Made by a program: the position numbers and the translations under genes. Positions 1-64,000 of a DNA stretch of 64,000 nt are shown in pieces. The DNA comes from Acetobacter garciniae (GTDB lineage: Bacteria; Pseudomonadota; Alphaproteobacteria; Acetobacterales; Acetobacteraceae), in NCBI RefSeq assembly GCF_017377735.1, contig NZ_JAFVMH010000007.1:1-64000 (forward strand), given 5' to 3'. How positions within the stretch are numbered: the first letter of the stretch is position 1; each line of letters begins with the position of its first letter. The notes below the pieces were generated by a model, which was given only the letters and a program-made list of their open reading frames with translations, searched no databases and was not told where the DNA came from.

Positions 1-832
1 GCGGTTGGAGGGTGATCTGCGCGCGGCGCTGGAGGGCGTGTTCGAGCAGTTCCACCAGGTGCCGCACGGGTTCGGGCCGGTCATTGCCGATATTGAGCAG
101 CCTTGCCTGGCCCGCCTGGGGCGGGGTGTCGTACACCGCCAGCACGGCGCGGACGACATCGTCGATATAGGTGAAGTCCCGAGCCAGGGCGTGGCCTTCG
201 TACAGCGTGACGGGCTGGCCCCGCATGATGGCCCGGGCAAATGTGTAATAGGCCATGTCGGGCCGGCCCCACGGCCCGTAGATGGTGAAAAACCGCAACC
301 CCGTCTGTGGCAGGCCATAAAGGTAGCTATAGGTGGAGGAAGTCAGTTCGGCACTGCGCTTGGTGACGGCATAGAACGAACCGGGCTGGTCGACCGGATC
401 GGTTTCCATGAACGGCAGCTTGGTGTTGCGGCCATAGACGGAGGAGGAGGACGCATAGACCAGATGGTCGAGCCGCTTGAGGCGGCGGGCAAATTCCAGC
501 ATCGCGACATGGCCGCGCACATTGACGTTGGCGAAGACGTAGGGATCCTTGAGGGAGTACCGCACCCCCGCCTGCGCCGCCAGATGAAAAATGCCTTGGA
601 TATCGGGCTCTTTTACGGCCAGCTCGGCCAGATTGGCGGGATCGCTCAGGTCGAAGCAATGGAAGGAAAACGCCTTGTGGCCTGCAAGCCGGGCCAGGCG
701 CGCCTGTTTGAGGGCGGGGGTGTAATAGCTGTTCAGGTCATCGACCCCGATCACCCGTTCCCCACGTTCGAGCAAGGCACGCGCGACGTGAAACCCCACA
801 AATCCGGCGGCGCCGGTTACCAACACAGTCAA
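1..832 (-). CDS. NAD-dependent sugar epimerase (UDP-glucuronate 4-epimerase-like), 3' end cut by window
   Basis: Extended short-chain dehydrogenase-type epimerase that likely interconverts UDP-glucuronate and UDP-galacturonate or a related sugar for surface polysaccharide. The N-terminus shows the NAD-binding motif TGAAGFVG. It is followed by HLAAQAGVRYS, the SSSSVYG segment and the catalytic pair in SFYAVTKRSAE (Tyr-x3-Lys), then RFFTIYGPWGRPD, all typical of this subfamily. The reading frame is open to the window edge, so about 277 residues are visible and the C-terminus is missing. No ATG is in frame near the Rossmann motif. A TTG at 832 (MTVLVTG) or a GTG at 826 is the likely start. It lies downstream of the DUF192 gene on the same strand and may be cotranscribed. 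The exact sugar is not known. Confidence 0.85.
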   Translation of the reverse strand, partial: MTVLVTGAAGFVGFHVARALLERGERVIGVDDLNSYYTPALKQARLARLAGHKAFSFHCFDLSDPANLAELAVKEPDIQGIFHLAAQAGVRYSLKDPYVFANVNVRGHVAMLEFARRLKRLDHLVYASSSSVYGRNTKLPFMETDPVDQPGSFYAVTKRSAELTSSTYSYLYGLPQTGLRFFTIYGPWGRPDMAYYTFARAIMRGQPVTLYEGHALARDFTYIDDVVRAVLAVYDTPPQAGQARLLNIGNDRPEPVRHLVELLEHALQRRAQITLQP

Positions 833-928
833 GATCGCTGCCCCATCATGCGGGGCACCATGGCCCCGCCCGCCAATACCATGCCGCCTCTCTAGCGCAG
901 ACGCCCCGTGGCGTCAGGCTTTTTTGCT

Positions 929-1459
929 TCAGGGTTTCGTGCTCGGGGCGGCAGCCCCCGGAGAGGGGGCGTTCAGGGAGGGGGAGTCCACCTTGTCGCC
1001 CACGGTCAGGCCCAGCTTGGCCGCAACCCCACCCGCCAGTTCCAGCGTGGCCAGCACGGGCCCCTGGCTGCTGATCTGGGCCAGGCTGCGGGGAACGGCG
1101 TTTTCCTCGATCGCGTGGATGCGGTGGTCGGTGCCGATAAACACGATATCGAGCGGGATGAGCGTGTTTTCCATCCACATATCGCTCTCACGCGGGATGG
1201 ACCATACGAACAGCATGCCTGTGTTTTCGGGCATCTGGGTGCGGAACATTTCCCCCACCTGCTGCTGGCGCGGGGTCCGGGCCAGTTCGACGGTAAAAGC
1301 ATGCGGGCCGGAAGCTGACGTAATGCTCAGTTTTTCCTGCGGCAGGGTGGGCTGCGCCTGGGTAGGTTCCCCCGTATCGTCCGCCAGGGCGGGCAGAAGG
1401 GGGGCGGCCGCCTGCGCCATAAGGGCCGCCAGGACGGCCACGAACAGTTTATGCTTCAC
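929..1459 (-). CDS. DUF192 family exported protein
   Basis: 176-residue protein of the DUF192 family, a small beta-barrel domain of unknown biochemical role. A signal peptide is clear: basic MKHK, a hydrophobic stretch, then ALA-DD with predicted cleavage after residue 26. The mature part has the family landmarks VELARTPRQQQVGEMFR, GMLFVW, MWMENTLIPLDIVFI and a closing LELAGGVAAKLGL. A Pro/Ser/Ala-rich tail follows the domain. It lies between the glyoxalase II-like gene upstream (38-base gap) and the epimerase downstream, all on the same strand. Family membership is well supported; function is not known. Confidence 0.85.
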   Translation of the reverse strand: MKHKLFVAVLAALMAQAAAPLLPALADDTGEPTQAQPTLPQEKLSITSASGPHAFTVELARTPRQQQVGEMFRTQMPENTGMLFVWSIPRESDMWMENTLIPLDIVFIGTDHRIHAIEENAVPRSLAQISSQGPVLATLELAGGVAAKLGLTVGDKVDSPSLNAPSPGAAAPSTKP

Positions 1460-1497
1460 GTTGCTTTGTTCTCCTCATTCATTGGCACCATCGGGCC

Positions 1498-2181
1498 TCA
1501 GCCTTGCAGAAACGGGTTGCTTGCCCGCTCTGTCGCCAGCGTGGACAGGCCGCCATGCCCCGGCACAAAGGTGATGTCACCGCCGGGCGTATCAAGCAAC
1601 GGCAGAAGTTTGTCCTTGATGGACCGGATCAGCAGCGGGCCGTCGCCATAGGGGAAATCCGTCCGCCCCACGCTGCCCTGGAACAGCACATCCCCCACGA
1701 AGGCGAAACGGGCCTGATCGTCCACGAACACCACGTGGCCCGGCGTATGGCCCGGCACATGCAGCACCCGCAGGCTGCGCCCGGCATAGTTCAGCACATC
1801 GCCTTCACGCGTGAAGCGGTCGACCGAGGCGTTCTCCAGCCCCGAAAGGCCGAAATGCCGCGCCTGTTCGGTAATGGAGGACAGCAGGAACGCATCGTGC
1901 TCATCCGGGCCGATCACGACCGGGCGGTTGGGTTGCACGCCCTCCAGCCCGCGGCACAGGGGGGCAACGCCGCCTGCGTGGTCGAGATGGCCGTGGGTCA
2001 GCAGAATGGCCTCCACCGTCAGGTTGTGGCGGGTAATGAAAGCCAGCAGCACGTCGGCATCGCCCCCGGGGTCCACCACCAGGGCGGCGCGCGTCGTGGG
2101 GTCCCATAAAACGGAGCAGTTCTGCCGAAACGGCGTGACAGGAATGACGTTGATCTGCATGCCAGGATAGGCGACAGGCAT
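1498..2181 (-). CDS. MBL-fold metallohydrolase, glyoxalase II-like
   Basis: 227-residue metallo-beta-lactamase-fold hydrolase of the short YcbL/GloB type, which lacks the long C-terminal glyoxalase II domain. The metal-binding signature THGHLDH is at residues 62-68, followed by VPGHTPGHVVF, VGDVLFQGSVGRTD and VPGHG. The likely substrate is a thioester such as S-lactoylglutathione, by family. The start at 2181 was chosen because AAAGGAGAA lies 8 bases upstream; a longer frame runs further up but begins in a non-conserved Pro/Arg-rich stretch. It is the first gene of a likely minus-strand unit with the DUF192 gene. Confidence 0.85.
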   Translation of the reverse strand: MPVAYPGMQINVIPVTPFRQNCSVLWDPTTRAALVVDPGGDADVLLAFITRHNLTVEAILLTHGHLDHAGGVAPLCRGLEGVQPNRPVVIGPDEHDAFLLSSITEQARHFGLSGLENASVDRFTREGDVLNYAGRSLRVLHVPGHTPGHVVFVDDQARFAFVGDVLFQGSVGRTDFPYGDGPLLIRSIKDKLLPLLDTPGGDITFVPGHGGLSTLATERASNPFLQG

Positions 2182-2265
2182 GGGGCATTCTCCTTTTGCC
2201 ACGCGAAGGGGCCTTGGCGCAGGCCAAACGGGGGCCGGCCCTGCCAGCATGGCACAGAAACACAT

Positions 2266-2300
2266 AAAAAAAACCGCCAGACCGAACGATCTGGCAGTTT
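2266..2300 (-). terminator. Rho-independent terminator after the host-attachment-like gene
   Basis: Read on the minus strand, an inverted repeat (CTGCCAGA / TCTGGCGG around an eight-base loop) is followed by eight T residues. It lies 29 bases past the stop of the gene at 2329-2754 and separates it from the next minus-strand unit. Confidence 0.75.
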
Positions 2301-2328
2301 TGCATTCTACGAACGGGCCAAGGGGTTT

Positions 2329-2754
2329 TTAGCCGGGCAGCACCCAGCCGGTGGCCGGGATATCGAAATGCCCGCGCAGGTCGTGGGCGGGAACATTGGT
2401 CAGGTCCTTGGGCAGGGCCGTGATCACCTTGGCGGCGGCGGGCTTGCTCAGATGCGTGCGGATTTCGTGCAGGACGGGGGCGGGGGCGGCCAGAACGAAA
2501 CCTGCGACCTGCGCAGTGTCATGGGCGACCAGGTCGTTCATGCGATCGGCCACCGTTCGGGCGAACGCGTCCTTGTGCAGGTCTGACGGGGTGGAACCTG
2601 CGGGCATCTTGCCCGGGGTCGCATCGCCTTCGCCCTTGCTGCGGGTATCGAAATCCTGCACGTCGCGCATGGTGCCATCGGCGTCATGCACAAAACGCGC
2701 CTTGCCACCGTCGGCCACCACGTAAACAATCAGCCCGTCTCTTGCTTCGGTCAT
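2329..2754 (-). CDS. Host attachment protein family (PF10116-like)
   Basis: 141-residue soluble protein of the family first named for Agrobacterium attachment to plant cells. Visible features are the N-terminal YVVADGGKARFV segment, a central charged stretch (KGEGDATPGKMPAGSTPSD), and the C-terminal part FVLAAPAPVLHEIRTHL with LPKDLTNVPAHDLRGHF, all typical of the family. Members share a fold with release-factor-like proteins, and their molecular role is unclear. It is a single gene with its own terminator, divergent from the XdhC-like gene on the plus strand (98-base gap). Confidence 0.75.
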   Translation of the reverse strand: MTEARDGLIVYVVADGGKARFVHDADGTMRDVQDFDTRSKGEGDATPGKMPAGSTPSDLHKDAFARTVADRMNDLVAHDTAQVAGFVLAAPAPVLHEIRTHLSKPAAAKVITALPKDLTNVPAHDLRGHFDIPATGWVLPG

Positions 2755-2852
2755 CAGCTTTGTTCCTCATTGTCTTGTTGCCGGACCAAATCCCCCGCAT
2801 CCATGCCGGTGCGGGGCTTCGGGACAGCCTGCGCATGATATAGGGTGAATGC

Positions 2853-4001
2853 ATGACACTTCCAGCCCCCGGGCACCTGCTGCCTGCCACGCCTCTTGAT
2901 CATGCCTTGGCCTGGATCGGGCAGGGCCAGCCCGTGGCCATTGCCACCGTGACCGGGGCGTGGGGCAGTTCGCCCCGGCCCGCGGGCAGTTGCATGGTCA
3001 TTGCGGGCAATGGCCGGGTTGAAGGCTCTGTCAGCGGGGGCTGCGTGGAATCGGACGTGATGGTGCAGGCCCAGGACATCCTGGCCGGAGCCGCGCCGAT
3101 GCTGCTCCATTACGGCGTAAGCAGTGCCCGCGCGTGGGAAGTGGGGCTGGCCTGCGGCGGCAAGCTGGACGTATTGGTCGAAGCGGTCCGCAGCCCCGCC
3201 TGCCCGACCGGCACGCTGCCGCTGTCCCTGCTGGAAGAAGCCTGCGCGGATGTGGCGGCCCGGCGGTCCACGGCACTGGCCCGCACGCTGGACGGCACGC
3301 GGCACTGCCTGCTGCATCCTTCCACCCCCGCCGTAGGGCGACCGCACCCGGCGGCGGGCAAGGCCGATACACGAACGGCCGATGCCCCGCCCGAACCCTG
3401 CCCCGCCCCGGTCATGGCCGCCGCCGCGCACTGCCTGGCGGATGGGCGCGCCACCACCACGGCGGATGACAGCGGGCAGGACTGGTTTGTCCAGCCCCTG
3501 ACACCCCCGCCGCGCCTGCTGATCGTGGGGGCGGTGCATGTGGCGCAGCACCTGGCGCAGATGGCGGCGCTGACCGGCCTTGCCCCGGTGGTGATCGACC
3601 CGCGTGAAGCCCTGGCCACGCAGGAGCGCTTTACGGGCCTGGTGCCGGGCCAGACACTGATCACCGACTGGCCGACCGAGGCGCTGGAGGCCCTGAAGGT
3701 GGACGCCATGACCGCGATCGCCACCCTGACCCACGACGCCAAGCTTGATGACCCCACGCTGGAGGCAGCCCTGGCCAGCCCGGCCTTTTATATCGGCGCA
3801 CTGGGGTCGCGCAGGACACAGGCCAGCAGGCTGGAACGCCTGCGCGAACTGGGCTTTGACGAACAGGCCCTGCGCCGCATCCGTGGCCCTATCGGATTGG
3901 CCATTGGCGCCGTGGGGGCGGAGGAAATTGCCCTGTCCATTCTGGCGGAAATCGTGGCGGTGCGCCGCAACGCCCCCCTGGCCGCCCAGCCCGGATGGTA
4001 G
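2853..4001 (+). CDS. XdhC/CoxI family molybdenum-hydroxylase accessory protein
   Basis: 382-residue protein with the two XdhC domains. The N-terminal domain (about residues 15-120) contains VTGAWGSSPRPAGSCM and VEGSVSGGCVE, whose Cys is a conserved family position. The C-terminal Rossmann-type domain (about 225-370) begins LLIVGAVHVAQHL and includes YIGALGSRRTQASR and RIRGPIGLAIGAVGAEEIA. Family members bind molybdenum cofactor and help sulfurate and insert it into xanthine dehydrogenase-type enzymes. It overlaps the MobA-like gene by 7 bases, so the two are probably translated together. No hydroxylase subunit gene is in the window, so the client enzyme is elsewhere. Confidence 0.85.
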   Translation: MTLPAPGHLLPATPLDHALAWIGQGQPVAIATVTGAWGSSPRPAGSCMVIAGNGRVEGSVSGGCVESDVMVQAQDILAGAAPMLLHYGVSSARAWEVGLACGGKLDVLVEAVRSPACPTGTLPLSLLEEACADVAARRSTALARTLDGTRHCLLHPSTPAVGRPHPAAGKADTRTADAPPEPCPAPVMAAAAHCLADGRATTTADDSGQDWFVQPLTPPPRLLIVGAVHVAQHLAQMAALTGLAPVVIDPREALATQERFTGLVPGQTLITDWPTEALEALKVDAMTAIATLTHDAKLDDPTLEAALASPAFYIGALGSRRTQASRLERLRELGFDEQALRRIRGPIGLAIGAVGAEEIALSILAEIVAVRRNAPLAAQPGW

Positions 4002-4690
4002 CCCCACCGGCCCGCCCGACTGCACCCTTGCCCCGAACACTGGCTGGAACACTGGCCGGCACAATGGCCATCGTGCTGGCGGCGGGCCGTTCCAGCCGCA
4101 CGGCCCCCGCGCACAAGCTGCTGGCCCCGGATGGTGCAGGCCGCCCCATGCTGGCCCGCACGCTTGATGCCGTAACGGCCAGCATGGCAGCCGGGATCAT
4201 GGTTCTGCTGCCCCCCGACCAGCCGGACCTTGTGGCCCTTGCCGCAACCTGCGCGCAACATGACAGCCGGGTAGGCACCAGCGTGGTGGAGCATGCCCGC
4301 CTTGGCCTGTCGCAATCCCTGCATGCCGGGGTACGGATCGCGCAGGCACGGCAGGCTCGCTGCCTTCTTGTCTGCCTGGGCGACATGCCGCTGGTTCCCC
4401 CCGACCTGCTGAACACGCTGATGCGCGAGCAGCTTGCCACCAACGCCCCTGCCACCGCCCCCCAATGCCGGGGCCGGGCGGGTAACCCCGTGGCCTGGAG
4501 CCACGCGTGCTTCGAGCAGTTGCTGGCAATACAGGGGGACAAAGGCGGGCGCGACCTGCTGCGTGCCCTGGGCCCTGCCGTGCGCCTGATCCCCACCCCG
4601 CCTGCCGTTCTGGAAGACTTCGACACGCCCGAAAGACTGGCCGCCTATGCGACGCTGGGGAATGCGGGTACGGGACACACGACACGCTAG
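3995..4690 (+). CDS. MobA-like nucleotidyltransferase
   Basis: 231-residue NTP-transferase fold protein. The nucleotide-binding loop AIVLAAGRSSR with a downstream Lys (HKLL) is at about residues 25-42, and LVCLGDMPLVPPDLL carries the metal-binding Asp. Its partner XdhC and its sequence fit the MobA/MocA group that adds CMP or GMP to molybdopterin to make the dinucleotide cofactor used by xanthine-dehydrogenase-type hydroxylases. An in-frame ATG at 4064 would remove a poorly conserved 23-residue leader and may be the true start. The ATG at 3995 overlaps the XdhC stop (ATGGTAG). Confidence 0.8.
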   Translation: MVAPPARPTAPLPRTLAGTLAGTMAIVLAAGRSSRTAPAHKLLAPDGAGRPMLARTLDAVTASMAAGIMVLLPPDQPDLVALAATCAQHDSRVGTSVVEHARLGLSQSLHAGVRIAQARQARCLLVCLGDMPLVPPDLLNTLMREQLATNAPATAPQCRGRAGNPVAWSHACFEQLLAIQGDKGGRDLLRALGPAVRLIPTPPAVLEDFDTPERLAAYATLGNAGTGHTTR

Positions 4691-4859
4691 TACCCGCCCC
4701 CGCGTGCGGGTGCCGTCCTGAAGCCGGGGCGAAAAAACCGGACCGGGCAGGAAGTGGGGGAGTTGACCGCGGGAGCAAGCCGTCCAACAACTAGGGCCAC
4801 GCCATGCGGGCCTGCCGCCAGAGCTGGCGCGTATTCTATTGCAAGGAAAGATGTCGATC

Positions 4860-5210
4860 ATGAGCAAGATTCTCCGCACCAATCCCGGCCCCATCCTGTC
4901 CACCGCCGTGGAATATCATGGCTTCGTGTTCACCGCCGGGCTTGTGGCCCGCAACCTGGAACTGGACATGGAAGGCCAGACCCGCGACGTGCTGGACCAG
5001 ATCGACACCCTGCTGGAACAGCACGGCACGGATAACACCCGCCTGCTGCAGGCCCAGATCTGGGTGAAGGACATCAAGGACCGCGAAATCCTGAACACGC
5101 TGTGGAAAGCCTGGCTGCCCGAAAACCTGGCCCCCGCCCGCGCCTGCGTGCAGGCCGTGCTGGCCGACCCGCGCGTGCTGGTCGAGATCATGCTTATCAC
5201 CACCAAATAA
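4860..5210 (+). CDS. RidA family protein (enamine/imine deaminase-like)
   Basis: 116-residue protein of the RidA/YjgF family, a trimer-forming fold whose best-known members hydrolyse reactive enamine/imine intermediates. It shows ILSTAVEYHGFVFTAG near the N-terminus and PARACVQAVLADPRVLVEI near the C-terminus, including the conserved Arg that binds the substrate carboxylate in active members. The start at 4860 was chosen because AAGGAAAG lies about ten bases upstream. An ATG at 4851 sits too close to that ribosome site. It is a separate transcription unit with a hairpin downstream at 5227-5249. Confidence 0.8.
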   Translation: MSKILRTNPGPILSTAVEYHGFVFTAGLVARNLELDMEGQTRDVLDQIDTLLEQHGTDNTRLLQAQIWVKDIKDREILNTLWKAWLPENLAPARACVQAVLADPRVLVEIMLITTK

Positions 5211-5860
5211 GCCGCAGCCGCGATTGCCGCCGGGCCCGTTGTCCGGCGGTAACGCGCCATAAGGCGTCGCCCCATTCGATGGCGCGCCGGGCTGGAACCC
5301 GCCGGGCGGTCCCCAGCCCACCCGACAGGCAGGATGTCATACCGGTTCCGTAACGTAACACCGGGCGCATGACCCGGACGGCCCGCGTGTTTTGCGGGGT
5401 TTGTCCCGCCTTCCCATCGCTTTTTCCCCTCCTTTTCCCATGCATTTTGGCCTACGACGCAGATCAGCCATGCGATCCTGTTTCGTGCGGCGGCTGGGTT
5501 GTTGCATGGCGGTTTTGTGGGGGCCACCCGGGCAAGTTGCGGGTGCGAACCGATATGTCACGCTATCGTGGCATGCATGCCACAGTCAGGCCGAATCCCG
5601 GAGCTGTGGCGCGGGGGGCTTTTTCACCCCGCCGAACACGATTTTGTTCCTCCGAAACCTTAAAATGAAACGGATTCGGGCAAATTTGTGAAGAATGATA
5701 GGATTTAATTCCTATTTTCTATTTTTTAAGCGGCTCAAATTTGCAAAAAGATAATTCTCCCTTTTGCCCCGCAATGAGTGCTTGCCTGATCTGCGTGAAC
5801 CTTTATACCTGTCCTTGGAATGCAGTCAGACTTGCATAAAACGCAGGAAAGGTGGACGGG
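5211..5860. other. 650-base intergenic region, AT-rich toward its right end
   Basis: No convincing gene is seen. A hairpin CCGCCGG...CCGGCGG at 5227-5249 may end the RidA transcript, but it lacks a T tract. From about 5640 the sequence becomes much richer in A+T than the surroundings. It includes an inverted repeat ATAGGA-TTTAAT-TCCTAT at 5698-5715 followed by a T-rich run. This stretch probably holds the promoter region of the CHAP gene at 5861. Confidence 0.5.
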
Positions 5861-6643
5861 ATGCGGCATGGACGGTCTAAGACGCTGAAGCTGAAACTCG
5901 CCGTCCTGTCATTTCTTTCCGCCTCCGTTTTTACCACCGCAGCCCATGCGGGCAGCCATAAGGCGCACGGCCAGGCTATCCACCATAGTGCAGCCCATAC
6001 CGGCAGCCATTCCAGAATCCAGCATGCATCCGTATCCACGCGCAGCACGCATCGGGGCACTCGCGTGGCTTCGTCCCGCCATCATGCCCATGTGATCCAG
6101 TGCGTGGCCTATGCCAAGACCGCATCGGATGTGATGCTGCGTGGCAATGCGCGTGACTGGTGGCACAACGCCGCGGGCGTTTACGACCGTGGCCAGGCCC
6201 CCGAAGCGGGCAGCGTGCTGAATTTCCGTGGCACGCGCCGCATGCCGCTGGGCCATGTGGCCGTCGTGCGTAACGTGATCGACAACCGCACCATCACCAT
6301 CGACCAGTCGCACTGGGCGCAGGCCGGTGTCAGCCGCAACGTGGCGGTGATCGACGTTTCCCCCAATAATGACTGGTCCGCCGTGCGCGTGGCGCTGAAT
6401 AGCGGTTCGGGCAATTACGGCTCGATCTACCCCACCTACGGTTTCATCTACCCCCGTCATGAAGGATCGGGCCCGTCCCTGCGCCAGACTGTCATGACCG
6501 CGTGGGACAAGAAGGCCACGGCCACCCAGCTTGCCCAGGCCCCGGCAACGGCAACGCCCGCCGCAGCGGAACAGGAAGCCGCCGCCGAAACAGCCGCCGC
6601 CCCCCAGAACGACGGCGCGGTCTCCTTCGGCAGCGAAGAGTAA
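5861..6643 (+). CDS. Secreted CHAP-domain peptidoglycan hydrolase-like protein
   Basis: 260-residue exported protein. A signal peptide ends at AHA (residues 28-30), after a basic start (RHGRSKTLKLK) and a hydrophobic core. A His/Ser-rich linker (about 31-77) precedes a CHAP domain. The nucleophile Cys81 lies in IQCVAYAK, and the catalytic His132 lies in MPLGHVAVV, followed by ITIDQSHW. CHAP enzymes cleave peptide cross-links or the amide bond of peptidoglycan, so a cell-wall remodelling role is likely. The C-terminal 50 residues are Ala/Glu-rich and low in complexity. The start at 5861 follows AGGAAAGG by eight bases; a GTG nine bases earlier is less likely. Confidence 0.8.
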   Translation: MRHGRSKTLKLKLAVLSFLSASVFTTAAHAGSHKAHGQAIHHSAAHTGSHSRIQHASVSTRSTHRGTRVASSRHHAHVIQCVAYAKTASDVMLRGNARDWWHNAAGVYDRGQAPEAGSVLNFRGTRRMPLGHVAVVRNVIDNRTITIDQSHWAQAGVSRNVAVIDVSPNNDWSAVRVALNSGSGNYGSIYPTYGFIYPRHEGSGPSLRQTVMTAWDKKATATQLAQAPATATPAAAEQEAAAETAAAPQNDGAVSFGSEE

Positions 6644-6692
6644 GACCGCCTTCCCCTGCGGGCATTTTACCAATGCCCTCCATTATTCGTCG

Positions 6693-6722
6693 ACCCGGCC
6701 CATTGGAGCCGGGTTTTTTTTA
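6693..6722 (+). terminator. Rho-independent terminator of the CHAP gene
   Basis: ACCCGGC and GCCGGGT arms around a short loop are followed by eight T residues, 50 bases after the CHAP stop codon. Confidence 0.85.
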
Positions 6723-7022
6723 TGGTGAACGCGCCCGCTAGCCGCTTCCGGACCGTATCTATCGTGTGTGGGTGGGACATGCGGATCTGAAGCCGCGATA
6801 AAACAGGATGGATCGCGGAAGTGGTGGCATCATATTTGCAAGACTACCGTGCCGGCCCGATCGGGCTTGCGACTGATCCGGATCATGGGCCCCTATCCTC
6901 TTTACCGGACAGGAGCAGCTTGGTAGCGAGAATGGTCAATTCCAGAAAACTGTCGTAACAACTTCACATTCTTAAATAACGCGCAAGAAGACCACAGACG
7001 ATTATTGGATAGGTAGAGTTTC
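6723..7022. other. 300-base intergenic region before the GT22 gene
   Basis: No reading frame with coding character is seen. The last 100 bases become A+T-rich and probably hold the promoter of the glycosyltransferase gene. No strong ribosome-binding site is visible before its ATG. Confidence 0.4.
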
Positions 7023-8525
7023 ATGGATGCCCCAACACAGCGCCCGGCCAAGCGGTCGCGCATAACGATACCTGCCGGTCTGCTTGCGCCCCTGCTGACA
7101 TGCCTTGCCCTGGCCCTTGTCGCGCGGATCGGGATCGCCATCGGTTTTCCCGGCGTGTGGCGGGCCGATGAAGTGTTCCAATATATGGAACCGGCATCGA
7201 AACTGGCTTTCGGGCATGCGATTTTAGCCTGGGAATGGCAGGCGGGCATTCGCTCCTGGATGGTGCCGGGCTTTATCGCAGGCGTGCTCAGGCTTGCCCA
7301 TGACCTTGGCCTGCCGGGCGGGTTTACGGTCATCCGCAGCGTGCTTTCGCTCCTCTCCCTCCCGCTTGTGGGGCTGTTTGTCTGGGCGGGCTGGCGCATG
7401 GACGGGCGGCGCGGCGCATGGGTGTTCGGGATCGCAGGCGCGTTGTGGCCCGATATCGTGAATGCGGGTTTTCGCACGCTGGGCGAATTCATGGGCGGCA
7501 ATTCCCTGGCCTGCGGTGTCGTACTGGGTGGCATTGCCTTAAGCCGCGCCCGCAAGGCAGGCCGCTACACGCCCCTGCTGTTCGTGGTTGCGGGCCTTTT
7601 CCTGGGCTTTGCGGCGGCAATACGCTTTCAGTTCGCCCCGGCCGTGGCGTTCGCGCTCCTGGTCATGGGCTGGAAAGCGGGCCCGAAGGCGCTGGCCTGC
7701 ATGCTCTGCGGGCTTCTGCCCCCCGTGGCCCTTCTGGGGGTGGTCGACGGGCTGACCCTGTCCTACCCGTTCCAGTCGATCTTTCATAATTACTACGTCA
7801 ACATTCACCAGAACGTGGCGCAGAAATTCTTTGGCAGGCAGGTCTTTTTTTATTACCTGTACGCCTATGCCCTGCGCTGGGGTGCGCCGATCATTGCTGT
7901 CGGCCTTCTGGCCTTTTACGGCGCGAAACGCACGCGGATCGAAATTTCAACCGCGCTGTTCGTTGTATTTTACCACTCCCTGATCGGCCACAAGGAAATA
8001 TCCTTCGTCTATCCGGCCATACCGCTCCTTGTTTTTGCAGCATCATCCGGCCTGTGCCTGATTCTGGATCGCTTTCCCCGCTATACAAGGCCGTGCCTGG
8101 TAGTAGAGGCGCTGACCTGTATCCTTATATTCTGTAGTTCCTTCGCGCCTTTTCTTGCACGCTCCAGCAGCATCGTTCGCGTGGAACAGATCGCATCGCG
8201 CCAGAAGGATTTATGCGGTCTTGCTTTTATCGATGTCCCGCCCTTCTGGTTCCTGACGGGGGGGTATTCGCTGCTCAGGCCCGGTATTCCGATTTACCGG
8301 CTGACGGACCCCGCCCAGATCGACCCGGCCGACCAGCGCTACAGCCACATCATGGCGAATGAATATTTCCATTATTTATACCCCGCCGCCCGGCAGATCG
8401 TCTGCAAGCGCGGGGTCAATCTCTGCCTTTATCGTGTTCGCAGCAGTTGCGCGGGCGTGCCGGATTTCGAGCAGGTCACCCGCAGCCTGGAAGAAAACCA
8501 CGCCATGTTTGCCGACCCGCAATAA
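7023..8525 (+). CDS. GT22-type membrane mannosyltransferase (ALG9/PIG-B-like)
   Basis: 500-residue polytopic membrane protein related to eukaryotic dolichol-phosphate-mannose-dependent mannosyltransferases. Key features are WRADEVFQYMEPA (the acidic first-loop motif), FGHAILAWEWQAGIRSWMVPG (matching the TWEWxxGIRSYxxP motif of the family) and YHSLIGHKEISFVYPAIPLL (matching the HKExRFIxP motif). Many hydrophobic helices alternate with short loops between about residues 20 and 375; the C-terminal 120 residues are mainly soluble. It should transfer a sugar, probably mannose, from a lipid carrier on the outer face of the inner membrane. It stands alone between unrelated genes, so the acceptor is unknown. 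Confidence 0.8.
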   Translation: MDAPTQRPAKRSRITIPAGLLAPLLTCLALALVARIGIAIGFPGVWRADEVFQYMEPASKLAFGHAILAWEWQAGIRSWMVPGFIAGVLRLAHDLGLPGGFTVIRSVLSLLSLPLVGLFVWAGWRMDGRRGAWVFGIAGALWPDIVNAGFRTLGEFMGGNSLACGVVLGGIALSRARKAGRYTPLLFVVAGLFLGFAAAIRFQFAPAVAFALLVMGWKAGPKALACMLCGLLPPVALLGVVDGLTLSYPFQSIFHNYYVNIHQNVAQKFFGRQVFFYYLYAYALRWGAPIIAVGLLAFYGAKRTRIEISTALFVVFYHSLIGHKEISFVYPAIPLLVFAASSGLCLILDRFPRYTRPCLVVEALTCILIFCSSFAPFLARSSSIVRVEQIASRQKDLCGLAFIDVPPFWFLTGGYSLLRPGIPIYRLTDPAQIDPADQRYSHIMANEYFHYLYPAARQIVCKRGVNLCLYRVRSSCAGVPDFEQVTRSLEENHAMFADPQ

Positions 8526-8725
8526 CCCCGCGCAGGAAACAGGCCTATCGGAAGGGCGGCCAGCCCGGCAAGCTGCCGGCAGGATAGCCGCTCAGTGCCC
8601 CGACCGGTTACCCGACGGAGCACAACCCCCGGGGTCATAATCCATGGGGCACAAACGACCGGCCACCGGCAGGGCCTGCCTGTCGCAGCGCCCTGCCGTG
8701 CCTGACCTTGCGCGAAAGTAGCGGC

Positions 8726-11644
<2,919 letters not shown>

Positions 11645-11712
11645 AAGGCGTTATCCTGAACAGGCAAAACACGAACACACCGGGCTTATGGACCAGACCG
11701 GCACTGAAATCC

Positions 11713-12078
11713 TCAGCCCAGAAGGGCCTTGTAGGCGGCGGCATCCATCAGGGAGGACAACTGCGAGGCATCCGTCACCCGGAAGGTGAAGATCCAGCCT
11801 TCGCCCTCGGGGTCGGCGCTGACACGGGCCGGGTCATCGGCCAGGACGGGGTTGCCTTCCAGCACCACGCCATCGACCGGCGCGTAGATGTCGGACGCCG
11901 CCTTGACGGATTCGACCACGGCGGCGGACTCGCCTGCTTTCAGCGCCGTGTCGGCCGGGCGCACTTCCACGAACACCAGTTCGCCCAGCTCGTCCGCCGC
12001 GTGCTGGGTAATGCCCACCACAGCCGTATCGCCCTCGACCCGCAGCCATTCGTGCTCGCTCGTATAATAAACGGTCAT
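11713..12078 (-). CDS. gcvH: Glycine cleavage system H protein
   Basis: 121-residue lipoyl carrier protein. The lipoylated residue is Lys59 in the motif SAAVVESVKAASDIYAP, and the start YYTSEHEWLRVEGD is typical. It shuttles the aminomethyl group from GcvP to GcvT and reducing equivalents to lipoamide dehydrogenase. It lies 92 bases after gcvT and 68 bases before gcvP in the same operon. Confidence 0.97.
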   Translation of the reverse strand: MTVYYTSEHEWLRVEGDTAVVGITQHAADELGELVFVEVRPADTALKAGESAAVVESVKAASDIYAPVDGVVLEGNPVLADDPARVSADPEGEGWIFTFRVTDASQLSSLMDAAAYKALLG

Positions 12079-12170
12079 CCGTTATGTGCTCCCCGCACGT
12101 GTTTTGAAAAATTACCGAAAAACTCAATAAAAAACGGGCATACCCCAAAAGGGAGCAGGCCCGTCAACCC

Positions 12171-13322
12171 TTAGCGCCTAAAACCCGCCGGGACAAAAGG
12201 CAGCGCGCTGACGGTGCAGGGCACCGCGCGGCCACGCAGTTCGGCCACCACGCGCGTGCCCGCAGCCGCATGCGGCGTGGCGACATAGCCCATGGCCACC
12301 GGGGCTTCCACCGTCGGGCCGAAACCGCCCGAGGTAATGCGCCCGATGCCATCGGCAAAGCTGTCGGTCGTGTAAAGGGGGGCGCCACCGCGCACCGGGG
12401 CCCGGCCTTCGGGCCGCAGGCCCACGCGCAGACGGGTTACACCCTGGGCAAGCTGGGCAAGAATGATCTCCGCCCCCGGAAAGCCCCCGGCACGCACCCC
12501 GCCCGCACGGCGGCTTTTCTGGATCGACCATTCAAGCCCGGCTTCGATCGGGGTGGTGGTTTCATCGATATCCGCGCCATACAGGCACAGCCCGGCTTCC
12601 AGCCGCAGGCTGTCGCGCGCACCCAGCCCGATGGGGCTGACCTGCGGCTGCGCGATCAGCGCATCAGCCAGGGCCACCGCCGCACTGGCGGGAATGGAGA
12701 TTTCAAACCCGTCCTCCCCCGTATAGCCGGAGCGCGAAATCACGCAGTCCGCACCCACCACCGGCAGCGCACGCACATCCATGAACGCCATGGCGCGCAG
12801 GGTCGTGGCATCGGCGGGGGCAAGAATGGCGGCCAGCGCGTCTTCCGCCTTGGGGCCTTGCAGGGCGATCAGGGCGCGCTCTTCAAGCACGTCCACATCG
12901 CAATCGGCCGCGAGCCCCGCGCGCAGATGCGCGATATCCGCCGCCTTGCACGCCGCATTCACCACCAGCAGCAGCGTATCTTCCAGCCTGGTGACCATCA
13001 GGTCATCCAGAATGCCGCCTGCGGGGTTGGTGAACTGCGTGTAGCGCTGCCGCCCAGGCTTGAGGGCCACGATATCGGCGGGCACCAGCCGTTCGAGGGC
13101 GGCTGCGGCATCCGCCACGTTGCCCGAACGCGCCGTAATACGCACCTGGCCCATATGCGAGACATCGAACAGCCCAGCCTGCTCACGCGTGTGGCGGTGT
13201 TCGGCCATGATGCCGTCGGGGTATTGCACCGGCATGGCATAGCCCGCGAACGGGACCATCTTGCCGCCATGGCGCATATGCCAGTCATAAAGGGGAGTGT
13301 GGAGCAGAGCAGTGGTGTCCAT
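12171..13322 (-). CDS. gcvT: Glycine cleavage system aminomethyltransferase, T protein
   Basis: 383-residue tetrahydrofolate-dependent aminomethyltransferase. It releases ammonia from the aminomethyl-lipoyl arm and forms 5,10-methylene-THF. Motifs include TPLYDWHMRHGGKMVPFAGY, GLFDVSHMGQ, the SRSGYTGEDGFEI folate-domain block and the C-terminal GRITSGGFGPTVEAPVAMGYV. The start at 13322 (MDTTALLHTPLYDWH) follows GAAGG by about ten bases; a longer frame would extend into the riboswitch leader. First gene of the operon and directly behind the tandem glycine riboswitch. Confidence 0.96.
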   Translation of the reverse strand: MDTTALLHTPLYDWHMRHGGKMVPFAGYAMPVQYPDGIMAEHRHTREQAGLFDVSHMGQVRITARSGNVADAAAALERLVPADIVALKPGRQRYTQFTNPAGGILDDLMVTRLEDTLLLVVNAACKAADIAHLRAGLAADCDVDVLEERALIALQGPKAEDALAAILAPADATTLRAMAFMDVRALPVVGADCVISRSGYTGEDGFEISIPASAAVALADALIAQPQVSPIGLGARDSLRLEAGLCLYGADIDETTTPIEAGLEWSIQKSRRAGGVRAGGFPGAEIILAQLAQGVTRLRVGLRPEGRAPVRGGAPLYTTDSFADGIGRITSGGFGPTVEAPVAMGYVATPHAAAGTRVVAELRGRAVPCTVSALPFVPAGFRR

Positions 13323-13403
13323 GCGCGCAGCCTTCAGGAAAGGCCCGACACCCACCCGGCCGGTCAGGCCGGGGTCAAACAGGGGTGCGGGACCGGATCA
13401 TCC

Positions 13404-13566
13404 GCTGCCCCTTCTGTGCCTGTGCCTGAGATCGCTATCCCGTCGGCGGGTGCGACTTGGCACCTCTCTCCAGAAGTTTTGCGCGCAGGGTCCTTTTGCC
13501 TGAGAGTTTCCGGGGCGGTTGCTCCTTCGGCGCCGACACAAGGCCGGTCTCTCCCTCTGCGCGACA
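13404..13566 (-). promoter_or_regulatory. Tandem glycine riboswitch (two aptamers) in the gcvT leader
   Basis: Read on the minus strand. The first aptamer (about 13565-13482) has GGGAGAGACCGG, then GCGCCGAAGGAGCAACCGCC, and closes with AACTCTCAGGCAAAAGGACC. The second (about 13475-13404) has TTCTGGAGAG, a CGCCGACGGGATAGCGA internal block, then ATCTCAGGCACAGG and ACAGAAGGGG. These are the conserved cores of the glycine riboswitch, and the two-aptamer layout is the classical one. It lies about 80 bases before the gcvT start, so glycine should turn on expression of the cleavage operon. The second aptamer's P3 region is the less standard one. Confidence 0.92.
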
Positions 13567-13674
13567 TCGAGAGTCGCATTATTTCAACCCCGAGTCAATC
13601 GGCACCCGCGCCCTTTGCGCAGCCATGAACAGGCCGCAAAGGATGCGCGGGGCCGAAAGGGGGCTAAAGGAAGT

Positions 13675-14547
13675 TCAGTCCCTGGCGGTGGGCAGGTGGC
13701 GCGCGATATAGGGCGGAAGGTTGAAGGCACCCACATGGATTTCGGGCGTCCAGTACTGGGTCCGCCCCGCAATCCCCGCGGCCGTCGCACGCTTGCGCAC
13801 CACTTCCACGTCCTGGCCTGCAAGGGCACCCCCCTTGGAGGCAATGCCCAGCGTCATGAACCCGCCGACATAGGTGGGCACCGCCGCCACATAGGCCGAC
13901 ACATGCGCGAAGAACTTGGCCCGGCGCAGGCTGGTTTCGTACAGTTCCTCGGCCTGCATGAAGGGCACGCCGCACTGGTTCACGATCAGGCCCCGGGCTG
14001 TCAGCACCCGCGCGCAATGTTCGTAGAACGAATCCGTGAACAGGACTTCGCCCACGCCGATCGGGTCGGTGCTGTCGACGATAATGACATCGAACGACGC
14101 ATCGGCCGCGCGGGCCACGTAGTCGATCCCGTCACCCACGATCACGTCCGCACGCGGGTCGGTCCAGGCATCGCCTGCGATGGCGGGCAGGAACTGCTTG
14201 GAAAGCTCGATCACCGCGCCGTCGATTTCCACCATCACGGCTTTTTCCACACCGGGATGTTCGAGCACGCGGCGCAGCACGCCACCATCCCCCGCGCCGA
14301 TGATCAGCACCTTCTTGGGGTCGGGGTGGCTGAACAGCGGCACATGGGTCAGCATTTCCTGGTACACGAATTCGTCACGTTCGGTAATCTGCACCACGCC
14401 GTCCAGCAGCAGTACCCGCCCGTGGGATTCGCTTTCGAACACGACAATGTCCTGGAACGGGCTGCGCACGCGCGCCAGTTCGGTCATGACGCGGAACCGC
14501 TGGCCCCAGTTGTCGTACAGGGTTTCTTCAATCCATGTTTCAGCCAT
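13675..14547 (-). CDS. speE: Spermidine synthase (polyamine aminopropyltransferase)
   Basis: 290-residue enzyme that transfers the aminopropyl group from decarboxylated S-adenosylmethionine to putrescine. Motifs are TLYDNWGQRFRV, the substrate-binding LLDGVVQITERDEFVYQEML, the SAM-type loop IIGAGDGGVLRRVLEHP and the catalytic region IVDSTDPIGVGEVLF. The start at 14547 (MAETWIEETLY) fits homologue N-termini. In-frame ATGs at 14556 and 14631 are alternatives, but the longer version adds an unconserved stretch. It follows speD on the same strand, giving a speD-speE operon. Confidence 0.95.
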   Translation of the reverse strand: MAETWIEETLYDNWGQRFRVMTELARVRSPFQDIVVFESESHGRVLLLDGVVQITERDEFVYQEMLTHVPLFSHPDPKKVLIIGAGDGGVLRRVLEHPGVEKAVMVEIDGAVIELSKQFLPAIAGDAWTDPRADVIVGDGIDYVARAADASFDVIIVDSTDPIGVGEVLFTDSFYEHCARVLTARGLIVNQCGVPFMQAEELYETSLRRAKFFAHVSAYVAAVPTYVGGFMTLGIASKGGALAGQDVEVVRKRATAAGIAGRTQYWTPEIHVGAFNLPPYIARHLPTARD

Positions 14548-14672
14548 GACTGCCATCCCGCAACACGCGACAGGGCTGGCCTCACCCTCTTGGGCGAAGC
14601 CAGTTCCCACCGGAAAATTAATGATCTGCATTGTTCAAGACAGGCCCGGCCACAAACCCGGGCCCCCGTGGC

Positions 14673-15140
14673 TTACGCCGCGACGCGGCCGCGACGTTCC
14701 TCGTTCACTTCAAGCCGCTTGGCCTGGAACAGACGCTGCATGACCGGAATGGCCAGATGCGGATCGCACGCGCCACACATGAAGATATCCACCGCCGCAA
14801 AGCTGCGTTCGGGCCAAGTGTGGATGGAAATATGGCTTTCAGCCAGCACCACCACGCCGGACACGCCGCCATTGGGCGTGAAATGGTGGAAATGGCTGTG
14901 CAGGATCGTGGCCCCCGCGGTCACCGCCGCTTCGCACAGGGTCTGGTCGATCTTTTGCGGATCGTCCAGGTTGATCGCACCCCACAGATCGATAAGCAGG
15001 TGCGTTCCTGCAAATTTCTCGCCGTTCTTTTCGACAAAGTAGTCTTTACGTTCTTCGTCAGCGGACGAGAGCGGAGATGAAAATGCCTGGTTATTGCTCG
15101 GGAGTTCCGAGACCATCCCCAGTTGAGCAAGTGCGTTCAT
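14673..15140 (-). CDS. speD: S-adenosylmethionine decarboxylase proenzyme
   Basis: 155-residue class 1B-type proenzyme. It self-cleaves at Ser102 in VLAESHISIHTWPE to make the pyruvoyl cofactor, and then decarboxylates SAM to supply the aminopropyl donor for SpeE. GTHLLIDLWGA and SHFHHFTPNGGVSGVV are further family blocks, and Cys in DIFMCGACDP lies at the usual proton-donor position. The start at 15140 follows GGGGG by seven bases; the longer in-frame extension upstream is not conserved. An extra 40-residue Ser/Gln-rich N-terminus precedes the domain. Confidence 0.94.
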   Translation of the reverse strand: MNALAQLGMVSELPSNNQAFSSPLSSADEERKDYFVEKNGEKFAGTHLLIDLWGAINLDDPQKIDQTLCEAAVTAGATILHSHFHHFTPNGGVSGVVVLAESHISIHTWPERSFAAVDIFMCGACDPHLAIPVMQRLFQAKRLEVNEERRGRVAA

Positions 15141-15448
15141 TGACGTACCCCCAAACCAGTAGACAGCCTGTTGGGCGGGATCGCCCCCTTGGGCCAAGAG
15201 CGCGCTAACTAGGGCCTTATATCCGCCATTGCAAGCAATAAATGCGCCGTTTCATCGTTTTTTCACAACACGGCACAAGCAGGATACCAGCGGGGAAGCC
15301 CGCGGGGAACCCGGCAGGACCCCGGCGGGGGCAACAATAAAGTGCCACCGCGCAAGTACCGGGCGGCACACAGGCCAGCAGCGCGGGAATAGCCGCCAAC
15401 AGGGGTGCCCCGACAAGACACGCCATGCGGGGCGTGTCTGCGGGTTTG
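15141..15448. other. 308-base intergenic region between speD and the large repeat protein gene
   Basis: Contains the upstream region of speD. A short A+T-rich patch at about 15215-15275 may be its promoter. At 15416-15439 a 9-bp inverted repeat (AGACACGCC / GGCGTGTCT, six-base loop) lies just past the stop of the 15449-19096 gene and could end its transcript, although no T tract follows. No gene is seen. Confidence 0.45.
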
Positions 15449-18400
15449 CTAGGGTGTTCCTTTGGTCGCACCCCCGGCCACGGCTGCGGGCGTGGGCCGG
15501 GCGACCCCGGCAGGTTGCGCGGGCAGGGTGACGGGGCGGGGCAGGTCCACGCGGCCCGCCACCCAGCCGCGCAGGCGGCGCAATGTGTCCGGGTCGTTCG
15601 CGTTCACGGCGTCACGTGCCAGGCGCAGCGCCAGGCCACGCTGGGTGGCGGTCAGTGCCCCGCTTTCGGGCAAGGCGCGGCTGCACAGCCTGCCCAGCAC
15701 CAGCACGGCCTGCGCCCATTGCCCGGCCCGTTCATGCAGGCGCGCGCGCAGGTCCAGCCCTGCATCCGATTCGTCTTCGCCCAGCAGCAGCAGGGCGCCG
15801 GCGGTATTGCCGGTGATCGCGGCCAGCCGGGCCTCGTCATACCGGCGGCGGGCGGCCAGATCTGGCGGCAGGTCGGGCAGCAGACCCCGCTCAAGGGCCG
15901 CACGCGCCAGCGCCACCTGCCCCGAATCCAGGGCCGCGCGCGCCACAAGCTCCGCACTATCCGCACGCATCAGGGGTTCGGCACTCAGGCTTTCGGCCTG
16001 GGCGAACAGTTTTGCGGCCTGCCCTCCATCGCGCGAAAGGGCAGGATTTGCTTCAGGGCCCGGGGTCTTGCCCGCGCCCCGACCCGACTGCGGGCCCGTC
16101 TGATGGCCCGTCTGGTGGCCCGTATCGGCATTGGCGCCGGGTGCCTGCTCGGTCTCAAGCCCGTCTTCCTGCCCGGCATCGCGGGCTGCGGCCAGAAGCT
16201 GGCGGCCATACCCGGCCAGCAGCTTGGCCTTGGCGGGGCCATCCGTCAGGCGGGGCAGGTTTTCGCGCACCAGGTCAAGCTGGATGGCGGACGGTGCGGG
16301 CAGGCTTTGCCCCACCGGGGGCGCGATGCCACCCCGGCCTGTATCCCCCCCTTTATCGGCCTGTTCGCCCAGGCCGAACACCAGCGCATACAGGGCCGCG
16401 CGCCATGCGGCTTCGATCCGGTCGGTCGGGGTCTGTTCGCCCGGTGTCAGCCCCGCCAGCACGGCCATGGCGGCGGGTATTTTGCCCGCCTGCACCAGGG
16501 CCTGCGCATAATCCAGCCGTATGGCGGCATCCGGCCCGGCAACACCGGTGCCTCCCCCCATGCCGGCCCCCGCCATGTCGGGGGTGGCCCCATGCCCTGC
16601 CCGGGCCGCCGGGTGGGCCTGCGCCGTGTGCGAAGCCCGGCCACCCGTGGGCATGCCGAGCAGTTGCGCATAGGCATCCGCCGCCATGGCGGGGGAAATC
16701 TGGTCCTGGCCGAGCATCAGCCCCACCAGCGCCGCGCGCGCATACGCTGCTGTGGCGGCGGTTTCGGCCCCGGCAAGGCGTTCGAACATGGCGCGGGCGG
16801 TGTCTTCCTGCCCTTCCCGCCAGGCCAGCAGGCCCTGGGCGAGGGCGAATGTCCCGTCATCAGGCAATGTAAAAAGAACTGCCCGGGCCGCCTGCGGGCC
16901 GAACCGGGCGATATATTGTGCAACGCGCGGGGCCAGCAGGTCGCGCACGGGGGCGGGATAAGCCTGCAACCGTGCAAGATTGCGCGCCAGCAGAATGGCG
17001 GTCTGCGTGCTGTCGGAACCGGCCTGCATCTGGTACAGGGCGCGCCATAGCTCCCATTCCGGGCCGAGGCGGATATCCGCATCCGCCAGCGGGCGCGCAG
17101 CTTCCGTCTGCCCCGCCAGCAGGGCCGCACACGCCCGCAGCAGGGCCAGGCTCTGGGGCGTATCGGCCCCCCATGACGTATTCCCCCCGCGCACTCCGCC
17201 CCGCCCGGGCAAGGGGGTCAGCGGGGGTGTCGCGGGCACGGGCATGGGCAGGTCGCGCAGCAGCAGCCAGCTTTCCTGCACCAGGCCCAGGGCTAAAGCC
17301 TCCCGCGCGGCGGTGATCCGCACAGGCCAGGATGGAACGGGCTCCAGCGCCGGGGACGAAACGCCCGATGGGGCCCTGTCCGCCCCCGTAGTGCCGGAGG
17401 TAGCGCGAGGCGTATCGACCTGCCCGGTTCCGCCCTGCCCGTCCGTGACGCGGCGGTCCATGGCTTGGCCGGTCGTGGCCTGCCCATCCTTCGCCTGCCC
17501 GTCGGGGGCATGCCCGTCCTGGATGTGGCTGTCTTGAGCCTGCCTGTCTGCGACCTGCCCGTCTGGGGCCTGCTGGCCTGCGGTTTGCGTGCCTTCGGGC
17601 TGCCTGTCTTCAGTCTGTCCCTCCGCGCTGCGGCTATCGGCATTTTCGGCATTTCCCGTCTGGCCGGGGGGTGTGACCGCCACCGGGCCGTCCTGCGCCG
17701 GGGCGTCGGGCTGGGGGCTGTCCTCCTGCACGGTAGCCCCAGCGTCACCCGGGTTCTGCTGGGAGAAAGAGACGGAACCGCCATCATCCCCCGCCGAGGC
17801 ATCCGGTGCATCCGCCGGAGCGTCGGGGCTGGCGGGGGCGGCGCTGTCCGCCCCGGTCTCGCCCGACGGGGCGTCGGATGGGGTTGGCGGGGCGTCCTCC
17901 GGCGGGGGGGCGGTATTCTGCGGATCGTCCTGTGGCGTGGCCGGATCTGGCGGGGCGGGGGGCACAGGGGTGGGCTTGGCGGCGGGCTTGCTGGCCTGCG
18001 CGGGCGGACGGACAGGGGCCGTCACTGCGGCCAGCAGCGCTGCATGGGCCCGTAGCCAGTCCTGCCGGGCGGCGTCCAGGGTGCCACTCGCGGCACCTGT
18101 ACCGGCAGGCGGGGGCGTATCCAGCCCCAGCCAGACCCGGTCCTGTCCCTGCGCGCCGGGGTGACTGGCAAGCGCTTGCCCCACCGGCAGCGGGTCCATG
18201 GCCACGGCCTGGATATCGGGCCCGCGTGAGGTCTCGCGCAGGGTGATCTGTTCGGAATCCGCCGCCACCACCACACCCTGCCACGACGGGCGCAGGCTGT
18301 ACCCCACCGCCGCGCGCGCGGCAGGTACCGCCCCCGTTACCCCTGTGGAGGTCGCAACCAGTAGCCGCGCGCCCGATGCGGGATCGGGCAGGTCCAGCAC

Positions 18401-19096
18401 ATGGCCGGGCCCCACCCCGGTAAAGACGACATGACCGGGCAGTGCGACCTCCGCCAGCGGGGGGGCCGACCGCGACCCAGACGGTGCGGCCTGCGGCGAT
18501 ACAGGCGGTGGTGGCGGCGAAGACGAGCCCGCGAAAGCGTGCGGGCCAGCCAGATGCACGCGCACATGCCAGCCGTCGGGGTCGTGGCTCAGCGCGACAT
18601 CCTGCACCGGGGCGGGCAAGGCCAGGCGGAACAGGGTGGCGCTGTCCAGCACCACGCTTTGCAGGGCGCTATCGGCGGGCTGGGGCCAGCCGGTCAGGCG
18701 GGCTGCGTGCGGCAGAGGGCGGTCCGCCACAAATACCAGCGTATCGCCCGAACGGAACACGGCCAGGCCCGTCGCCGCATCGCACGGGATGAAAAGCCCC
18801 GGCCCGGCCTGCCTGTCGGGATCTGTGTCCGCCACCGTGCGCCCGGCGGCCCTGCGCGCCGTGGCAGGACGGTGGCCGTGGCTTACCGCCAGGGCGGGAA
18901 CGGGCAGGCAGGCCACAAAAACGCAGCCCGCCAGGGCAAAAGCCGCAAGCCGGGTGGGGGCCGAAGCCGCAGGCCCGGCTGGGGCGGAACCTTGGATGGG
19001 GCGTGTGGCAGGGCGGGGGGAAAGTCCAGGCGCGCAGGTGGTCACCGGCGAACGGAACGGGGGTGAGAGGACAAGCGCAAGGTAAGTTGGACGCAT
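15449..19096 (-). CDS. Large exported protein with Pro/Ala/Asp-rich and pentapeptide repeats, helical C-terminal half
   Basis: 1215-residue protein not recognised from a named family. A likely signal peptide, RLAAFALAGCVFVACLPVPALA, lies at about residues 48-70 after an unusually long basic N-region, so the true start may be later. Residues 95-330 look like beta-rich AMIN-like or envelope-binding segments (VRVHLAGPH, FTGVGPGHVLDLPD). Residues 360-610 are low-complexity, with a block of 14 tandem pentapeptides at 492-561. The C-terminal half (620-1200) is Ala/Leu-rich and helical with repeating LLARNLARLQAYPAP and ALARAALERGLLPDLP type segments, like TPR arrays. An envelope scaffold role is possible. 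No catalytic motif is visible. Confidence 0.7.
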   Translation of the reverse strand: MRPTYLALVLSPPFRSPVTTCAPGLSPRPATRPIQGSAPAGPAASAPTRLAAFALAGCVFVACLPVPALAVSHGHRPATARRAAGRTVADTDPDRQAGPGLFIPCDAATGLAVFRSGDTLVFVADRPLPHAARLTGWPQPADSALQSVVLDSATLFRLALPAPVQDVALSHDPDGWHVRVHLAGPHAFAGSSSPPPPPVSPQAAPSGSRSAPPLAEVALPGHVVFTGVGPGHVLDLPDPASGARLLVATSTGVTGAVPAARAAVGYSLRPSWQGVVVAADSEQITLRETSRGPDIQAVAMDPLPVGQALASHPGAQGQDRVWLGLDTPPPAGTGAASGTLDAARQDWLRAHAALLAAVTAPVRPPAQASKPAAKPTPVPPAPPDPATPQDDPQNTAPPPEDAPPTPSDAPSGETGADSAAPASPDAPADAPDASAGDDGGSVSFSQQNPGDAGATVQEDSPQPDAPAQDGPVAVTPPGQTGNAENADSRSAEGQTEDRQPEGTQTAGQQAPDGQVADRQAQDSHIQDGHAPDGQAKDGQATTGQAMDRRVTDGQGGTGQVDTPRATSGTTGADRAPSGVSSPALEPVPSWPVRITAAREALALGLVQESWLLLRDLPMPVPATPPLTPLPGRGGVRGGNTSWGADTPQSLALLRACAALLAGQTEAARPLADADIRLGPEWELWRALYQMQAGSDSTQTAILLARNLARLQAYPAPVRDLLAPRVAQYIARFGPQAARAVLFTLPDDGTFALAQGLLAWREGQEDTARAMFERLAGAETAATAAYARAALVGLMLGQDQISPAMAADAYAQLLGMPTGGRASHTAQAHPAARAGHGATPDMAGAGMGGGTGVAGPDAAIRLDYAQALVQAGKIPAAMAVLAGLTPGEQTPTDRIEAAWRAALYALVFGLGEQADKGGDTGRGGIAPPVGQSLPAPSAIQLDLVRENLPRLTDGPAKAKLLAGYGRQLLAAARDAGQEDGLETEQAPGANADTGHQTGHQTGPQSGRGAGKTPGPEANPALSRDGGQAAKLFAQAESLSAEPLMRADSAELVARAALDSGQVALARAALERGLLPDLPPDLAARRRYDEARLAAITGNTAGALLLLGEDESDAGLDLRARLHERAGQWAQAVLVLGRLCSRALPESGALTATQRGLALRLARDAVNANDPDTLRRLRGWVAGRVDLPRPVTLPAQPAGVARPTPAAVAGGATKGTP
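17414..17623 (-). repeat. 14 tandem 15-base units encoding xGQxx pentapeptides
   Basis: The frame of the 1215-residue protein reads in units of five: EGQTE, DRQPE, GTQTA, GQQAP, DGQVA, DRQAQ, DSHIQ, DGHAP, DGQAK, DGQAT, TGQAM, DRRVT, DGQGG, TGQVD. Exactly 210 bases are covered. The units are degenerate at DNA level, so the array is old or under selection for the peptide pattern. Confidence 0.8.
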
Positions 19097-19199
19097 GGGG
19101 GCACGCTAGAGCAGGCCAGCGCGTTTTTCCAGAGCGGGTGCCGCGCAAGGCCCTGCCTGCTCTACCTGTGGGCCGAGACCGCACAGGCCGCCCGTCGCG

Positions 19200-20519
19200 T
19201 TACAGGCCGGGTTGCCTGAACCGCAGGAAAAACGACAGGCCACCCGCCAGCACATACAACCCCGCGTAAGCCCATATGACGCCCTGCACGCCCCATTGCG
19301 TGACCAGCATGGCGGCAATTGTCGGGCCGAGAAAATTGCTCAGCCCGCCGCCAAGATTCTGGATGGAAAGCGCACCACCCCTATGCGCGGGCACAAGGGC
19401 TGGAAACAGTGCGCTGATGGCCACGAACGACGTTACCGTCACAGCGGCCAATGCTGCGGCCGCTGTCGCCAGAACCATGTTCCCCGGTGCGTAAAACGGC
19501 ACGTAATAGAAAAGCAGCGTGGTGACGGCGCAGCCGAAAAACCCCACCCAGCGGATCTGCCTGATCCACCCGATCCGATCGCCGATCAGCCCCCATGCCA
19601 CGTTCCCGAAAGGCTGGATGAAGAAATACACGCCGTAAACCATCATCCATTGCGCCATGGTAAAGCCGCCCTGCGCCGATGTGTAGAAAAGCGGCATGAC
19701 GACGGGAAAGCCGTACAGCGACAGGTTCGAGACGATACGCAGGAAAAACATGATGGCGATATCGTGGTTTTTTACAATAACCGGCAGGGCGGCGAACACC
19801 TGGCGCAGCGCCATCCACGACGCGGCCCGGCCCCTGCCCGCCGTCGTACCCGAACCGAGCCCACAAAAGGCCACCAATGCGCCGGCCATGATCCACAGCA
19901 GGGACATCCACAAGGTGGGCACCACCCCGAAACGGGGGATGGCCATGCCTGCGATAAAGGTCGCGGCAACACCATAGCCGATCGTAAAGACGGACCACAG
20001 CCAGCCCAGCGCGGAAGCCAGCCGCGCCGTGGGCGTAACCTGCACCACCCGCAGGAAGAACGCGTAAAAGAACAGCGGATGGGCAAAGCCGCGCAAGGCG
20101 TAGAACAGCAGCATCCTGTTGAAACTGGATGCTTCTATGCCGAATTTCAGAAACGCCGCCTGGCACACCACCCACCACGCAGCCCCCACCATCATGACGC
20201 GGCGCGGGCCGTAGACTTCGGCCAGAATGCCCGACAGCCAGCCCGAAACAGCCGCCGTCGCCCCGAAGGCGGAAAAGAGCAACGCCGCATCCCGCGCGGA
20301 AAAACCGATATCGGTCACGTAGCGCGACAGGAACGTGACCTCTATCCCGTCCCCCGTCATGAACAGGATGACCGCCAGATAGCCCCAGCCCAGCACCAGC
20401 GGCAGGCCCCACACCATGCGCACGCCTGTGGCAATGCCCGCATCCGCGCCACCATTCGTGCCGCCATCCCTGCCCGCATGACCGGCCGGGACTGCGCGCG
20501 ACACGCCCCGGCCAGTCAT
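19200..20519 (-). CDS. MFS transporter, polyol/sugar permease-like
   Basis: 439-residue major facilitator with 12 predicted membrane helices. A 30-residue soluble Gly/Ala-rich N-terminus precedes the first helix (WGLPLVLGWGYLAVILFMTGDGIEV as a run of hydrophobic residues). The loop 2-3 motif appears as GILAEVYGPRRVMMV, and FLSRYVTDIGFSARDAALLFS resembles the ribitol/D-arabinitol permease group. Substrate is inferred only. It follows the SDR dehydrogenase gene on the same strand with a 54-base gap, so uptake and first oxidation of a polyol or sugar are likely coupled. MVWGL at 20417 is an alternative start. Confidence 0.8.
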   Translation of the reverse strand: MTGRGVSRAVPAGHAGRDGGTNGGADAGIATGVRMVWGLPLVLGWGYLAVILFMTGDGIEVTFLSRYVTDIGFSARDAALLFSAFGATAAVSGWLSGILAEVYGPRRVMMVGAAWWVVCQAAFLKFGIEASSFNRMLLFYALRGFAHPLFFYAFFLRVVQVTPTARLASALGWLWSVFTIGYGVAATFIAGMAIPRFGVVPTLWMSLLWIMAGALVAFCGLGSGTTAGRGRAASWMALRQVFAALPVIVKNHDIAIMFFLRIVSNLSLYGFPVVMPLFYTSAQGGFTMAQWMMVYGVYFFIQPFGNVAWGLIGDRIGWIRQIRWVGFFGCAVTTLLFYYVPFYAPGNMVLATAAAALAAVTVTSFVAISALFPALVPAHRGGALSIQNLGGGLSNFLGPTIAAMLVTQWGVQGVIWAYAGLYVLAGGLSFFLRFRQPGL

Positions 20520-20573
20520 TGCCCCCTGCCCCCGCAGGGCAGGCAGGGCATGGAAAAAACCATAGGCAACACG

Positions 20574-21347
20574 TTATGTTTTCGATGTGGTGTAGTTCAG
20601 GATAAGCCGCCCGCCATCGACATAAATGGTCTGCCCGACGATATAGGATGCATCGTCACTGGCCAGGAAGGAGGCCACGCTGGCCACTTCGGCGGGTTCG
20701 CCACAGCGCCCGATAGGCGTGCGCGAAAGGATCATGTCCTCCTGGCCTGCATTCACCATCAGCGATTTTTTCACCATATCGGTCAGGATGGTACCCGGCC
20801 CGATGGCGTTAACACGAATGCCATGCTGGATCAGGCCGGCGGCCATGACCGCGGTCAACTGCTTGATCGCACCCTTGGAAACCTCGTAGGCGGTGGAAGC
20901 GGGATTGACCAGGATCGCATTGGTCGAGGACATGTTGATGATACTGCCGCCCTCCCCCTGGGCGATCATGGCACGGGCCGCCGCCTGCCCCAGCAGGAAG
21001 GGCGCCTTGACGTTGACCGCCATGATCGCGTCGAAGGCTTCTTCCGGATAGGCAACAAAATCGTCCAGATGCATGATGCCGGCATTGTTGAGCAGAATAT
21101 CCAGCCGCCCGAAGGCCGTGATGGCGGCCTGGACGATGGCATTCGCCCCTTCCTTGTCGATGCAGCCCAGATCAGCCGCCAGAACGGCAACACTTTCGCC
21201 CAGATGGGCAGCCTGTGCGCGCAGATGGGTCTCGTCGATATCGACCATCAGCACCCTGGCGCCATCGGCTACCAGGCGTTCGGTACAGGCAAGCCCGATC
21301 CCCTGGGCGGCACCCGTCACCAGGGCCACCTTGTTTGTCAGCTTCAC
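20574..21347 (-). CDS. SDR family oxidoreductase
   Basis: 257-residue classical short-chain dehydrogenase. It has the cofactor loop VTGAAQGIG, Asp at the end of beta-2 (MVDID, favouring NAD), LLNNAGIM, catalytic Ser in IINMSSTNAI, the YEVSK pair (Tyr-x3-Lys), and VNAIGPGTILTDM. The C-terminal SYIVGQTIYVDGGRL is standard. The substrate cannot be read from sequence. Cotranscription with the polyol-type MFS gene suggests a cytoplasmic sugar alcohol dehydrogenase. The ATG at 21347 gives the usual family length. Nested inverted repeats lie upstream at 21384-21440. Confidence 0.88.
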   Translation of the reverse strand: MKLTNKVALVTGAAQGIGLACTERLVADGARVLMVDIDETHLRAQAAHLGESVAVLAADLGCIDKEGANAIVQAAITAFGRLDILLNNAGIMHLDDFVAYPEEAFDAIMAVNVKAPFLLGQAAARAMIAQGEGGSIINMSSTNAILVNPASTAYEVSKGAIKQLTAVMAAGLIQHGIRVNAIGPGTILTDMVKKSLMVNAGQEDMILSRTPIGRCGEPAEVASVASFLASDDASYIVGQTIYVDGGRLILNYTTSKT

Positions 21348-21802
21348 ACGCGATCTCCATGTATATCCGCAGGAACGGCAGGGATATCGCCCGGTGTCGT
21401 CACAATAATCCGGTGCGTAAAATTATTGCGGTGGCGATATTCTGCCTGTCACCCAAAAGGACAGTCTGCCCGGCCACAGGGCGATGCGTCAGAGTGGCCA
21501 TTTTTGGATATGCGGTGAAAGAGAGTTTTGGGCCGCCTGCTATGACCCACGGGAATAGTAATCGCAGCCCCTGCCATCCCACCCACTTTTATGCGCCCGA
21601 TCCTGCGCGCCAGCACCCCGACCGACCGATCCAAAGCCGGGAAGAAACATGCGGCGCGACGGGGCAGCGGCGGGGCAACGACAGGCCGGGCAACCCGACC
21701 ACCCGGCGGCAAAAAAGGCGGGGCTGGTCGTTCCTGCCGGATGGTGCCAGCGGGTGGCTGTTGCGCCCCGCCGCGTTACGGGGTGGTTAGGGGCGCATAA
21801 GG
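21348..21802. other. 455-base intergenic region upstream of the SDR-MFS unit
   Basis: No coding frame is convincing. The first 100 bases next to the SDR gene are A+T-rich and carry nested inverted repeats (see 21384-21440). The rest, toward the cyclic-di-GMP gene end, is GC-rich without clear structure. Confidence 0.45.
21384..21440 (-). promoter_or_regulatory. Nested inverted repeats, candidate operator/promoter of the SDR-MFS unit
   Basis: Outer arms ATATCGCC (21384-21391) and GGCGATAT (21433-21440) enclose inner arms AATAAT (21404-21409) and ATTATT (21422-21427). They lie 37-93 bases upstream of the SDR start, in an A+T-rich patch. This is a typical place and shape for a repressor site, but no regulator gene is adjacent. 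Confidence 0.4.
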
Positions 21803-23581
21803 TTACGGACTGGCCTGGCCCGCCCCGCTTTTATGGGCCGCCACAAGTTCGCCCACCCGGGTGACATCGGTATCTCCGGGCAGGGGGCGGCCGAACAGGA
21901 AGCCCTGGGCCTGGGTGCAGCCTTCGGCCTTGATCCGCTGGTATTGCTGCGCCGTTTCCACCCCTTCGGCCACCGTATCCACCCCAAGGGTCAGGCCAAG
22001 CTGGGCCAGCGCGCTGACAATGGCGTCACAATCCGCGCGTTTGTCGCCATCGCGCACGAAGGAGCCGTCGATCTTGATCTTGTCGAAGGGGAAGGAACGC
22101 AAATGCGCCAGCGATGAAAACCCGGTGCCGAAATCGTCCAGGCAGATGGCGACCCCCATGGCGCGAATGGCCTCCAGGTCGCGCAGGGCTTCGGCGCCGC
22201 CCTGCATCAGCGCGGTTTCGGTCACTTCCACATTCAGCCGGGCGGCGGGCAGCCCGCCTTCGGCCAGGGCGCGGCCGATCGCTGTGGGCAGGCGGTTCAG
22301 CCCCAGGCTGGCGGCGGAGACATTGACCGCCACCGTGACCTCGTCCTCCCAGGTGGCGGCTTCCGCGCAGGCGGTGGCCAGCACGAATTCGTCCAGTTCG
22401 TAGATCAGCCCGGTTTCTTCGGCCACGGGAATGAAATCGGCGGGGGAAATCCAGCCCTGTACGGGGTTGTACCAGCGCAGCAGCGCCTCGCGCGAGACGA
22501 CATTGCCGGTCTTGAGATCGATGATCGGCTGGTAGAACACGAACAGGTCGCGCCGCTGGGCAAAGGCTTCGCGCAGCATGCCTTCAAGGCTGGCGCGCAT
22601 CTGCATGCGGGTTTCCATTTCAGGCGTGAAAACGCGGGCCGTGCCCTTGCCGGCGTTCTTGGCGGCATACAGCGCCATGTCCGCGCGGGAGAGCAGCAAG
22701 GTGGGGTCCACCCCGTGTTCGGGCGAATAGGCCACCCCGATCGACGCCCCGATCTGGTGTTGCAGGCCCTGGGGCAGCGTAAACGGGCGTTCGAGGGTTG
22801 CGATCACCTTTGTGGTCAGCGCGTCGATTGTCTCGACCGAGGTGGAGGGCACGAGTACCGCGAATTCATCCCCCCCGATCCGCCCGAGGGAGGCGCCATG
22901 CACGTCGCAGATATCGCGCAGCACATCGGCCACGGTCTTGAGCATCAAATCGCCGGTGGCATGGCCGTATGTGTCGTTGACGAACTTGAAACCGTCCAGG
23001 TCGACAAACAGCAGGGCATGAACCTGCGGGCTTTCGGCCAGGCGGGTCTGGTCCAGGGTGGTGCTCAGATCGTCGAAAAAGGCGGACCGGTTCTTGAGCC
23101 CCGTCAGCGTATCGAAACAGGCGAGCTGGACAATGCGCTCTTCCGCCTCGACCTGTGCCGTCACCAGCGACCAGGTCAGCATGGGGCCGATATAATCCCC
23201 CTCCGTCCCGGTAATGCTGGAGATCATGAGATCGAGGATTTCATCCCCTAGGCGGATGCGCGCGCGATGGGGCAGGTTTCGGGGGTCCGCCAGCAGGGCA
23301 CGCTGATGGGCGGGGTTTTTGTGAAAGATATCGACATTCGCGCCGATCAGGCTTTCGACCGGCACGGGCAGGAGATCGCGGATCTGCTCCAGCGTCTTTT
23401 TCGATGTCTCGTTGATATAGGAAATACGCAGCGTCGCGGCATCGAGCATCATTACCGCGACGGGAATCTGGTCGAGCATGCGCAGGAACTGCGCGGGTTC
23501 CAGGGTGGCGCCATTCAGGGCATCGGTACTAGGCGGCACGGGCCCGCCGGGGTGATGTCCTGAAGCGTCATGTGGGGTCAT
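21803..23581 (-). CDS. PAS-GGDEF-EAL cyclic-di-GMP signalling protein
   Basis: 592-residue soluble protein. A PAS-like sensor domain (about residues 30-155, starting IPVAVMMLDAATLRISYINE) is followed by a GGDEF domain (about 165-330). This has an intact GGDEF in RIGGDEFAVLVPS and DTLTGLKNRSAFFDDL at its start. An EAL domain (about 340-585) has intact SREALLRWYNP, LNVEVTETALM and LDDFGTGFSSLAHLRSFP. Both catalytic motifs look complete, so it could make or degrade cyclic-di-GMP. Related acetic acid bacterial proteins control cellulose synthesis through this molecule. No transmembrane segment is seen, and it is not next to cellulose or other cdg genes here. Confidence 0.92.
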   Translation of the reverse strand: MTPHDASGHHPGGPVPPSTDALNGATLEPAQFLRMLDQIPVAVMMLDAATLRISYINETSKKTLEQIRDLLPVPVESLIGANVDIFHKNPAHQRALLADPRNLPHRARIRLGDEILDLMISSITGTEGDYIGPMLTWSLVTAQVEAEERIVQLACFDTLTGLKNRSAFFDDLSTTLDQTRLAESPQVHALLFVDLDGFKFVNDTYGHATGDLMLKTVADVLRDICDVHGASLGRIGGDEFAVLVPSTSVETIDALTTKVIATLERPFTLPQGLQHQIGASIGVAYSPEHGVDPTLLLSRADMALYAAKNAGKGTARVFTPEMETRMQMRASLEGMLREAFAQRRDLFVFYQPIIDLKTGNVVSREALLRWYNPVQGWISPADFIPVAEETGLIYELDEFVLATACAEAATWEDEVTVAVNVSAASLGLNRLPTAIGRALAEGGLPAARLNVEVTETALMQGGAEALRDLEAIRAMGVAICLDDFGTGFSSLAHLRSFPFDKIKIDGSFVRDGDKRADCDAIVSALAQLGLTLGVDTVAEGVETAQQYQRIKAEGCTQAQGFLFGRPLPGDTDVTRVGELVAAHKSGAGQASP

Positions 23582-23708
23582 TTACAGGTCTGGCTCAAAT
23601 TAAGGATCCATCCCTGTATAGAACACGTCGGTCACGTTCTCATAACACTTTCATAATATCTTCATCATGGCAGGCGTGCCCGGCGCGCCTGTTCCCGTGG
23701 CGCAGCAT

Positions 23709-24035
23709 TCAGGACTGATGCGGCCCGAACATGATGACCGCGGCCCCCGCCAGCGACAGCGCCACCCCCGCCATGTCCCACCGGTCGGGCACGACGCCTT
23801 CGACCAGCCAGCCCCACAGGCAGGAGGCGACGATGTAAATACCGCCATACGCCGCGAAAGCCCGCCCCGCCGCATCGACCTGCACCAGGGTCAGAAGGCT
23901 TGCGAACGCGAGAAGGGAGACACAGCCGGGCATGAGCCACAGGGGGGACCTGCCAAGCCGCAACCATGCCCAGAACGCAAAGCACCCTCCGATCTCGCAC
24001 AAGGCCGCCGCCGCATAAACAAGGCCCGTCATCAT
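23709..24035 (-). CDS. YnfA family small membrane protein
   Basis: 108-residue protein with four hydrophobic helices ([79 protein letters not shown]), the layout of the YnfA/UPF0060 family in the DMT superfamily. The start at 24035 gives the typical 108-110 residue length. A longer frame reaching 24087 or 24248 adds a polar, unconserved N-terminus. The role is unproven; some relatives are linked to small multidrug resistance type export. Confidence 0.8.
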
Positions 24036-24120
24036 GCCTGCATCTGCCTTTACCCTTCCATCCGCCGGATGATCCGTAGCGTTATCCATCCTGTCCGGCC
24101 CCACAATGCCGCCCGCATGG

Positions 24121-24924
24121 CTACCCCGCAAGCAGGGCCGCATTATCGGCCCGCAGGGTCGCGATATCCGGGCCGGTGGGGTAATAACCGTTCGCCAGCG
24201 CCAGTTGCGGCCACAGCAGGCCGTGTGCTTCCATGATACGGCTGGCAAGCCAGCGCCAGGTGCAGCGCGTGGCAGTGCTGCCCCAGCTCAGCAGGGTCAC
24301 GCAATCCCGGGGGGCCGTGCCGTCATACGCCCAGGCCAGCAGGCAATGCCCACCGGCACTGCCCGGAGTCGTGTCCCCCCAGCCAATGCCCCCCACATCC
24401 AGCACGCAGGCCCCGTTGCTGGCCTCCACCCGGTTGAGGTCCGAGACCGACAGCCGCACCCCCAGATACGCCACCCCAAGCCCGGCCATGACCAGCCGCA
24501 GGGCATTGAAGTCGGCCGGGTCCGCACTGCCCCACAGGGGAAACAGGCTTTGCGTGCCCAGGGCAAAGCCGTGCCGGGCGGCATAGGCCAGAACGTCCAC
24601 CTCCACCCCGCCCAGATCGCTCGCGGGGTTGGCGGGGCTGTAGCCCGTGCTGGCGGCGTAAAAGCGGATGGCGTCGGCCTGCGTCACCGCGACCTGATAC
24701 CCGCCCAGCGCGGCCACGGCCCGGATGGCGTTGCCCAGCCCCGCACTGGTGCAATCGCCCAGCGTGTCGTTGCCCAGCATCAGTGGTGCGGGGTCTATGC
24801 CCGTGCGCGGCAGGCTGGGCGGGGCCAGGGCCTGCATCATGCGCAGGCCCGCAAGGCGCGGCTGGCGGAGCAGCACGCGCGCCGGCAGGCAGCCGAGCCT
24901 GCGCGCGCCCGTTCCGTTCTGCAT
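24121..24924 (-). CDS. Papain-like (C1-fold) protein of unknown role
   Basis: 267-residue protein not tied to a named gene. [19 protein letters not shown] (residues about 47-66) resembles the nucleophile helix of papain-like cysteine peptidases, with Cys after Asp. [14 protein letters not shown] has a His in the place of the second catalytic residue, and [10 protein letters not shown] follows. The N-terminus has a Pro/Arg-rich stretch ([16 protein letters not shown]) and no signal peptide. The start at 24924 follows AAAGGA closely. It lies at the left edge of the prophage and diverges from the small lipoprotein gene at 25016, so it may be prophage cargo or a chromosomal gene. Confidence 0.6.
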
Positions 24925-24964
24925 GGCTGTTCCTTTGTCGAATTCCCCACGCACCGCCAACTTT

Positions 24965-24980
24965 ACGCCAGATTTGGCGT
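24965..24980. promoter_or_regulatory. Perfect inverted repeat between divergent genes
   Basis: ACGCCA-GATT-TGGCGT is centred in the 91-base gap between the papain-like gene (minus) and the small lipoprotein gene (plus). It could be an operator serving one or both promoters. Confidence 0.35.
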
Positions 24981-25015
24981 TACACTGTCACGGCATGACA
25001 TAAAGGAGGTGCGCT

Positions 25016-25150
25016 ATGTTTAAACTGAGCAGTATTGGCCTGCTACTGGTCACGTGCTTGCTGTCCGGCTGCGGGCATTACCATGACAGGGACCACCACC
25101 GGGACGGTTATTACCGCGACGGTGACCGCCACCGCGACGGGCGCTGGTAA
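25016..25150 (+). CDS. Small H/D/R-rich lipoprotein
   Basis: 44-residue predicted lipoprotein. MFKLSSIGLLLVTCLLSGC gives a signal peptide with lipobox LSGC, so Cys19 would be lipidated and about 26 residues exposed. The mature part is almost entirely His, Asp, Arg, Tyr and Gly, with HRDG or YRDG repeated (HHRDGYYRDGDRHRDGRW). A strong ribosome site AAAGGAGGT lies five bases before the ATG, which supports real translation despite the short length. A strong hairpin follows the stop. Possible metal or anion binding is inferred from composition only. Confidence 0.7.
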   Translation: MFKLSSIGLLLVTCLLSGCGHYHDRDHHRDGYYRDGDRHRDGRW

Positions 25151-25164
25151 AAACCCTGCCTGAC

Positions 25165-25198
25165 CCAAGGCCCCTTGCACGGGTGTGAGGGGCCTTGG
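25165..25198 (+). terminator. Hairpin after the small lipoprotein gene
   Basis: An 11-bp perfect stem (CCAAGGCCCCT / AGGGGCCTTGG, 12-base loop) lies 15 bases past the stop. No T tract follows, so termination is likely but not certain. Confidence 0.55.
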
Positions 25199-25273
25199 GA
25201 ACAGCGGAGTGGGCGGCCGTCTGCAAGACCCATAAAAAAAACCGGCCGGTAAATAAAAGTTTTCGGGTGTCGA

Positions 25274-25334
25274 CTTTTTTAAAAAGGTAAATTTCCCAGA
25301 AGCTTTTTGGAAAAAGCTTCGCCAAAAACTTTTA
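25274..25334 (+). repeat. AT-rich double-palindrome intergenic repeat, copy A
   Basis: Core palindrome with 10-base arms GAAGCTTTTT / AAAAAGCTTC at 25299-25320, preceded by CTTTTTTAAAAAGGT and followed by CCAAAAACTTTT. The same layout occurs at 43192-43246 (inverted) and 57913-57975. Its right end supplies the TAA stop of the minus-strand lipoprotein gene at 25332, so it may act as that gene's terminator. Confidence 0.8.
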
Positions 25335-25892
25335 TTCGCCCAGTACCGCCAGGGCCTGGGCTTCGGTCATGCGCGGCGATGCCCTGGCACGGTCGCCTGC
25401 AAGACCCAGCACACCCCTGAACAGATCGATCAACGTATCCAGCGCGTTCAGCGCGGTTGTCGCATCCGCCCCGACCGTGGCCGAAAGCAGTGTCCCGCTG
25501 CCCTGGATCGCAGCCGTCATGGCCGATGACAGCGCCCCCATATCCGAAAGAATGGAATTGACCAGCGTCCTGCATGTCGCATCGTCATAGGACACGGCAA
25601 GGGCTGGCCCCACGGCGGCCGAAAACGCATCGAGCGCCTTCGACAACCCGGCACATGCCGCCTGCACACCCGCCGCATAAGGGGCCAGGGCAGGAATGGG
25701 GGCCAGAAACCCCATGACGGTCGCCGCCGCATTCAGCCCGGCCTGGCCATAGGTTTTCACCTTCGCCACATCCAGTGTCAGGGTCGTGGTGGTGCCCGAG
25801 GTGGTAACGGTACACGCGGCCAGTGCGGTGGCCGCCCCAAGCACGCCAAGCTGCGCGCCATGGCGCAGGACTGCGCGGCGGGAAAAAGTCAT
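25332..25892 (-). CDS. Phage-encoded predicted lipoprotein in the lysis region
   Basis: 186-residue protein of unknown function. The N-terminus SRRAVLRHGAQLGVLGAATALAAC has a Tat-like twin Arg followed by a hydrophobic stretch and a lipobox (LAAC), so it should be an exported lipoprotein. The mature part is Ala/Thr/Leu-rich and likely helical. Its position after holin-like and lysozyme-like genes suggests a lysis role, such as an outer-membrane spanin, or a superinfection-exclusion role. Neither can be told from sequence. The stop codon lies inside repeat copy A. Confidence 0.6.
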   Translation of the reverse strand: MTFSRRAVLRHGAQLGVLGAATALAACTVTTSGTTTTLTLDVAKVKTYGQAGLNAAATVMGFLAPIPALAPYAAGVQAACAGLSKALDAFSAAVGPALAVSYDDATCRTLVNSILSDMGALSSAMTAAIQGSGTLLSATVGADATTALNALDTLIDLFRGVLGLAGDRARASPRMTEAQALAVLGE

Positions 25893-25980
25893 TCAAAAAT
25901 CTCCATCCATGGAAAAAATTCCCCCCTCCCGCCCGGCGATGCGGCCATGGGCGGGCGGGGTGCTGGCTGTGCGCCCGCGA

Positions 25981-26172
25981 TCAGGATTTTCTGGCGGCCA
26001 CGTCAGCCGCGTTGGTGGCGTGCCCGCCATTCTGGGCCACGGCATTGACCAGCAGGTAAAGCTGAAGCCAGGCCCCATTTGTTTTCGGCCGGGGCCAGAA
26101 CCGCGCGATAATGGCGCACAGGGTTACGGCGAGCGAGGCAAACAGCCCCAGCGTGGTGGCGGTATCGTTCAT
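25981..26172 (-). CDS. Small holin-like membrane protein
   Basis: 63-residue protein with one clear hydrophobic helix (TLGLFASLAVTLCAIIARFW), then basic PRPK and a second amphipathic stretch (WLQLYLLVNAVA). Size, topology and position right after the lysozyme-like gene (ATGA-type overlap at 26169-26172) fit a holin or holin-associated protein. No family was recognised. Confidence 0.6.
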   Translation of the reverse strand: MNDTATTLGLFASLAVTLCAIIARFWPRPKTNGAWLQLYLLVNAVAQNGGHATNAADVAARKS

Positions 26173-26639
26173 GCGTCTATGGCTTTCTGGAAAAATTGCG
26201 TATTCCGGCGGGCATTGGCCGCACCCAGCGCGGTGTTGTAGTATTGCTTGTGGTACGCACTCAGCCCTGCGGCGTCATGGGCTTGCGGCAACCGGCCCGG
26301 CGCGCGGTAATAGGTGATGCGCGCCATGGCGCAGGCATAGGCCAGGCTGGACACCATCAGCCCGGCCCGGGGCGTAGCCGTGCCCGCAATGGCCCGGACA
26401 GAGGCCGCCAGGGCCGGGCGGGCGGGCAGAAAACGCGCCCAGCAGTCATCATGTGTGGCGGGTTCCATCTGGAACACGCCCAATGCCGGGCCGTCGATCT
26501 GGCTGAGAAACGTCAGCCCGCTTTCGGCCAGGGCGGTGCCCGCCAGCAGGTTGATGGCCGCCGGCCCGTCCAGCCCCAGCACCCCCAGCGTTGGCCGCAC
26601 GATCAACGCCTTGAACTGGCCGAGGTCGAGCCCGCTCAT
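26169..26639 (-). CDS. Phage lysozyme/transglycosylase-like endolysin
   Basis: 156-residue protein with the look of the lysozyme superfamily. NLLAGTALAESGLTFL has the catalytic-type Glu after an Ala/Gly-rich helix, and GPALGVFQMEPATHDDCW matches the G-x-F-Q-M-x-P block seen in lytic transglycosylases. The C-terminus SAYHKQYYNTALG resembles the closing helix of such domains. It should cut peptidoglycan at host lysis. The ATG at 26639 is preferred; a TTG at 26645 overlaps the upstream stop. Confidence 0.7.
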   Translation of the reverse strand: MSGLDLGQFKALIVRPTLGVLGLDGPAAINLLAGTALAESGLTFLSQIDGPALGVFQMEPATHDDCWARFLPARPALAASVRAIAGTATPRAGLMVSSLAYACAMARITYYRAPGRLPQAHDAAGLSAYHKQYYNTALGAANARRNTQFFQKAIDA

Positions 26640-26641
26640 GC

Positions 26642-27124
26642 TCAATGCCCCGACAGATGCGCAAGAACCGAAACGGCGCGCACCACGCCATCGACCCCGA
26701 TCAGCCCGATGGCGGCATAAACCAGCCGAATGCCGTTTTTGGCGAAATCGATAATCCGCAGCAGGCCATTGACGGAATTTTCCAGCCTTTCGACCGCCCG
26801 TTCCAGGGAATCCACACGCCCTTCAAGCCGCCCGATATCCCGATCGAGGGATGTGGACGCCGCGGATGCAGGCCGCGCGCTACCCTGCATGCCAGCCCCG
26901 GACCCCGCCATGTCAGGCGCGACGGGGTTGCGCGCGAACATGTCGGGGGCCCCTTCGTCCCGGTCGCCGCGTTCCGGGGCGGGTGCGCCATGGCCAGGCG
27001 TATTGGGAACAGGCCCGGCCCGGCGGGACGGATCCGAAACTTGCGGCCGGGGGCCGGATCTATCCGTGTTGGGCATATCGGTGTTGGGCAGGCCCGGGTC
27101 GGGCGTGCCGGGGGGTTCGGTCAT
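26642..27124 (-). CDS. Coiled-coil plus membrane-helix phage protein (XhlA/holin-associated-like)
   Basis: 160-residue protein. A Pro/Gly/Asp-rich N-terminal 90 residues precedes a coiled coil (RDIGRLEGRVDSLERAVERLE) and a C-terminal hydrophobic helix (IRLVYAAIGLIGVDGVVRAV). This arrangement resembles XhlA-type haemolysin/lysis accessory proteins. The start at 27124 follows GGAGG by five bases. It opens the lysis cassette and has a terminator just upstream at 27141-27163, so it may have its own promoter. Confidence 0.6.
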   Translation of the reverse strand: MTEPPGTPDPGLPNTDMPNTDRSGPRPQVSDPSRRAGPVPNTPGHGAPAPERGDRDEGAPDMFARNPVAPDMAGSGAGMQGSARPASAASTSLDRDIGRLEGRVDSLERAVERLENSVNGLLRIIDFAKNGIRLVYAAIGLIGVDGVVRAVSVLAHLSGH

Positions 27125-27140
27125 TCTGGCCTCCGGACAT

Positions 27141-27163
27141 AAAAAAAGCCGCCTCATGGCGGC
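27141..27163 (-). terminator. Rho-independent terminator at the end of the tail module
   Basis: On the minus strand a GGCCGCC-type stem (GCCGCC / GGCGGC with ATGA loop) is followed by seven T residues. It separates tail fibre genes from the lysis cassette. Confidence 0.75.
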
Positions 27164-27192
27164 CGGGTCAGCGGTTTTTGGGAATAGGGGGT

Positions 27193-27855
27193 TCAGCTTG
27201 CGGGGGCGGCGGGCAGCGCGGTGCTGGTCGTGTCTGTGCCCCCTGCAATGGCCATCAACGCCTTGAGATAGGTCACCCAGGCATCGGGCGTGGCCTCGTT
27301 CAGCATGGTGTAGGTGTTGGTGACATAGGTTCGGGCCGCGGCAAGCGCTGTCGCCGCCTGTGTGGCCAGCGGGATGGGGGCCGGGGGCGGGGTATAGTCG
27401 ATAATCGCCCCGTTCTGCACGCCTTTTCCCGGCGATACCCGAAAGGCCGTATTGCCCCAGTCCGTGGCGGAAACCGCGATCATGGCCGAGGCCGCCGGTG
27501 CATTTGCGATACTGGACATTCCCCACGTATCGTACCAGCCGGTGACAATGGTCGGCTGCGCGGCAGCCGTATCGTAATTGGCGTAATAGCGGGCCGGGTA
27601 CAGCAGTACCCCCGCCTGCACCCAGATATTGGACGCCTGCGCGGCCAGTGCGAACTGCGCCGCCGTCAGCGGCACCAGTGCGGTTGCCGCAGGCAGTTCC
27701 AGTATGTTGACAGGGTTGCCGGACACATTCACGCCGTTCCATACGTCCAGCACGCCGTCCAGGGTCGTGACACCGGTCTGTGCCGTATCGTACTGCCCGT
27801 AATACTGCGCAGGATAGACGGCCTTGATCGCGCCGAGCGCGGTTGTATCGGTCAT
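27193..27855 (-). CDS. Tail fibre-associated phage protein with internal duplication
   Basis: 220-residue protein directly after the tail fibre gene, whose stop overlaps its ATG. Two similar segments are visible: YPAQYYGQYDTAQTGVTTLDGVLDVW near residue 14 (given here in part) and YPARYYANYDTAAAQPT near residue 85, each about 30 residues. The place is usual for a fibre assembly chaperone or a second receptor-binding component. The C-terminal part is Ala/Thr-rich and helical. No family is recognised. Confidence 0.6.
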   Translation of the reverse strand: MTDTTALGAIKAVYPAQYYGQYDTAQTGVTTLDGVLDVWNGVNVSGNPVNILELPAATALVPLTAAQFALAAQASNIWVQAGVLLYPARYYANYDTAAAQPTIVTGWYDTWGMSSIANAPAASAMIAVSATDWGNTAFRVSPGKGVQNGAIIDYTPPPAPIPLATQAATALAAARTYVTNTYTMLNEATPDAWVTYLKALMAIAGGTDTTSTALPAAPAS

Positions 27856-29072
27856 TATCTGGGTCCTATTGCTATGGCGGTGTAGTAGGTGTCGCCCGTG
27901 CCGCCGACAGTGATCGTAAAGCCTTCATTGGTCCCGTTGTACTGGCTTACGTCACGTTCCGTCGCCTGCGCCGTCGTGATGCAGATGGCCGATGCGTTGG
28001 CAGAAAATGCGACGGGGAACGTAACCCACGCACCGTTTGTGGCCTGGAAAACCCACGCCTGGATAAACTGTTTTGCCGGCAGCGGTAATTCTGATGTCAG
28101 CGCGAATACATTTCCACCCGCGGTCCTGAGACGATCATCGTTACCATAGCGCAGTTCGTGATAGACAGCGGTCGGGTCCACAAACCCGATGGTCGCGTAA
28201 TCCCCCACCCCTGCAATGCTGACATGGCGAAAAATCGACTTTGCCGTGTTGGTCGCGCTAATGGACGATGTCACACCATACCCGAAGACCTCGCCCGCGC
28301 CGCCCTGGCCAAAGATATTCAGCGGGCCGGTCATTACGTCCCCAACGCGGTTGACCTTCGCACTGTTCAGGCTGCCTTCCGCCGCCTCCGCACGGGATGC
28401 CTCGTTGCTGATGGCGGCGGCCAGCCCGTTATCGACAGATTCGCGCGTGCCGGCTTCATTTGCAACGGCAGCCGCACGGATCGCGGCCTCCGCCGTAAGG
28501 CCGGCGGTCACGAACGCGGTGCTGGCCGCCATGGCCGAACTGTCCCCCGCCGCCGCGGTGGGAACGCTTATCGCGCCACCGAACGTGACAGCACCCGTTA
28601 CCGCCTGCACCTTCCCCGACGCCAGCAGCAGGTAGCGCGTATCGCTCTGGGCCTGGGTGATATAGCCTGCGAACAGACTCTGCCACGCAGCCCCCGTCAC
28701 CCCGGGAACGGATGTGTTGGCATCCGTGGTGGAAACCCAGAACGTGCCCGCAACCGCGCCCGAGACAATGGCCCCGGCCGGATACCCCCCGATGGCGGCG
28801 GCAAATGTCGCATCATACGGGCCGAGATAGCCAGCCTGCAGCACCTGGAGCGCGCGGGAAATACGGTTGAGAAAGCCGTTCATGTCCTGCCCGCGCGGTG
28901 GCACACCGCCTGCGGCGCGGGCGATAAAGGTCTCGGGCGGGAAGCCAAGGGCGATGGAGGCACTGCCATCGCCCGGCGTGGCCTGTGTTGCGGGGACTGC
29001 GGCGATATCCCCCGCGCTGGCCTGCGCGCCTACCGGGGTCTCGAACTTCCCCAGATCGTCAGATTGTTTCAT
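27855..29072 (-). CDS. Phage tail fibre protein
   Basis: 405-residue protein. The N-terminal third (GVPPRGQDMNGFLNRISRALQ; YPAGAIVSGAVAGTFWVST) is typical of fibre proteins that attach to the baseplate. The middle has an Ala/Glu helical repeat (EAAIRAAAVANEAGTRE). The C-terminal part (FIQAWVFQATNGAWVTFPVAF ... GFTITVGGTG) looks like a receptor-binding tip domain. The start at 29072 overlaps the stop of the DUF2612 gene (ATGA). A longer frame upstream is a shadow of that gene. Confidence 0.78.
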   Translation of the reverse strand: MKQSDDLGKFETPVGAQASAGDIAAVPATQATPGDGSASIALGFPPETFIARAAGGVPPRGQDMNGFLNRISRALQVLQAGYLGPYDATFAAAIGGYPAGAIVSGAVAGTFWVSTTDANTSVPGVTGAAWQSLFAGYITQAQSDTRYLLLASGKVQAVTGAVTFGGAISVPTAAAGDSSAMAASTAFVTAGLTAEAAIRAAAVANEAGTRESVDNGLAAAISNEASRAEAAEGSLNSAKVNRVGDVMTGPLNIFGQGGAGEVFGYGVTSSISATNTAKSIFRHVSIAGVGDYATIGFVDPTAVYHELRYGNDDRLRTAGGNVFALTSELPLPAKQFIQAWVFQATNGAWVTFPVAFSANASAICITTAQATERDVSQYNGTNEGFTITVGGTGDTYYTAIAIGPR

Positions 29073-29647
29073 CAGCTTGCACTCTCGATCGCGTAGGATA
29101 CGCCAACACCCGCCGGGCGGGGCAGCACGCCGCTGTTCTGGATGATGCTGATCTGCACATCCGTCGGCACGAAATTGAAGACATAGGTCATGGTCATGTC
29201 GCCATTGTCGCGCACCCACACATCGCCCTGGCCCGCAAACAGCGTCATGGCGATGAGGTTGAGCGAGAAAATGGAACAGTCCGCGATATTGGCCAGCGCT
29301 TTTGCGTAGATAAGCTGGCGGTAGCCATCGTCGGACAGGGCGAAATTGGTGGTGGTGGCCTGGCCCGTATACCACGGCGCCTGGTCGAACCCGCCTTCCG
29401 TCAGGTCATTGGCCTCGGCAAAGCCGAGATAGGTCTCCGAACTGATGCTGAGCACGCGCGCTACGCCGACAATGCGCCCCCATACGTCCAGGCCGAACCC
29501 CCGGGCCGTCTGCACATTCCAGACCAGCGTGTACCACTGCTCGATCAGTGCCGCCGGGTCCAGCGCCTGGTTCCATGCCGCGATCATCGTGCACAGGCTG
29601 GGGCTGTTGGCGTATTGCGACAGGATCGTCTGTTCGATATTGCGCAT
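29072..29647 (-). CDS. DUF2612 baseplate protein
   Basis: 191-residue structural protein with N-terminal SQYANSPSLCTMIAAWNQALDP, then GFGLDVWGRIVGVAR and YRQLIYAKALANIADCS. These are typical of DUF2612 proteins that follow baseplate J in contractile-tail phages and correspond to the wedge arm. It overlaps the J stop by ATGA at 29647. Confidence 0.8.
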   Translation of the reverse strand: MRNIEQTILSQYANSPSLCTMIAAWNQALDPAALIEQWYTLVWNVQTARGFGLDVWGRIVGVARVLSISSETYLGFAEANDLTEGGFDQAPWYTGQATTTNFALSDDGYRQLIYAKALANIADCSIFSLNLIAMTLFAGQGDVWVRDNGDMTMTYVFNFVPTDVQISIIQNSGVLPRPAGVGVSYAIESAS

Positions 29648-30864
29648 CAGGACACCGTAACCGCGATCGAGCCCGCTTCCAGCGTGGGGATCTGCCCGAT
29701 CGTCATGGGGGTGGTAAAGCCGGTGGGGTTTGCCGTCGTGCCTGTCGTGATCTCGATAATCTGCACCCAGGCCCCCAGTGCGGCCACCGCAGCGTAATAG
29801 GAACTGGCAAAGACAGTCCCGCCAATGGTGGCGTTGGGATCGGCCGCGAAGGCCGTCAGGATGGCGCCTTGCACATCGGTCGCGGCGGTGGAGGGCACGG
29901 CCGCACTGTTCCGGAGCGTGACTGCGAAATAGAGCGGCGTATCCACGGCCCGGCTGAAGGTGACGGTATAGCTGGGCGGCGTGCTGTAGGCGCTGCTGGG
30001 GTCGCTCACACTCACGCTGGTGGTGCCGGTATAGCCGCAGCCGGGCGGTTTCTTGCCCAGAATGGCCAGGGCCACGTCCTGATCCGTGCCGCCGTTGACG
30101 CATACATACAGGCTGTGGGCCGCAAGGCTGACACCGCCGATCGTGACCGGCTCTGCCGTGCTGTTGTCGGCCACATAGGCGGCCGTAACACCCTCCACCC
30201 CCTGCACCGCCCCGGCAAGGGCGTTGAGCGAACCCAGCGCGTTCGCCGCGACCGAGGCCGCACGCCGTTTTTCGAACGCCACGCGCCCTTCCTGCGCCAT
30301 GCCAGTGACACCCGCCGCCGGGTTGGCGACCGATGTCAGCCCCGGCACGGACTGGTAGACACCCACGGTCTGCGCCGGGCACGGAACGGGCCCCGTCCGG
30401 GTGCATGAAAAGGTGCCCACACCCGTGCCTGTGCCGTCCAGCACCACAGCGCCATCCGCCGCGTAGGTATTGCCGCTGCTGTCCTTGACCAGCGTGCCCT
30501 GGGGCACCACCGTACCAGCCGCCCCCGTGCAGATGACCGTGACCACCGTAGCCGTGGCCCCCTTGCGCGACAGGAAATAGATGTTGCCGATCGCGTCCTG
30601 CATGCGGCCAGACGCACGGGCGGGGTCCACACCGTTGAAGACGGCCAGCATCTGGTCATACGCATCGCCCAGGGCGGCGGTAAAGGAGGTGGCAAGCTGC
30701 CCCTGCGGCGTGGACAGGTCCGTGTTCAGCACATTGCCGAACGCGGCGTTCAGGTCCGCCAGCACGCCCGCCAGGATATCGCTCTGGGCGGGGGCGACAA
30801 AGCCCGTATCCGAAAACAGGGGTGCGGGAACGGAGGTGGTTCCGATAGAGCTAGAATCCGACAC
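29647..30864 (-). CDS. Baseplate J-like wedge protein
   Basis: 405-residue protein with the J-like order. The N-terminus has DILAGVLADLNAAFG and TDLSTPQGQLATSFTAALGD. The centre has FLSRKGATATVVTVICTGAAGTVVPQGTLVKDSSGNTYAADG (in overlapping blocks). Then come GRVAFEKRRAASVAANALGSLNALAGAVQGVEGVTAAYV and a C-terminal AWVQIIEITTG. It forms the wedge ring of the baseplate. GTG at 30864 is the only plausible start and lies inside the end of the upstream gene (14-base overlap). Confidence 0.88.
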   Translation of the reverse strand: MSDSSSIGTTSVPAPLFSDTGFVAPAQSDILAGVLADLNAAFGNVLNTDLSTPQGQLATSFTAALGDAYDQMLAVFNGVDPARASGRMQDAIGNIYFLSRKGATATVVTVICTGAAGTVVPQGTLVKDSSGNTYAADGAVVLDGTGTGVGTFSCTRTGPVPCPAQTVGVYQSVPGLTSVANPAAGVTGMAQEGRVAFEKRRAASVAANALGSLNALAGAVQGVEGVTAAYVADNSTAEPVTIGGVSLAAHSLYVCVNGGTDQDVALAILGKKPPGCGYTGTTSVSVSDPSSAYSTPPSYTVTFSRAVDTPLYFAVTLRNSAAVPSTAATDVQGAILTAFAADPNATIGGTVFASSYYAAVAALGAWVQIIEITTGTTANPTGFTTPMTIGQIPTLEAGSIAVTVS

Positions 30865-31204
30865 TGTCTGTTGTCCCGTCAGAGGTTGTTACAAGCAGGG
30901 CGCCGGCAAGCCTGCGGTCGCCCCCCAGCGCTGTCAGCACGCAGCGCGCGCTGGCCACACCGGGCACGGCCAGCGCCACCGCCTGGGCCTGGGCGCGAAA
31001 GACCGACGCGGATTGCGCCCGCCCCAGAATGGTGCCCGCATAGGCCAGGCCCTTTGCGGTGTCGTACCAGCATTCCCCCACAAAAACCCGCACGGCGCAG
31101 GCCACGTCCTGCGTGATGGAATACGGGTCCGACGCCACGGCGATATTGCCGCCGGCATCCAGCACCAGGTCCCAGGTCGTTCTGTCCAGAAGCAGGGTTT
31201 GCAT
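30851..31204 (-). CDS. gpW/gp25-like baseplate wedge protein (Mu gp46-like)
   Basis: 117-residue protein. LLLDRTTWDLVLDAGGNIAVASDPYSITQDVACAVRVFVGECWYD (read in blocks) is the typical start of the gp46/gp25 wedge family, and LGRAQSASVFRAQAQAVALAVPGVASARCVLTAL fits the rest. The start at 31204 was chosen because the family begins at this Met; the longer frame upstream crosses a terminator. Confidence 0.8.
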   Translation of the reverse strand: MQTLLLDRTTWDLVLDAGGNIAVASDPYSITQDVACAVRVFVGECWYDTAKGLAYAGTILGRAQSASVFRAQAQAVALAVPGVASARCVLTALGGDRRLAGALLVTTSDGTTDSVGF

Positions 31205-31215
31205 GAGGCATCCAT

Positions 31216-31241
31216 AAAAAAAGCCGCCCCGAAGGACGGCT
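31216..31241 (-). terminator. Rho-independent terminator inside the tail module
   Basis: On the minus strand AGCCGTCC-TTCG-GGGCGGCT is followed by seven T residues. It lies between the spike gene and the wedge gene, so it may be attenuating, or read through with antitermination. Confidence 0.75.
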
Positions 31242-31286
31242 GCATGAAAAGGCGGAAGGAGCGGGGCCGGCACTGTCGTTCGCCCG

Positions 31287-31928
31287 CTACTGCGGGGCTC
31301 CGGTGCTGGCGGAACCGGCCTGCACGCCCGAATGGGTATGGCTTTCAAGGCTGATGGACCCGGCCTTGACATCCCCGCCCGCACTGACGGCCCCCTGCAC
31401 GTTCAGCGCGCAGTTGATCTGGCATTGCGCGGCGTCGATCACGAAGCGGCCTTTGGTGTGCACGTGCACGTCACCCCCCACCCAGCCGATATATTCCGTT
31501 GGCGCGGCGTTGAGCAGGCCGCCCAGATAGACGGCATCGGCCATGTCATGCTGGCGGAAGGACCCGGGGGCCGAAGCCGCGCGCGTGGCCTTGACGTTGG
31601 AAATATCGCGCCCGCTAATAAGGATATACCCGATATCGCCCACGCAGGGGTCGCATATGATGGCGCAGCTTCCCCCCTGCAGGCGGATATAGGGCACGTT
31701 GTGTATGATCCCGTGCGGAACGGGGCGGCCCGCGCCATCCTGCTGGTGAACCATGGGCTGCACATCGACAAAGCCCACCGCCGCAACACCACCCCCGTTG
31801 ACCGCGCGGACCTGCACCGGCAAGGGCGTGCCGAGCATGGACAGGACCCGGCGAATGGCCGCGTTCATGGCGTTGAAGGGGCTTTGCGCGTCCTCTGGCC
31901 GTTGGGAGCCGATCAGGTCATTGTGCAA
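31287..31928 (-). CDS. Gp138-family membrane-puncturing spike protein
   Basis: 213-residue spike. FNAMNAAIRRVLSMLGTPLPVQVRAV and GGGVAAVGFVDVQPMVHQQDGAGRPVPH (read in blocks) are the OB-fold part of the family. GGSCAIICDPCVGDIGYILI follows, and the C-terminus has a beta-helix-like stretch (CQINCALNVQGAVSAGGDVKAGSIS) ending SHTHSG, which often binds a metal at the tip. The TTG at 31928 matches family N-termini and overlaps the hub stop. An ATG at 31868 is possible. The frame continues far upstream but only as a shadow. Confidence 0.82.
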   Translation of the reverse strand: MHNDLIGSQRPEDAQSPFNAMNAAIRRVLSMLGTPLPVQVRAVNGGGVAAVGFVDVQPMVHQQDGAGRPVPHGIIHNVPYIRLQGGSCAIICDPCVGDIGYILISGRDISNVKATRAASAPGSFRQHDMADAVYLGGLLNAAPTEYIGWVGGDVHVHTKGRFVIDAAQCQINCALNVQGAVSAGGDVKAGSISLESHTHSGVQAGSASTGAPQ

Positions 31929-32880
31929 AATTCTGCCCGGCAAGACTGGGCCTTGCCGCCTCCACTGTTGTTGTCCACGCACCACCCGGCGTTTCTGATT
32001 GCAGGTCGTGCGCCACACTCTGCACCACCCACACGCCGTTGGACGGCGGCAGAATGCCACCCCCTGCGACACTGCCCACCTGCCCGGCCCCGTTGGCCCA
32101 GGCAGCCGGAGAATACGGGCTGTCCAGGCGCACCAGATCGCGAAACCCGATGGAGGGTGTGAACACGCTCCGAAATCCCACGCCGTACTGGCTGTAGCTG
32201 GGGTAGCCGATCAGCCCCGTCGCCGCCGAAATTTCCGGCACGTCCTGCCCACCCGCCTGCGCTGGCACCGCATAGGGCCAGATGGATAAAAGCCCCATGC
32301 CGATATGGTAGGTAATATTGGCCGCCCGCGCGCAGGCGTCGATCTGTTCCAGCGCCGCCCCCTTGTAATACACCCCACCGGCCAGCGCCGTATCGACGCC
32401 GTTATTGGCAAAGCCCAGCCCCGCCTTGGCCGCCAGCGCGCCCATGACGACGGACACCGCCACATCCGCATTGAACGATGTGGGGGCCACGGGGGCGGCG
32501 GCAGGAATGGCCGTGGAAAGGGCCTGGATTTCAAAGGCGATATCGGGGGCGGTGTTGTAATCGACAAACGCTTCGGTAATGCCGCCCGCAAACACAAGGG
32601 GCAGCACGGTTCCGTCATCCCCCGCCATGACCGCCACGGTGTTCAGCCCCTGCGCCACCACCCCGGCCTGGGCCACGGACAGGCGGTTCATGGTCTGCAG
32701 ATCCATGCCCTGCACGCGCAGGCGGCACATCATGCCGGTTTCAAGCCCGGTGCTGAGAATATGGCAGGCCACGCAATGTCCGGTCAGGGTCAGCGACGGC
32801 GCACCCTGCGCCCCGAACCCGCCATCGGCAAAAGCAATGGTGATATCGATGCGTTTCCTGGCCAGAGCGGTTTCAGACAT
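31918..32880 (-). CDS. Baseplate hub protein (gp27/gp44-like)
   Basis: 320-residue protein. LSVAQAGVVAQGLNTVAVMAGDDGTVLPLVFAGGITEAFVDYN (read in blocks) is typical of the hub family. It is followed by CARAANITYHIGMGLLSIWPY and the C-terminal GVWVVQSVAHDLQSETPGGAWTTTVE. The hub is a trimer that links tail tube and spike. The start at 32880 follows GGAGG by six bases. Confidence 0.75.
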   Translation of the reverse strand: MSETALARKRIDITIAFADGGFGAQGAPSLTLTGHCVACHILSTGLETGMMCRLRVQGMDLQTMNRLSVAQAGVVAQGLNTVAVMAGDDGTVLPLVFAGGITEAFVDYNTAPDIAFEIQALSTAIPAAAPVAPTSFNADVAVSVVMGALAAKAGLGFANNGVDTALAGGVYYKGAALEQIDACARAANITYHIGMGLLSIWPYAVPAQAGGQDVPEISAATGLIGYPSYSQYGVGFRSVFTPSIGFRDLVRLDSPYSPAAWANGAGQVGSVAGGGILPPSNGVWVVQSVAHDLQSETPGGAWTTTVEAARPSLAGQNFAQ

Positions 32881-33208
32881 TCTGGCCTCCGTCTCCGCCC
32901 TGCACCTGGGTGTGAACGCCCGGGGCATAGACGAGCACGAAGCGCGACCCCAGTTCGGTATAAGACGGGTCGGATATGCCCTGCATGTCGCAAAAGGCGA
33001 AATCGCCCGGCAGGCCGAAATAGCTCTTGCGCACCAGCCAGGTGCGATCCTGGCAGAGTACGCCCGCCAGCAGCATGGTGCCGTCGAGTGTCAGCGTCAT
33101 GTAAAGCCCCGTACTGTTCTGGCGCAGGTCGATCTGCACCATATGGCCGGACAGGGGAACCTGCACGCTCTGGGCGGCCACGGGGCTGAGCGGAACAAGC
33201 TGCGCCAT
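32873..33208 (-). CDS. Baseplate plug/hub-associated small protein
   Basis: 111-residue beta-rich protein. GHMVQIDLRQNSTGLYMTLTLDGTMLLAGVLCQDR and FGLPGDFAFCDMQG (read in blocks) match small 'cyanophage-type baseplate plug' proteins that precede the hub in such tails. Overlaps the hub gene by 8 bases and the upstream gene by one. Confidence 0.6.
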   Translation of the reverse strand: MAQLVPLSPVAAQSVQVPLSGHMVQIDLRQNSTGLYMTLTLDGTMLLAGVLCQDRTWLVRKSYFGLPGDFAFCDMQGISDPSYTELGSRFVLVYAPGVHTQVQGGDGGQNV

Positions 33209-33951
33209 CAGAAAAACCCCCCGCTGGTTGCGGCTTCGATCTGGCTGGCATCCGTCGCCTGCACGGTGCCGCCATTCTGCACCGGGGCACCCGCCGGGCT
33301 TGCCGTACCCCCCGCAATACTGCCCGCACCCAGCCGCACTTCCTGCAAGAGCAGTTCCGCCCAGAGCAGGGTCACGCCGCGATGGGCTTCCCGCCGCAGG
33401 CTGTAGCCGACCACATTGACATTGGCGTAGGTCGTCTCCGGTGTGGTGACATGGTAAAGGCCCAGATCGGCCACCAGATTATCCAGCGCCTGCAGGAACC
33501 CGCGCCGGATGGTCAGCGCCGCTGACGGCCCGATCCCGCTGGACAGGCCCGTCAGCGCGGCGGCAGAGGCCAGCAGGTCGGTCATGCCCGCGCCACCCGG
33601 CCCCGCACTGGTGCCGTCGCACAGCATTTCCACCCGGTAGCGGGCAGGGGCGCGCACCTTGTTGTAGGACAGGAACGAGCCGTTCTCCAGCGGGGCCGTG
33701 GCAATGGTGCCGCCCGCCTGCACATCCAGCGCCCTGACCCGCCCCGATGTAACCACCGGCTGGTTATCGCTGGTAAAAATGCCCCATTGCGTATCCGCCC
33801 AGCCGATCAGGGTGTCATCCAGCGTGGTGGCCAGCGTGACCGAGGCCGAAGCCCGCACCCCTGCCGCCACGGACTGGCCCAGCAATGTAGGAACCCCCGC
33901 GGCCACGGGCACGCTCCAGGCCGCAGGCAAGCTGACAGGAAGAAGCGCCAT
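33208..33951 (-). CDS. Tail/baseplate protein between tape measure and plug
   Basis: 247-residue phage protein not firmly assigned. LDDTLIGWADTQWGIFTSDNQPVV, APLENGSFLSYNKVRAPARYRVEML and a C-terminal low-complexity stretch are visible. Its place between the tape measure and hub is that of a distal tail (Dit-like) or hub-associated protein. Either ATG 33951 or ATG 33966 may be the start; neither has a strong ribosome site. Confidence 0.65.
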   Translation of the reverse strand: MALLPVSLPAAWSVPVAAGVPTLLGQSVAAGVRASASVTLATTLDDTLIGWADTQWGIFTSDNQPVVTSGRVRALDVQAGGTIATAPLENGSFLSYNKVRAPARYRVEMLCDGTSAGPGGAGMTDLLASAAALTGLSSGIGPSAALTIRRGFLQALDNLVADLGLYHVTTPETTYANVNVVGYSLRREAHRGVTLLWAELLLQEVRLGAGSIAGGTASPAGAPVQNGGTVQATDASQIEAATSGGFF

Positions 33952-34015
33952 GCGAAAAACTTTCATGCAAGGTGAAAAACACGGGCAGCAGCAGAAGCAG
34001 CAGACAGGGGGCCCT

Positions 34016-35287
34016 TCAGCGTATGCCGAAATTGCTTTGCCTGGCCTGCATCTTCAACGTATGGAGCTGGCGTTCCACCTGCTCGCCCACAGCCTGGGCA
34101 ACGCCACCGGGGGTGCTGACGCTCACGGATGCGTTGACATGGGTTGCGGGCTCATCCCATCGGGGCCCGCTGGGCAAGGCGGCGGCCCGTTCGGTCGCAA
34201 GCTCCGTCTGGGCCAGGTAATCAGCAACGCCCGCATGGATAAGACCCGTGTGGACAAGACCCATCGTGCCCGGCATGGCGTGCTCACCCGCTGTGGCCGC
34301 CATAAGGGAGCGGGGACCGCCACCCCCGGCCTCTGCGGCCCCGGGTGCGCGAAGACCCCGCGGTGCAGAATGACTGCCGGCCGATGCCCCGCCACCTGCC
34401 AGCCCGGCATCGAACGACCCCGCCCCCTGCCCCACAGAAACGCCGGCCATTGACGGGAAAACCCCTGGTCGGGCCGCCATCATGCCGGAACGACCTTCCC
34501 TGCCCCGCCAGCCATGGCCGCCTGTTGCCGAAGCAGAAGCCCTGTCGGCACGCCAGCGCGCGGCCCCCCATTGCGCCATGCCGTGGCCCAGCCCGAACGG
34601 GCCGGGGCTGGCGGCATTCGCCTGCGGGCCAAGCAGCGCCACCCACGGGTTCTGTCCGCCGGTCCACCCGCCCCCCGCAAGCTTGGCCGCCGGCACGCGT
34701 AGGACTGACAAACCAGCCTCATCACGGCCCACGGATCGCATGGCGTCGCGCAGGCGCCCCGCGCTGGGCGGCGTCACCGGCACAAATGGCAATGCATCTG
34801 ACGGGCCGTTCGCAATCCTGTTGAAAAAATTGTCCGATATGTCGCGAGAAAGCCCGGACGACATGCGGCGGGGAGCAGACACGCCACCGCCGGCACGCCG
34901 CCCCACCATAGGGGAGGCCCAAGCCACCCGCGTCCCGCGCGGCCCGGTGGCGGTGGGGCCGCCAAAAGCCCCGCCACGCGCATGGGCCAGCAGGGCGCGC
35001 AGCCCCGCGAGCACACCGGACAGGGCCGCACCCTCACCCTGCCCCGTATCCGCCGCATGAGGGGTGACCAAAGCTGCATCCACACTCCCGGTCGGAATCA
35101 AAAACCGGTGTCCGTGCATGGATGGGTCAGAACGAAAACCCGCAGCCCCCCCTGCGTCACGGCCTTGTGCCAGACGGCCTGCGCGGTAGCGCCGCAGGGC
35201 TGCCAGCAGGGCTACAAAGCCCATAACGGGCCTTGGGTGCAAGCCGGGGCCAGGCCGGGTGTTCAGCGCGTTCAGAATGGTTGCCAT
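34016..35287 (-). CDS. Short tape measure protein candidate
   Basis: 423-residue Gly/Ala/Arg-rich protein starting three bases after the end of the frameshifted chaperone frame, which is the standard place of the tape measure gene. The C-terminus has YLAQTELATERAAALPSGPRW and GVAQAVGEQVERQLHTLKMQARQSNFGI, typical helical ends. If it is the full tape measure, the tail would be short (tape measures give roughly 0.15 nm per residue, so about 60 nm). Low-complexity character makes family assignment weak. Confidence 0.65.
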   Translation of the reverse strand: MATILNALNTRPGPGLHPRPVMGFVALLAALRRYRAGRLAQGRDAGGAAGFRSDPSMHGHRFLIPTGSVDAALVTPHAADTGQGEGAALSGVLAGLRALLAHARGGAFGGPTATGPRGTRVAWASPMVGRRAGGGVSAPRRMSSGLSRDISDNFFNRIANGPSDALPFVPVTPPSAGRLRDAMRSVGRDEAGLSVLRVPAAKLAGGGWTGGQNPWVALLGPQANAASPGPFGLGHGMAQWGAARWRADRASASATGGHGWRGREGRSGMMAARPGVFPSMAGVSVGQGAGSFDAGLAGGGASAGSHSAPRGLRAPGAAEAGGGGPRSLMAATAGEHAMPGTMGLVHTGLIHAGVADYLAQTELATERAAALPSGPRWDEPATHVNASVSVSTPGGVAQAVGEQVERQLHTLKMQARQSNFGIR

Positions 35288-35290
35288 GCT

Positions 35291-35886
35291 CTACCTGTTG
35301 AAGCGTTTGACCAGCGCCATTTCCAGCAGGTCTTCAAAATCCTCGCTGTCATAGATGGTCTGGAGTTCATGCAGGCTCGCCAGCCCTTCGGAAACGACCA
35401 GCCCGTGGCGTGGTTCTACAGTGGCGTATCGGGCGGCAGGTCGCTGTCGGGCTGAGCCAGAAGGCCGCTCAGCAGGGAGAACAACTGGCTGACGCCCTTG
35501 AAAAAATCCACGTGCAGGGCAAAGGCTTCCTTTTGCAGCCAGCCCACGGTGGGAATTTCCTCGATATCGCTGTCATGCAGGGCACGCCGCAGGGCCGGGT
35601 TGGCGGGATCGGGCTGCACGCTGATACAGCGCATCAGCTCATCGATCAGCGCGTCCATGCGCGCGGGCTCCATCGCGCCGAAAATACCTAGGCCCACCGC
35701 CGCAACTCCGGCAAGCCCCGCCCCTTCGGCAAGGCCGGGAATATCCCCGCCGCCGGCAATGGCGGCCTGCAAACAGTGCCGCCCCCACCGGTCCGCCTGG
35801 ATGGCGGGCATGCGGGTAATGACGAACCGCTTGCCGTAATCGGCCCCGTCCTGGCCGACCGTTACCGTCACTTCGCGGATCGCCAT
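35291..35886 (-). CDS. Tail assembly chaperone, -1 frameshifted long form (gpGT-like)
   Basis: Predicted fusion product of about 197 residues made by -1 frameshifting at 35500-35506. After the slip, the -1 frame stays open for 69 codons and ends with TAG at 35291-35293, three bases before the tape measure ATG at 35287. The extension ends VSEGLASLHELQTIYDSEDF followed by an acidic-basic helix (EDLLEMALVKRFNR). That looks like a real protein segment, unlike the random Arg/Pro-rich stretch before it. In lambda-type tails, the G and GT forms coat the tape measure during assembly. The arrangement G, slip site, T, tape measure is fully kept here. Confidence 0.8.
35416..35886 (-). CDS. Tail assembly chaperone, short form (gpG-like)
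   Basis: 156-residue protein between the tail tube and the tape measure. REVTVTVGQDGADYGKRFVITRMPAIQADRWG and a C-terminal helical part (KEAFALHVDFFKGVSQLFSLLSGLL) resemble phage tail assembly chaperones of contractile tails. The start at 35886 (ATG) overlaps the tube stop (TGATG). The stop at 35416 is bypassed when ribosomes slip at 35500-35506. Confidence 0.75.
   Translation of the reverse strand: MAIREVTVTVGQDGADYGKRFVITRMPAIQADRWGRHCLQAAIAGGGDIPGLAEGAGLAGVAAVGLGIFGAMEPARMDALIDELMRCISVQPDPANPALRRALHDSDIEEIPTVGWLQKEAFALHVDFFKGVSQLFSLLSGLLAQPDSDLPPDTPL
35500..35506 (-). promoter_or_regulatory. Programmed -1 ribosomal frameshift site T TTT TTC
   Basis: The heptamer fits the X-XXY-YYZ rule exactly in the chaperone reading frame: the preceding codon is GAT, then TTT and TTC. 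Nine bases downstream begins AGCCAG, which can pair with CTGGCT 24 bases further on. An alternative stem CTGAGC/GCTCAG overlaps it. Either could be the stimulatory hairpin. Confidence 0.8.
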
Positions 35887-36320
35887 CACACACCTGCCGG
35901 GTAGACAGCCTGCCAGCGTACGGAAAACCGGCGGTCCTGCAACACGCGTCCCGCACTGGGCATGGCGGCCAGGGCGTGCAGCACGCCGTTGACCAGCGTA
36001 TATTTACGCCCCGTGGACTGGAGCGTAACCTCCGCCCCCAGCCGGTAGAGTGCGCGGGCCGTCTGCTGGGCGGCCAGGATGGCTTCGAACACCAGCACGC
36101 TGTCGCTGCTGGCGGACAGGACAATGGCCTGGTCCACCGGGCTGGGCACCCAGCCCGCGTTCAGGTAGCCATCGATCGACATTTCGCTTTCCGAACAGAT
36201 CTGCTCGGCGGTTTCCCACGCGCGGTCGGTAGCGAAGTTCTGCAACGTGACGGGCGCGTTATACAGGCCCGGCACCGTAATGGTGAAAATGGCGTTGGCC
36301 GCCGTAATATCGAGCGCCAT
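35886..36320 (-). CDS. DUF3277 tail tube protein
   Basis: 144-residue tail tube protein. It begins ITAANAIFTITVPGLYNAPVTLQNFATDRAWE (read in blocks) and contains MSIDGYLNAGWVP and VLSASSDSVLVFEAILAAQ, typical of DUF3277 proteins of contractile phages. It follows the sheath gene with a two-base gap and forms the inner tube. Confidence 0.85.
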   Translation of the reverse strand: MALDITAANAIFTITVPGLYNAPVTLQNFATDRAWETAEQICSESEMSIDGYLNAGWVPSPVDQAIVLSASSDSVLVFEAILAAQQTARALYRLGAEVTLQSTGRKYTLVNGVLHALAAMPSAGRVLQDRRFSVRWQAVYPAGV

Positions 36321-36322
36321 GC

Positions 36323-37750
36323 TTACTGTACCTCAACACTGTTCAGTTGGATGGACTGCACGCTCTGCCCATCCGCGTACCACAGGCGCGCGGGGGGCGT
36401 CGTGCGTGCGGCCCGGTAGCTGGCCGCCGCCGTGGACAGGCCGGGCTGAAAATACCACCCCCTTGTCGCCACGCTGTCAGCCGCCGTGGCAAGGCCTGCG
36501 GCGGTATTGATCTGCTGGCGCTGCAATGCGCTTAACGCCACACCGGGCTGGATGGCCCCGAACGCCACGGCCTGGGCAATGGTGCCCGCAACGGCTGCGG
36601 CCACCAGCGTGTCGCCTTCCGTATTGTAGGGGATCTGCCCAGTGCTGAGCAGCAGGTTCACCAGATCGTCCGTCAGGTTGGCGTTCAGCCAGATCTGGTT
36701 GATATAGCTGTCCGCCCAGGCAAACGGCCCGGACACACTGCCCGGCCGCATGAACTGGAACGCCGCCCCGCCATTGGCGTAGGCCCCGTAAAAATTATAG
36801 CCATTGGCCAGCAGGATTGCCGCCGTGGCACCATCCGTAACGGCGGGGGTCAGCGTGCCCGTGCCGTCGCGCACCATGGCCAGGGTCTGTCGCCCGGCCG
36901 CAGCCCCGAAGGCGAGCGACGCCATCCAGCCCAGGCACAGCGCCGCAGCCGCGGCATTGCCATATACCGCACTGACCCCGCCAAGCGCCTGGGCCGCAAG
37001 CCAGGGGCCGAACGCCGTATTACCGGTTCCCCCACTGGTTCCGCCGCTGGCCCCGCCATTGGCGGCAACCACGGCCTGGGGGTCCGTATCCCAGATCACG
37101 CCCCACACGGCATTGTCCTGCATGCCCACCCAGTTCGCCAGACTCTGCTTGTCCGCCAATGGGGGTTCGAATGCCGGGGCAAAGCCGTTCCATGTCGCAT
37201 TGGCCGCACGCAGGCTGGCCATCTGCGCCGCCGGGTCCGCCCCGGCGGGGGTGATCGTAACCGTGGGGGCGGCTGTATAGCCCGACCCGCCAGCGGTCAC
37301 GACAAGGCCCGTCACCACCCCGCCCGCAACCGTGGCGGTGGCCGTGGCCCCCGTGCCGCCCCCGCCGTCAAGGGTGACAAGCGGGGGCGCTGTGTAACCC
37401 GTGCCCCCGGCGGTGATGGTCAGCGCGCTGATGCTTTCCCCCTCCAGCGTGGCGGTGGCCGTGGCCCCTGTGCCGGTGGTGGGGGCATAACCGCCGAACA
37501 GCAATGTTGCCGGGGCGATCACCGCATTGGCGCACCCCGCGAAATACACGCCCGCCATTGCGGCCTCGGCCGTGGCAGCGCCAAAGGCCGTGGCCACATC
37601 GGCGGCACTGGTATAGGCGGTGACGGTGCCCGCGGGCACGACGTCGGTATCCTGGGTCAGGATCAGGCCCGTCAGGTCGTTCAGCCCGCCGCCTGCGGCA
37701 AGAACGCCCGGCGTGACCTGAACAAGGGTGGAAATGGGAATGCCTGCCAC
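36323..37750 (-). CDS. DUF3383 tail sheath protein with a duplicated beta-repeat insert
   Basis: 475-residue sheath. The N-terminus [20 protein letters not shown] and the C-terminal half ([56 protein letters not shown]) are typical DUF3383 parts. Between about residues 93 and 170 there are two copies of a Gly/Thr/Tyr motif, [20 protein letters not shown] and [17 protein letters not shown]. Each is preceded by TGATATAT, which is not a usual sheath segment and may be a surface-exposed domain. The gene abuts the tube gene. Confidence 0.85.
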
Positions 37751-37753
37751 GGT

Positions 37754-38281
37754 TTACTCCTCCGGCGGGTGGGGTGTGTCGGCCAGCACGGTGGCGGCCG
37801 ACAGGGTTGTTGCAAAATCCTGTTCAAGGCTCAGGCTGAATGTGACCTGCATGTCCAGGTCCAGCATCCAGCAGGCCTGGTACTGGTGTTCGCCATCGCT
37901 CAGCGGCACCTGCCGCGCGTGCGACACATAAAGCGGTGTTATGGGCATGGCCTGAGCAGTGAAAAAATCCACCGCCTGCATGTCGCGCCACAGGGCGGCC
38001 ACGGCCTGCGCATGGTCATGGGCGTCCGGCCCGAAAACGCCCAGTTGCAGGCTGATCTGTACTGCCTCGCTCACCTCGCGCGTGGTGGCGGTATACCGCC
38101 AGCCTGACGTGGCCAGCCGTTCGCTGCCGGTTATCAGCATGGTCACGAACGCGCATAAGGGGGGTGCCGCCCGGTTCTGCTGGCCCCGCACCACCTGCAC
38201 GCCCCCGGGCAATACGGAGACCAGCCACGCCCTGAACGCCGCATAAAGCTGGCTTTGCGTGGGGGTAAGCGCGTAGCTCAT
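37754..38281 (-). CDS. Neck/tail terminator-like protein
   Basis: 175-residue phage protein. YALTPTQSQLYAAFRAWLV and VVRGQQNRAAPPLCAFVTM, with a later VSEAVQISLQLGVFGPDA, resemble the phage neck terminator (gp12-like) family that caps the tail. The start at 38281 overlaps the upstream stop by ATGA; the longer frame before it is a shadow. Only three bases separate it from the sheath. Confidence 0.7.
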   Translation of the reverse strand: MSYALTPTQSQLYAAFRAWLVSVLPGGVQVVRGQQNRAAPPLCAFVTMLITGSERLATSGWRYTATTREVSEAVQISLQLGVFGPDAHDHAQAVAALWRDMQAVDFFTAQAMPITPLYVSHARQVPLSDGEHQYQACWMLDLDMQVTFSLSLEQDFATTLSAATVLADTPHPPEE

Positions 38282-38682
38282 GCCGCACCGGTAACCGAAG
38301 GCGCAGGCGTGGCAGGCGGTGGGTCCTGGCGTGTCACCACCACCTTGACCCATTCGCCATTGCCCCAGTCTTCCAGCACCTGGGTCACCAGCCAGTCCGA
38401 TCCGTAAAAACTCAGCATATCACCGCCAAGTTGCAGCGGCCGGTTCAGCGCGCGCAGTGGTGCGTTCATGTAGACGGCGCGCATATCCGCCTGCTGGCTG
38501 ATGGTGTCGATCTGGCGCAGGTCCTGCGTGCTGAGCGCCTGTACCTCGATCTGCAGACTGGCCGCGCTGTATTGCGGGGTCACGGCGCCATCGGCCTGCA
38601 CGACATTGCCCGTGCTCGATCGCACTGTCGCGGTTATGGGTGCGTTCACGACACCGGTCGCGCGCAAGGCAATGGAAAACAC
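38278..38682 (-). CDS. Head-tail connector (head closure-like) protein
   Basis: 134-residue phage protein. IEVQALSTQDLRQIDTISQQADMRAVYM and YGSDWLVTQVLEDWGNGEWVKVVVTRQ (read in blocks) are typical of small head closure proteins. The GTG start at 38682 has AAGGGG about nine bases upstream. Confidence 0.68.
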   Translation of the reverse strand: MFSIALRATGVVNAPITATVRSSTGNVVQADGAVTPQYSAASLQIEVQALSTQDLRQIDTISQQADMRAVYMNAPLRALNRPLQLGGDMLSFYGSDWLVTQVLEDWGNGEWVKVVVTRQDPPPATPAPSVTGAA

Positions 38683-38727
38683 GGTCCTGTTCCCCTTATC
38701 GATCGGGTTGTAAAAATACGTTCAGGC

Positions 38728-39186
38728 CTATGGCCATATCGCGGGGCGCTGGGGCAGGCCGGGCACGTAGCGGGCCTGGCGCAGCCCACGCGTGGCCGCC
38801 CAGAAGGACGCGCCATACTGGGTCTGCCCGAACCACGCCGCCCGTTCCGACAGGGTGGCGAATTCGGTTTTGACCGAAACACTGCCCCGCGTGGCCTCGG
38901 ACACACGCCCCACCAGCCCCCCGGCCCCGCCCTGGCTTTGCGGCAGCGCAAGGCTTGCCAGATGGGCGACCAGCAAACCCAGCAGGGCGGCGCGCCCGTT
39001 CAGGTCACGCACCGTGCTGGCTGGCGTATTGTCCAGGTACAGACAGGCCAGGTCGAAATAACCCTGCGCCTGTGCTGTATCGACATTGGCTGCAAGGGTC
39101 GGGTACAGGGCCGACCATGCGCCGTAATCGAACACGACAACGCCGGGCGGGCCTGCACCGGGGACGGGGCTGGCGCTCCCGCTCAT
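38728..39186 (-). CDS. DUF4054 head-tail adaptor protein
   Basis: 152-residue protein. [37 protein letters not shown] (read in blocks) and [17 protein letters not shown], with the C-terminal [17 protein letters not shown], match DUF4054 connector proteins. Its ATG overlaps the stop of the upstream gene. Confidence 0.82.
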
Positions 39187-39626
39187 CCGGCTCCCTCGGC
39201 ATTCAGGGGGGCGACACCGGGCAGGTGTTCAGGATCCAGCCCTTCCAGCCCGGTGCGGTGCGCACCGCGTTCGGCCAGTTCGGCCAGGGCGTCGGCCTCC
39301 TTCGCCTGGGCGAAGATCAGCCCGCTCTTCAGCGGTCCGTAGCCCGGATTTTGCGCGCACCATGCGGCCCAGAAGCCGGCATCCACCTCTGTGCGGCCAC
39401 CCAGGCCCAGCAGGCGGTTATCCCGGGCATGAAAACGCGGATCGCGCACAGCCCCTTTCAGGCGTACGCTCGCACGCGGCACCGGTGGGCCCATGACCGG
39501 CACGGCCGAGGTGGCGCGGGCCGCAAGTTCCTGCTGGTCGTACAGATCCAGCACCAGGCCCGAAGGCATGCGACAGATGACCGTAACCGATGCCCCCGCG
39601 CGGGGGGCGGATGTTGCCTGTGCCAT
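39183..39626 (-). CDS. Uncharacterised head protein after the capsid gene
   Basis: 147-residue protein with an early [18 protein letters not shown] and a central [22 protein letters not shown], both found in small proteins that follow DUF2184 capsids. Role unknown; perhaps a head decoration or completion factor. It starts seven bases after the capsid stop. Confidence 0.65.
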
Positions 39627-39632
39627 GATCGA

Positions 39633-40694
39633 TCAGACCCCCGCCATGATGACGCAGGCCTGCGGGTAGAACCAGATCGTCCCCCACGTGCCCTGCGATT
39701 TCTTCTGCCGGAAATTGGAGGAATACCGTTCCACCGCATGCGCGCGCAGTTTTTCGGTAAAAGCGGTGGTGACACTTTCCTGCCCGTCCACCTGGGTTGC
39801 GAACAACTGCATGAGCGTGGTGGACGCCTGCCCCCCGCCCAGCGCCGTTCCGGCTTCGGGCAGGGTTTCGATTTTCAGGTTGGGCAGGTTCTTGCGCAGA
39901 AGATCGGCCAGGGACACCTGATACTGGTTGGTGTAAAGCAGGCACTGCTGCCGCTCGGTCGGGATGACCAGCGTCATGGGGGTTTCAAGGGTCAGGTTGC
40001 CGCCCATCTGTGTGGTCAGCGCGCCAAAGGCCTTGAGAATATCGGCATAAACCTGAACCGGGTCGGTCACGTCCGCCCAGCTATTGCCGGCCGCCGCACT
40101 GCCCGAAGGCCCGATTTTGGCCACGGGGGCCAGGGCTGCGGGCAGTTGCGGGTCGTTCAGCGCGCCGTACAGTTCCAGCCCGCTCAACCCGAACAGGTTG
40201 ATGGCGTTGGCGTTCTTGTTCAGCACGGAAATGCTGGCCATGTTCTTCTGGTTCACCCAGTCGATTTTCGCAGCCCCCATGCGGTCCACCTCTCGCTCGC
40301 CCCAGCGGGTCCAGGTCTGGAAATGGAAGGACTGGCGATGCGCCCAGTTGGCGTTGGTATCGGCCGTGCCCGCCGGGCTGTAATCGTCATAGGCCGTGGC
40401 GTAGCCCGCCAGTTCCACAACCGGGAACTGCGCGGTATCGGTCGTCCAGTCGCCCTTTCTGGCACTGCCGTAAATGGCTTCGGACCGGGTCGGGGTCACC
40501 AGCGCGCGAATGATCGCGGGGTCCGTATAGGTGGTGAACAGGGCGGGAATGGCGCTGTTGGGGGCGGTGACGGGCGCATAGGCGGGCAGGTCCGCATCCA
40601 TGGCCATTTCGGAAAAATAGCCGCGCACGCCGGGCAGGTGAATGCCCCAGTCCCGCGCAAGGGTGGGGGCATCGTTTCTGAAAATTGCAGTCAT
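39633..40694 (-). CDS. DUF2184 major capsid protein
   Basis: 353-residue capsid. YARKGDWTTDTAQFPVVELAG-like part, FNFQTWTRWGEREVDRMGAAKIDW-like segment (here FHFQTWTRWGEREVDRMGA), LNKNANAINLFGLSGLELYG and the C-terminal RHAVERYSSNFRQKKSQGTW-type ending (AHAVERYSSNFRQKKSQGTW) are typical of the family. It is about the expected length and has no visible proteolytic pro-domain. It should form the HK97-fold shell. Confidence 0.88.
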   Translation of the reverse strand: MTAIFRNDAPTLARDWGIHLPGVRGYFSEMAMDADLPAYAPVTAPNSAIPALFTTYTDPAIIRALVTPTRSEAIYGSARKGDWTTDTAQFPVVELAGYATAYDDYSPAGTADTNANWAHRQSFHFQTWTRWGEREVDRMGAAKIDWVNQKNMASISVLNKNANAINLFGLSGLELYGALNDPQLPAALAPVAKIGPSGSAAAGNSWADVTDPVQVYADILKAFGALTTQMGGNLTLETPMTLVIPTERQQCLLYTNQYQVSLADLLRKNLPNLKIETLPEAGTALGGGQASTTLMQLFATQVDGQESVTTAFTEKLRAHAVERYSSNFRQKKSQGTWGTIWFYPQACVIMAGV

Positions 40695-40706
40695 GCCTGG
40701 TAATCC

Positions 40707-41198
40707 TTAAGCTGCGCCAGTGGGGCCGGTGATGATGATGGGCAGGCCAGCCGCCCCACCGCGTGCGACCACCCAGCCCGTTTCCACCGTGCCGGCAGGG
40801 GGCGTGCCCGCAGTCCCGGTCTGGATCGTGCCATCGGTGGTGGAGGCATAGACCGCCTGGCCGATGCTGGCCGCCGTGGTGGAGAGAACGAACACGTCGC
40901 CCCCCGCCGCCAGGGCCACGCCAAAACCTTCGGGCACGGTCAGGCCCGCATCCTGCAGATACTGGGTCAGCACACCCTGCTGGGCCCGGCAGACCAGGCC
41001 CGAAGGGGCGTTGGCGCCGGCGTTGAGCACGCTGGCGCCATCGGCCTGCACCCAGGCAAAGGCCGCGACCGCAACACCACCCGCCCCGGCGCGAAAGCCG
41101 TTGGGGCCGGGCACGACAAAGCGGCGCGGGTTATCGGTGGCCCATGCGCCGGGAAAGCCCGCGGGCCAGTTGTAATTCACACTATTGGGAAAACTCAT
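40707..41198 (-). CDS. Structural cement protein (gp24-like)
   Basis: 163-residue protein with PGAWATDNPRRFVVPGPNGF, VAVAAFAWVQADGASVLNAG and a C-terminal VETGWVVARGGAAGLPIIIT. It matches small head cement proteins placed just before the capsid gene. A good ribosome site (AAGGAG) precedes the start. Confidence 0.78.
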   Translation of the reverse strand: MSFPNSVNYNWPAGFPGAWATDNPRRFVVPGPNGFRAGAGGVAVAAFAWVQADGASVLNAGANAPSGLVCRAQQGVLTQYLQDAGLTVPEGFGVALAAGGDVFVLSTTAASIGQAVYASTTDGTIQTGTAGTPPAGTVETGWVVARGGAAGLPIIITGPTGAA

Positions 41199-41210
41199 TA
41201 CCTGCTCTCC

Positions 41211-42482
41211 TTAAAACTTGCGCGGCGTCGCAACGCCGTAACGGGTGGCAAGGGCCGATGCGCGCGCAGCAGCGGCACTGTCGGCGGCAACCCCACCCTG
41301 CGGGCCGGAACCGCTGGCCGCACCGCACAGCGCGCTGGTCCCCTGCGCCAAAGCCAGCGCCTTGAGCCCGGGCAGGTTCACGCCCTGCGTGTCCACCCCG
41401 CGTTCCTGCAGGGCGTAGCGCAGAATGTCCTCCGCACTGTCCATGCCCAGCACCTCCCCCACCAGCGGGCGGGCCAGGGCCAGGGCTTCAGCCAGTTGAG
41501 TGGTGCGTTCCCGTTCGGCCCGCAGGGCGGCATCCACAGCGACACGCACCGCACTGTCGCCCGCCAGTTCGGGGCGCTCCGTCTCCTGCCCCGCATTCGC
41601 AGGAGCCGACGAGCCTTTCGCCTGCGTGCGAGCCTGTGCGCCGGTTCGTGCGTGGCCCTGTTCATCCGTATCCCGGCTCGTGCCGGCATGCGGGCTGTCC
41701 GCACTTTCGGCACAACCCTGCGTGCCCTCGCCTTTGGGGTCGAACCTGTCCAGGCAGGCGCGCAGATCCGCCACGGGTGCAGTCAGGCTCAACCGGCCCG
41801 AAGCGATGGCCGTGCCCAGCAGGGCGAAAGCCTGCCCGGCCGTCCGGGCAGCCCCTTTGCCTATGGCGGGGTCTGTGGCAGCGGCGCGCGCTGCCGGTGG
41901 AGAAACATCCATTGCGTTTTCCTTTGGTTTTTCATCGGCCACCAGCACATCCGGCCCGGCGCGCCCGGCGCGGACCAAAGCGACATGGTTGCCACGAATC
42001 TGGGTCATGCGGCCGTCATAGGGCTGGCCGTCATGCTCACCCGGTTCCATGACCGGCACGTAGCGATACGCGCAGGACAGTTCGCGCTGCGCGCCGGAAC
42101 GAATGCCCTCGATGGCGTTCGCGTTCCAGATCGTCAGCGCATTGGTCAGGTAAGGGGGCGCGAACGCCGCCGCCGTACCGGTCGCCCCCACCACCAGATC
42201 CGGCCGGGGGGCATGGGCCGTGACATGGGCGTGTTCGGCCAGAACCGGCAGGGCGTTGAAACTGTCAGCGGCTTTTGCAAGTTCCGCCGGGTCGCGCAAC
42301 AGGCGATAGGGCCTGTCGGGGTCAAGCCCCAGTTCCGCAAAGCCGGGAATTTCACGCCCGTAATAGCTGTTGACCGCCGCCTTGCTGATCGGTGTTCGCG
42401 CAACATGCAGGCGCCCGTCCTCATCCGTCAGCCGCACCGAACCCGCACGGTCCAGCGCGAGGCTGAAAACCTGTTCCACCAT
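41211..42482 (-). CDS. DUF2213 prohead protease/scaffold protein
   Basis: 423-residue protein. The N-terminal 170 residues (GRLHVARTPISKAAVNSYYGREIPGF; TSRPDLVVGATGTAAAFAPPYLTNAL-like; RGNHVALVRAGRAGPDVLV) are the DUF2213 protease-like domain. The C-terminal half is low-complexity and charged (GTSRDTDEQGHARTGAQART), then has an Ala-rich helix (LRAERERTTQLAEALALARPLVGEVLGMDS), as expected of a scaffold. A 785-base non-coding gap separates it from the portal gene upstream. Confidence 0.82.
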   Translation of the reverse strand: MVEQVFSLALDRAGSVRLTDEDGRLHVARTPISKAAVNSYYGREIPGFAELGLDPDRPYRLLRDPAELAKAADSFNALPVLAEHAHVTAHAPRPDLVVGATGTAAAFAPPYLTNALTIWNANAIEGIRSGAQRELSCAYRYVPVMEPGEHDGQPYDGRMTQIRGNHVALVRAGRAGPDVLVADEKPKENAMDVSPPAARAAATDPAIGKGAARTAGQAFALLGTAIASGRLSLTAPVADLRACLDRFDPKGEGTQGCAESADSPHAGTSRDTDEQGHARTGAQARTQAKGSSAPANAGQETERPELAGDSAVRVAVDAALRAERERTTQLAEALALARPLVGEVLGMDSAEDILRYALQERGVDTQGVNLPGLKALALAQGTSALCGAASGSGPQGGVAADSAAAARASALATRYGVATPRKF

Positions 42483-42642
42483 TGACTATCCTTTTTTGGT
42501 TGTCCTTTGCCCGGCGGCATTGTTTCGCACCGGGCAGGCTTACCCGGCATGGCGCGCGGATGCTTTTGCGCGACTGTAAAAAAGCCGGACCTTGAGACGG
42601 GCTGCGACATCACCGGAACGTCTGTGGCAATGGGTGCTGCAC

Positions 42643-42676
42643 AAAAAACGCCGCCCTTGTGAAGAAAGGCGGCGCT
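42643..42676 (-). terminator. Terminator upstream of the scaffold gene
   Basis: On the minus strand a CGCCGCC...GGCGGCG stem with a short loop is followed by six T residues. It would stop transcripts coming from the portal gene, implying a separate promoter for the capsid module downstream. Confidence 0.65.
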
Positions 42677-43191
42677 CAAAGCTTTTTGCGTCGATACGGT
42701 ATTTTGAAACGTGTTGCAGATACCAGTTCGGACGTGATCCGATCGGCCCATTACGACCCGACCACACAGGAACATCCGAATACACACCGCAGAGCGGCTA
42801 CAGCACATCCATTGTTCTTGTTTTGTGCCTTATGCTGCGCGCAGTGTCAAGCGGTGAATGTGCAGAACATGCGAAAAAATGGTTTTGAAATATTAACGCT
42901 ATTATATGCACTATTCCGAATACCGGACGGCATTATGTCCGAGAGGGTAAGCGTGTCAGACGATCCTGTTCCCAGATTTAACCAGGCGATTATACTAAGA
43001 GACAGTGTATAAACAATCTTTGAAAACGTCGCAGAAGGTCACAACAATTTAGACACATAATTCTGGCACGCCCAGATTTTGTAATGCCACAAGTATAGGT
43101 GTTGGGCACGGCAAATCCCTCCCCTATTTCGCTCACCGGGCAGATGCAGTCCGACTGAAGGGCTCACCCCTGAAATACCCCAAAAATAGGG

Positions 43192-43246
43192 AAAAAGTTT
43201 TTGGTGAAGCTTTTTTCAAAAAGCTTCTGGAAACGCCACTTTTTGG
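43192..43246 (-). repeat. AT-rich double-palindrome intergenic repeat, copy B (inverted)
   Basis: Core palindrome GAAGCTTTTT / AAAAAGCTTC-type arms at 43206-43227, with AAAAAGTTTTTGGTG on its left and CCACTTTTTGG on its right. It is the reverse complement of copies A and C. It begins 22 bases past the stop of the portal gene. Confidence 0.8.
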
Positions 43247-43268
43247 AAAACATGCATCCTCGCTTTTT

Positions 43269-45032
43269 CTACGCCACGGCACCACCACCTTCGGGGGACG
43301 CACCCAGGTCGAGCGTGCGGTACAGGCTGGACGCATCCGCTGCCTCCCGCGCGCGGGCTTCCTGCGCGGTGATCTTGCCCGCGCGGATATTGGCGTCATC
43401 GGTGTCTGCCTTCTGGCGTTCCATGGCTACAGTTTCCTGTTCGGACATCTGCCAGAGCGGCACGAACTCGAAATCCAGCGTGCTGTCCACACTGCCCCAC
43501 AGGTTCAACTGCACCAGTGTCAGGATCGCGCGCAGCACCGGGGCGATATGGGCCTGCTGGAAAGCCGCGATTTCGTCGTAGAAAACACGGATTTCCCCAT
43601 CCGATGAGGCATTGAGCCCCTGCGGCTGGATACCGAACAGCTTGACCAGCGGAATACCCGGCACGGAGGCCATGAATTCCTGCGCCTGGGCCTGCAAATC
43701 CGCCAGGCCCGAGAGCGGGGCTGCATTGATCGCGAAATCTTCGGTCTCGCGGTCCAGCACGAAGGTGCCGTTATTGCTCTGCCACGCCGTCATGGCCGCA
43801 AGGCGGGCGGTAATGCCCTGGGCGTCCAGTTCCGGCGGGCCGCCGGTGTCGCTCATGGTGCCTGCCATGTCGGTGCGCAGCACGCGGGTGGCGTAATTGC
43901 TGATCATGTCCGAAACGGACTGGCGTGTGCGCAGGAAGTTGTGCACATACGCTTCCAGCATCTGCGGTAGGGCCAGACCGCCAAAGTTGTAGGCGGGCTT
44001 GAGCAGGTCCGGGACTTCGTACGGCACCATGTTCAGCAGGCGCGTGGCATGCACCAGCGTGCCCTGCACCCACCAGTCGGCCGGGCGATAATAATCCTCC
44101 GCCAGCGGGTTGGTGGCGTTGTAGCTGTTGGGCGTGGTCCAGACCGGGTCGATCAGGCTCAACCGTTCAAGCTGGCCGCGCCCGATCCCGTGGCTGGTCA
44201 GGCGCAGCGGCAGGGCCTGTGCGGATGGGGCACCAGCCGCGCCTTTCAGCCCGATCCAGACATGGCCCATGCCATAACCCAGCGCATGAACCGCCAGCCT
44301 GCGCACCAGATCGCGCACGTTCAGGCGCACGAATTCCGTCTCGATCGCGTGCAGGCGGGCGGCGGTTTGCGCCGGTGGAGCCAGGCCGGGGCGCGTTTGG
44401 GCGCAGCGCAAGCGGATCCACTGCCGCGTGGCTTCCCGCGCGATGATTTCAACAGGCTTGCGAAATTCCGCCCGCAGCATCATGGCCGCCAGATTGGGAT
44501 AGCCGCGAAAAGGCAGCCCGTCAGCCAGCACGCCACTGCCCAGGCTGAACTGGGCGGCGGCAAAACGGGCCGCAGCGCCATCCGCGCCACTATCGGCCGC
44601 ACTACCATCGGCCGCCAGGGCCGGTGCCGCGGGGGAATGCGGGGCAGATGCCGCAACACTGCCGCGCACCCCTTCGGGCGGGCGATACGGCGCAAACAGC
44701 GCACCTGCACCCCCCTGTTGTAGGGGTGCAAAACCCTGCCCTGCCCCGGCAACAGCCCGGCCCAGCCGCGCGAATAGGCCGCGTCGCACCACACGGTCCG
44801 AACCGACAGGGGGGCGAGCGCCGGTGCGGGCACCAGCCGGGCGCGAACCACCGTCATCACCCGGAGCGTGGGCATCGGCATGGCCGGCCTGCGCGCCGCC
44901 TGGCACACAGGGGGGAAACGGCGCGCGCGGTTCCACCCGCATGGGCTGGCTGTGTGGCTGGCCGCCTGATTGGCCAAAGCGCGCACGCCCATGCAGGCGG
45001 CGTAATCCGTTACCGAGAAAACCTTTTATCAT
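43269..45032 (-). CDS. Phage portal protein, DUF1073-type
   Basis: 587-residue portal. The first 150 residues are Gly/Pro/Ala-rich and not conserved. From there, typical parts are SHGIGRGQLERLSLIDPVWT, NPLAEDYYRPADWWVQG, FGGLALPQMLEAYVHNFLRTRQS, GTFVLDRETEDFAINAAPLSGLADLQAQAQEF (in blocks) and LVKLFGIQPQGLNASSDGEI. It forms the dodecameric DNA channel. Its ATG overlaps the terminase stop (ATGA). Confidence 0.85.
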   Translation of the reverse strand: MIKGFLGNGLRRLHGRARFGQSGGQPHSQPMRVEPRAPFPPCVPGGAQAGHADAHAPGDDGGSRPAGARTGARPPVGSDRVVRRGLFARLGRAVAGAGQGFAPLQQGGAGALFAPYRPPEGVRGSVAASAPHSPAAPALAADGSAADSGADGAAARFAAAQFSLGSGVLADGLPFRGYPNLAAMMLRAEFRKPVEIIAREATRQWIRLRCAQTRPGLAPPAQTAARLHAIETEFVRLNVRDLVRRLAVHALGYGMGHVWIGLKGAAGAPSAQALPLRLTSHGIGRGQLERLSLIDPVWTTPNSYNATNPLAEDYYRPADWWVQGTLVHATRLLNMVPYEVPDLLKPAYNFGGLALPQMLEAYVHNFLRTRQSVSDMISNYATRVLRTDMAGTMSDTGGPPELDAQGITARLAAMTAWQSNNGTFVLDRETEDFAINAAPLSGLADLQAQAQEFMASVPGIPLVKLFGIQPQGLNASSDGEIRVFYDEIAAFQQAHIAPVLRAILTLVQLNLWGSVDSTLDFEFVPLWQMSEQETVAMERQKADTDDANIRAGKITAQEARAREAADASSLYRTLDLGASPEGGGAVA

Positions 45033-46303
45033 ACCGGCCCTGTTCCTGAAATCTGGCGCACGCCTTCCGCCGTGAAGCGGGGCAGGCCACGCCGGTTGTG
45101 AATAAGGCCGTCCAGCGCGTAGCGCAGGGCGTCCATCCAGTGGTTGTGGGCATCCTCCACCACGGGCAGGATGTCATCCGTATGCGGGTCCACCTTGTAG
45201 GCGTATTGCCGGAATTCCGCCGCCACGCGCACACAGCGCGGATGCACCACAATGCGTTCGAATGTCTTGAGCCTGGCTATGCCATCTTCCACACTACCGG
45301 GCCATTTGCGGGCCGCCGTGATTTTGAACCCGTAATGCCGGGCCAGAAAGCGGATGGTTTCGGGCCGCGCGCCGTCCGCTTTCCACGGCCATTGGCGCGC
45401 ACCCGGCACGGTATCCAGCACGGCGGGAATACGGTCCAGTTCAATACCCGTGCCACCTGCCTCATAATCGATATGCAGCACGCCACCGCGTATCCAGCAG
45501 CGCAGGGCCGCCAGCGGGTCCCTGGCAAAACCCCAGTCCACGCCGTAATAGGGGCGGATATCCGCAGGTGTTTCAAAAGGGCTGACCTGCACATGGCCTG
45601 CAAACACCAGCGCGTCTGAACATGTGCGGTAAGCGCCTTCCCAGATATGGTCGTATTCCTCAGGCCGGGTGCGGGCGTCGGCCTGGCGTTCGGCTTCCAG
45701 CGTGCCGGTGGAAAACCATGGATTATCCGCCCAGTTGGCGCGCACGGCTACAAGATCGGCCCTGTCCGAACCGGGGCCGCGAAAGAAGGCATCCACCGGG
45801 TCCTGTGCGAAAGTCGGGTTCCAGCTTGCCCATATTTCCGACCCCGCCTTGCGCAAGGTGGGGCGCAGCAACCGCCAGCTATGGGCGGAAAGGGACTGTG
45901 CTTCCTCCACCCACGCACGGTCGAACCCTTCAAGCGACTTGATGCTGTCGGCCGTATGCGCCTGCATGCCCTGAAAAATGATGACCCCATCGCCCGGTGT
46001 GCGAATGATACGGTCCTGGATATCGAAAAATCCTTGCAGGTTGTGCTGGCTGATCTTGTCGATAATCAACTGGCGCGACGAACGTTCCATGGATTTCTGT
46101 ACCTCGCGGATACATACGGTGCGGTGTCCCGGCAAGCGCAGATGTTCCTCCACCACGCATTCGCCAAAAAAATGCGACTTGCCCGATCCGCGGCCGCCAT
46201 AGGCCCCCTTGTAACGGCACGGGCCGAGCAGGGGCGCGAACACGCGCGCGGTCGGCATGTCCAGCACACCGCCGCGCCGCCCATCGGGTTTTGGTTTTTT
46301 CAC
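45029..46303 (-). CDS. Terminase large subunit (TerL)
   Basis: 424-residue packaging ATPase-nuclease. Walker A is GGRGSGKS at about residues 36-43, preceded by the adenine-binding-like RYKGAY. Walker B is FDRAWVEEAQSL. The C-terminal nuclease domain includes YYGVDWGFARDP with its metal-binding Asp and, later, HRCVRVAAEFRQYAYKVD-like residues. Type is Terminase_3 (PBSX-like). GTG at 46303 is the start, overlapping TerS by four bases. Confidence 0.9.
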   Translation of the reverse strand: MKKPKPDGRRGGVLDMPTARVFAPLLGPCRYKGAYGGRGSGKSHFFGECVVEEHLRLPGHRTVCIREVQKSMERSSRQLIIDKISQHNLQGFFDIQDRIIRTPGDGVIIFQGMQAHTADSIKSLEGFDRAWVEEAQSLSAHSWRLLRPTLRKAGSEIWASWNPTFAQDPVDAFFRGPGSDRADLVAVRANWADNPWFSTGTLEAERQADARTRPEEYDHIWEGAYRTCSDALVFAGHVQVSPFETPADIRPYYGVDWGFARDPLAALRCWIRGGVLHIDYEAGGTGIELDRIPAVLDTVPGARQWPWKADGARPETIRFLARHYGFKITAARKWPGSVEDGIARLKTFERIVVHPRCVRVAAEFRQYAYKVDPHTDDILPVVEDAHNHWMDALRYALDGLIHNRRGLPRFTAEGVRQISGTGPV

Positions 46304-46734
46304 GATATATCCTGCTCGGGATCAACAATAATGCGGCGGATCACGCCCGGTGGGGCCGCACGGGTCGCGGGGGCCTGTGTGTCTGCCCCAGTCCGTTCGC
46401 CGTAGCGTGCGGGGGCACGTTTGGACATCAGCCATTTCAGCGTATCGATCCGCAGGCGCAGGGCTGCGGTGTCATCCCCCCTGACGGTTTCAAGCTCCTT
46501 GAGCAGACGGTCCTCGAACGCTTCTGCCGCCAGCATGCGCGCGCGGGCGTAAGCCGTGGCCGCCCCGCCGCTGCGGCGCACATGCTGGCGCAGCACCGGC
46601 CAGGCGGGCATGCCCGGGTGGTGGGCAATGTCGCGCAGGCTCAGCCCTTCTTCCGTCAGGCTCAGCACGCGGCGCCATTGTTCGGCCGACACGACCGCAT
46701 GCTTGCCGTCAGGACCGTCTGTTTTCTCCACCAT
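46300..46734 (-). CDS. Terminase small subunit (TerS)
   Basis: 144-residue DNA-binding packaging protein. An HTH region (WRRVLSLTEEGLSLRDIAHHPGMP) is followed by a helical oligomerisation part (MLAAEAFEDRLLKELETVRG, RLRIDTLKWLMSKRAPARYG) typical of gp small terminase proteins. The ATG at 46734 has a GGTGGGG ribosome site. The end of the upstream gene overlaps by 26 bases. Confidence 0.82.
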   Translation of the reverse strand: MVEKTDGPDGKHAVVSAEQWRRVLSLTEEGLSLRDIAHHPGMPAWPVLRQHVRRSGGAATAYARARMLAAEAFEDRLLKELETVRGDDTAALRLRIDTLKWLMSKRAPARYGERTGADTQAPATRAAPPGVIRRIIVDPEQDIS

Positions 46735-47329
46735 GCCCCACCTGCAAGACAGTAACGCCATCCCGCCCATGCAGGACGACCCCCCCCATGACCGCACCAT
46801 CTGCAACCCCACCCGACGGGCCGCCTGCCCCCTGCGTGCCGCCACGGCGCATGAGCCGGTCCGTGCTGCGCGTCTTCAGCGGCCCGGACCAGCGCCCGCC
46901 AGCCCACCCGCCGGGCTGTTCAACGCTCTGCCCTGCGGCCCGTATGCCAGCCGGTGCACGCGGCGTGCTGCGGGTGGGCGATGCCACGCATCCCACACCG
47001 CGCCCCCGGCTGCCCGCCTGTTCGCTTGCGGCGAGGGTGTTTTCGCGCGTCAACATGGCCTGGATGCGCCGCATGGTAGCGGCCGGCATATGCCCCACCA
47101 CCGCCCCCGTGCCACGATGCGGACGCGCCACACAGCGCACGCGCTGGTCCGGGGCCAGACCGGCCTGGGCACTTTCCACCATGGAAAGGGGAATATCCGC
47201 CCGGTGTCGTGTATTTTCCGAACCCGGCACCAGAAAGCACAGCACGCATGCGTCATGCCGGACGGCAACGCAAACGGCATCGTACCGGCGCAGACGCACG
47301 ATGTCCGCACAGTTGATCTGATTTATCAT
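46709..47329 (-). CDS. Uncharacterised phage protein before terminase
   Basis: 206-residue protein with no recognised family. The N-terminal 90 residues (INCADIVRLRRYDAVCVAVRHDACVLCFLVPG; DIPLSMVESAQAGLAPDQRVRCVARPH, in blocks) look folded, and the C-terminal half is Gly/Arg-rich. The ATG at 47329 starts it, and it overlaps the TerS start by 26 bases. It is the first gene after the terminator at 47389-47412, so a late promoter probably lies in front of it. Confidence 0.5.
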   Translation of the reverse strand: MINQINCADIVRLRRYDAVCVAVRHDACVLCFLVPGSENTRHRADIPLSMVESAQAGLAPDQRVRCVARPHRGTGAVVGHMPAATMRRIQAMLTRENTLAASEQAGSRGRGVGCVASPTRSTPRAPAGIRAAGQSVEQPGGWAGGRWSGPLKTRSTDRLMRRGGTQGAGGPSGGVADGAVMGGVVLHGRDGVTVLQVGHGGENRRS

Positions 47330-47388
47330 GATTTTTTCCGAAAACAGGTGGCCCGGCACGCATGGGGGCCTGGGCGGGAACCGGCCAT

Positions 47389-47412
47389 AAAAAAAGCCGC
47401 CCGAGGGCGGCT
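47389..47412 (-). terminator. Rho-independent terminator between early and late modules
   Basis: On the minus strand AGCCGCC-CTCG-GGGCGGCT-type arms are followed by seven T residues. It lies 76 bases past the regulatory gene at 47488-48144, where a phage antiterminator would act. Confidence 0.78.
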
Positions 47413-47487
47413 GAGCGGCGCAGAAATTCCAATGTAAGAAAACCTATACCCAAGCTGCGCGCAGCCCGCAAGATATTTTTTGCACGT

Positions 47488-48144
47488 TCAGGATAAATCT
47501 TTTTCTGCACGTCTGTTTTTTACAGTTCCCTGACCGTTGCACGGGGCTTCCGGCGTGGCTGGCCCGGCCGTTTTTTCGCCCCTGCCGGCATAAAAGGCTT
47601 CAAGCTGTTCCAGCACCATCGCGCATTGGGCGGAGGCTTTAAGCCGCGCGCGGGCTTCGGACAGATGGGGGAAAAGCACGCGCCCGATCTGCACGAAGGA
47701 CAGTTCCTGCACCAGCATCAGCCGCAGGCGTATTTCCGTGCAGGCGCCAAGGGCCGCGCGCACGCAGCCAAGGCGGGCTGCGGCCCGGCCCCGGGTCAAC
47801 TGCCAGGACACCGCATCGTGCCGGGTGGTGGTGTCCGCCACATGGCCGGGGGCAAATTCGATCACGTCTTCATACGCAAAAGCCCAGTCCCTGTACCAGC
47901 GTTCCGCCGCATTGGCCGCATCCTGCCCGATATCGCGGGCACCCAGCAGGGCCTGCACCGTGTTCAGAACCCGAAACGGCACAGGCTGGCACGCCGCCGA
48001 AAGTCCGGCACGGTGGGTGGCACCGCCCGATGCATCCCCCCCACCCGTATCGGGCCGGTCCGTGGCGGCAGGATCGCCCGTGGTGAAGGTGGAATGGGCC
48101 AGCCGTTCCGGCGTCGGGGCATTGGGGGAAATATTATGTCTCAT
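47488..48144 (-). CDS. Uncharacterised phage regulatory-like protein (possible antiterminator)
   Basis: 218-residue protein. Residues about 100-190 form a helical unit (AYEDVIEFAPGHVADTTTRHD; LMLVQELSFVQIGRVLFPHLSEARARLKASA, in blocks) resembling HTH/sigma-like segments. N- and C-termini are polar and low in complexity. Location between the early genes and the early-late terminator is typical of a Q-like antiterminator. This is inference; no family was recognised. Confidence 0.5.
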   Translation of the reverse strand: MRHNISPNAPTPERLAHSTFTTGDPAATDRPDTGGGDASGGATHRAGLSAACQPVPFRVLNTVQALLGARDIGQDAANAAERWYRDWAFAYEDVIEFAPGHVADTTTRHDAVSWQLTRGRAAARLGCVRAALGACTEIRLRLMLVQELSFVQIGRVLFPHLSEARARLKASAQCAMVLEQLEAFYAGRGEKTAGPATPEAPCNGQGTVKNRRAEKDLS

Positions 48145-48165
48145 ACGGGGTATATCTCTTTTCTA

Positions 48166-48744
48166 TCAGAATTGTGCGGGCTGCCGGGTAGTGTGGCGTT
48201 CGGCTTGTGCAAGCATCAGCCGCAGGCAGGCCGCCATGCCGTAAAGCGGCGCGCAACGGGCATGCAGGAAAGCCCTGACCTCCGCCGCCGATGGAAAAAA
48301 CCTGAACTGGCACAAGGCGTCATGCATGACGGCACCTGTCCAGACCATGGCAGGCAGGTCTGCGCAGACCACAGCCAGCGCCTGGCACCGCAGGTCCAGC
48401 CCGACACCGGGTAGCGGATTTGCGACGCCCGCATTCAGGATTTCGGCAAAGTCGCGCAGGCTGGCCTGCAAGAGTGCCGGGTCCAGCGGGGCAAGGGCCT
48501 GTTCGATGCGGGGCAGCAGGCTTCTCGCTTCCACCAGCAGGGCCGCGGGCGGGGGAAAGCCGCCGGGGCGATACGTTGCCAGATACCGCGCAAGCATCGG
48601 CCCCGGTTGCGGCAGCCCGGCAGACGGGCCGGTTGCCTCGGCGCGAACCGGATGTGCCGTGGCTTGCCCGCCGCCCTGCCCCGGCAGGGAACCGCTCGAA
48701 GTCCGCGCCCCGTGCCGCATTTTTTTTGGAAACATGCCGGTCAT
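48166..48744 (-). CDS. Uncharacterised early phage protein
   Basis: 192-residue protein. The N-terminal 60 residues are Gly/Ser-rich, and a helical part follows (LARYLATYRPGGFPPPAALLVEARSLLPRIEQAL, in blocks; then FFPSAAEVRAFLHARC). It starts in ATGA overlap with the DUF1376 gene and probably works with it in replication or control. No recognised family. Confidence 0.5.
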   Translation of the reverse strand: MTGMFPKKMRHGARTSSGSLPGQGGGQATAHPVRAEATGPSAGLPQPGPMLARYLATYRPGGFPPPAALLVEARSLLPRIEQALAPLDPALLQASLRDFAEILNAGVANPLPGVGLDLRCQALAVVCADLPAMVWTGAVMHDALCQFRFFPSAAEVRAFLHARCAPLYGMAACLRLMLAQAERHTTRQPAQF

Positions 48745-49988
48745 GGCTGGCTGTTCCGCAGGCGTTGGGCCAGCCGCCGGGCCTGTTCCTCCAGCGGGTG
48801 AGGGGCCCTGGCAACGCGAGCGGCACGGGGCACCCCGGCGGTTCCGGCCAGGGCCGCGCTGCCTTGCGCGCCGCTAACTGGGGCACCACCGTCCTGTGCC
48901 CCACAGCCCGTAGCCCCGCCGCCCGGTGCGCCATGCCCTGCCCCGTTGCCCCGCGCCGCATGGGCCAGTCCCGCACGACCCGGGTCCGCCTGTGCTGTGT
49001 GTTCACGGCGGCACCAGTTGCGCCATGTGGCTGTCCAGTCCGCCTTGCAGCCTTTTGCGCCGGGCACGCCCAGCCAGTAATCCACGAACCGTTCGGCCAT
49101 GCTGGCGGCATTCAGCCCCAGTGCATTGGCAAAATCGATGTGTACGGCATCAGGTTGCCAGTCAGCTTGCAGGCGCGTGCCGCGCCCTTTTACGGCCCCG
49201 CGCGCAGCATCCCCGCGTGGCGGGTTGGCGGATAATGGCGCACCCGCCCGAGCAGATGCGCTGTTTTCGCCTGCGGGCAGGATCATGTGCCGTTTCTCGC
49301 CCTCTCCTGTACTCTTTCCTGTTCTCTCCCTTTTACTCTCACTTGTACTTTCACTTGTACTCTCCCTTGCATGGGACGGTGCATATGCCGCGGCATCCGC
49401 CCCCGCGTCGGGGCCGATCCCGGGCGGGGTGCTGTCGCGGTGCCAGCGGCGGGCCGCGCGCGCACGCTGCGCCAGGCGGCCTTTCCAGGCATGGGCCGCC
49501 TTTTCGGCCAGAACCGGGTGGTAGAGCCTGCCATCCGCACAGGCGACCCACCCATGCAAAGCCATTGCACGCACGGCCGCCCAGTCCGCCCCGGCACCGG
49601 ACAGATGCGCCAGAACCCGGTCGTGATCGGGCAGGCTGGCGGCGGGCACCTGCTGCCAGGCCTTGCACCACAACGCCACGGCGGATTTGAACTCGGCCCC
49701 CGTGCTCAGGGCGAACAGGTCACTGTCGAGCAGGCGCACCGTGTCCAACGGCATGAAGGGCAGGCCCCGCAGGTCGCAATCCGCCGGGGTCAGCGGTGGC
49801 ACCGCCGATACCCCAGCCAGCACGCGCAAGGGCGATGCAGACGACGGTGCCCGCGCCGACGACGGCCCATCATCGGGGGGTGGGAGAGGGAACGCGCCGG
49901 GGTCGTGCGGGCGGGGCGCGGGTGGCATTTGCTGGGCGGTGGCCCGCATGGGGCCGGGGCAGTGGGACGGGTCGGGCAGGTCTGTCAT
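48741..49988 (-). CDS. DUF1376-type early phage protein (replication-related)
   Basis: 415-residue protein. DLRGLPFMPLDTVRLLDSDLFALSTGAEFKSAVALWCKAWQQVPAASLPDHD (in blocks) is the DUF1376 domain of phage replication-linked proteins, and WVACADGRLYHPVLAEKA follows. The C-terminal ANALGLNAASMAERFVDYWLG and CKADWTATWRNWCRRE resemble DnaT/primosome-type ends. A Ser/Glu/Lys-rich linker (TSESTSESKRERTGKSTGEG) joins them, encoded by imperfect 12-base repeats at about 49,305-49,372. The start is uncertain: ATG 49988 (no clear ribosome site) or ATG 50018, inside the operator. It is the first gene of the leftward early operon. Confidence 0.72.
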   Translation of the reverse strand: MTDLPDPSHCPGPMRATAQQMPPAPRPHDPGAFPLPPPDDGPSSARAPSSASPLRVLAGVSAVPPLTPADCDLRGLPFMPLDTVRLLDSDLFALSTGAEFKSAVALWCKAWQQVPAASLPDHDRVLAHLSGAGADWAAVRAMALHGWVACADGRLYHPVLAEKAAHAWKGRLAQRARAARRWHRDSTPPGIGPDAGADAAAYAPSHARESTSESTSESKRERTGKSTGEGEKRHMILPAGENSASARAGAPLSANPPRGDAARGAVKGRGTRLQADWQPDAVHIDFANALGLNAASMAERFVDYWLGVPGAKGCKADWTATWRNWCRREHTAQADPGRAGLAHAARGNGAGHGAPGGGATGCGAQDGGAPVSGAQGSAALAGTAGVPRAARVARAPHPLEEQARRLAQRLRNSQP

Positions 49989-49998
49989 GGCGGCACGA

Positions 49999-50046
49999 AC
50001 ACTTTGTGCTGGTTTCATGCACAAAGTGTGCTAGTATTCCACACAA
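49999..50046. promoter_or_regulatory. Divergent phage switch operators (O1 and O2)
   Basis: O1 is a perfect inverted repeat with 11-base arms ACACTTTGTGC (49999-50009) and GCACAAAGTGT (50019-50029), core TTGTGC-N9-GCACAA. O2 overlaps it as GTGTGC-N9-ACACAA at 50026-50046 and is less perfect. They sit between the repressor gene (plus, start 50103) and the early operon (minus), the classic repressor control region. Confidence 0.8.
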
Positions 50047-50102
50047 CGTGCAAGCGTTTTTTCCGCACTGACATGTATGATCTTTTCGCACATAGTAGGC
50101 GC

Positions 50103-50954
50103 ATGACCGGACCACGTATTACAGACAGGCTGAAAGCCTTGCGCGAACGCGCGGGCTACACCATTCGCGATTTCGCGCGCGCCGTGGGCTATGGGGAGAA
50201 ATTCTCGTCCTACCGCACGTATGAGACCACGTACAAGAAAGAGGTGCTGCCCCTTGGCATGGTCAAGGCGATGGTCCCGGTCCTGAGCGGGCGCGGCACC
50301 CCCCCCATTACCGCCAACGAGGTCTGGAACCTTGCCGGTGTGAGTGCGGGCGAATCCGGCCTGACCGCCGCCGCCAGACGCCCCGCCCCCAGCCGCGAGG
50401 GCGAACCCCACACCACCCATACCGCAGTCGATACAGGGGTGCGCGACACTGCCGGGGCCGCCACCGGGAACAGGACCGGCCACGCGGATCCGGGGCAGGC
50501 CGCGCCCGCAGTGCTGCCCAGCCAGGTGGCGATTCCGGAATACGATGTCATTACCTCTGCCGGGCCGGGCATGGTGCCCGTGCTCTGCGCCCCGGAAGAC
50601 GGGCTGCGCCCGGTCGAACACTGGAACCTGCCGCGCAGCTATATTGCCTCCTTCACCGAAACACCGGATTCGCTGGCCATTGTCCGGGTCGCGGGCGACA
50701 GTATGGAACCCGACTACCAGGCGGGGGATCGCGTGCTGGTGGATACCGCCCACCACAGCCCATCCCCCCCCGGCGTATATGTCCTGTGGGACGGGTTCGG
50801 CCTTGTGCTCAAGCGCCTGGAGCTGCTGCCCGGCACGGAACACCCGAGGCTGGTGCGGATCATGAGCATCAACCCCGCCTATTCCACCTATGAACTCACC
50901 CTGGATGAAATCAGCATCAACGGTCGTGTTGTGGGCAAATGGACGTGGAAATAA
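50103..50954 (+). CDS. S24-family phage repressor (LexA/CI-like)
   Basis: 283-residue repressor. The N-terminal HTH domain (ITDRLKALRERAGYTIRDFARAVGYGEKFSSY, in blocks) resembles Cro/CI-type helices. A long low-complexity linker (residues about 85-145) leads to an S24 peptidase domain with the catalytic Ser200 in AGDSMEP and Lys237 in GLVLKRL. Such repressors self-cleave after RecA activation, linking induction to DNA damage. The start at 50103 has AGG four bases upstream; ATG 50073 is in frame but has no ribosome site. It should bind the operators at 49999-50046 and 51039-51059. Confidence 0.88.
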   Translation: MTGPRITDRLKALRERAGYTIRDFARAVGYGEKFSSYRTYETTYKKEVLPLGMVKAMVPVLSGRGTPPITANEVWNLAGVSAGESGLTAAARRPAPSREGEPHTTHTAVDTGVRDTAGAATGNRTGHADPGQAAPAVLPSQVAIPEYDVITSAGPGMVPVLCAPEDGLRPVEHWNLPRSYIASFTETPDSLAIVRVAGDSMEPDYQAGDRVLVDTAHHSPSPPGVYVLWDGFGLVLKRLELLPGTEHPRLVRIMSINPAYSTYELTLDEISINGRVVGKWTWK

Positions 50955-51030
50955 CCGCGATAGAGCCGCACAACCGTACCCAGCCTGTGCGGCAAGGCAG
51001 AATTCGCACAAGACTGTACGCTTTTTCCGC

Positions 51031-51060
51031 TTGACTTTTTGTGCGGTATTTACGCACAAT
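51031..51060 (+). promoter_or_regulatory. Promoter with third repressor operator
   Basis: A -35 like TTGACT at 51031-51036 and a candidate -10 CACAAT at 51055-51060 (18-base spacing) overlap TTGTGC-GGTATTTAC-GCACAA (51039-51059). The operator half-sites and N9 spacing are identical to O1, so the S24 repressor probably controls the gene at 51090. Confidence 0.7.
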
Positions 51061-51089
51061 CAGCCCATTCAAGAGGTGAAGGAGCGGAA

Positions 51090-51398
51090 ATGACCACCAG
51101 CCCGGATCGGGATTGCGACACAGCCCCTTCCCCCTACCGGGTCGCACTGGGTGATGGATTATTCGACACCACGGACCTGCCACGCCCCATGGCGTGCGAG
51201 GTAGACCGTTACGAACGCGCCATTCTGGGGTTGGAAACCGCACGCCAGGCGCTGGCCTGGCCCCTGTTCACGGATTTTGCACTGGCCGACATACAGGCCG
51301 GTTTCTGTGCAGAAGGCATTGGCGAACTGGTCCAGGCGGTGCGCGACCTGCACACAGCACAGCCTATGGCACAGAACCGGATATCAGGCGTGCTTTAA
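51090..51398 (+). CDS. Repressor-controlled uncharacterised small protein
   Basis: 102-residue acidic protein with no recognised family: ACEVDRYERAILGLETARQALAW and FALADIQAGFCAEGIGELVQAVRDLH suggest a helical fold. A strong ribosome site (AAGAGGTGAAGGAG) precedes the ATG, and a repressor-type operator covers its promoter, so it is likely expressed on induction. It may be an early lytic function, an antirepressor or a lysogeny-linked gene. Confidence 0.6.
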   Translation: MTTSPDRDCDTAPSPYRVALGDGLFDTTDLPRPMACEVDRYERAILGLETARQALAWPLFTDFALADIQAGFCAEGIGELVQAVRDLHTAQPMAQNRISGVL

Positions 51399-51475
51399 AT
51401 GATGTTTACCAACTGGCCAGACGGAAGGGACACATGTCGCACGCGCCGGGCCGCGTTTTCCGCACCGCAGAGCGT

Positions 51476-51649
51476 TCAGTGATCGTCCGTCGCACGGTCT
51501 ATGGCGCGGCCTGCTTTTTCAGCCTCGCCCTTGGGCGGGTCGAACGTATCCTGCACTTTTTCACCGAATGTCCGCTTATGGGGTTTGCAGGCAACAACGC
51601 CCAGACCAACAACAGACAGGACGAGAACAATGGCAAGCAATCGGCGCAT
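51476..51649 (-). CDS. Small entericidin-like lipoprotein
   Basis: 57-residue lipoprotein. MRRLLAIVLVLSVVGLGVVAC is a signal peptide with lipobox VVAC, and the short mature part (KPHKRTFGEKVQDTFDPPKG...) is charged. A good ribosome site (AAGGAG, eight bases) supports translation. Size and style resemble entericidin-type small membrane lipoproteins, but no firm family match can be claimed. It lies just outside the prophage, next to tRNA-Lys. Confidence 0.65.
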   Translation of the reverse strand: MRRLLAIVLVLSVVGLGVVACKPHKRTFGEKVQDTFDPPKGEAEKAGRAIDRATDDH

Positions 51650-51893
51650 GAGACTTCTCCTTGATTTCTCTTCTTTTTTCCAGCGCCTGGGGAGGGAAAA
51701 GGTTGCATGCCGGCCAGCCGGTGCACACCCGCATACCCTGGGCGCACGCGGGAACAGCCCCGGCACAAGACGCCACGGGGCCAGTGCCAAAGAGAAAACG
51801 GAGGTATTTCGCTAAGGGTAGCAAGAAGGCGGCGCCAGATGAATTTTCCAGCCATACGGGAGAGGGCTGACTTCTGCCGCTTTTCAGAAGAAG

Positions 51894-51969
51894 TGGTGAG
51901 CCGGGAGGGACTCGAACCCTCGACCATTCGATTAAAAGTCGAATGCTCTACCGACTGAGCTACCGGCTC
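51894..51969 (-). tRNA. tRNA-Lys (TTT), CCA encoded
   Basis: On the minus strand the acceptor stem GAGCCGG pairs with CCGGCTC. The D-arm is GCTCAGTCGGTAGAGC. The anticodon arm carries TTT in CTTTTAA, and the T-arm is GAGGGTTCGAGTCCCTC. The sequence ends with an encoded CCA at 51894-51896. The 3' end faces the prophage, so this gene is a possible integration site, but no duplicated 3' end was found on the left. Confidence 0.95.
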
Positions 51970-52166
51970 ACGCTAGAAGCCCGCAGTGTATAAACATGCT
52001 GCGGGATGGGGGTGTTCCTAAACGGATAGGCCACCCCCTGTCAAGCGCGTGGAGGGTTTTTCAACACCACGGCCCATACCCGCCCATGTCAGCCCCGCCT
52101 GTGGGTGGCAGAGCAAGGATCGCTGAAGCGCGCTCCCCCTCCAGCGTTGCGGGCGGGGCTGGTGTT

Positions 52167-52655
52167 TTATGCGGTGGCGGTCGCCGGACGCATGCTGGTG
52201 ATCCGGTCGGGATCTTTCACAACGCCCGAACCACCCGCGCCGCGCTTGATCTTGTCGACATTTTCCATGCCTTCGATCACTTCGCCCACGATGGTGTACT
52301 GCCCGTCCAGATGTGGGGAAGGTTCGAACATGATGAAGAACTGGCTGTTGGCGCTATTGGGATCAGCCGTGCGGGCCATGCCGATGGTGCCGCGTTCGAA
52401 CTTGGCCTTGGTGGTGAATTCGGCCGGCAGGTCAGGCAGGTCGGACCCGCTCATGCCCGTGCCCGTCGGGTCGCCGCCCTGGGCCATGAAGCCGGAAATC
52501 ACGCGGTGGAACGGCACGTTGTCGTAAAACCCGTCTGCCGCCAGGGTGCGGATACGCTCGGCGGCCTTGGGGGCCAGGTCGGGGCGCAGGCGAATGACCA
52601 CGCGCCCTGCCGGAACATCCATGTAAATCAGGTCTTCTGTTTTTGTGTCAGCCAC
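52167..52655 (-). CDS. Peptidyl-prolyl cis-trans isomerase, cyclophilin type
   Basis: 162-residue cyclophilin-type PPIase that speeds proline isomerisation in folding. Active-site blocks are NVPFHRVISGFMAQGGDPTGTG, GTIGMARTADPNSANSQFFIMF and HLDGQYTIVGEVIEGME. There is no signal peptide, so it acts in the cytoplasm. It lies downstream of coaD with a 135-base gap. Confidence 0.93.
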   Translation of the reverse strand: MADTKTEDLIYMDVPAGRVVIRLRPDLAPKAAERIRTLAADGFYDNVPFHRVISGFMAQGGDPTGTGMSGSDLPDLPAEFTTKAKFERGTIGMARTADPNSANSQFFIMFEPSPHLDGQYTIVGEVIEGMENVDKIKRGAGGSGVVKDPDRITSMRPATATA

Positions 52656-52790
52656 AGGTTTTCTCCTTCATGTGTGCTGTTATACGCATAACGCCCCGCG
52701 CGGTGCCCCGTAAGGCGGTTTTTCGGGCCACAGGACCCTGCCCACGGCATAAGTCCGCCCACCGCCCGGACAGGGGGCTTGGGCCGGGGG

Positions 52791-53336
52791 TCACAGGGTG
52801 GGGGTCGCCCCCTGCCGCGCGGCCAGGCGGGCGAGCAGGCGCTCCCTGGTCGCGGGGGTGACGAGTTCTGAAATATCGCCCCCATAGCTGGCAATTTCCT
52901 TGACCAGGCTGGAGGAAATGAACTGCGTGCGTTCCGATGCCATGAGAAACACCGTCTCGATCCCGCTATCGAGCTTGCGGTTCATGCTGCTCATCTGAAT
53001 TTCGTAGTCGAAATCGGACAGGGCGCGCAGGCCGCGGATGATCAGCGCCGCACCGTTGGCGCGCACGGCTTCGACCAGCAGGGAATGGAACGCCACCACC
53101 ACGATCTCCGCCCCCGTGCGCGAACGGATGGCGGGCAGCGCGTCTTCCACGCAGGCAATGCGTTCTTCCACCGGCATAAGCGGGTTCTTGCGCGGGTTGC
53201 GGGCCACGCCGATCACCAGCCTGTCCACAAGCCGCGCCCCGCGCTCGATCACGTCCAGATGCCCGGTGGTGACCGGGTCGAACGTGCCCGCGTAAAACCC
53301 AACGCGCCGGACGGGCGCGGCAGGGGGGGCTGTCAT
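52791..53336 (-). CDS. coaD: Pantetheine-phosphate adenylyltransferase
   Basis: 181-residue enzyme of coenzyme A synthesis that adds AMP from ATP to 4'-phosphopantetheine. The ATP site is [19 protein letters not shown] (TxGH motif), followed by [36 protein letters not shown] and the C-terminal [15 protein letters not shown]. Its ATG overlaps the gyrA stop by four bases, so the two are cotranscribed. Confidence 0.95.
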
Positions 53337-56194
53337 GTCCCCGCCCCTTCATCGCCCATGCCGGTACTGCCCGCATCGGTACTACCCGCATCGGCAATGC
53401 CCGCCGCACCGTCAGCCGAACCGGGGGCTGCGTCATCCGCCTCGGCCCCGGCTTCGTCCTCCCCATCATCCATGACCGGGAACACGCTGGTAATGCGTTC
53501 GCTCTCGTTCAGGCGCAGCACGGTCACGCCGCTGGCCTGGCGGGACATGATGCGCACCTGGTCCACCGGCACGCGGATCAGGCGGCCCGCATCTGTCACC
53601 AGCATGACATCCGTGCCCGCCAGCACCGGCAGGGTGGCGGCCACTTCCGACCCGCGCTTGGAAGCCGAGAAGGTCATGTTGGTAATGCCCTGCCCGCCGC
53701 GCCCGCTGACACGGTAGTCATAGGCGGAAGAGCGGCGACCGAACCCGCCATCGCTCACCACCAGCAGGATTTCCTCCGCCGCTTCAAGCTGGGCGAAGCG
53801 TTCGGGGGTCAGGGCTTCCGCCCCCGTGGCGGTGTCTTCCTCATCCGTGTCGGGGGTGACGGGGGTTTCGACCTCGTCCTCGCCATCGGCGGCGTTTTCG
53901 GCGCGGCGGCGGGCATTGGCCATGCGCAGATAGGCCGCGCGTTCTTCCACCGTGGCTTCGACATGGTTCAGCACGGCCAGGCTGATCACCCGGTCGCCTT
54001 CGGCCAGGCGCATGCCCCGCACGCCCGAAGACCCGCGCCCGGCGAACACCCGCAGCGTGTCATCGGTAATCTGGAAGCGGATGCAGCGCGCCCCGCGCGT
54101 GGCCAGGAACACATCCTGCCCTTCGCGGCAGGTGGCCACCCCGATCAGGCTGTCGCCCTCGTCCAGCTTCATGGCGATCATGCCGGAGGAGCGGATATTG
54201 CGGAAATCGCTCAGCCGGTTGCGGCGCACATGCCCGCTGGCCGTGGCAAAGACCAGGTGCAGGCTTTCCCACAGTTCTTCATCCTGCGGCAGGGGCAGCA
54301 CGGCGGTAATGGTGTCGCCCCCCAGGTCGGGCAGCAGGTTGACCAGCGCGCGGCCCTTGGCGGCGGGCCCTGCTTCGGGCAGCCGCCAGACCTTTTCGCG
54401 GTAGACCTTGCCGCCGGATGAGAAGAACATCACCCACTGGTGCGTATGCGCGTTGAACGACCGCACCACGATATCATCCCCGCGCGTGCCCGCCCCCGTG
54501 CGGCCACGGCCGCCACGGTTCTGCGCGCGGAACACATCCAGCGGGGTGCGCTTGATAAAGCCGTCGCGCGTGATGGTCACGACCATCTGCCCGGGTTCGA
54601 TCAGGCTTTCATCATCCTGGTCGCCATCGTATTCGGCAATGTCGGTCATGCGCGGCGTGGCCAGTTCGGCCCGCGCGCGGGACAGTTCCTCGCACAGCAC
54701 TTCCATGCGGCGGGGGCGGCTGACGATGATTTCGAGCAGTTCGTTGATACGGGTCGCCACTTCGGACAGTTCCTGCGTGATCTTGTCACGCTCCAGCCCT
54801 GTCAGGCGTTGCAGCCGCAGTTCCAGAATGCCGCGGGCCTGCGCTTCGGTCAGGCGCACGCGGCCATCCGTCACCACATTGCCTTCGTCATGGATCAGGG
54901 CCAGCAGGGGTTCGACCTCGGCCGCGTCCCATGTGGCGGCCATCAGCGCTTCACGCGCATGGGCGGCGTCGGGGGCGGCGCGGATCAGGGCGATCACGGC
55001 GTCGATATTGGCCACGGCAATGACCAGCCCAACCAGGATATGGCCCCGGTCGCGCGCCTTGTTCAGTTCGAAGCGCGAACGGCGCAGGATCACTTCCTCA
55101 CGGAAGGCGACAAACGCCTCCAGCACGTCCTTCAGCCCCATCAGGCGCGGCTTGCCGCCATCCAGGGCCAGCATGTTCACACCGAAGGAGGTCTGCAACT
55201 GCGTGAAGCGGTAAAGCTGGTTCAACACCACCTCGGGCGTTGCGTCACGCTTGATCTCGATCACCACGCGCATGCCCGAGCGGTCGGATTCGTCGCGGAT
55301 GTCGGAAATGCCTTCCACCTGCTTGGAGCGCACCAGATCGGCAATGCGTTCCTGCAAGGTGGCCTTGTTCACCTGATAGGGAATTTCCGTGACCACAATG
55401 GCCTTACGGTCGCGGCGGATATCCTCGATCTCGGCCTTCGCACGGATAATGACCGAACCGCGCCCGGTGGCGAAGGCGCTGCGAATGCCCGAACGCCCCA
55501 GAATGGTGCCGCCGGTGGGGAAATCCGGCCCCGGCACGATTTCCATCAGGTCATCGAGCGTCATGTCCGGGTTGGCGATCAGGGCCAGGGTCGCGTCTAT
55601 CACCTCACCGGGGTTGTGGGTGGGGATATTGGTGGCCATGCCCACGGCAATGCCGGTCGCGCCATTGATCAGCAGGTTGGGGAAGGCGGCGGGCAGAACG
55701 GTGGGTTCGTTCTCGCTTTCGTCGTAATTGGGCTGGAAATCCACCGTGTCGCGGTCGATATCGTCCAGCAGGAAGGTCGAAGCCTTGGCCAGCCGCGCTT
55801 CGGTATAACGCATGGCGGCGGGGCTATCCCCATCGACGGAGCCGAAATTGCCCTGCCCGTCTATCAGCTTCACGCGCATGGACCAGGACTGCGCCATGCG
55901 CACCATGGCCTCGTAGATCGAACTGTCGCCATGGGGGTGGTATTTACCCATGACCTCACCCACCGCGCGGGCCGACTTGCGGTACGCCTTGTCGTGGGTG
56001 AACCCGCTTTCATGCATGGCGTAGAGAATACGCCGGTGCACGGGTTTAAGGCCGTCGCGTACATCGGGCAACGCGCGCGCGACAATGACCGACATCGCAT
56101 AGGCGAGATAGGAGGAACGCATTTCCTCCTCAATGGTCACGGGCAGCAGGTCTGAGGGCGCCGGGGCTCCGGTCTGGTCAGAAATCTCGGTCAA
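53333..56194 (-). CDS. gyrA: DNA gyrase subunit A
   Basis: 953-residue gyrase A subunit. The quinolone-resistance region reads [20 protein letters not shown], with the drug-sensitive-type Ser. The catalytic Tyr is in [12 protein letters not shown]. The GyrA box that wraps DNA appears as [12 protein letters not shown]. The C-terminal beta-pinwheel follows, with an acidic insert of about 35 residues ([20 protein letters not shown]) between blades and an acidic tail. The start at 56194 gives the normal N-terminus. It is the first gene of gyrA-coaD. Confidence 0.96.
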
Positions 56195-56454
56195 GGCTCA
56201 TCCGTTCCATCAAGCGGCGCGCGCACCGGGCACGCCATATCCATAAGCGCGCGCCGGTTGCCACGGTGCGCCCCCGACATCTAGCACACAAAGCCGCCGC
56301 GACCTAGCACCCCGGGGCCACACAGGCCGCGCGGCCCGCACAGCCGCGGCCGACGGTGCGGCAGTATTGCTGCCTGACATTGCGCGCATGATTTGAAACA
56401 AAACGGGCGCACTGACTATATGCGGCATATATGCGGGTGGGCACGGGGGCAGCT

Positions 56455-57708
56455 TTAGCGTCGGCGCATGCGTTGCCAGCGGTCCAGCACGCGCAGGGCC
56501 GGGGTGACGGTAATCCCGTGCAGGACGATGGAGATCAGCACGATCCAGCCGATCACGCTCCATAGCCGGGCGGGGTCGGTAAAGCTGGCCTGGTCGAGTG
56601 CGAAGGCCAGGTAGTAGATCGAGCCCATGCCCCGGATGCCGAAAAAGGAGATCACCAGTTTTTCCCACCATGGCAGGGGCGCACCCCACAGGCTGAGCAT
56701 GCCCGCAACGGGCCGCACCACCAGCAGGGTGAGAACCGCGAAAAGCACCACCCGCCAGTCCGTCGCCCCCAGCAGGCCGCCATAGGCGATCATGCCGCCG
56801 AAGGCGATCAGCAGCAGCATCATCAGCAGGCGTTCGACTTCCTCGGCAAAGGCGTGCAGGCGGCGGTGGTAGCTGTCATCGCGGCTGGCGTGGCGCAGGC
56901 CAAGGGCTGCGATGAACACCGCCAGGAAGCCGTAGCCATCCACAAGCTGTGTCAGCCCGTAGGCCAGGCAGGTCGCCCCAAGGGCCACGAACCCGTCCCC
57001 CGTGCGTGACAGCTTGGCCCGGCTGGGCAGGTGGAAGGTCAGGTAGCCCAGCACCCGCCCGATCAGGTAGCCCATGGCCACGCCTGCAAACAGTTTCCAC
57101 ACCACGTCATGCGTCAGCCACGGGCCAAGGTCGCCCATGCTGTAATCCACCCCCGCCAGCACGATGGCCAGGTTCACGAAGGGAAAGGCCAGGCTGTCAT
57201 TCAGCCCGGCTTCGGATGTCAGGGCAAAACGGGCTTCATCCTCCAGCCCTTCGCCCGGGGCCCCCACCTGCACGTCTGCGGCCAGCACGGGGTCGGTGGG
57301 GGCCAGGCTGGAACCGATCAGCAGCGCCGCCGCCGCCCCCAGCCCCAGCAGCCGATGGGCGAGAATGGCCAGCAGCACGATGGTCAGCGGCATGGCAATG
57401 CCCAGCAGCCGCCATGTCAGCATCCAGCGCCGTACCCCCAGCAGCCGGTCTATCTTCAGCCCCGCCCCCATGAGCGAGACGATCACCACCAGTTCGCTCA
57501 GCCGTTCGGTGGTGTGGGGATAGGCCAGCGGATGCACGGCCAGCGGGCGCAGGTCGGGCAGGCCCATCAGTGCGGCACCCGCCCCCACACAGACAATGGG
57601 CAGGGAAAGCGGCATCCGGCGCAGGACCATGGGCAGCCAGGCGGTGAGCAGGATAATGACGCCAAGCCCGGTCAGGACCTCCAGATACAAGGCGTTGGAC
57701 GGGTGCAT
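56455..57708 (-). CDS. Cation:proton antiporter (CPA1/NhaP-type)
   Basis: 417-residue inner-membrane protein with about 12 helices. It has the CPA-family pattern SLAPTDPVLAADVQVG and SEAGLNDSLAFPFVNLAIV with the paired acidic residues used in cation/proton exchange. GIRGMGSIYYLAFAL appears near the C-terminus. It likely exports Na+ or K+ for protons and supports pH homeostasis. The start at 57708 follows AAAGGAAGC by a few bases. It stands alone between gyrA and the nitronate monooxygenase-like gene. Confidence 0.87.
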   Translation of the reverse strand: MHPSNALYLEVLTGLGVIILLTAWLPMVLRRMPLSLPIVCVGAGAALMGLPDLRPLAVHPLAYPHTTERLSELVVIVSLMGAGLKIDRLLGVRRWMLTWRLLGIAMPLTIVLLAILAHRLLGLGAAAALLIGSSLAPTDPVLAADVQVGAPGEGLEDEARFALTSEAGLNDSLAFPFVNLAIVLAGVDYSMGDLGPWLTHDVVWKLFAGVAMGYLIGRVLGYLTFHLPSRAKLSRTGDGFVALGATCLAYGLTQLVDGYGFLAVFIAALGLRHASRDDSYHRRLHAFAEEVERLLMMLLLIAFGGMIAYGGLLGATDWRVVLFAVLTLLVVRPVAGMLSLWGAPLPWWEKLVISFFGIRGMGSIYYLAFALDQASFTDPARLWSVIGWIVLISIVLHGITVTPALRVLDRWQRMRRR

Positions 57709-58013
57709 GACGCTTCCTTTGCCGCCTGGGCGCGCGACAGAAAGACCGCACGCAGCACAGCACCAACGCATGAACCGCTACCCCGTCCCCCGCTTATGCC
57801 GCACGCCCGCACGATCCCGTCCGGCACCGTGCGCGCCGGGGCGTCCCGACAGCATGGTGCGCAGAGAGTGTTTTAAAAGGCTGGAAGGTCGATATGGAAA
57901 GGTTGTCGGGCGCCACCTTTTTTAAAAAGGTGGCATTCCCCGAAGCTTTTTGAAAAAAGCTTCACCAAAGACTTCTGTGCTGATTTCTCAGCCGGTGGTT
58001 TTGAAACCGTCTC
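57709..58013. other. 305-base intergenic region containing repeat copy C
   Basis: Holds the upstream region of the antiporter gene (ribosome site and presumed promoter) and an AT-rich repeat at 57913-57975. No gene is seen. Confidence 0.5.
57913..57975 (+). repeat. AT-rich double-palindrome intergenic repeat, copy C
   Basis: Two adjacent palindromes: CCACCTTTTT with AAAAAGGTGG at 57913-57933, and the GAAGCTTTTT / AAAAAAGCTTC core at 57942-57963, followed by ACCAAAGACTTCT. It begins 39 bases past the stop of the nitronate monooxygenase-like gene, in the same orientation as copy A. Confidence 0.8.
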
Positions 58014-59432
58014 TTAGCGGCCGGTGCAGATGCGTTCCACCAGTTGGCCGACACTGGGCACGAAGCCGTTGGAATAGAACGGATCTGTGGCGAAACGCCA
58101 GGCATTGGTACCGCCGAACATCAGGTTGTTGTCCATGACCTTGTCCTGGTCGGGGCCCGATGCATGGGCCACGTCCTGCAAGGTTTTCTGGATACAGAAG
58201 GAACGCGGGTCCGCCTTGTGGCCGTTGGAATAGCTGGGGCCGCGCTGGCTCCAGTTGGAAAAACGGCATTCCGACAGGCAGCCCATGCAATCCGCCTGGT
58301 CGGCCAGGATTTCGCGCGCCCGGTCGGGGGTGACGAAAATCAGCGTGGAATCGGGGGTGCGCATGGCTTCGGTAAAGCCCTGGGCTTCCCAGTTATGGGC
58401 ATGTTCCAGATCCTCGGCCGCCAGAAACACCTCGCGCTTGCGCGCGCCCACGCCGTAGGGCACCACATGCGTGCCCACCGGCTCGGCCGAGAACGCGACC
58501 TGGCGTTCCGAACGGGCCTGCAATTCGCGCAGGAAGCTGTTGTTGACGGCGGAAGAATAAAACCCCGTGGGCGAAAAGCGGTTGAGATACACATCGCCCT
58601 GCTTGAGCGTGCGCAGGCGCTGTTTCCATGCCTCGGGAATGGGGCTTTCGGTCGTCAGCAGCGGGCGGGTGCCGAACTGGAAGGCGATCGGCCCCAGTTC
58701 GGGGTTGTCGATCCAGTCTTCCCATTCCTCCAGCCACCATACGCCGCCAGCCATGATGATGGGGGTGTCATGCAGGCCGAAGCCGCGCATGGTCTGGCGC
58801 AGGGCCAGCACGCGGGGATAGGGATCTTCCGGCCCAAGGGGGTTTTCGGTGTTGGACAGGCCGTTATGCCCGCCCGCCCGCCAGGGGTCTTCGTACACCA
58901 CGCCGCCCAGCAGGTCCGCCGCCTTGTTGTAGGACCGCTTCCACAACGCGTTGAACGCCCGCGCGGAAGACACGATCGGATAGTAATGCACGCCGTACTG
59001 GGTGGCGATATCGGCCAGTCGGTAGGGCATGCCCGCCCCACAGGTCAGGCCATGGATCAGGCCCTTGGCCCCTTCCAGCACGCCGATGATGACGCGTTCG
59101 GCCGAACCCATTTCCCACAGGATGTTGGCATGGATACGGCCCTTGCCGCCCGCCATTTCATGGGCGATGCGCACCTGCGCAATGCCGCCCGCAATGGCGT
59201 AGTTCACCAGTTCTTCATGCCGTTCGCGGCGCGTGCGGCCATGATAGATCTGCGGCACCACGTTGCCTTGGGCGTCATAGCTGTCGGCATTGACGATGGA
59301 CACCGTGCCGGCACCCCCTGCCGCGGCCCAGGCCCCGGCCGAAGCCCCGGTGGATACGGAAACGCCCTTGCCGCCTTCGACCAGCGGCAGAATATCCGCA
59401 CCACCCATGCGCAGCGTGTTGATCGCCTTCAT
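58014..59432 (-). CDS. Nitronate monooxygenase-like flavoprotein with C-terminal Cys cluster
   Basis: 472-residue TIM-barrel flavin enzyme related to 2-nitropropane dioxygenases. Seen are GGKGVSVSTGASAGAWAAAGGAGTVS (in blocks), ILWEMGSAERVIIGVLEGAKGLIHGLTCGAGMP (in blocks), TPIIMAGGVWWLEEWEDW and PIAFQFGTRPLLT, the last giving the phosphate-binding part. The C-terminus has Cys382, Cys385 and Cys389 in ADCMGCLSECRFSNW and Cys413 in RSFCIQK, which could bind an iron-sulfur cluster and is not usual for the family. The start at 59432 (MKAINTLRMGG) fits homologues. Confidence 0.75.
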   Translation of the reverse strand: MKAINTLRMGGADILPLVEGGKGVSVSTGASAGAWAAAGGAGTVSIVNADSYDAQGNVVPQIYHGRTRRERHEELVNYAIAGGIAQVRIAHEMAGGKGRIHANILWEMGSAERVIIGVLEGAKGLIHGLTCGAGMPYRLADIATQYGVHYYPIVSSARAFNALWKRSYNKAADLLGGVVYEDPWRAGGHNGLSNTENPLGPEDPYPRVLALRQTMRGFGLHDTPIIMAGGVWWLEEWEDWIDNPELGPIAFQFGTRPLLTTESPIPEAWKQRLRTLKQGDVYLNRFSPTGFYSSAVNNSFLRELQARSERQVAFSAEPVGTHVVPYGVGARKREVFLAAEDLEHAHNWEAQGFTEAMRTPDSTLIFVTPDRAREILADQADCMGCLSECRFSNWSQRGPSYSNGHKADPRSFCIQKTLQDVAHASGPDQDKVMDNNLMFGGTNAWRFATDPFYSNGFVPSVGQLVERICTGR

Positions 59433-59641
59433 AACTGTCCTATCGTCCCTGCCGCAGCCTGTAACCTGACCAAAATCCACATGTGGTGCGCAAAAGCCAC
59501 CCGCCAAGCCACCCCGCACCTGGCAGCAAGTTCAAATGCCGGTGCAAGCAGGTAGCCCGCAAGCCTGTCCGCCCGGCCCGCATGGGCGTGACAGGTCCGT
59601 GCGGACCTGCCCGCCTGCGCGCGCTGGGTGGGCCCTATGCC

Positions 59642-61792
59642 TTATTCGGCATCGCGGCGGGGGCCGCGCGCGGGCTTTTCGCCTACGGTTTCCGTAATAT
59701 CGGCACCCGTGGCCTGGTCTACAACCCGCATGGACAATTTGACCTTGCCACGATCGTCGAAGCCGATGACCTTGACCTTCACCAGGTCGCCGTCCTTCAC
59801 CACGTCGGTGGTGCGGCCAACCCGGCCCTGTGCCAGTTCGGAAATGTGAACCAGCCCGTCACGCGCACCAAGGAAGTTCACGAACGCGCCGAAATCGGCC
59901 GTCTTGACCACCTTGCCGTCGTAGATATGGCCCAGTTCGGGCTCGGCCACGATGCCGTTGATCCGCTCCAGCGCCTTCTTGGCCTGTTCGTCGGACATGG
60001 CGGCAATGGTGATGGTGCCGTCATCGCCGATATCCACCTTCGCGCCCGAATATTCCACGATCTCGCGGATGACCTTGCCACCCGAGCCGATGACATCGCG
60101 AATTTTCTCGCGCGGCACCTTCATGGTGGTGATGCGCGGCGCGGTGGAGGACACGCCGGTGCGGTTTTCGGTCAGCGCGCCCGCCATCTCGTTCAGGATG
60201 TGCATGCGGCCGTCACGCGCCTGGCCCAGGGCGATCTTCATGATCTCGGGCGTGATGGAGGTGATCTTGATGTCCATCTGCAGCGCGGTCACGCCGGCTT
60301 CGGTCCCCGCAACCTTGAAGTCCATGTCGCCCAGGTGATCTTCATCGCCCAGGATGTCGGACAGCACGGCAAACTTGTCCCCTTCCTTGATCAGGCCCAT
60401 GGCAATGCCCGCCACAGGACGCTTGAGCGGCACACCCGCATCCATCAGGGCCAGAGATCCGCCACACACCGTGGCCATGGAGGAGGAACCGTTGCTTTCC
60501 GTGATCTCGGAAACCACGCGCACCGTGTAGGGGAATTCCTTGCGGTCGGGCATGAGCGGGTGGATGGCGCGCCAGGCCAGCTTGCCATGCCCGATTTCAC
60601 GCCGGCCGGGGGAGCCCACGCGGCCGCATTCGCCCACCGAATAGGGGGGGAAGTTGTAGTGCAGCATGAAGTTGGTGCGGTATTCGCCTTCAAGCGCGTC
60701 GATCACCTGCTCGTCCTGGCCGGTGCCCAGCGTGGTCACGACCAGGGCCTGGGTTTCCCCACGGGTGAACAGGGCGGAGCCATGCACGCGCGGCAGCACG
60801 CCCACTTCGGGCACGATGGGGCGCACGGTCACCAGGTCGCGCCCGTCGATCCGCTTGGACGTTTTCAGCACCGCCGTACGCACGACTTCGGCTTCCAGGT
60901 CCTTGATCATGGGCTTGGCGGCTTCGACATCCAGCTCGGCCTCGACCAGGCGTTCGACAATGGCGTCGCGCGCGGCCTTGAGCTTTTCGTAGCGGGCCTG
61001 CTTCTGCTTTTCCTTGTAGGCGTCGGCAATCAGCTTGCGGCCCAGCTTGTCCACCTGCTTGCGCAGGGCGATCTGTTCCTTGCTTTCGCTCGGCAGGTCC
61101 CACGGTTCCTTGGCGGCATGTTCGGCCAGGGCGATAATGGCGTCCAGCACGGGCTGGAAGGCGGCATGACCGAAGGTCACGGCCTCGAGCATCACATCCT
61201 CGGACAGTTCGGACGCTTCGGATTCAACCATCAGCACGCCTTCGGCCGTGCCGGCCACCACCAGGTCCAGGTCCGAGTCCTTGGTCTGCTCGATGGTGGG
61301 GTTCAGGATGAACGCACCGTCCTTGAAGCCGACGCGGGCCGCACCCACGGGGCCGAAGAAGGGAATGCCCGACAGGGTCAGCGCCGCCGAACAGCCGATC
61401 AGCGCGGGGATGGAGGGATCGTTTTCCATATCGTGCGTCAGCACGGTGGCGATCACCTGCACCTCGTTACGGAACCCTTCGGGGAAGAGCGGGCGGATGG
61501 GGCGGTCGATCAGGCGCGAAACCAGGGTTTCGTTTTCAGACGGACGGCCTTCACGCTTGAAGAAGCCACCGGGGATCTTGCCCGCGGCATAGGCTTTTTC
61601 CTGGTAGTTGACGGTCAGCGGAAAGAAATCCTGCCCCGGCTTGACGCTGCGCGCACCCACGGCCGTACATAGCACCACGGTTTCACCATAGGTGACCATG
61701 ACCGCGCCATCGGCCTGGCGGGCGACCTTGCCGGTCTCGAGAATGAGCGGGCGTCCGGCCCATTCGATTTCTTTACGGAAATAATTGAACAT
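59642..61792 (-). CDS. pnp: Polyribonucleotide nucleotidyltransferase (PNPase)
   Basis: 716-residue 3'-to-5' phosphorolytic RNase. Two RNase PH domains (first starting [26 protein letters not shown] in blocks; second with [13 protein letters not shown] and the catalytic [16 protein letters not shown]) are followed by KH ([24 protein letters not shown] in blocks) and S1 ([29 protein letters not shown] in blocks) domains. The start at 61792 has AGAGG about ten bases upstream. It lies downstream of rpsO, the conserved rpsO-pnp order. Confidence 0.96.
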
Positions 61793-62128
61793 TCTGTTAT
61801 CAGCCTCTGCTGTCAAAACACATCATCAGGGCCACAGAAAGCAACGGGGGCAGAACCCGGGGGCGGACAGCGCCTCGGACGGCATGGAGACTGGCGGCAA
61901 CACCGCCCAGGCGCCATGTGGTCGGAAACGCCGTGGCCGGACCGGGGCACGACGTGCCCGCATGCCTGACCTGTGGCGATCGGTCTTATATAGGGACAAT
62001 CCACGCGCCTGACCAGCAGCGCGACCCCGGCGGGCGACGGGCCGGGGGTTCGCACCCCACCCGCTGCCAGCAAGAAACCCCGCCCGGCCCGCGCGTTCAT
62101 GGCGGGGCCGGGCGGGGGCGCGGGCTGA
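61793..62128. other. 336-base rpsO-pnp intergenic region
   Basis: Contains the rpsO terminator-like hairpin near its upper end and the long leader of pnp. In other bacteria this leader is processed by RNase III and PNPase for autoregulation; that is inferred by position only. Confidence 0.5.
62072..62117 (-). terminator. Strong hairpin after rpsO
   Basis: A perfect 13-bp stem (CCCCGCCCGGCCC / GGGCCGGGCGGGG, 14-base loop) lies 12 bases past the rpsO stop on the minus strand, followed by TTTCTTG. It is either a partial terminator or an RNase III processing site before pnp. Confidence 0.7.
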
Positions 62129-62398
62129 TTAGCGACGCAGGCCCAGGCGGCCGATCAGCGTTTCGTAGCGGGTCTGGCTTTTACCACGCAGGTAATCCAG
62201 CAGGCTGCGACGACGCCCGACCAGGATGAGCAGGCCACGACGGGAATGGAAATCCTTGGCGTGGGTTTTCAGGTGCTCGGTCAGGTTGTTGATCCGTTCG
62301 GTCAGGATCGCGACCTGGACTTCGGGCGAGCCCGTGTCGGTTTCGTTGGTCTTGTATTCACCAATCAGCGCCGTGCGGCGTTCAGCGGCAATCGACAT
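62129..62398 (-). CDS. rpsO: 30S ribosomal protein S15
   Basis: 89-residue primary 16S rRNA-binding protein. [43 protein letters not shown] and [24 protein letters not shown] are all typical. ATG 62398 gives the standard length and follows GGAG by seven bases. It lies 28 bases after truB and is likely cotranscribed with it. Confidence 0.97.
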
Positions 62399-62426
62399 CA
62401 CATGTCTCCATCAAAAAATGGTGCTG

Positions 62427-63341
62427 TCAGAGAATCCGCACCGGTTTCAGCCACCCGTCTTCCAGGCGGCCTATGCCCAGCACGCGCTCCCCTTCCATGA
62501 CACGGACGGTCCCGGCCTCATCCGTCTGGGGGATACGCCCCATCAGACCGACAAGCCCGAGCGACTGCCCGTGGCGCAGAAGGACCGCTTCATCCTCGTT
62601 CAGGGCCAGCGCCGGGATGTCGGCCAGCGCGGTCTCGACCGGAGACAAAAGGTCCGGGGAAGCAGGGGCCTTGTCGTCGTTTGGAGCGAGTTTGTCCAGC
62701 ATAATCGCATCCGCCTCGGTAAATGGCCCCACGCGCAGGCGGCGCAGCACGGCAATGTGCCCCAGCGTGCCCGCGGCAAGGGCCACATCCCGCGCCAGTG
62801 CGCGCATATACACGCCCTTGCCGGATTCCACCTCGAACACCGCCGTATCGGCATCGGGGCGGTCGATCAGTTCGAACCGGTCCACCCGGGCGGGGCGGGG
62901 CGGCAGTTCGGGCGGGCGGCCGTCGCGCGCCATGTCATAGGCCCGCTCGCCCGCCACTTTCAGCGCCGAATACACAGGGGGCACCTGCATGATGTTGCCG
63001 GTCAAGGCGGGCAGGGCGGCACGAAGCTGCTCGTCCGTCGGGCGGGCATCCGTGGTGGCGGTGACGGCGCCATCGGCATCGTCACTGTCGCGGGCTTCGC
63101 CCATGCGCAGGGTGAAGCGGTACACCTTGGTGCCGTCCATGACATAAGGTACGGTCTTGGTGGCCGTGCCGAAGGCCAGCGGCAGAAGCCCCGTGGCCAG
63201 CGGGTCCAGCGTGCCGCCATGCCCCACCTTCTGCGCGTCGAAAACGCGCTTGGCGAACCCCACCACCTGGGTGGATGTCATGCCCGTGGGCTTGTCTATG
63301 ATAAGCCAGCCATTCAATGGCCGGCCGCGTCTGCGTCGCAT
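62427..63341 (-). CDS. truB: tRNA pseudouridine(55) synthase TruB
   Basis: 304-residue enzyme making pseudouridine 55 in the T-loop of tRNAs. GWLIIDKPTGMTSTQVV is the N-terminal block, and KVGHGGTLDPLATGLLPLAFGTATK has the catalytic Asp. YRFTLRMGEARDSDDADG and QVPPVYSALKVAGERAYDMAR follow. The start at 63341 has GGGAG five bases upstream; a longer frame runs into a repetitive stretch. Confidence 0.95.
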   Translation of the reverse strand: MRRRRGRPLNGWLIIDKPTGMTSTQVVGFAKRVFDAQKVGHGGTLDPLATGLLPLAFGTATKTVPYVMDGTKVYRFTLRMGEARDSDDADGAVTATTDARPTDEQLRAALPALTGNIMQVPPVYSALKVAGERAYDMARDGRPPELPPRPARVDRFELIDRPDADTAVFEVESGKGVYMRALARDVALAAGTLGHIAVLRRLRVGPFTEADAIMLDKLAPNDDKAPASPDLLSPVETALADIPALALNEDEAVLLRHGQSLGLVGLMGRIPQTDEAGTVRVMEGERVLGIGRLEDGWLKPVRIL

Positions 63342-63912
63342 GCGCTCTCCCGTTCCCCGTGCTTCCTGCCCCGTGCCTCTTGCACCGTGTCCCGTGCCAG
63401 GCATCGGCACGCCTGTCCGGCCCTGTCCTGTATTCATTGACCTGCGGCGGCAAAGGCGTTGCATCTAGCCGAGCGCACGCCCGCCCGCAATGCCGCACGG
63501 CACCGAAAACACCCTCTTACACCGTACCCGCGCGCGCCCTGGCGTTTCATTGCCCTGCCCGTCCTGGTCCGATCACCATGGCGTCAACCCGCCGCAGGCA
63601 GGCGCATTTTCCCCGCACCATAGGCCGCCTGGCCCGCAGGGCTGGGCTGCCAAAATGGCCTGCCTGCACCGCCGGGCCGCGAATCTCCGCACTTTTTGGC
63701 CGGTTGGGCGGGGCCATGCGCGCGCGCAATAACGCAACGCTCGGGTCTAGCCAGCGCCACACCCATGCCTTAGTGTTACGGTTACGCCATGAACAGCCCC
63801 CTTGCCTTTCCGGCCCGCAGGCCGTCCTACCCCCTTGTCGCCGGTGCTGCTGCCCCCCGCGCGCCCCGCCTTGCGCGCGACATGCGGCGCACTACGCCCC
63901 GGGGCCCCCACC
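63342..63912. other. 571-base intergenic region between truB and the MlaE-like gene
   Basis: Near truB (63,345-63,410) the sequence has several imperfect copies of CCCGTGCC/TCCCGTG without a clear gene. A plus-strand frame 63789-63923 encodes 44 Arg/Pro-rich residues and overlaps the start of the permease gene. It may be a leader peptide but lacks a ribosome site and is doubtful. The promoters of truB and the permease should be here. Confidence 0.4.
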
Positions 63913-64000
63913 ATGCCGGCTGAAGCCCCAGCATGGTCCGTGCAGCCCGGCGCCCAGGGGCCAAGCCTGGTGCTGAGCGGAAGCTGGACCGTGCGCGGCG
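63913..64000 (+). CDS. MlaE-like ABC transporter permease, N-terminus only
   Basis: Only 29 codons are inside the window. GPSLVLSGSWTVRG resembles the STAS-like start of proteobacterial MlaE permeases (phospholipid transport between membranes), which often begin with a short beta-rich domain of this type. The frame is open to the window edge. Identity is tentative, because the membrane part is not visible. Confidence 0.5.
   Translation, partial: MPAEAPAWSVQPGAQGPSLVLSGSWTVRG

Follow-up and report, generated by a model that had tools for sequence, protein, structure and literature searches.

Does the prophage in this stretch of Acetobacter garciniae DNA make a single tail assembly chaperone, or does it make two, a short form, G, and a long form, G-T, in which a programmed -1 ribosomal frameshift joins a second reading frame to the end of the first? 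The question arises in the window (the whole stretch of 64,000 nucleotides analysed here) within a minus-strand morphogenesis module that comprises terminase, portal, protease, minor head protein, major head protein, tail terminator, sheath (DUF3383) and gp32-like genes and that continues past the G/T region with hub and baseplate genes. The sheath gene (36323..37750, minus strand) matches DUF3383 at E 7.5e-69 and phrog_205, tail sheath, and the gene directly upstream of G (35886..36320, minus strand) matches the Pfam family E217_Gp32 at E 1.4e-20 and phrog_1964, virion structural protein, and probably encodes the tail tube. Gene G thus follows the sheath and E217_Gp32-like genes and precedes a tape-measure-like open reading frame. 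To one side of the prophage module lies a tRNA-Lys gene (51894-51969, minus strand), a possible integration site; the three open reading frames near it (50031-51059, 51996-52691 and 53085-53717) have no PHROG match, and no integrase was identified among these three.

The short form is encoded at 35416..35886 on the minus strand, with 156 residues from the ATG at 35886 or 157 from an alternative GTG at 35889. That this gene is a chaperone, as the first-pass annotation had it, is borne out by the PHROG 1932 profile, ‘tail assembly chaperone’ (phrog_1932, E 5.5e-42), which aligns residues 2-132 of the 157-residue form with profile positions 1-131 of 134. The Pfam family Phage_TAC_15 (PF21822) scores 13.4 bits against the window's G (E 0.12), below its gathering score of 22 bits, and it matches at E <= 0.01 in 16 of the 38 members of our alignment A3, the window protein not among them; judged by profile comparison, G is a distant link to this family and not a scored member of it. 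The AlphaFold model of G (pLDDT 74.5, pTM 0.67) predicts a long C-terminal helix at residues 111-144 that would contain the two slip codons, F128 and F129. Compared with viral predicted structures, the model has four matches at E <= 0.001, including AB1gp01 and one named tail assembly chaperone, and a fold search of the PDB with it returned no solved structure at that threshold. An NCBIfam search with five proteins of the region returned nothing.

Near its 3′ end, gene G carries a single in-phase heptamer of the form XXXYYYZ, the putative -1 slip site T_TTT_TTC (35500..35506, minus strand). The 0-frame codons here read GAT TTT TTC AAG, which places the heptamer in the X_XXY_YYZ phase of the chaperone frame, just as had been claimed at the outset; the 0-frame stop, TAG at 35418-35416, follows 27 codons past the heptamer. 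Counted from the heptamer's last base, the -1 frame stays open for 69 codons and closes with TAG at 35293-35291, after which a single AGC separates it from the ATG at 35287 of the downstream open reading frame. The earlier description of a 69-codon extension ending 3 bases before that ATG is therefore exact. In one sequence, this combination of heptamer and open frame is weak evidence that chance could supply: when the 69 codons are shuffled with dinucleotides preserved, 241 of 2000 versions remain open, and the window contains TTTTTTC 17 times. Both counts agree with a coincidence in a GC-rich gene from which no extension is made, a reading to which we give almost no credence, since the heptamer, the frame and the T protein are conserved over 42 distinct loci whose hosts range from Acetobacter to Helicobacter. 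The site is convincing because it is conserved in relatives, not by single-sequence statistics. As a separate observation, the window's 17 copies of TTTTTTC amount to roughly six times the mean of 2.9 in dinucleotide shuffles.

That conservation was read from 64 fetched loci, among them L001, the copy in the window itself, and many duplicates; with identical regions and four loci removed, 42 distinct loci remained, the window's locus counted. Of these, 63 (duplicates and the window's copy counted) carry the extension in an open -1 frame, the 64th, L020, being a weak match (E 7e-4) that we took as no homologue. A run of six T (T6), searched for in the heptamer phase only, occurs in the same phase in 40 of the 42 distinct loci, again with the window's included. 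The base that follows varies by group: all 23 loci of subfamily A have TTTTTTC, those of subfamily B have TTTTTTG (8 of 11) or TTTTTTA (3 of 11), and in six more distant loci T6 is followed by C, G, C, A, A and T. Over the same comparison, G is 60-83% identical to the window protein in aligned subfamily A and 41-45% in subfamily B. Still more distant relatives, Stenotrophomonas B2 and Lbo240-yong2 (from a cyanobacterium), also have TTTTTTC in phase; where named genomes carry close relatives these are Acetobacter (10 of 10 loci), and the in-phase T6 is common to phages of Acetobacter, Acinetobacter, Pantoea, Pseudomonas, Helicobacter, Stenotrophomonas and a cyanobacterium.

Retention of the heptamer and the -1 frame in related prophages, the check proposed in the first-pass annotation, is thus found almost throughout, with exceptions that concern T6. 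Aeromonas phage 56 (L059) lacks it and has the canonical G_GGT_TTT instead, the distant Nankokuvirus Ab03 (L061) has only GTTTTT, and Klebsiella phage RCIP0114 (L063) has no canonical heptamer and may for that reason slip at a non-standard site. In this last phage, the 0-frame codons at the chaperone end are CAT ATC GCT TTT GTA, and the -1 T part is kept. Two further observations concern individual loci. Genome G000 carries a second related locus (L021; contig C34, 14272-14736), in which the chaperone is 84% identical, TTTTTTC and a T part are again present, and the start of the tape measure looks conventional. In three others (L023, L027 and L043), the reading frame of G is broken ahead of the slip site and continues in a second frame, with slip site, hairpin and T intact.

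A run of six T kept in 40 of 42 distinct loci could also be read as a site of transcriptional slippage, at which RNA polymerase makes a message one base too long or too short, from which the long form is then translated. Six T are, however, short for polymerase slippage, and the run is longer than six in one locus only (T7 in L026). It sits in the X_XXY_YYZ phase, a hairpin lies just downstream of it, and the G_GGT_TTT found in one relative fits tandem tRNA slippage and not slippage on a homopolymer. We consider a transcriptional origin of the long form exceedingly unlikely.

The extension T occupies 35291..35500 on the minus strand (69 codons and the TAG), and its residues 35-69 match phrog_3976 at E 1.4e-8. 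Past the 0-frame stop lies a conserved core, GLVVSEGLASLHELQTIYDSEDFEDLLEMALVKRFNR (35294..35404, minus strand), which is recognisable in all 33 sequences of our alignment and contains two invariant columns; the most distant T core among them, that of L060, is 22% identical to the window's. T matches PHROGs 3976 and 4625, both of unknown function, and we infer that these two families are frameshift extensions annotated as genes. Past the last 0-frame stop, dN/dS for T is 0.09 in subfamily A (n=22) and 0.21 in subfamily B (n=11), which together with the conserved core bears out the initial impression that the last third of the extension looks like real protein. Read in either of the other two frames, roughly this stretch is interrupted by stops in 13 of 22 and 22 of 22 sequences in A, and in 11 of 11 for each frame in B, where differing C-terminal lengths make this frame control crude.

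The two frames also leave their mark where they overlap. Between sequences, the 0-frame synonymous difference falls in subfamily A from 0.60 upstream to 0.23 near the site, with 0.32 across the overlap, and in subfamily B from 0.63 to 0.19, with 0.43 across the overlap, a drop expected from overlapping coding plus a constrained site. The 0-frame tail past the heptamer is relaxed, with dN/dS of 0.74 against 0.22 upstream in A and 0.40 against 0.12 in B, in keeping with the prediction that it would not be conserved in the manner of the -1 frame. Within the overlap, dN/dS of the -1 frame is 0.77 (A) and 1.21 (B) on few synonymous changes; this part of T is not clearly constrained, and protein selection on T is therefore seen only past the 0-frame stop. 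There, by the pattern of substitutions, the extension evolves under purifying selection as a protein.

Alternatively, T might be a separate small protein with its own start, made by coupling or re-initiation past the G stop, and T-like open reading frames have indeed been entered as separate coding sequences in several phages, among them Pantoea PA-1, Aeromonas 56, Highwayman and Ab03. Between the heptamer and the core, a GTG, TTG or ATG stands in the T frame of 4 of the 23 subfamily A loci and 5 of the 11 in subfamily B, with the codon or its position varying; none is found in this stretch in the other 19 A and 6 B loci, and the window's T frame is free of ATG, GTG and TTG all the way from its preceding stop to the core. 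As far as the aligned loci go, T has no conserved start codon in the -1 frame. An independent start would moreover leave the conserved in-phase T6 and the open -1 overlap (63 of 64 loci) unexplained, and we regard it as highly unlikely. In all 11 phage records examined, the T part is either unannotated or entered as a separate hypothetical protein; with a G-T fusion made by frameshifting, the long chaperone form would have been missed by the annotation of these phages, and a correction would be due for Acetobacter prophages. The predicted tryptic peptide across the slip point of G-T is EAFALHVDFFQGR.

The first-pass annotation had pointed to two possible hairpins downstream of the site. In their place, folding predicts one extended imperfect hairpin of 67 nt (35431..35497, minus strand; -30.5 kcal/mol), which starts 2 nt past the heptamer and is a probable frameshift stimulator, with a z of -2.25 and 5 of 200 shuffles as good. 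A consensus fold of 22 subfamily A sequences contains 15 pairs, with 97.6% of cells paired, and two outer pairs show double changes, from C-G to A-U or G-U in six sequences and from G-C to A-U in two. The number of cells with double changes exceeds that in shuffles (8 observed vs. 1.9, with 0 of 500 shuffles as high), while neither the pairs so changed (90 of 500 as high) nor the pair types (203 of 500) are more numerous than in shuffles. Against 0-frame synonymous recoding, a control that preserves the 0-frame protein only and not the -1 frame, the real A sequences fold better (mean z -1.80, 11 of 22 below -1.65); among six upstream control segments the means range from -1.00 to +0.13, and in two segments 9 of 22 sequences also fall below -1.65.

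Subfamily B has a 9-bp GC stem, likewise 2 nt past the heptamer, which hardly varies and so cannot be tested by covariation; by recoding its mean z is -1.26 (3 of 11 below -1.65), against upstream means of -0.34 to +0.91. The distant loci L062 and L064 have a compact GC-rich hairpin 7 and 6 nt past the heptamer, respectively. Folding energy in 60-nt windows does not single out the slip site; in 70-nt windows subfamily A has a peak at the site and equal peaks elsewhere, and in 40-nt windows subfamily B has its lowest mean at the site. Since these energy windows are not specific to the site, the case for the hairpin rests on the consensus fold, the compensatory changes and the recoding control, which together lend it moderate support. 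An Rfam search of 34000-37000 returned nothing. An upstream Shine-Dalgarno-like stimulator, AAGGAAG, about 20 nt before the site, was set aside because it lies too far away for the usual spacing of such stimulators, overlaps codons of conserved residues and was not observed in subfamily B.

More tentatively, we suggest that the stimulator might be an unusually long hairpin (67 nt in the window) that begins 2 nt past the slip site and lies wholly inside the dual-coded stretch, where the DNA would be shaped by two reading frames and an RNA fold at once, the outer stem being kept by double changes and the inner part left free. We hold this to be possible but doubtful; if true, so short a spacer would mark a distinct kind of phage frameshift stimulator.

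Established here are the site, its phase and its conservation, the protein-level selection on T past the 0-frame stop and the finding that no start of T is conserved, and with high confidence we propose that the prophage makes the tail assembly chaperone pair G and G-T by programmed -1 ribosomal frameshifting. The majority of ribosomes would complete gene G and release the 156-residue short form, whereas a minority would pause where the hairpin lies ahead of them, TTT then occupying the P site and TTC the A site; moved one base backwards to read TTT TTT, these ribosomes would translate a further 69 codons in the -1 frame and yield G-T. By analogy with phage lambda, G would coat the tape measure protein, and the less abundant G-T would use its T part to recruit the tail tube subunit; as the two would then have different roles, the ratio of G to G-T would matter. 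In this scheme we infer the slippage and its rate, the part played by the hairpin and how G and T share the work.

Among the side observations, the gene downstream stands out. The open reading frame that begins at the next ATG (34016..35287, minus strand; 423 aa) had been called the tape measure, a claim that stands as regards position and C-terminal similarity to the corresponding proteins of relatives and falls short in that no family model recognises the frame: Pfam, PHROG and NCBIfam searches with it gave no match. Its similarity to a conventional tape measure is weak (E 0.025), its significant blastp matches among relatives are confined to the C-terminal part (66-101 aligned columns), and A, G, P, T and S make up 54% of its residues. 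Relatives with the same chaperone have either short open reading frames (320-467 aa) or conventional tape measures, the latter of 529-734 aa in 9 of 10 and of 381 in one. Compared pairwise, the short forms have dN/dS of 0.41-0.65 in seven pairs, against 0-0.16 for G in five of the seven, the other two G pairs involving the broken G of L043. We describe the product of 34016-35287 as a short, fast-evolving, unrecognised protein that is tape-measure-like by position and C-terminus only.

Judged by its sequence, the Acetobacter-group locus belongs to the lambda G/GT class of frameshifts, a likeness seen in the layout of the locus. As outlined in the excerpted review PMC5009743 (citing Xu et al. 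2004), lambda G/GT frameshifting is an established mechanism and is widely conserved. The present locus has the same logic of gene order, the same short and long chaperone forms and a -1 slip near the 3′ end of G, and, unlike lambda, this prophage has a contractile-tail sheath gene. The lambda slip sequence is G_GGA_AAG. Literature searches on Acetobacter phages, phiAO1, Obolenskvirus and DUF3383 gave no report of such a frameshift among the matches listed.

A closer comparison is offered by the T part of Nankokuvirus Ab03, which is 81% identical to the window's T over 21 aa (E 7e-3). We take Ab03 to be a member of Vandenendeviridae, and the T part described here and that of Vandenendeviridae are probably related. 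For Vandenendeviridae and Andersonviridae, including Pseudomonas phage Adele, a conserved -1 chaperone frameshift was argued in December 2025, with 56 alleles in Vandenendeviridae (PMC12846349, in the excerpted text). In that account, as here, the chaperone precedes the tape measure, a poly-T slip motif lies near its 3′ end, and a downstream open reading frame annotated as hypothetical is argued to be the -1 extension; their motif, however, is GTTTTT, whereas ours is T_TTT_TT[CGA] with a downstream hairpin, in a different phage group, the prophages of Acetobacter. Excerpted reports on other phages describe frameshifting measured at 6% and 7% in two HK97-like chaperone genes (PMC3711429) and, in Vibrio phage X29, a frameshift that is conserved, precedes the tape measure and is likened to gpG/gpGT (PMC5690320), the excerpted account giving no slip sequence. 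Set beside these systems, the mechanism itself is textbook, and what is new, as read from sequence, lies in the details: the Acetobacter group, the T6 heptamer with its variable last base, and the hairpin. In phage P2, gpE and E+E′ are produced by a slip on T_TTT_TTG, and P2 also has a contractile tail; likened by heptamer and tail type, it shares its heptamer with 8 of the 11 subfamily B loci and its contractile tail with the prophage described here.
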